A DNA stretch of 19,224 nt. Origin: an uncultured bacterium (GTDB taxonomy: Bacteria; Bdellovibrionota_C; UBA2361; CAKMMH01). Below are positions 1-19,224 of the stretch, piece after piece (position 1 is the stretch's first letter; every line of letters starts with the position of its first letter). The stretch spans positions 1 through 19,224 of the forward strand of contig CAKMMH010000008.1 in the NCBI GenBank assembly GCA_927798255.1, given 5' to 3'. The translations under genes and the position numbers were made by a program. The notes under the pieces are model-generated. The model had not been told where the DNA came from. It saw nothing but the letters and a program-made list of their open reading frames with translations, and did no database searches.

Positions 1-512
1 CAGTTGCTTGTGTGGGCGATGAATATCATGAATATGCCACCCAAAACGATGCTGACTTTTTTTCAGAAAGCAGAGAAGCAAAATGTATAAATATAGTTTC
101 CACTCAAAGCTATACCTCGCTTCTAAATGCTGTCAGAGAAAACTCAGCAGCCAAAATCATCATTCAAAGCCTAGTAAATAAAATATGGTTTCGAACTGAT
201 GATATATTCACTATCGAAGAAGCACAAAAGCAACTAGGAAAGGAGGACAAAACTAAATATAGTCACACTATATCAGAAAATGCAAAAGAGACAAAATTTA
301 ACTATATACTTAATAACTTCAAATCAAGTAATTCCAATATTTCTGAAAGCATAAGTTCTCAAATTCATCACGACTTTATCTATGATATCAATACTTTTTC
401 AAGAGAACTGCGAACATTTGAAGCAATATGTTTTTTGTCAAACGGATATGAAATCTTAAAGCCACAGATCCTACAGCTTACACCTGAATTCAAAGCAAAT
501 AGATTTATATAA
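1..512 (+). CDS. VirD4/TraG-type T4SS coupling protein, C-terminal part (5' end outside window)
   Basis: The reading frame is open from base 3 with no start codon that fits the family, so this is the end of a gene that begins before the window. It opens with a Walker B-like stretch (VACVGDEYHEY) followed by a segment ending CINIVSTQSYTSL. That pattern is typical of the C-terminal half of VirD4/TraG/TraD coupling ATPases, the inner-membrane proteins that bring substrate to a type IV secretion channel. The Walker A motif and membrane segments would lie upstream and cannot be seen. The GTG at base 12 could be mistaken for a start, but it would cut through the ATPase core. It is followed 21 bases later by a VirB2-like pilin gene, and the next two genes also encode T4SS membrane proteins, which supports the call. 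Confidence 0.8.
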   Translation, partial: VACVGDEYHEYATQNDADFFSESREAKCINIVSTQSYTSLLNAVRENSAAKIIIQSLVNKIWFRTDDIFTIEEAQKQLGKEDKTKYSHTISENAKETKFNYILNNFKSSNSNISESISSQIHHDFIYDINTFSRELRTFEAICFLSNGYEILKPQILQLTPEFKANRFI

Positions 513-533
513 AAATTGAAAGGAGCATAAAAG

Positions 534-860
534 ATGCTAAAAAAGAATCTAAAAAAAGTAATCATATTTACGTTACTTATAACAATACTAATTTCCTCAA
601 CTTGCCTAGCTGCTACACCAAAACTAATAAATAACTTAGAAAAGAATTTAAATACCATCAAAGAATGGATTATAAAAATATCTACACCAGCTGCTGCAGT
701 GGCCATTGGTGTTGGGATTCTAATGAAAAAATTCAGTTTTGGAGATGAAGAGCGAATCGTTTCTGGCAAGAAACTAATTCGTAGCACATTATTTTCTTAC
801 GCATTCATACTAAGTGTAGATTTAGTTTTAAAAGCCATCGAAAGCTTATTCGGCAAATAA
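534..860 (+). CDS. VirB2/TrbC-like T4SS pilin or channel subunit
   Basis: This 108-residue protein has a positively charged start and a hydrophobic stretch at about residues 9-22, with a possible signal-peptidase site near Leu-Ala-Ala (25-27). Two further hydrophobic segments follow (about 50-64 and 84-100), separated by a short charged loop containing GDEERI and a pair of lysines. Signal peptide, two helices and a charged cytoplasmic loop is the architecture of VirB2/TrbC pilin precursors. In Gram-positive systems these are small membrane subunits of the channel rather than long pili. An AAGGAG site lies about 8 bases before the ATG. It sits between the coupling protein and the VirB6-like gene, with spacings of about 20 bases, in one operon. 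Sequence identity in this family is low, so the call rests on architecture and neighbours. Confidence 0.72.
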   Translation: MLKKNLKKVIIFTLLITILISSTCLAATPKLINNLEKNLNTIKEWIIKISTPAAAVAIGVGILMKKFSFGDEERIVSGKKLIRSTLFSYAFILSVDLVLKAIESLFGK

Positions 861-878
861 TGAAAGGAGTAACTAAAT

Positions 879-1772
879 ATGTCTGGCGATACTATACAAG
901 AAATAGATTTAGTTGAAGTGATTTTAGAAACAACAAATTCACTATACTCTTCCATAATAAGCTCAATAGTTCAAAACATTAATCCTTTATTAGATAAACT
1001 TATTTTTGTCGATAACACAATAACTACAGATTCATATTTTGAAAAAATATTTGGCACTTCTCCAACTAACGGAGTTTTAATGCTAACCAATTGCCTACTT
1101 TTAGCCTTTATTTTATATTATTGCATAAAACTTATTGTTGCTCCATTTACAGGAAACGAAGTAGAATCACCAAGCAGATTTATTTTAAGAATAATAATAG
1201 CAGCAATAACAATGAATTTTTCTCTCGAAATATGTAATCTCTTAATAAATGGTACTAATCAAATAAGTGATTTCTTTTTAAGTTTAGGTAGCAGTATTTT
1301 CAAAAAAGAAATTTCTTTCGAAAGTTTAATTTCGTGCTTAAATATCAATAGTCTAGATAACTTCAATGCTTTTTCTTTAGATGGAATTTTAAGCAGTATC
1401 TTATCTATTTCTTCTTTTTCCCTATTACTTAGCTTTTCTTTACGTTACATACTTATCAAATTACTAATTCTAGCTTCGCCATTTGCATTTTTATGCTCAT
1501 CTACTAAAGCAACTGAAGGCTTTCTAAAAAGTTGGTACAAAAGTTTTCTTTCTATGCTATTACTTCAAATAGTTCTATCTGCTCTTTTAATAATTCCTTA
1601 TGCACTCTTAAAAGAAGACTCCTCTTCTCTATTTAATAAAATACTCCTAATCGGCTCTATTTCGGCCCTTTTAAAATCTGGGCAATTAGTTAAAGAGTTT
1701 TTAGGCGGAATCGGAATAACGTCTAGTTTTAGTTCTGGTGTATCGGGTATTAAATCAATTTTTATGAGGTAA
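879..1772 (+). CDS. VirB6/TrbL-like polytopic membrane protein of the T4SS
   Basis: The product is 297 residues with several strong hydrophobic segments, at about 64-88, 101-124, 170-200, 222-245 and 252-266. The arrangement after residue 185 (an Arg-containing helix, ASPFAF, a short polar loop with Lys-Trp-Tyr, then another helix ending in Gln) resembles the VirB6/TrbL family, which forms the inner-membrane part of the T4SS channel. A GAAAGGAG site precedes the ATG by about 9 bases. The gene follows the pilin by 18 bases and is followed 2 bases after its stop by the VirB3-like gene, so the set is almost certainly co-transcribed. No enzymatic motif is expected or seen. It could instead be a less specific multi-pass membrane component, but position in the operon favours VirB6. 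Confidence 0.7.
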   Translation: MSGDTIQEIDLVEVILETTNSLYSSIISSIVQNINPLLDKLIFVDNTITTDSYFEKIFGTSPTNGVLMLTNCLLLAFILYYCIKLIVAPFTGNEVESPSRFILRIIIAAITMNFSLEICNLLINGTNQISDFFLSLGSSIFKKEISFESLISCLNINSLDNFNAFSLDGILSSILSISSFSLLLSFSLRYILIKLLILASPFAFLCSSTKATEGFLKSWYKSFLSMLLLQIVLSALLIIPYALLKEDSSSLFNKILLIGSISALLKSGQLVKEFLGGIGITSSFSSGVSGIKSIFMR

Positions 1773-1774
1773 CT

Positions 1775-2167
1775 ATGAAACAAAAATTTATTTTTCCACT
1801 AAATTACGACTACTCTGCCAAATTTCTAGGCATAATTGAATATAAATTATTGACACCTCTATTAATCTATGGAATCCTACTATTTCTCGCATTACGATAC
1901 TTTGATTTAACTTTTTTCACAGCTCTAAGTATTTTCATATTCTTATTTTTTCCTATCGCTTTACTGCTAAATTCTAGATTTTACACAGAACCTTTTTATA
2001 CATTTTTCATTTGCATATTATCGCATTACGCAAAAAGTAAAATCTACTTATACAAACGGGTAATTTGGTGTGGAATTAATTCAACCTGCTTTTTATACTA
2101 CACTTCTAATCATTTTATATTCGTGGTCCAGAATACATATGTATCTCAATTTGTGCTTTCCCCTTAA
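1775..2167 (+). CDS. VirB3/PrgI-like T4SS membrane protein with an abnormal C-terminal tail
   Basis: Residues 1-93 read like a Gram-positive PrgI/VirB3 protein: a short polar start (FPLNYDYSAKFLGIIEYK), two transmembrane helices (about 25-41 and 46-66), and a C-terminal KSKIYLY motif. VirB3 partners VirB4 at the inner membrane. From about residue 94 the reading frame enters the left arm of an inverted-repeat element (2053-2220), and the last 37 residues are encoded by that element. Members of this family that I know usually stop soon after the KxYLYK motif, so the native stop may have been lost by insertion or by a one-base change in the GGG at 2058-2060. The next gene in most T4SS operons would be virB4. 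Here virB4 is some 12 kb away on the other strand. Confidence 0.68.
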   Translation: MKQKFIFPLNYDYSAKFLGIIEYKLLTPLLIYGILLFLALRYFDLTFFTALSIFIFLFFPIALLLNSRFYTEPFYTFFICILSHYAKSKIYLYKRVIWCGINSTCFLYYTSNHFIFVVQNTYVSQFVLSP

Positions 2168-2220
2168 AGCTTCATCTTTCTAAAATAAAAAGCAGAATTC
2201 CATACCAAATTGCCCGTTTG
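2053..2220. repeat. 168-bp element with near-perfect 25-bp terminal inverted repeats
   Basis: Bases 2053-2077 and 2196-2220 are inverted copies differing at two positions, both of which become G-U pairs in RNA. After an 8-base bulge on the left (2078-2085) the pairing resumes for 11 more bases (2086-2096 with 2185-2195). The 88-base centre contains a palindrome ATACATATGTAT near the midpoint. The left arm overlaps the end of the VirB3-like gene; the right arm ends 3 bases before the -35 box of dnaD. No clear target-site duplication is visible. It could be a MITE-like remnant, an invertible DNA segment, or a large RNA stem between two operons. Confidence 0.75.
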
Positions 2221-2223
2221 TCT

Positions 2224-2253
2224 TTGACAAGAAATAATATTTTTAGATATAAT
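2224..2253 (+). promoter_or_regulatory. sigma-A type promoter for dnaD-dnaC
   Basis: A perfect -35 box TTGACA (2224-2229) and a perfect -10 box TATAAT (2248-2253) are separated by 18 bases. Transcription would start near 2260, giving a leader of about 45 bases before the dnaD start at 2306. It lies directly after the right arm of the inverted-repeat element. Confidence 0.8.
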
Positions 2254-2305
2254 ATTGCCAAACCGAGAAAAAGTGTATATTATTATTTTACTAGGGGGCA
2301 ATATT

Positions 2306-3280
2306 ATGAATTTTGAACAAAACTTATCACTAATATTTGAAAATATGTCTATACCAGAAGTCTTTATTTCAGAATACCTTTGCACTGCAAATGGTGATTA
2401 TGTAAAGATTTATTTGTATTGCTCTTTTTTATGTAAACACAATGTCGACATTTCCGCCCTAGACCTTTCACAGAAGCTTGGTATATCTATTCAAAAAGTT
2501 GAGCAAGGTTTAAAATATTGGGAAGATAATGGTGTTATGATACGTAAAGGTGAATCTTATGTTTTAGCAGATTTAAAACAAATCGAAGTAAACAAACTAT
2601 ATACACCCAAACTATCCTTATCAACAGAAGATGCAATCAAAAATACAGAAAGAAATGTATATCGTTCACAAGCAATCAGTGCAATAAATGATATGTTTTT
2701 CCAAGGACTTATGTCTGAGACTTGGTTTGCAGATATTAATCTTTTGTTTACAAAATACATGTTTGATGAAAATGTGGTCTTGTCACTATTTAATTACTGC
2801 TATGCTCGAAAGGCATTACACAGAAAATATCTATTTGCTGTTGCAGATGCTTGGGCAAAGAACAACGTAAAAACTCAAGAAGACTTAGACAGATATTCTT
2901 TATCTTACGAAAAAGCAATTCAAGTTAAAAGAACAATTGCTAAAAAACTTGGGCTTACACGAAATCTTTCTGAATACGAAGAAGCTTACGTTGAAAAATG
3001 GGTTCTTGAGTTTGGCTATTCATTAGATATAATAGAAATAGCTCTTAGACGCACAACATCAAAGACAAATCCAAGTTTTAATTACTTAGATAAAATTATT
3101 ACAGATTGGCACGAAAGAAACTTAAATACTGAATCAGAAATAAACACATTTATAAAAGAACAAAAAGAAAAAAATAAAGCCATTAAAAATATTACTACTG
3201 GTAATCAAACGGTATTGCAAGCATACAAAGACACTGCAACAGCTCAATACGATGACTTATCTAAGTTTTATATGAACTAA
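2306..3280 (+). CDS. dnaD: DnaD-family primosome protein
   Basis: This 324-residue protein has an N-terminal winged-helix region (about 17-88) and a helical C-terminal half with the YLDKIITDW motif (about 259-267). That motif marks the DnaD/DnaB-like domain (Pfam DnaB_2). DnaD proteins of Bacillota help open the origin and recruit the helicase loader during replication initiation and restart. I start at ATG 2306, with AGGGGG 8 bases upstream. The frame stays open back to 2255, but that would begin before the likely transcription start of the promoter at 2224-2253. It is followed by a DnaC-type loader, the usual primosome pairing in Clostridia, which argues for a chromosomal housekeeping locus rather than a phage one. 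Confidence 0.85.
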   Translation: MNFEQNLSLIFENMSIPEVFISEYLCTANGDYVKIYLYCSFLCKHNVDISALDLSQKLGISIQKVEQGLKYWEDNGVMIRKGESYVLADLKQIEVNKLYTPKLSLSTEDAIKNTERNVYRSQAISAINDMFFQGLMSETWFADINLLFTKYMFDENVVLSLFNYCYARKALHRKYLFAVADAWAKNNVKTQEDLDRYSLSYEKAIQVKRTIAKKLGLTRNLSEYEEAYVEKWVLEFGYSLDIIEIALRRTTSKTNPSFNYLDKIITDWHERNLNTESEINTFIKEQKEKNKAIKNITTGNQTVLQAYKDTATAQYDDLSKFYMN

Positions 3281-3286
3281 ATTATT

Positions 3287-3318
3287 AAAGAAAGGAGTGC
3301 ATGATATAAACATCATGC
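3287..3318 (+). promoter_or_regulatory. Ribosome-binding site followed by a stem-loop before the dnaC start
   Basis: AAAGAAAGGAGTGC (3287-3300) contains a strong Shine-Dalgarno site. It runs into a perfect 7-bp inverted repeat (3299-3305 with 3312-3318, loop ATAAAC). The first ATG in the dnaC frame is at 3338, about 40 bases after the ribosome-binding site. The same 14-base sequence followed by a different hairpin precedes the gene ending at 8129. Confidence 0.6.
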
Positions 3319-3337
3319 AAACATATATTTATAAATT

Positions 3338-4331
3338 ATGTATAAAGACACATATAAACGCATAGAACGTGAGTATGAGATTAAACGTAACCTTGCAGAT
3401 AAAAATTATCGTGAACTAAAAGAAAATACATATACTTCAAACCCAAGACTAAAAGAAATCGATATAGAAATTTCAAAATTGCGGAATACGTGCTGCAAAG
3501 CTTTCGCTTAATCAAGATGACTCGCAAAAAAAATTTACATCTGATGAATTAAAAAAAAAGATCAGCTCTTTAAAATCAGAAAAAGAAAGAATACTAGCAA
3601 GTTTAAATGTATCTCTTAAGCCTGTATATACATGTGACAAATGCAACGATACTGGATTTATCTATGAAAACGGCATAGCTAGCATGTGCTCTTGCTTTAG
3701 GCAAGAACTAATAAACGAATCATACAGTAAATCAAACTTATATAAATTAAAAGATGAATGTTTTGAAAAAGTGAACCTTAATCTATTTTCTGCAGAACCT
3801 TCTCTAGCAAAATATAATACAGAAATATCACCTAGAGAAAATATGAAGAAAATAATAGATATATCAAAAACTTTTATAAACAACTTTGAATCTCCTGACC
3901 AGAAAAACTTGTTATTTACAGGCACTCCAGGGGTAGGCAAAACATTTATGTCTAGTTGTATTGCAAACGAAATAATAAATAAAAATTATACCGTTTTATA
4001 TCAAACTTCTTCTCTATTGCTAAACAGTATTTTTGAATACAAATTTAGTAAAGAAGAAAATTCAAAAGAATTATATGACAACTTATTTAATGTAAATCTT
4101 TTAATAATCGATGACCTTGGTACCGAAAACTTAACAGCAGCAAAGTTTGAGGAACTTTTCACAATATTAAATTCAAGACTAATCACACCAGGAACAAAAA
4201 CAATTATTTCAACAAACTTATCCCTTGAAGATCTTGCTAGAACTTATGATCACAGAATACTTTCGAGGCTCATGGGTAATTTCATAGTTTTAAGGTTTTA
4301 TGGCGATGACATAAGACTTATAAAACACTAA
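3338..4331 (+). pseudogene. dnaC: DnaC-type replicative helicase loader, frameshifted near base 3482
   Basis: The frame from ATG 3338 (MYKDTYKRIEREYE...) stops at 3509-3511. From 3483 the +1 frame continues without interruption to 4331. Removing the C at 3482 restores one protein of 330 residues, the usual length of clostridial DnaC-like loaders. The restored protein has a helical N-terminus, a cysteine cluster (CDKCNDTGF then CSC, about residues 98-118) that probably binds zinc, a Walker A motif GTPGVGKT (about 195-202), Walker B (LLIIDDLGTE) and a C-terminal SRL arginine-finger region. It loads the replicative helicase with DnaD. Upstream zinc motifs and intact spacing argue for a recent single-base change or a sequencing error. 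If the frameshift is real, a 215-residue product from ATG 3684 would keep the ATPase core but lose the N-terminal helicase-binding part. Confidence 0.8.
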
Positions 4332-4377
4332 ATTATTTTTCATATATCTTTCTGATACTAAATCTTTTAAAGATAAG

Positions 4378-4408
4378 AAATCCAGCTCTTTAGAGCTGGA
4401 TTTTTATT
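4378..4408 (+). terminator. Intrinsic terminator between dnaC and gyrA, probably bidirectional
   Basis: A perfect 11-bp stem (4378-4388 with 4393-4403, loop TTTA) is followed by TTTTTATT on the + strand, ending the dnaD-dnaC transcript. Read on the - strand it is followed by TTTCTTATCTTT, a weaker tract that may also end gyrA. A second hairpin (4408-4416 with 4424-4432) lies beside it without a clear U tract. Confidence 0.85.
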
Positions 4409-4499
4409 AACTATCCTTTATGGGGATAGTTAGCAGTGTTCTTGAATGAATGTTTATATCACATTTAATAAAACAACATATTGTAGAAGACTAAATTTA

Positions 4500-6929
4500 T
4501 TATAAAATGTCCTCTGAAATTATCTTAGCGATACCAACAACTTTTCCACCATCGTTAGTTCTCATCAAAGTAACACCTTGAGTTGATCTACCTAGTACAC
4601 TAATATTCATAACTTCTAATCTAATAATTACTCCCTTATCTGTAATTAGCATCACATCGTCATTATCGTCAACAACTTGGATGCCTACAACCTTACCTGT
4701 TTTTGGAGTTGTCTTATAAGTAATTACACCTTTACCTGCTCTAATTTGTACTCTGTACTCCTCAAGCTCAGTTCTCTTACCAAAACCATTTTCAGTTATA
4801 GCTAACAAGTATGCCTTTTCATTATAAATAGGTTCCATACCTACTACAAAATCGCCTTCAGAAACTCTAATACCAATTACACCTTGAGATACTCTTCCTA
4901 CAGGTTTTACATCACTTTCAGCAAAAGTAATTGACATACCTTCATGAGTTACCATTACGACATTTCTCTCGCCATCAGTTAATCTTACATCAATTAATTC
5001 ATCGCCATCTTTCAAAGAGATTGCTTGTAGTCCAGTCTTTCTAGCACTATTGTACTCTAACAATTTTGTCTTCTTGATAATACCACCACGTGTAGCCATA
5101 AGTAAATATTGACCCTCTACAAACTCTTTTATAGGAATAACAGCAGTAACCTTTTCATCTCCATCTAATTGTAATAAGTTTACAATAGCTGTACCTTTAG
5201 CGGTTCTGCCAGCTTCTGGCACTTCATATCCTTTTAATCTATATACTTTACCTTTATTAGTAAAGAACATCAAAGTATCATGAGTAGAAGTAACAAATAA
5301 TTGTTTTACGAAGTCTTCCTCTCTAGTTTGAATTCCTGTTATACCTTTTCCACCTCTTCTTTGAGCTTTATATGTATCAACAGGCATTCTCTTAATATAT
5401 CCAAAACGTGTCATCGCAACAACAACACTTTCTTCTTTTATCAAGTCTTCGTTTGTCATTTCTCCTTCTGCAGATATTATTTGAGTTCTTCTTTCATCTC
5501 CATATTTAGCTTTCATTTCAAGCAATTCATCTCTTATAATATCACAAACCAATTTTTCACTAGCTAAAATTGCTCTATATCTTTCAATTTGTTCCATAAG
5601 TTGCTTATACTCTTCTTCAATCTTTTCTCTTTGTAATCCAGATAAAGTTCTAAGTTTCATTTCCAAAATGGCATTTGCTTGGATTTCAGTTAACTTAAAT
5701 CTCTTCATAAGTCTTTCGGCAGCATCATCATAAGCAGCTCTAATGATAGCTATAACTTCATCAATATAATCAAGTGCAATTCTTAATCCTTCTAAAATAT
5801 GAGCTCTTGCTAAAGCTTTGTCCAAATCAAATTTTGTTCTTCTAACAATAACTTCTTTTCTGTGCTCAATATAGCATTCAAGCATTTGCCTTAAAGTCAA
5901 GATCTTTGGCTCGCCTTTTACAAGTGCAAGCATGATAGCTCCAAAAGTATCTTGTAATTGAGTATTTTTCAAGAGCTGATTTAAAACAATCTTAGGATTT
6001 GCATCCTTCTTAAGTTCAATAACAATTCTCATACCCTCTCTGTCCGATTCATCTCTCAAATCAGATATTCCGTCTAAACGTTTGTCACGAACCAAATCAG
6101 CAATATTTTCAATAAGTCTTGCTTTATTTACTTGATAAGGAAGTTCAGTAACAACAATTCTATATCTACCATTACCATGCTCTTCAATTTCTGTCTTAGC
6201 TCTTACAATAATCTTGCCTTTACCCGTTGTATAGCAGCTTCGTATACCTTCTTTACCAACAATAATTCCTCCAGTAGGAAAATCAGGTCCCTTAATTTCA
6301 GTCATCAAATCCTCATCAGTAACATTATCTTCTTCAACTAATCTAATAATCGCATTAATAACTTCTGTTAAATTATGTGATGGTATGTTAGTAGCCATAC
6401 CTACAGCAATACCAGAAGAACCATTAACTAATAAATTTGGGATCTTAGCAGGTAAAACAGTTGGCTCTTGCAACTTTTCATCATAGTTAGGCATAAAATC
6501 AACTGTATTCTTTTCAATATCAGCAAGCATTTCCACAGCAATCTTTGGCATTTTAGCTTCTGTGTACCTCATAGCAGCTGCACTATCGCCGTCGACACTA
6601 CCAAAGTTACCATTACCATTTACCATCATGTATCTTAAAGAAAAGTTTTGCGCCATTCTTACCAAAGCATCATAAATAGACGCATCACCATGAGGATGGT
6701 ATTTACCCATAACCTCTCCGACAATATAAGCAGATTTTCTGAAAGGCTTCTCTGGTGTAAGACCAAGACCATTCATAGAATACAAAATTCTTCTGTGAAC
6801 TGGTTTTAAACCATCTCTAACATCAGGAAGTGCTCTTGAAACAATTACGCTCATAGCATAATCTATATAAGACTTTTTCATTTCTTTTTCGATGTCTACT
6901 CGAATAATTTTTTTTGCATTTTCTTCCAT
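4500..6929 (-). CDS. gyrA: DNA gyrase subunit A
   Basis: The 809-residue product is GyrA, which with GyrB introduces negative supercoils into DNA using ATP. The start matches the family, and catalytic Tyr122 is in the AAMRYTEAKM context. The quinolone-resistance region (about 67-106) reads GDASIYDA, so the residue at the place of E. coli Ser83 is Ala, while Asp87 is kept. A GyrA-box QRRGGKG lies at about residue 522, followed by the repeated beta-pinwheel domain that wraps DNA, which supports gyrase rather than topoisomerase IV. AGGAG precedes the ATG by about 9 bases. No gyrB is adjacent; the gene has its own promoter at 7091-7119 and is monocistronic. It separates the two halves of the secretion locus. 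Length is slightly below the usual 820-840. Confidence 0.97.
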   Translation of the reverse strand: MEENAKKIIRVDIEKEMKKSYIDYAMSVIVSRALPDVRDGLKPVHRRILYSMNGLGLTPEKPFRKSAYIVGEVMGKYHPHGDASIYDALVRMAQNFSLRYMMVNGNGNFGSVDGDSAAAMRYTEAKMPKIAVEMLADIEKNTVDFMPNYDEKLQEPTVLPAKIPNLLVNGSSGIAVGMATNIPSHNLTEVINAIIRLVEEDNVTDEDLMTEIKGPDFPTGGIIVGKEGIRSCYTTGKGKIIVRAKTEIEEHGNGRYRIVVTELPYQVNKARLIENIADLVRDKRLDGISDLRDESDREGMRIVIELKKDANPKIVLNQLLKNTQLQDTFGAIMLALVKGEPKILTLRQMLECYIEHRKEVIVRRTKFDLDKALARAHILEGLRIALDYIDEVIAIIRAAYDDAAERLMKRFKLTEIQANAILEMKLRTLSGLQREKIEEEYKQLMEQIERYRAILASEKLVCDIIRDELLEMKAKYGDERRTQIISAEGEMTNEDLIKEESVVVAMTRFGYIKRMPVDTYKAQRRGGKGITGIQTREEDFVKQLFVTSTHDTLMFFTNKGKVYRLKGYEVPEAGRTAKGTAIVNLLQLDGDEKVTAVIPIKEFVEGQYLLMATRGGIIKKTKLLEYNSARKTGLQAISLKDGDELIDVRLTDGERNVVMVTHEGMSITFAESDVKPVGRVSQGVIGIRVSEGDFVVGMEPIYNEKAYLLAITENGFGKRTELEEYRVQIRAGKGVITYKTTPKTGKVVGIQVVDDNDDVMLITDKGVIIRLEVMNISVLGRSTQGVTLMRTNDGGKVVGIAKIISEDIL

Positions 6930-7090
6930 TTTTATATCTCCTATTCCTCTACTTACAAAACACCTTTTTTATGTTATTTAATGTCACAAAATTTATCTAA
7001 ATAAAATAAAAAATAATTAAAATTATGACATTATAAATTTATATATATAAATCTTGAAATAATATAAAAAAAGCCATTTCGTACACTAAA

Positions 7091-7119
7091 ATTATACTAA
7101 ACTGCCTCACAAAAAGCAA
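7091..7119 (-). promoter_or_regulatory. Promoter for gyrA
   Basis: Read on the - strand, a -35 box TTGCTT (7119-7114) and a perfect -10 box TATAAT (7096-7091) are separated by 17 bases. The leader to the gyrA start at 6929 is about 155 bases and very AT-rich, with no clear structured element. This and the promoter at 7184-7212 are what the 316-base gap between gyrA and the next gene holds. Confidence 0.75.
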
Positions 7120-7183
7120 GGAAAAATACCACAAAAACAACAAAAACGTATATTTCTAGTGTTTCTCTTTTGAAATCAGCCAG

Positions 7184-7212
7184 TTGACTTTTTATGTAAA
7201 GCATAGTATAAT
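7184..7212 (+). promoter_or_regulatory. Promoter for the small membrane protein gene
   Basis: TTGACT (7184-7189) and TATAAT (7207-7212) are separated by exactly 17 bases. Transcription would start near 7219, about 27 bases before the ATG at 7246. It is divergent from the gyrA promoter. Confidence 0.8.
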
Positions 7213-7245
7213 AATTATGTAATCTTTTGAAAGGAAGTTATAATT

Positions 7246-7443
7246 ATGGAACCAAAAATTGTTGAAAATAATAAAGAAAAATCACTTGTAAAAAAAGGGG
7301 AAACCTCTTTGAAAAATACAGACAAAAACACATATATTATAAAGCCAATACTACAAACAACAGTAGGGGTGATCTTCTATATAGCCTCGTTTGTAGTGTC
7401 AGTAGCAATTGGCTATACATTCATATTCTCAGTTTTTAACTAA
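7246..7443 (+). CDS. Small single-pass membrane protein, unknown function
   Basis: The 65-residue product has a hydrophilic, lysine-rich N-terminal half (1-32) and one long hydrophobic segment (about 33-63) that should span the membrane, leaving almost nothing on the far side. I do not recognise a family. It is a convincing gene despite its size: it has a near-consensus promoter at 7184-7212, a GAAAGGAAG ribosome-binding site at proper distance, and an intrinsic terminator 22 bases after its stop (7466-7492). Its stop codon overlaps the stop of the convergent gene at 7440 by 4 bases (CTAA). It is a complete single-gene transcription unit and need not belong to the secretion system next to it. 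Confidence 0.75.
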   Translation: MEPKIVENNKEKSLVKKGETSLKNTDKNTYIIKPILQTTVGVIFYIASFVVSVAIGYTFIFSVFN

Positions 7444-8129
7444 GCAAGCTTTGCACAAAGTTCGCGCTCTATAGAACTAAGTTCTGTAGAGCCTTTATTT
7501 TTCATAAGCTCATATCTATTGATAATCTCCTTACCCCTATCAATAGTATTAGAAATAAGCGATATTTTGTCCAAATCTTTTGAAATAGCATTAACATACT
7601 TTTTCATATCCTTTTCGTTATTGTTAGAAAAAGCCTTTTCAAACTCATCGCATTTCTTATTAATTCGTGAAAGTGTATTCTTATTTTTAGTCATAACCTT
7701 TTGCAATTCATCATCAAAAGTATCACCAAGTATTAAATCAATTCCCTCACGTACAATACTTTTAACTCCTGTCGGAATTCCTTTTATACTATCAACCCCA
7801 ATATTAAGTGCACTTTTTAATCCAGACTTTAAATCACTATCTCTTATGGCTTTACCCAAATTTCTAAAATTATCAAAAGTTCTAGCTTTCATCCCTATCG
7901 TATTTTTAAGTACAGCTTTAAGTGCTGTGTTAATAGTGTCAGATATTAAACTCTTCGTCTTTTCATTACTAAAACCGTCCTTAATTTTAGTAATCATATT
8001 ATCTTTCAAGTCCATCTTCATTAAACCAGTATTAATCGCATTATCTAAACTTTCATTTACAGTAGTACTAGCATTTCTAAGTTCTGTACTAACCTCCAAT
8101 TTATTATCCCTATTTAAACTTAACTCCAT
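7440..8129 (-). CDS. Unknown helical protein, last gene of the T4SS/Tad-like operon
   Basis: The 229-residue product has no signal peptide, no cysteine-rich motif and no clear transmembrane helix. It appears almost entirely alpha-helical and amphipathic, with a less polar stretch at about residues 70-135 containing glycine-rich turns (GLKSALNIGV, GIPTGVKS), and a charged, possibly coiled-coil part at about 135-205. I do not recognise a family. It follows the TadB-like gene by 46 bases and is probably translated from the same mRNA. Its strong ribosome-binding site (8157-8163) is separated from ATG 8129 by a perfect hairpin (8139-8156), and no closer start in frame exists. As the last gene of a secretion operon it might be a secreted substrate, a chaperone or a structural accessory; the sequence alone does not decide. 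Confidence 0.72.
   Translation of the reverse strand: MELSLNRDNKLEVSTELRNASTTVNESLDNAINTGLMKMDLKDNMITKIKDGFSNEKTKSLISDTINTALKAVLKNTIGMKARTFDNFRNLGKAIRDSDLKSGLKSALNIGVDSIKGIPTGVKSIVREGIDLILGDTFDDELQKVMTKNKNTLSRINKKCDEFEKAFSNNNEKDMKKYVNAISKDLDKISLISNTIDRGKEIINRYELMKNKGSTELSSIERELCAKLA
7466..7503 (+). terminator. Intrinsic terminator of the 7246-7443 gene, inside a convergent coding region
   Basis: GCTCTA (7466-7471) pairs with TAGAGC (7487-7492). Inside these, after one mismatch, AGAAC pairs with GTTCT, giving about 11 bp around a short loop. It is followed on the + strand by CTTTATTTTTC. It lies within the last 18 codons of the - strand gene 7440-8129. Confidence 0.7.
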
Positions 8130-8138
8130 ATAATTTTC

Positions 8139-8168
8139 GCGTAACCAAAATTACGCACTCCTTTCTTT
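8139..8168 (-). promoter_or_regulatory. Ribosome-binding site and stem-loop before the 229-aa gene
   Basis: On the - strand AAAGAAAGGAGTGC (8168-8155) runs into a 6-bp perfect stem GCGTAA/TTACGC (8156-8151 with 8144-8139, loop TTTTGG). If the stem forms, the Shine-Dalgarno site is brought within about 10 bases of the ATG; unfolded, the gap is about 27. The same 14 bases are found before dnaC at 3287-3300, also followed by a hairpin. Confidence 0.6.
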
Positions 8169-8175
8169 ATAAATT

Positions 8176-9114
8176 CTAATAATCAAGTTTTTTAACTCTT
8201 ATTGAAATCCACACAAGTAACCACATTGAAATAAAATTCCAATACAAAATTAAATTTCCAATCACAGATTTAGTCATTATCTTATAGTTTTCAACATTTG
8301 ATTTTATAAATGACACATACACTATAATGTCTAATAAAATCAATATAAACAAAACAATTCGTGCACTCTTCGTTTCTTCAATTCTCTTCTTTTTTTCCTC
8401 TTGTATTTCACTAATCATGATATAACTTTTATCAATCAACTCTGAAAAGTTACCACCATACAAAAAGCAATGTTCAACATTAGTAAGAAAAGATTTCATT
8501 TGTTTTACACTTACCTTTTCTTTAAAATCTTGAATTGCATTTTCTAATCTTGTACCACTCGAAACTTGAACAAGAAACTTTTTCACATATTCTTGAAGAG
8601 GCTCTATAGTCTTAACTTCACTCATAGCAGAAATAATATCATTATTTATACGAGTATGATTTTTTAACTGCAAAAGAAAGTTTAAAAAAACTTTTTCTAT
8701 TTTTTCTTCTTTATACTCTGCAATCATGCTAAGTATAAAAAAAGGTAAATAGAAAAACGGAATAGATATAATAAGTGACAACATTATAATCTTAAAAAAT
8801 CCAAAAGATACTGTATATGCAAAACATACACATAATACTCCAGCAAATATTACAGAGATAGGGTTTATAAGCATATTCCTTTGCATTCCACATCGATCAA
8901 TTAATATATTTACTTTTTTAAAATAATTAATTTTATTTTTAAACTTCACCTTTTTATTTTTGTCATAATATTTTAGCAAATCACTATAATACTTTTCATT
9001 TTTCTTTTTAAAAAATTCTTTTGCATTGTCTTTTAACTTACTAATTGAAATCTTTTGAAGAATACTATACATGCAAACACCTATAAGCAAAAACAACAAA
9101 CAATTTAATATCAT
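8176..9114 (-). CDS. TadB/GspF-family inner-membrane protein
   Basis: The 312-residue protein has an N-terminal membrane segment (1-21), a basic cytoplasmic linker, two membrane helices at about 83-130, a helical cytoplasmic domain (about 140-245, with the type II secretion F-domain look of FLLQLKNHTR and SGTRLENAI), and two C-terminal helices (about 250-272 and 284-305). That is the plan of TadB/TadC proteins, the platform on which a CpaF-type ATPase works in Tad pili. Its ATG overlaps the stop of the CpaF-like gene by 4 bases (ATGA), which points to translational coupling. Tad systems usually have a TadB-TadC pair; only one such gene is present here, followed by an unrelated helical protein. 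Confidence 0.8.
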   Translation of the reverse strand: MILNCLLFLLIGVCMYSILQKISISKLKDNAKEFFKKKNEKYYSDLLKYYDKNKKVKFKNKINYFKKVNILIDRCGMQRNMLINPISVIFAGVLCVCFAYTVSFGFFKIIMLSLIISIPFFYLPFFILSMIAEYKEEKIEKVFLNFLLQLKNHTRINNDIISAMSEVKTIEPLQEYVKKFLVQVSSGTRLENAIQDFKEKVSVKQMKSFLTNVEHCFLYGGNFSELIDKSYIMISEIQEEKKKRIEETKSARIVLFILILLDIIVYVSFIKSNVENYKIMTKSVIGNLILYWNFISMWLLVWISIRVKKLDY

Positions 9115-10397
9115 AATAAAACCCTTTCTATCTCTGTAGTAGATAACTCTATCTTTTCTTTTACTTTATTTATTGCATCATTTACTTTTTCAAAATGTCC
9201 TATTGATTTTCCATTTTCATATCTATCTACTTTAAATTCAAACAAAATGTTATATCTCACATCTTGAATTTCTTCATCATATATAACTTCGGCTATTTCA
9301 TGTATCTTAAAATTTTTCATAAATATGACAACATCCACAGACATAGCTAAAAGCTTTCTCAAATATTTATCTGTATAACTTTGTGCACTAATATCACGTT
9401 TCATAAGAGTAACCAACCTATCAAGAGTATTTTTACTACTATCTGAGTGAACAGTAGCATAACCTCTGTGTCCCGTAGAAACTGCATCGAAAAACACCAT
9501 TGCTTCTTCGCCCTTTAATTCACCTATAACAACAACATCATTAGACATTACAAGCGAATGTGCGGTAAGCTTGGCAAGCGTAATGTTTTTGTCTTTATTT
9601 CTGTTATTTAAAATCTCTCTTTGAATAACATTCGGATGACTTAAGTTAAGTTCAGCTGTTTCTTCATTAGAAGTTATAGATAAGTCTTCTGGAATTCTAT
9701 TTATTAAATTACGCATTAAAGTCGTTTTACCACTTCCACCTTTACCGCTAATAATAATATTACATCCGGAAATAATTGATTTAACAAGAAATTTATAAAT
9801 ATCTAAGTCAAACATTTCAATATCAGTCATAAAAAGTTCTTCAAGCGTTTGATTAAGATTTGGTCTATGTATACGAATTACTAAATTAGGCGAAGAAACA
9901 TTCACAGGCTCGATTCCAGCTTCTATACGCAAATTATTTTTTCTATCACTAACAACAACTATCGGTTCTTCATTTGTAATCTTTCCATGATTTTTCAAAA
10001 TACAATAACGCACAAAATTTGTATAATCCTCTTTCGAATTAAAGGACTCTTTTATTCTCTCCCAATTTCCTTTTCTCTTTACAAATACTCTATCAAAGCT
10101 AGTTACTCTAATATCAGAAACATCAGCATCATCAATATATTTTTGCAAAATATAATAGCCAAAAATTCTATCCAAAATATTTTTAATAGTAGATTCTGTA
10201 TTCATATTTGCATACTCTTTATAGACCTTCTCGCGTATAATATTTTCAACAATATTTCTATTAATATCAATGTCACTTAAATAATCAGAATAGTTATTAA
10301 TTAGGAAACTAATTATCTCACCAATAACCTTATCTTTATTCACTTCTAAATTAGGCTCTACATTATTTGCCTCACTTTTTAAAGGATTAATTAACAC
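9111..10397 (-). CDS. CpaF/TadA/VirB11-family secretion ATPase
   Basis: The 428-residue protein is a hexameric traffic ATPase of the type II/IV secretion superfamily. Visible motifs are an N-terminal domain (about 60-210), Walker A GKGGSGKTT (218-226), an acidic Asp box around ITSNEETAEL (241-250), Walker B VVVIGELKGEEA (288-299) and the His box STGHRGYATVHS (307-318). Together these are diagnostic for CpaF/VirB11. The GTG start at 10397 has AGGTGA upstream and overlaps the end of the CpaE-like gene by 11 bases. With the TadB-like gene downstream it would form the motor and platform of a Tad-type apparatus; with the VirB4-like gene upstream it could equally serve as the VirB11 of a T4SS. The motifs are intact, so it should be active. 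Confidence 0.93.
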   Translation of the reverse strand: MLINPLKSEANNVEPNLEVNKDKVIGEIISFLINNYSDYLSDIDINRNIVENIIREKVYKEYANMNTESTIKNILDRIFGYYILQKYIDDADVSDIRVTSFDRVFVKRKGNWERIKESFNSKEDYTNFVRYCILKNHGKITNEEPIVVVSDRKNNLRIEAGIEPVNVSSPNLVIRIHRPNLNQTLEELFMTDIEMFDLDIYKFLVKSIISGCNIIISGKGGSGKTTLMRNLINRIPEDLSITSNEETAELNLSHPNVIQREILNNRNKDKNITLAKLTAHSLVMSNDVVVIGELKGEEAMVFFDAVSTGHRGYATVHSDSSKNTLDRLVTLMKRDISAQSYTDKYLRKLLAMSVDVVIFMKNFKIHEIAEVIYDEEIQDVRYNILFEFKVDRYENGKSIGHFEKVNDAINKVKEKIELSTTEIERVLL

Positions 10398-11721
10398 TTG
10401 TAATCACCTGTCTTTCTAGCTTATTATCAGTCGCAAAAAAATTCTTTTTAATATCAAGCAATTTTTCAATAATATTTTTCTTAGGCACGTAATTTATATT
10501 CATCAAAATATTTCCATAAGAATTAGCATTTGACTCTTCATTAAACTTTATTTCACCAACAATTTTCATTCCATCCATAGCCTCTACTATAACTTCATCT
10601 TCGATGCTTGTTTTAGATTTTTTATTAACAATAATCTCAATCTTTTGTTTCCAAACTCCCCAAGTTTTAGTAATAATGTTGATAAACTGATTCATCTTTT
10701 TTAGTGAAAGAAAATTACTTTCTGTAATGAACAAAATCCTTGTTGCCATGCTTAAAGCCCATTTTGTAGAATCTAAAAACATATTGCTACTCGTATCAAT
10801 AATAATAAAATCATATTTCTCCTTTGCACATCTTAATAGCTCGTTATAGCAATCGCTATTAAGTACATTTTGACAGTAATGTAATGATGTATTACCAGTT
10901 AAAACATCAAATCCTCCAACATTTACAACAAGTTCATCAAAGACATTTGAATTAAATCTATTCTTCATAATTAATTCCGAAACATAATTTATTCCAGATT
11001 TTTTATCTGCATCTAAACAAATTTCAATGTTTTTTGGCACTTTATCAATTTGCAAAATTTCATCAATGTTACCATTTAAAGTATCCAAATCTATAAGTAA
11101 AATTTTAGAAGCACTTTTTTCAGATAAGACCTTGCAAAAGTTTACAGCAAAAGTTGATTTGCCAGCACCAGGTATTCCGCTTATTGCAATAACTTCTTGC
11201 TTTTGTACCATTTTCTCTAAAACTACGGGAACATCTTTTTCAGCTTTTTCTTTTTTTTCAAAACCACTAACCTTTTTGGGGTTGCTTTTTTGAAGTTCTA
11301 TAACATTATCAGTAACATTATATTTTTCTATATCTTCGCTTACCATTTCATATTTCTTTATAATAGGATCTTCTCTATCAATCGCATCAACAATATCTTG
11401 CACTTCAACACTACTATCTAAAAAAATATCCAAGACATTACTCTTTTCCAAAACTTTTCTTAAAGCATTATCAATCTCATCAATAACAATAATAATTCTA
11501 GCAGAAGAATTTTCTTTTCTTATTTTCGAAACAAACTCCTCTAAATCCCATTGACCTTGCAAAAGTCCACTAATTATAATAGTATCTACCTCACATTTAC
11601 TAAGACACGTTACAAGCATATCTTGACAAAACAAATCGTTAGAAATTAAATCATACTTAGAATACTTTTTTAATTCATTATTTAAAATATCATTGCCCAT
11701 AGCAGTAACTATTTTTTTCAT
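10387..11721 (-). CDS. CpaE/TadZ-like protein: pseudo-receiver domain plus MinD/ParA-type ATPase
   Basis: Residues 1-118 resemble a response-regulator fold in which the usual phospho-acceptor Asp after strand 3 is replaced (TIIISGLL), as in the receiver-like domains of CpaE/TadZ. A charged linker (about 120-172) leads to a P-loop ATPase with GIPGAGKST (182-190) and the partner motif LLIDLDTLNGNID (208-220). It lacks the signature lysine of the MinD/ParA deviant Walker A (KGGxGKT). In Tad systems this protein places the pilus machine at its site in the cell. Here it stands between the VirB4-like and CpaF-like genes. AAGGGGGAG precedes the ATG by 6 bases. It starts 22 bases after the end of the VirB4-like gene and overlaps CpaF by 11 bases. 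Confidence 0.8.
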   Translation of the reverse strand: MKKIVTAMGNDILNNELKKYSKYDLISNDLFCQDMLVTCLSKCEVDTIIISGLLQGQWDLEEFVSKIRKENSSARIIIVIDEIDNALRKVLEKSNVLDIFLDSSVEVQDIVDAIDREDPIIKKYEMVSEDIEKYNVTDNVIELQKSNPKKVSGFEKKEKAEKDVPVVLEKMVQKQEVIAISGIPGAGKSTFAVNFCKVLSEKSASKILLIDLDTLNGNIDEILQIDKVPKNIEICLDADKKSGINYVSELIMKNRFNSNVFDELVVNVGGFDVLTGNTSLHYCQNVLNSDCYNELLRCAKEKYDFIIIDTSSNMFLDSTKWALSMATRILFITESNFLSLKKMNQFINIITKTWGVWKQKIEIIVNKKSKTSIEDEVIVEAMDGMKIVGEIKFNEESNANSYGNILMNINYVPKKNIIEKLLDIKKNFFATDNKLERQVITSVN

Positions 11722-11743
11722 AAAAACTCCCCCTTAAAACTCA

Positions 11744-13519
11744 TCACAAATCTTCTCTATCAGTACTAATAAATTTATGTTCATATTCCGATGCTTTAAC
11801 CTTGACAAGAATATGATTTTTGCCAGCATACATAAGACATGATCCACGTTCGACATTTAATAATTTATAGCTTTCCATTTCAGATAAATTCAAAACTTCC
11901 TTAAGCTTTAAAATATCAGTCTCCTCTACTTGAAAAACACATTTGATAGCCGAATTATTTAAAATACCTTTTCCATACACTCCATCTTCAAGTGCAAAAA
12001 AATCATTCACATCTTGCGTGATAGCTGTCGCTGCACCACCATATTTTCTTATAGTTTTAAAAATCTTAAAAACAAACATAGCAGTCATACTATTATGATT
12101 AATAAGTTTCCAAACTTCATCTAAATAAATAATCTTTTTCCTTCCTCTATTTAAGCAAATGTTATCCCAATAAAAATCAGTAATAACAAAAAGAAGCATC
12201 GGCAGATTTTTCTCGTCAACATTATAAATATCCGAAACTATAAGTTTATTATTCAAATTTACATTAGTATAATTATTCATAAACTTAAGCGAACCAGAAA
12301 TATATGGCTTTAATAAAACAGCAAACTTTTTCATATTTTTATCTTTTGAAATCAAATTATATAAATCACCTAAAATCGGCATCATTTCTGGTCCTTTAAA
12401 CTTTTTATTATTTAAAAACTTTGAATCTTCACTTTTTACATATAAAGATTCATTATCAAAAGTAATTCCTTTTTCTGCATAACATTTAATAATCTTTTCT
12501 TCCAATAAGTTTTTCTCTTCATCAACTAAATCCGGAAAAATAATACTGAAAAAAGTCATTAACTTTTGAAGTTTATTTTGTAAAAAATTCTCATCACCAT
12601 CAAGAGAAATTTCTCTAATGTCAAAAATATTTATGACATCGCCTTTCCCAAAATTTATAAAAGCACCATTCAAAGCTTTACAAAGCTCTACGTACTCACG
12701 ATCAGGATCGATAACAAACTGAGTAATATTTAAAAGCCTATTTCTTCCAATCATAAGTTTTATAAAATAAGACTTTCCAGAACCGCTGGCTCCAAACACA
12801 CACATATTAGCATTTTTGTACTTAGCAGTATCAAATCTATCAACCATAACGATTGAATTATTAAAAGCATTTACTCCAATCAAAACACCTTTTTCATCAC
12901 AAAAGTCATTTGATATAAATGGGTATGTACTAACTAATCCACTCGTCAAAACATTTCTTTTACTCACGTTCTTCACATCTTTGGGATTATATAAAATAGG
13001 CAAACATGCCTTAAATAAACTCTCTTCTCTAAAAAATCCTCTTCGTGTACTTAAACCACAGCCTAACGCAATCGATTCAATCCTTTGCAAATTTTCTTCC
13101 AACAATTTCAAATCTTTTGCAAACGTCAAAATATAAATGTTTAAATAATACAAATCATCATTATCAACCTGCATCTTTTTCTTTATATATTTAGCATTTT
13201 CATAACTCTCATTCATCACATCAATATCTATCTGATTTTTGGAAGACGTTTTAATATTTGCACCTGTGGCACTAATATAACTAGTAAGCTCTTTTAGTGT
13301 TTCATAAGAATTCTTTTTTTCATAAAACATAGAAATCTCAAAATCAATATTAGAAGAAATAAGCCCATCTAAAAAGCCACCGTCCATCTCAGAACTATAG
13401 TTATTTACAAAAATAGAAGCTGCCAAATACTCGTTAACTGTCAAATATTTAGGATTACGTGTATCAATAAAAGTTGGACATAAATTATTTAAAGATTTTT
13501 TAGTGTTAATAAAAGCCAT
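11744..13519 (-). CDS. VirB4/TrsE-like T4SS ATPase
   Basis: I place the start at ATG 13519 (MAFINTKKS), preceded by AAAGGAA, giving 591 residues. The longer frame from 13561 begins inside the previous gene. Residues 1-230 are the VirB4-type N-terminal part. The ATPase domain has Walker A GASGSGKS (243-250), Walker B IIYLDE (463-468) followed by VWKLI, and a conserved TAITQDVNDF motif (498-507). VirB4 is the most conserved T4SS ATPase and energises assembly and substrate transfer. The length matches the TrsE-type form of staphylococcal conjugation systems, where the extreme N-terminal region is a separate protein (TrsD). Such a gene lies immediately upstream, 14 bases away. Confidence 0.9.
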   Translation of the reverse strand: MAFINTKKSLNNLCPTFIDTRNPKYLTVNEYLAASIFVNNYSSEMDGGFLDGLISSNIDFEISMFYEKKNSYETLKELTSYISATGANIKTSSKNQIDIDVMNESYENAKYIKKKMQVDNDDLYYLNIYILTFAKDLKLLEENLQRIESIALGCGLSTRRGFFREESLFKACLPILYNPKDVKNVSKRNVLTSGLVSTYPFISNDFCDEKGVLIGVNAFNNSIVMVDRFDTAKYKNANMCVFGASGSGKSYFIKLMIGRNRLLNITQFVIDPDREYVELCKALNGAFINFGKGDVINIFDIREISLDGDENFLQNKLQKLMTFFSIIFPDLVDEEKNLLEEKIIKCYAEKGITFDNESLYVKSEDSKFLNNKKFKGPEMMPILGDLYNLISKDKNMKKFAVLLKPYISGSLKFMNNYTNVNLNNKLIVSDIYNVDEKNLPMLLFVITDFYWDNICLNRGRKKIIYLDEVWKLINHNSMTAMFVFKIFKTIRKYGGAATAITQDVNDFFALEDGVYGKGILNNSAIKCVFQVEETDILKLKEVLNLSEMESYKLLNVERGSCLMYAGKNHILVKVKASEYEHKFISTDREDL

Positions 13520-13533
13520 AATAAATTTCCTTT

Positions 13534-14058
13534 CTAAACATTTTCTCTTCGAAAAAAGCACTCAAAAATCTTACAAATGACATCTTCTTTGCACGCACTC
13601 ACTTCATTACCACAAGCTTCTAATGTGCTTACAATTTTATTAATGCTTTCTTCATAATCTCTTTTCTTTTTATAAATAATAACAAATCTTCTCGTAAAAC
13701 TTCGCTTGTCACCAACAATTTGTGTAATTAATTCCTTATAACATTTAGTCATCTGAGATAATTTTGAATCTTCTGTATAATACTTATCGACTTCTTCCAA
13801 ATGCTTACTGACATCGGTCTTATATGCTAAAACTATTATCTGAATATCAAAATCACATTGCTTTAAAAATCTTCTATACGTATCTAAAATAGCCATCTGT
13901 TCAAGTTCAGATTTTAATTTAAAATTTACAGGTTTCACTTCAAGAACTGATATAACATCATTATTTGTAAGATATATAAATTCATCAAAATTCTTTATAG
14001 GTAGCCATTCTAAAACATCATGCAGTTTATCTTTTTTTATAAAAATCCCACCTTTCAT
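13534..14058 (-). CDS. TrsD-like protein (detached N-terminal domain of VirB4)
   Basis: The 174-residue product begins KDKLHDVLEWLPI and contains EVKPVNFKLKSELEQ, a pattern I associate with the N-terminal portion of VirB4 proteins and with TrsD, which is encoded directly before TrsE in pGO1/pSK41-type systems. No ATPase motif is present, as expected. The gene ends 14 bases before the TrsE-like start. The start is uncertain: ATG 14058 has no ribosome-binding site, while an AAAGGTGGG stretch lies inside the frame at 14055-14047, six bases before an ATA codon at 14040. It is the first gene of the operon, behind a promoter (14156-14184) and a leader terminator (14094-14134). Confidence 0.7.
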   Translation of the reverse strand: MKGGIFIKKDKLHDVLEWLPIKNFDEFIYLTNNDVISVLEVKPVNFKLKSELEQMAILDTYRRFLKQCDFDIQIIVLAYKTDVSKHLEEVDKYYTEDSKLSQMTKCYKELITQIVGDKRSFTRRFVIIYKKKRDYEESINKIVSTLEACGNEVSACKEDVICKIFECFFRRENV

Positions 14059-14093
14059 ATAAAGGAAATACTTTACGCCCTATATTTTCGCGC

Positions 14094-14134
14094 AAAAAAG
14101 GTCGCAAAACTTCCTTGTACAGAAGTTTTCCACC
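14094..14134 (-). terminator. Leader terminator (attenuator candidate) of the T4SS operon
   Basis: On the - strand, AAAACTTC (14129-14122) pairs perfectly with GAAGTTTT (14113-14106). An internal loop and a GGT/ACC base (14134-14132 with 14102-14100) follow, and then six T residues (14099-14094). It lies between the operon promoter and the first gene, so it would stop transcription after about 55 bases unless overridden. Confidence 0.6.
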
Positions 14135-14155
14135 CAAAACTCTATCTTGAGACAG

Positions 14156-14184
14156 ATATTATCATAAAAAAAATCCAAATTCAA
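14156..14184 (-). promoter_or_regulatory. Promoter of the TrsD-VirB4-CpaE-CpaF-TadB operon
   Basis: On the - strand, TTGAAT (14184-14179) and TAATAT (14161-14156) are 17 bases apart, and a TG one base before the -10 box gives an extended -10. Transcription would start near 14149. Confidence 0.65.
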
Positions 14185-14221
14185 CAAATGAGCCAAATTG
14201 TGTCAACAAATTTAAGTTTTG

Positions 14222-14250
14222 CTGACTTTTAGATATAACTTGTGTATAAT
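14222..14250 (+). promoter_or_regulatory. Promoter for a short + strand RNA
   Basis: CTGACT (14222-14227) and a perfect TATAAT (14245-14250) are separated by 17 bases. It is divergent from the T4SS operon promoter, with about 40 bases between the two -35 boxes. Transcription would start near 14257. Confidence 0.6.
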
Positions 14251-14256
14251 AAATAT

Positions 14257-14345
14257 AGGAAATGGAGAAACCACAAATGTGGTTTTGCCAAGTAAAATGT
14301 GAAAACTCACATCCGCTTGTCAAAGTTACAGATGTGAGCTTTTTT
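14257..14345 (+). ncRNA. Short structured RNA or orphan attenuator leader, about 90 nt
   Basis: After the promoter, a hairpin AAACCAC-AAAT-GTGGTTT (14268-14285) comes first. Then ATGTGA (14297-14302) can pair with TCACAT (14307-14312), but the same segment (CTCACATC, 14306-14313) also pairs with GATGTGAG (14331-14338), directly before TTTTTT (14340-14345). The two pairings exclude each other, as in an antiterminator and terminator. No + strand protein gene follows within reach, so it is either a small RNA or a leader that has lost its gene. No known riboswitch was recognised. Confidence 0.55.
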
Positions 14346-14354
14346 ATTTACGTA

Positions 14355-14400
14355 GTTGCTTATCAACCCAGTTCTTATACAGAACTGCTGTCAAGGCAAC
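14355..14400. repeat. Two-level stem-loop between the two RNA genes
   Basis: CAGTTCT (14369-14375) pairs with AGAACTG (14381-14387) around a TATAC loop. GTTGC (14355-14359) pairs with GCAAC (14396-14400) outside it. It lies between the + strand terminator and the - strand terminator and is not explained by either. Confidence 0.5.
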
Positions 14401-14410
14401 GTTTAACGTT

Positions 14411-14443
14411 AAAAATTATCCACGTCCCTAAAAGGACGTGGAT
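14411..14443 (-). terminator. Intrinsic terminator of the large noncoding RNA
   Basis: A perfect 10-bp stem ATCCACGTCC/GGACGTGGAT (14443-14434 with 14427-14418, six-base loop) is followed on the - strand by AATTTTT. The + strand side has no T tract, so it works in the - direction only. Confidence 0.8.
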
Positions 14444-14888
14444 ATCATATAGAAAAGTACAAATCTTAACTCCGACTAAATATGGATAATTACGCACCTC
14501 AGTATACCTTTCGGCGATACCAAAGCACTCCACCACCCACAAAAATCTTTGCTCGAATATTAAGAAAATCTACACAACCATGCAAGGCTTTTTTAGCCAA
14601 ACACAATCATTCTTATAAATGTTTTTTATTTAAGTTGTCCTTCTAGAACAACTTAAGTCAGAAACAAACTTTCAACTTCCAGAATACTCTTAACTCAAAT
14701 GCATGGCATACTCATTGACCATATATTTATAAAACTTTATCATACAGCCAAAGTCACACATCATACACTCTTAACGCCGACTATACATCATAGTAATTAC
14801 CACCATGTATAATCTTTGTACGAATCGCAAAAGACTACATCGATAATAATCTAATGAAACTCTTAGCTCAACTTGTACTTCTCTAACA
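14412..14888 (-). ncRNA. Large structured noncoding RNA, about 477 nt, family not recognised
   Basis: The region has no usable reading frame on this strand but has a promoter at one end (14895-14924) and an intrinsic terminator at the other (14411-14443). The predicted 5' end (14885-14871) pairs with 14464-14450 to form a 15-bp helix, two of the pairs G-U, enclosing almost the whole RNA just before the terminator. Inside are a 7-bp long-range helix (14706-14700 with 14584-14578), a hairpin with 7-bp ends at 14811-14782, a 9-bp hairpin at 14656-14630, a short GGCT/AGCC hairpin near 14598-14586, and a GAAA-tetraloop hairpin with one bulged C at 14520-14502. The motif GNGYTAAGA occurs four times. 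I see no signature of RNase P RNA, tmRNA, 6S or SRP RNA. Large RNAs such as ROOL or GOLLD are possible relatives, which I could not test. Confidence 0.75.
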
Positions 14889-14894
14889 ATCATT

Positions 14895-14924
14895 ATTATA
14901 ACCACGCAAAAAAAGTTTATTCAA
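14895..14924 (-). promoter_or_regulatory. Promoter of the large noncoding RNA
   Basis: On the - strand, TTGAAT (14924-14919) and a perfect TATAAT (14900-14895) are separated by 18 bases. The predicted start near 14888 is three bases before the closing helix of the RNA. The AT-rich stretch from here to about 15014 shows nothing else. Confidence 0.7.
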
Positions 14925-15014
14925 TTTTTCAAAAAAATTTTTTCAAAATAGAATTTAACTTTTAATATGTTAAACAACATAATAAAATTACTAATTCATT
15001 AAAAATTACAGTAA

Positions 15015-15061
15015 TAAAAAAGAGACGCAAAAAGCAAATAAATTACTTACCTTTTCGCCTC
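15015..15061 (-). terminator. Terminator of the dnaX-ybaB-recR operon
   Basis: On the - strand, GAGGCGAAAAG (15061-15051) pairs with CTTTTTGCGTCTC (15034-15022), with one G-U pair and one bulged base, and is followed by TTTTTT. It starts 8 bases after the recR stop. Confidence 0.75.
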
Positions 15062-15068
15062 GTTTTAT

Positions 15069-15665
15069 CTAAATTTCTCTTCTGTTTTCAAGTGCCTTTA
15101 CTAATGTAACTTCATCTACATATTCCAAATCTCCTCCAATAGGAACACCATGTGCAATTCTTGTTGTTTTAATATTAAACGGTTTAATAAGTTTTGAAAT
15201 ATACATTGCAGTCGCTTCGCCTTCAACATTTGGGTTAGTCGCCAAAATTATTTCTTTAACTTCATCTGTACCAAGTCTAGAAACTAGTTCCTTAACTTTA
15301 ATATCATTTGGACCAATTCCATTCATTGGCGAAATTGCACCATGTAGCACATGATAAACCCCATTAAATTCATGAGTTTTTTCTATTGGAATAATATCTC
15401 TTACATCTTCCACCACGCAAATAACTGATTTATCTCTCTTTGCATTTGCACAAATCGGACATGGATCAACGTCAGTAATATTGTTGCATATTGAACAATA
15501 ATGTAAATTCTTCTTAGCTTCAATTATTGTATCAGCAAATTTTTGAGCATCTTCGTTAGAAGAATTCAAAACATGAAACGCAAGTCGTACAGCTGTTTTA
15601 TGCCCAATTCCTGGTAATTTTTCAAACTCCTCTATAAGTTTTTCTATAGAAACACTAAAAGCCAT
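15069..15665 (-). CDS. recR: Recombination mediator protein RecR
   Basis: RecR works with RecF and RecO to load RecA on gapped DNA. The 198-residue protein has the N-terminal helix-hairpin-helix ([14 protein letters not shown], 17-30), a four-cysteine zinc site (C57, C60, C69, C72), the Toprim domain beginning [10 protein letters not shown] (81-90), and the conserved [16 protein letters not shown] end. I start at ATG 15665 with AGAGGAT upstream; a TTG two codons earlier is possible but poorly placed. It is 26 bases after ybaB, in the usual dnaX-ybaB-recR operon, and ends just before a terminator. Confidence 0.96.
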
Positions 15666-15691
15666 TTTCAATCCTCTTTCTTATGTAAAAA

Positions 15692-16036
15692 TTATAAAAG
15701 ACCTGTAAGACCACCTGGAACATTATATTTCTTCATTTCACTTTCAACTAAAGCTTCTGCTTTTTCAAATCCCTCATTTAAAGCTGTCAATATTAAATCT
15801 TCAAGCATCTCAACATCATCTTTATCTAAAACTTCTGGATTAATCTTTACAGCTTTAACTTTTTTCTTACCATTCATAGTAATAGTAACTGCTCCTCCTC
15901 CAGAAGTAACATCGAACTCTTTTGCTTCGATATCTGCTTGAGTTTTCTCCATATCTGCTTGCATCTTTTGAGCTTGTCTCAAAAGATTATTCATATTTCC
16001 TCCACCCATTCCTGGGAATCCACCAAATTTTGCCAT
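15692..16036 (-). CDS. ybaB: YbaB/EbfC-family nucleoid-associated protein
   Basis: The 114-residue protein has the family's features: a glycine- and methionine-rich start (FGGFPGMGGGNMNNLLRQAQ), a helix rich in Gln and Glu, the strand segment GGGAVTITMNGKKKVKAVKI, and a C-terminal helix ending near GLTGLL. Members are small DNA-binding dimers. The gene lies 19 bases after dnaX and 26 before recR. AAAGGATG precedes the ATG. Length and content are standard. Confidence 0.95.
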   Translation of the reverse strand: MAKFGGFPGMGGGNMNNLLRQAQKMQADMEKTQADIEAKEFDVTSGGGAVTITMNGKKKVKAVKINPEVLDKDDVEMLEDLILTALNEGFEKAEALVESEMKKYNVPGGLTGLL

Positions 16037-16055
16037 TTAAAATCATCCTTTCTTT

Positions 16056-17501
16056 TTATTTTTCAAAAACATATTTAACTTTGAATTCTTTGTGAGTTAC
16101 TTCAATAACTGCTTCCTTAATAGCTTTTTTACTATCCTCCTGTTGCAAATAAGCCTTACTTACATCATCTAAATTTGCGCCAAAAACTATATGTATTAGT
16201 TCACTATCAGCTTCCATTATACTTGCATTCATAAGCAATACGCATAATCTCATTTTGCAATTTTCTTTAAGTTTTGTCAATACCTTATTTTTTAAGTCTG
16301 AATTATTAGATACTTCATTTTGAATAGCAGAAGAAACTTTATTTGCATCTTCTTTAGTCAAACTACCAACTGCAACACTACTAACACTAGGTTTTGAAAT
16401 CGCTTTTGTAGCCTTTGTTTCAGTCTCATCATAAAGCACTTTTAAAACTCCAGTTTCAAAAGCAACTTCCGTGTCACTACTCCATTTCATATCACTTTGA
16501 ACACTAGATAATTTAGTTATAATATAAATAAGTTCATCGCTATTCGTATGTGCTGCAAGTTCTTTTAAAACGTTAACTTCTTCTTCACTAAAACCAGAAA
16601 GTTCATTTGACATCTTTAAAATTAAAATATCTCTAAAAAACTTTATACTCTCAGATAAAAACACTTCCAAATTCTTACCTTCGGAAATCAAACTTTCCAT
16701 GAACTCAATAAGCTGCATCGAATTTTTATCTATTATTAATTCAGCAAATTTTTTCAAATACTCAAACTCAGGAATTCCAACAAGTTCTCTTACCTTAGAT
16801 TCAGTTATGCTTGTCTCACCATCAGCTATGCATCTATCAAGTATGCTATAAGCATCTCTCATGGCTCCATCAGCCATTCGAGCAATAAGGTTAATAGCAT
16901 TATCATCTATCGTAATCCCTATTTTTTCTGAACATTTCTTTAATGTTTTACAAATATTAGCTATCGAAATTCTCTTAAAATCAAATCTTTGACATCTCGA
17001 TAATATGGTAACTGGTAACTTTTGAGGTTCAGTAGTTGCCAAAATAAAAATTACATGTGCAGGCGGTTCTTCAAGTGTTTTTAAAAGTGCATTAAAAGCC
17101 CCTGTAGAAAGCATATGTACCTCATCTATTATATACACCCTATATTTAGCTACAGTTGGTAAAAACTGAGCCTCGTCTCTTATATCACGTATATTATCTA
17201 CACCATTATTTGAAGCGGCATCAATTTCAGTTATATCAGTAAGAGCTCCTTCTAAAGCAGCTTTGCACACTACAAAATCATTACAAGGTTCTCCGTTTTT
17301 AGGATTAAGGCAATTAATAGCTCTAGACAAAATCTTTGCTGTAGAAGTTTTACCACTACCTCTTCCACCACTAAACAAATAAGCATGAGCAACTCTACCA
17401 TTTTCTACTTGTCTTCGAAGTGTTTCAGTTACATGCTCTTGACCTATAACTTCTTCAAAATTAATCGGCCTAAACTCTCTATAAAGCGCAATATATGACA
17501 T
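16056..17501 (-). CDS. dnaX: DNA polymerase III subunits gamma/tau (clamp-loader ATPase)
   Basis: DnaX drives loading of the sliding clamp. The 481-residue protein has Walker A GGRGSGKT (45-52), Walker B VYIIDEVHM (122-130), sensor 1 ATTEPQKLP, and the SRC motif with its arginine finger (168-170). A zinc module normally has four cysteines at 64, 73, 76 and 79. Here C64, C73 and C79 are kept but position 76 is Phe (PCNDFVVC). The C-terminal part from about 365 is low in conservation and ends with a tau-like region; total length is on the short side for tau. AAAGGAGAG precedes the ATG by 8 bases. It is the first gene of the dnaX-ybaB-recR operon and lies 110 bases after the SRP RNA. Confidence 0.96.
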   Translation of the reverse strand: MSYIALYREFRPINFEEVIGQEHVTETLRRQVENGRVAHAYLFSGGRGSGKTSTAKILSRAINCLNPKNGEPCNDFVVCKAALEGALTDITEIDAASNNGVDNIRDIRDEAQFLPTVAKYRVYIIDEVHMLSTGAFNALLKTLEEPPAHVIFILATTEPQKLPVTILSRCQRFDFKRISIANICKTLKKCSEKIGITIDDNAINLIARMADGAMRDAYSILDRCIADGETSITESKVRELVGIPEFEYLKKFAELIIDKNSMQLIEFMESLISEGKNLEVFLSESIKFFRDILILKMSNELSGFSEEEVNVLKELAAHTNSDELIYIITKLSSVQSDMKWSSDTEVAFETGVLKVLYDETETKATKAISKPSVSSVAVGSLTKEDANKVSSAIQNEVSNNSDLKNKVLTKLKENCKMRLCVLLMNASIMEADSELIHIVFGANLDDVSKAYLQQEDSKKAIKEAVIEVTHKEFKVKYVFEK

Positions 17502-17540
17502 TATTCACTCTCCTTTATATATAAATTTTAATATTAATCC

Positions 17541-17569
17541 AATATCATACTTTATATTAAAATTCTCAA
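17541..17569 (-). promoter_or_regulatory. Possible promoter for dnaX
   Basis: On the - strand, TTGAGA (17569-17564) and GATATT (17546-17541) are 17 bases apart, giving a leader of about 33 bases. The -10 box is a weak match; read-through from the SRP RNA gene is an alternative. Confidence 0.4.
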
Positions 17570-17611
17570 TTTGAAAATTATCCATTTCCTATTAAATTTA
17601 GAAAACGCAAT

Positions 17612-17744
17612 AATTCCGCAAGATACACTTATATGAATGGCGAAGCACATACCAATAACTACTTATCGCTGCTTCCTTCCAGACCTGACGAGGTTCATAG
17701 CTCGCTATCGCCTCCCCATTCATATAAATGCACCTTGCGGAATC
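17612..17744 (-). ncRNA. ffs: Signal recognition particle RNA (small bacterial type)
   Basis: The conserved domain IV sequence GGTCTGGAAGGAAGCAGC (17685-17668) is present in full, with the GTCAGG before it. This is the site that binds the Ffh protein. The ends pair over a long distance: ATTCCGCAAG (17743-17734) with CTTGCGGAAT (17622-17613), then a perfect 12-bp helix (17727-17716 with 17640-17629). The RNA is a single long hairpin of about 133 nt. No Alu domain is seen, so it is the short bacterial form, though longer than E. coli 4.5S RNA. A -10-like TATTAT lies at 17761-17756. SRP RNA next to dnaX is common in Firmicutes. Confidence 0.95.
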
Positions 17745-17830
17745 ATTACACTTTAATAATATCAATCTATTAATCTCGAAATGTATATTAACATATTTTC
17801 TCAAAAATGTAAATACCAAATTTAAAACAT

Positions 17831-18964
17831 TTAAATTTTTGCAAATTTAGCTTTAAATCTATTCCAGGCATTCGTAATCTTGGTCAAGATATTATTCTTA
17901 TATATAGCCATTGCAAGCTTTTCCTTCTTTTTATCCATATAATCAATATAAAACTCTTTTGCGTCCAAAGGTGAAGTTATAATCTCTCCATCAATATAAA
18001 AAACACCTTGATCATCAAAAGTAATATTTAATGTGTACTTGCTTTCCTTGGAAATAGTAATAATCCAGTCGATAAGCTCTTGATTTCCAATAACCTTAAA
18101 ATAATCTTGGACATTTTCCTCAAATTGTTTTCTAATAACAGGGTCTAATCTTCTATTGTAAATCTCGCTAACAATATCCTTTTTATTTTCTGTATTTACT
18201 ACATTTCTAAAAAATTGATAACAATCCACAAGTTTTACCTGAAATCTATCAGCTTCTGCCTCATTTGTAATCTTAAAATTAGTACCCTTTAAAGTAATAT
18301 AATTATCTTTAAACATAAAATTAAAATCAAAATAAGAAAGAATATTACTTAGAGTAGCAATCATTCTTTTATCTTTGCCATACTCCATAGCCAAATCAAT
18401 ATTCATAATAAAATCATCGTGTTTAAGCTTCAAACTTCTAAAAATATCATAGGCATCCAAGCACTTATTATATAAAACAACCGCATCATCAATATTGTCA
18501 AATCTATATTTCGTAGGCATAAGCTGAAACTCATTTTCATCAATATGCTTTAAATACATACCAGAATCAAAAAATCTATTAAACTTTAAAATCTCTTTAA
18601 TGTACTCTTTCTTAGGGATAAACTGAGTTTCTATACTATATTCCGTTTTGTCATTAGTTATCAAATACCAAACGTACCTAGAAAGCATAAATTCGTTAAT
18701 ATTTGCAACATAACGCTTATCTTCGCTTTTAAAATAAAACCTCAAAATCGGTGTTGATAATTTACTCAGCAAAATATTATAAGCAATTATATCTGGCGGG
18801 AGATTACATTTATATATCAAAATATATACGTCCATCCATCTAGGCTCTAACATATTATTGTCTAATACAGACGTAACTTTTGAAAAATCTAATTTTACAA
18901 ACTTTTTGTTAACCAGCGTAAGTAATTTTCGCTTTTCTTCTATTAAAAGATTAGTATATTGCAC
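17831..18964 (-). CDS. Unknown 377-aa soluble protein
   Basis: I do not recognise a family. The protein is acidic-basic mixed and rich in aromatic residues, Asn, Asp, Lys and Ile, with no signal peptide, no clear transmembrane helix and no P-loop or metal-binding signature. It seems mainly helical in the first 200 residues, with a short beta-like patch around 310-330 (YTLNITFDDQGVFYIDGEII). The last 40 residues are basic (KKKEKLAMAIYKN... NRFKAKFAKI). The start is GTG 18964, with AAAGGTGG about 8 bases upstream and an in-frame stop just before it. A promoter-like TATAAT lies at 18991-18986. It is a single-gene unit upstream of the SRP RNA on the same strand, with no terminator visible between. 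Confidence 0.7.
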   Translation of the reverse strand: MQYTNLLIEEKRKLLTLVNKKFVKLDFSKVTSVLDNNMLEPRWMDVYILIYKCNLPPDIIAYNILLSKLSTPILRFYFKSEDKRYVANINEFMLSRYVWYLITNDKTEYSIETQFIPKKEYIKEILKFNRFFDSGMYLKHIDENEFQLMPTKYRFDNIDDAVVLYNKCLDAYDIFRSLKLKHDDFIMNIDLAMEYGKDKRMIATLSNILSYFDFNFMFKDNYITLKGTNFKITNEAEADRFQVKLVDCYQFFRNVVNTENKKDIVSEIYNRRLDPVIRKQFEENVQDYFKVIGNQELIDWIITISKESKYTLNITFDDQGVFYIDGEIITSPLDAKEFYIDYMDKKKEKLAMAIYKNNILTKITNAWNRFKAKFAKI

Positions 18965-18985
18965 TCACTCACCACCTTTAATCAC

Positions 18986-19015
18986 ATTATAGTACATAGT
19001 GTTTAAAAATACTAG
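18986..19015 (-). promoter_or_regulatory. Possible promoter for the 377-aa gene
   Basis: A perfect TATAAT at 18991-18986 stands just before the ribosome-binding site, giving a leader of under 20 bases. The -35 region is a poor match, so only the -10 box is solid. The rest of 19016-19224 is AT-rich and shows no gene. Confidence 0.4.
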
Positions 19016-19224
19016 TAAAATTCGTGTGAAAATTGATAAATTTATGCATATTAATTTAGGCCAATTTTTCATAATTTTACTTATGTTTGCATAGTTTGGC
19101 TTGCTAAAATTAGACTATGTTTTTGAGAAACTTTTAAAATTTAAAATTTCTTGTATAAAATACCTACACGAATTCAAATAACCCATAACTATTTTTGATA
19201 ATAATTAAATAACAAAAACTTTTA

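Follow-up and report, generated by a model that had tools for sequence, protein, structure and literature searches.

On its reverse strand, at positions 14888-14412, the window (the whole stretch of DNA analysed, 19,224 nucleotides) carries what looks like a stand-alone RNA gene with its own promoter, a 16-bp closing helix, a six-helix junction and a terminator. Judged from the DNA, this presumably transcribed gene is almost certainly real. We favour, as the probable explanation, that it encodes a large trans-acting structural RNA of a family with no counterpart found in Rfam 15. Large structured RNAs are few in bacteria, and several have turned out to be unusual machines.

Boundaries and fold strength

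The start of the gene (14412..14888, reverse strand, as are all features of the RNA given below) was placed by a promoter-like site and its end by the tail of a terminator hairpin, with the strength of the fold and the homologues as further support. The promoter described in an earlier note, TTGAAT and TATAAT separated by 18 nt, is present at 14895..14924 (TTGAAT at 14924-14919, TATAAT at 14900-14895) and agrees with the consensus at 10 of 12 positions. As a scan of 1,801 bases returned 16 promoter-like sites where 9.1 were expected, this match alone proves little. When the loci of relatives were examined, the pattern TTGAATA (at least five of seven positions) followed after 16 to 18 nt by TATAAT (at least four of six) was found 3-14 nt before the closing helix P1 in 42 of the 44 loci with enough upstream DNA, compared with 19.1 ± 3.3 (maximum 28) in shuffled letters. 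A stricter first pattern matched 25 of 44 loci; it was loosened after looking, and the shuffled control was added.

Downstream, a terminator hairpin with a T-rich tail occupies 14412..14444 (hairpin 14444-14417). The earlier note had described this hairpin correctly except for its stem, which has 12 bp rather than 10. A terminator-like stem of at least 8 bp, no more than 80 nt past P1, occurred in 19 of the 20 sequences of our main alignment, a count that scores the stem with the T run uncounted and has no shuffled control. The reported lack of a protein frame was also borne out, the longest stop-free stretch within 14886-14450 being 58 codons in any frame; across the 20 sequences, taken singly, the corresponding value ranged from 36 to 123 codons. 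The minimum free energy of the RNA was -156.3 kcal/mol, compared with -106.65 ± 5.15 kcal/mol for 100 dinucleotide shuffles, and the resulting z-score of -9.64 places the fold well beyond chance. Two relatives gave z-scores of -7.60 (L211, of the Clostridia order introduced below) and -17.86 (L299, a distant member). Family members are about 360-570 nt in size. Its multi-helix fold covaries, its ends resemble a promoter and a terminator, and long reading frames are lacking, so that the element would belong to the loose kind of large structured stand-alone bacterial noncoding RNAs.

Six arms joined by six repeated linkers

In the predicted fold, read as a junction, six arms (P1, the closing helix, to P6) are joined by six near-repeated linkers of 7-8 nt. 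The earlier note had missed both these linkers and the two-fold repeat that they form. The 5′ strand of P1 (14870..14885) pairs with its 3′ strand (14450..14465), which is placed by the predicted fold and by covariation; all 15 pairs of the closing helix named previously were recovered at probabilities of 0.83-1.0, and the predicted fold extends it to 16 bp. Between the two strands lie, in order, linker L12 (GAGCUAA, 14863..14869), arm P2 (14822..14862), linker L23 (GUACAAA, 14815..14821), arm P3 (14779..14814), linker L34 (GGCGUUAA, 14771..14778), arm P4 (14697..14770), linker L45 (GAGUUAA, 14690..14696), arm P5 (14555..14689), linker L56 (GAGCAAA, 14548..14554), arm P6 (14474..14547) and linker L61 (GGAGUUAA, 14466..14473). 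P5 is the longest arm, and its distal part varies between subgroups.

The linkers measure 7, 7, 8, 7, 7 and 8 nt in the window, and their lengths are closely kept in the 20 aligned sequences: L12 and L23 have 7 nt in every one, L34 has 8 nt in 19 and 9 nt in one, L45 has 7 nt in 15 and 8 nt in five, and L56 and L61 span 7-9 and 8-9 nt, respectively. Their consensus is roughly G-A/G-G/C-N-N-A-A, and the helix after each usually starts with GA. L45, L56 and L61 are the counterparts of L12, L23 and L34 (L23 itself reads GAGCAAA in 12 of the 20 sequences). Because each linker resembles the one three places further on, the P1-P2-P3 half of the molecule looks similar to the P4-P5-P6 half. In many members L61 differs (UUAGCUGA and similar) and is not repeat-like.

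When 14 loci (195,513 bases) were searched with a model of the P2-P4 part derived from 20 members, a second, weaker match on the same strand and in the same neighbourhood was returned in five of them (L299, L304, L295, L302 and L296). The best of these, in L299 (E 8e-7 in 195,513 bases), fell onto the P6 part; in this locus, the one inspected of the five, linker-P3-linker aligned on linker-P6-linker. To our knowledge, no catalogued family combines six arms with six repeated linkers in a two-half arrangement of this kind.

The minimum-energy fold of the window RNA weakly pairs (3-4 bp) parts of L12 with L61 and of L45 with L56; in the homologue alignment the six joining strands appear as linkers. 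The GAAA-tetraloop hairpin noted earlier was found to cap the last arm, P6. A GNRA loop is present at this position in all 20 sequences, in five versions (GAAA, GCAA, GUAA, GGAA and GGGA), and its conservation by class rather than by sequence suggests a tertiary contact.

Identification of relatives

BLAST with the window RNA in 143 related genomes, its own included, gave nothing convincing; the best other match (L011, E 9e-6) lies in what is, by eye, a protein gene. RecR is encoded beside the RNA in the window; the idea that relatives share this synteny was abandoned, as the linkers were seen at no RecR locus of L071-L177, and whole genomes of RecR relatives were therefore searched instead. 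The genomes behind 29 of 80 RecR loci yielded a single clear homologue (67% identity, E 1.8e-10), which keeps all six linkers with rewritten helices.

A covariance model built from window positions 14871-14690 (R1) matched 14 of these 29 genomes at E≤5e-4, a further match (L215, E 0.24) being excluded as protein-coding by eye, and, in the family of the first homologue, six of 13 genomes including that homologue. A second model built from 20 sequences (R2) matched 203 of 385 genomes of one Clostridia order, which we take to be TANB77, at E≤0.001, with most E-values between 1e-15 and 1e-31. The order-wide search used stricter filters, so weak members may have been missed. Across the class 29 of 391 genomes matched, eight of them already among the 203; one of the 29 (G590, E 1.7e-4) was weak and is not relied on, and the remaining 20, mostly larger genomes of 1.9-5.3 Mb, are taken to lie outside the order. 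Seven of 40 further genomes matched: the window's own, one of the order, Thermobrachium celere DSM 8682, Clostridium magnum DSM 2767, a Bacillota bacterium metagenome genome, and Clostridium thermobutyricum and a Clostridiales bacterium, both already in the 29. Within the same 40, R2 found nothing in 18 genomes taken to be Bacilli, Clostridioides difficile CD10-165, Ruminiclostridium cellobioparum or Alkaliphilus pronyensis.

These searches demonstrate that many of the genomes searched in the order and class carry the RNA, though by no means all do. The 182 of 385 genomes of the order without a match reflect partly fragmentary genomes and partly real loss, which indicates that the RNA is dispensable for some of its potential hosts.

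Covariation of the junction

In the main alignment (A5; 20 sequences, 69 pairs over the six arms) 95.0% of cells were paired and 46 of the 69 pairs had changed on both sides, with 191 such cells; the pairs were taken from the structure of a single relative, L206, which favours this structure over slid versions. The covariation score was 0.482, compared with 0.199 ± 0.010 for shuffles, and none of 500 shuffles, which ignore shared ancestry, reached any of the measures. Sliding the partner strand by 1-3 columns lowered pairing from 95% to 34-49%. In these AT-rich hosts A-U and G-U make up most of the pairs, and chance pairing is therefore easier, though neither shuffling nor sliding accounted for the pairing.

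The earlier note had suggested a covariation check in homologues for the helices it listed; in the homologues, P1 and the remaining five arms were all kept by compensatory changes. P1 was 95.6% paired in the 20 sequences, with 10 of its 16 pairs changed on both sides, and covarying pairs made up 7 of 10 basal pairs in P2, 8 of 10 pairs in P3, 5 of 9 basal pairs in P4, 6 of 7 basal pairs in P5 and 6 of 9 pairs in P6. P1 thus withstood a comparison that the earlier note had named as able to overturn its proposal, broken helices in homologues, but the second helix named there did not: the long-range pairing of 14706-14700 with 14584-14578 (7 bp) had an ensemble probability of 0.0 and was not kept in 19 aligned relatives. 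Its 5′ strand (14706-14700) is the 3′ strand of arm P4.

From the alignment alone, RNAalifold recovered P1-P4 and P6, and 73 of the 106 pairs covaried; the base of P5 stayed unpaired in this prediction, and two pairs were placed between linkers L34 and L45. When sequences were folded singly, half or more of an arm's pairs formed in 20 of 20 for P1 and P6, in 19 for P2, P3 and P4 and in 18 for P5. One relative, L220, lost three arms when folded alone.

A wider alignment restricted to P2-P4 (A8; 27 sequences, comprising 13 more-distant members and 14 of the 20) was 96.1% paired, with 41 of 52 pairs covarying (13 of 15 in P2, 13 of 15 in P3 and 11 of 15 in P4) and a score of 0.646 compared with 0.244. 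Among 17 members taken as lying outside the order, 269 of 272 cells of P1 were paired, a set in which C. magnum is represented by four copies that look nearly identical and T. celere by two. These 17 came from 24 extracted sequences, the 3′ end not having been located in L270, L277, L293, L295, L296, L300 and L304. Since L298, L302 and L303 align poorly in the middle of the RNA, P1 alone was counted in this alignment. Together the comparisons demonstrate, at the level of sequence, covariation of a predicted six-helix junction closed by P1.

Copy number and mobility

Most carriers have one copy of the RNA. Some departures from this rule raise the question of whether the structured RNA is itself a selfish or mobile element that spreads: C. 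magnum has five copies, four of them within about 33 kb of one contig and near repeated AAA-ATPase-like genes and an IS110-type transposase-like gene (by eye), T. celere has two copies 7.3 kb apart, and second copies occur in G710, G853 and G870 of the class-wide search. Against such mobility, 202 of the 203 positive genomes of the order gave a single match, the remaining one having two places, and the 46 loci examined are mostly one kind of site. Phages and plasmids held no convincing match: the window query returned only 28-42-nt matches at E≥0.04, the L299 query returned none at E≤0.001, and one C. magnum copy found none in plasmids at E≤0.001. When viral contigs were searched with six exact patterns of the RNA, four had no match. 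Matches to the linker pattern in 30 viral contigs lacked the full linker set and had at most two distinct linker-like words, one of these contigs (L041) being protein-coding, and matches to the P6 pattern in seven viral contigs had no linkers. We therefore regard a mobile element as unlikely.

The five C. magnum copies lie on L291, L292 and L293. One of them (L292:12756-13265) has an insertion of more than 100 nt in P6, and a weak further match (E 0.0076) was seen at L291:18858-19004.

Genomic neighbourhood

Except where a family search is cited, the genes around the RNA were named by eye. In the window a virB4-like gene pair lies outside the RNA at 11744..14058 on the same strand, with the N-domain at 13534-14058 and the ATPase at 11744-13561; the VirB4 is split, such that the short N-domain gene overlaps the ATPase gene, and a separate N-domain gene is found in many relatives too. 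This is the usual neighbour in the order. A virB4-like N-domain gene was found near the RNA in 34 of 46 loci by direct search and in 37 by clustering. In 35 of the 46, virB4 is divergent and on the 5′ side of the RNA, and in 37 gyrB is convergent on its 3′ side, so that usually no downstream gene on the same strand is seen. The window and L216 are exceptions, with virB4 downstream of the RNA on the same strand.

The arrangement in the window, where virB4 begins about 350 nt past the terminator, would suit a leader or riboswitch of this gene. A terminator-like hairpin precedes virB4, however, and across the 46 loci the divergent virB4, the convergent gyrB and the varying genes downstream, together with the terminator-like stems, argue against cis-regulation. 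A leader is the least probable of the explanations we considered.

A dedicated part or regulator of the adjoining virB4/TadA-like secretion system was our first idea. The association in the order is strong: a strong match to the virB4 N-domain occurred in 190 of 203 RNA-positive and 68 of 182 RNA-negative genomes, a comparison that ignores phylogeny and missing contigs and is inflated by adjacency, shared descent and missing contigs. We compared 106 of 150 listed virB4 N-domain places, leaving out 34 whose RNA place is unlisted and 10 in genomes without an RNA match. In 92 of the 106 the gene shares the contig of the RNA, always divergent and in 82 within 2 kb; of the other 14, 11 are on another contig and three have no listed RNA place. 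A7 matches weaker than 1e-25 were treated as other VirB4 paralogues, and moving the cut-off to 1e-30 or 1e-50 left the outcome unchanged. The virB4 neighbour is also retained in some rearranged genomes (the window, L216, L218 and L220).

Set against this association, the order in L261 is dnaA-dnaN-recF-gyrB, the RNA, the virB4 N-domain gene, virB4, a ParA/CpaE-like gene and gyrA, the usual replication-origin region, and the linkage of RNA and virB4 may hence be inherited synteny. Moreover, 68 genomes hold virB4 with no detected RNA. Eight virB4-positive, RNA-negative loci had no RNA match at E≤1; gyrB is in view in five of them, and in L250 and L252 it lies next to virB4 with no RNA between. 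By eye, L255 has kept only the promoter and P1, the interior being gone, L251 retains P1 around a decayed interior, and L254 holds a decayed remnant. The absence in L250 and L252 and the remnants in the other three suggest repeated loss of the RNA. The listed distant members have different neighbours (sigI-like, radC and others), and no virB4 gene was recognised by eye at L268, L273, L278, L291, L292 or L294, all outside the order. These members outside the order weaken the secretion idea, to which we now give a small chance of being right. The few other neighbourhoods read all differ, which indicates that the RNA is probably trans-acting and structural.

In the window itself, positions 7440-14058 hold the virB4 and ParA/CpaE-like cluster with a VirB11-TadA-like gene, adjoining gyrA beside the origin genes. 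The RecR encoded in the window is 80% identical to that of a Clostridia metagenome genome (L098) and at most 47% identical to that of 27 other genomes of the order assigned to the window's genome; the window contig may be misbinned, or the placing of its genome odd.

Comparison with known RNA families

The earlier proposal of a large structured noncoding RNA of unrecognised family was supported by the covariance search it had called for: among the 4,227 families of Rfam 15, none came near its cut-off in the window region, in the 17 relatives' loci or in the other relatives' loci tested. Searching the whole window at E≤1 returned the SRP RNA and one weak match, both outside the RNA, and searching the RNA region at E≤10 returned 11 chance-level matches, those overlapping the RNA on its strand being Virus_CITE_6 (E 0.39; 20.2 bits where the cut-off is 41), IS102 (E 0.57) and GibS (E 1.5). 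In the 17 relatives' loci at E≤1 and in four longer ones at E≤0.1, the only matches were to microRNA models, outside the P1-to-P1 span, in L201 and L260. The sequences concerned (L201 1933-2026 and L260 7797-7987) are long inverted repeats that probably match by chance; the one in L201 directly follows the RNA, as its terminator-like hairpin.

Individual families were considered in turn. RNase P was rejected, as class A was found elsewhere in 17 of 20 carrier genomes and no RNase P match fell at the RNA; class A was not found in the window's genome (G000), G173 or G178, nor class B in G000. ARAGORN found no tmRNA in the window. Models for ROOL, GOLLD and raiA (ModT), the raiA motif being about 200 nt long, were absent among the matches in the window (E≤1), the RNA region (E≤10) and the 17 relatives' loci (E≤1). 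The OLE model (which we take to be RF01071) had no match in the window region at E≤10, the 17 relatives' loci at E≤1 or the four longer loci at E≤0.1, in searches run without an OLE positive control.

OLE deserves particular care, because a short variant has been reported from TANB77: OLE variant 1, a short variant from gut bacteria, is commonest in organisms of this group according to the accessible text of PMC11332333. OLE is also of the same size class, large and ornate (about 600 nt, a membrane ribonucleoprotein, mostly in Bacillota), and the excerpts available describe a five-way junction in its cryo-EM dimer (PMC12286853, PMC11332333). We nevertheless consider it highly improbable that this RNA is a divergent form of a large RNA already known, OLE variant 1 being the foremost candidate. 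The OLE variants were found with an OLE-derived model (accessible text of PMC11332333), yet the OLE model gave no match in the window region (E≤10) or the 17 relatives' loci (E≤1), and the available parts of PMC12286853 and PMC11332333 describe no OLE with six arms joined by repeated linkers.

Other large RNAs share general features with the element. ROOL is a large RNA of unknown role, abundant in one strain, and GOLLD is likewise large and ornate. According to the excerpts available of PMC12286853, a 659-nt ROOL forms an eight-chain cage and GOLLD also forms a cage; unlike the present RNA, GOLLD is often over 800 nt and encoded by phages or prophages. Three exact patterns of the present RNA matched nothing in viral contigs, and the Rfam searches gave no match to GOLLD and, in the window region and 17 relatives' loci, none to ROOL. 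The raiA motif or ModT RNA is also conserved and structured, and occurs in Clostridioides difficile and many other species (accessible text of PMC11706538), but the window region and the 17 relatives' loci have no raiA match. Having failed every named-family membership test run, the RNA class with this junction appears new. In searches of open-access literature, the titles and abstract openings listed gave no description of it, and supplements may list fragments; in the portions available, PMC8040213 gives ncRNA candidates of 27-219 bp and PMC11109978 has no occurrence of gyrB.

A possible scaffold

The RNA would be transcribed and very probably acts in trans. We envisage that it forms a compact, pseudo-two-fold particle whose linkers would be recognised by a protein or by copies of the RNA itself, and that it would serve as a scaffold, either in a ribonucleoprotein or made of RNA alone, and not as the leader of a neighbouring gene. 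Such a scaffold role seems to us somewhat better than an even bet.

A more specific and tentative version, whose elements we would together expect to prove wrong sooner than right, takes the six linkers as six copies of one recognition element. The RNA could then offer up to six equivalent sites, grouped three and three, to a protein that is multimeric or forms a ring, or it could dock copies of itself through the GNRA-capped arm. In either case it might represent a new kind of large ribonucleoprotein or RNA-only particle in Clostridia. The RNA was matched in over two hundred searched genomes, and the cultured species among them open its expression, structure and partner to direct testing.

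Other RNA features of the window

On the forward strand, at 14222-14347, a promoter-like CTGACT and TATAAT separated by 17 nt is followed, by eye, by a hairpin and then by a terminator-like hairpin with a T run. This is a candidate for a separate small RNA of about 95 nt, for which the best Rfam match was SSRC34_2 (E 0.27, below cut-off). Positions 17629-17724 on the reverse strand encode a bacterial small SRP RNA (Rfam RF00169, E 3.7e-12).
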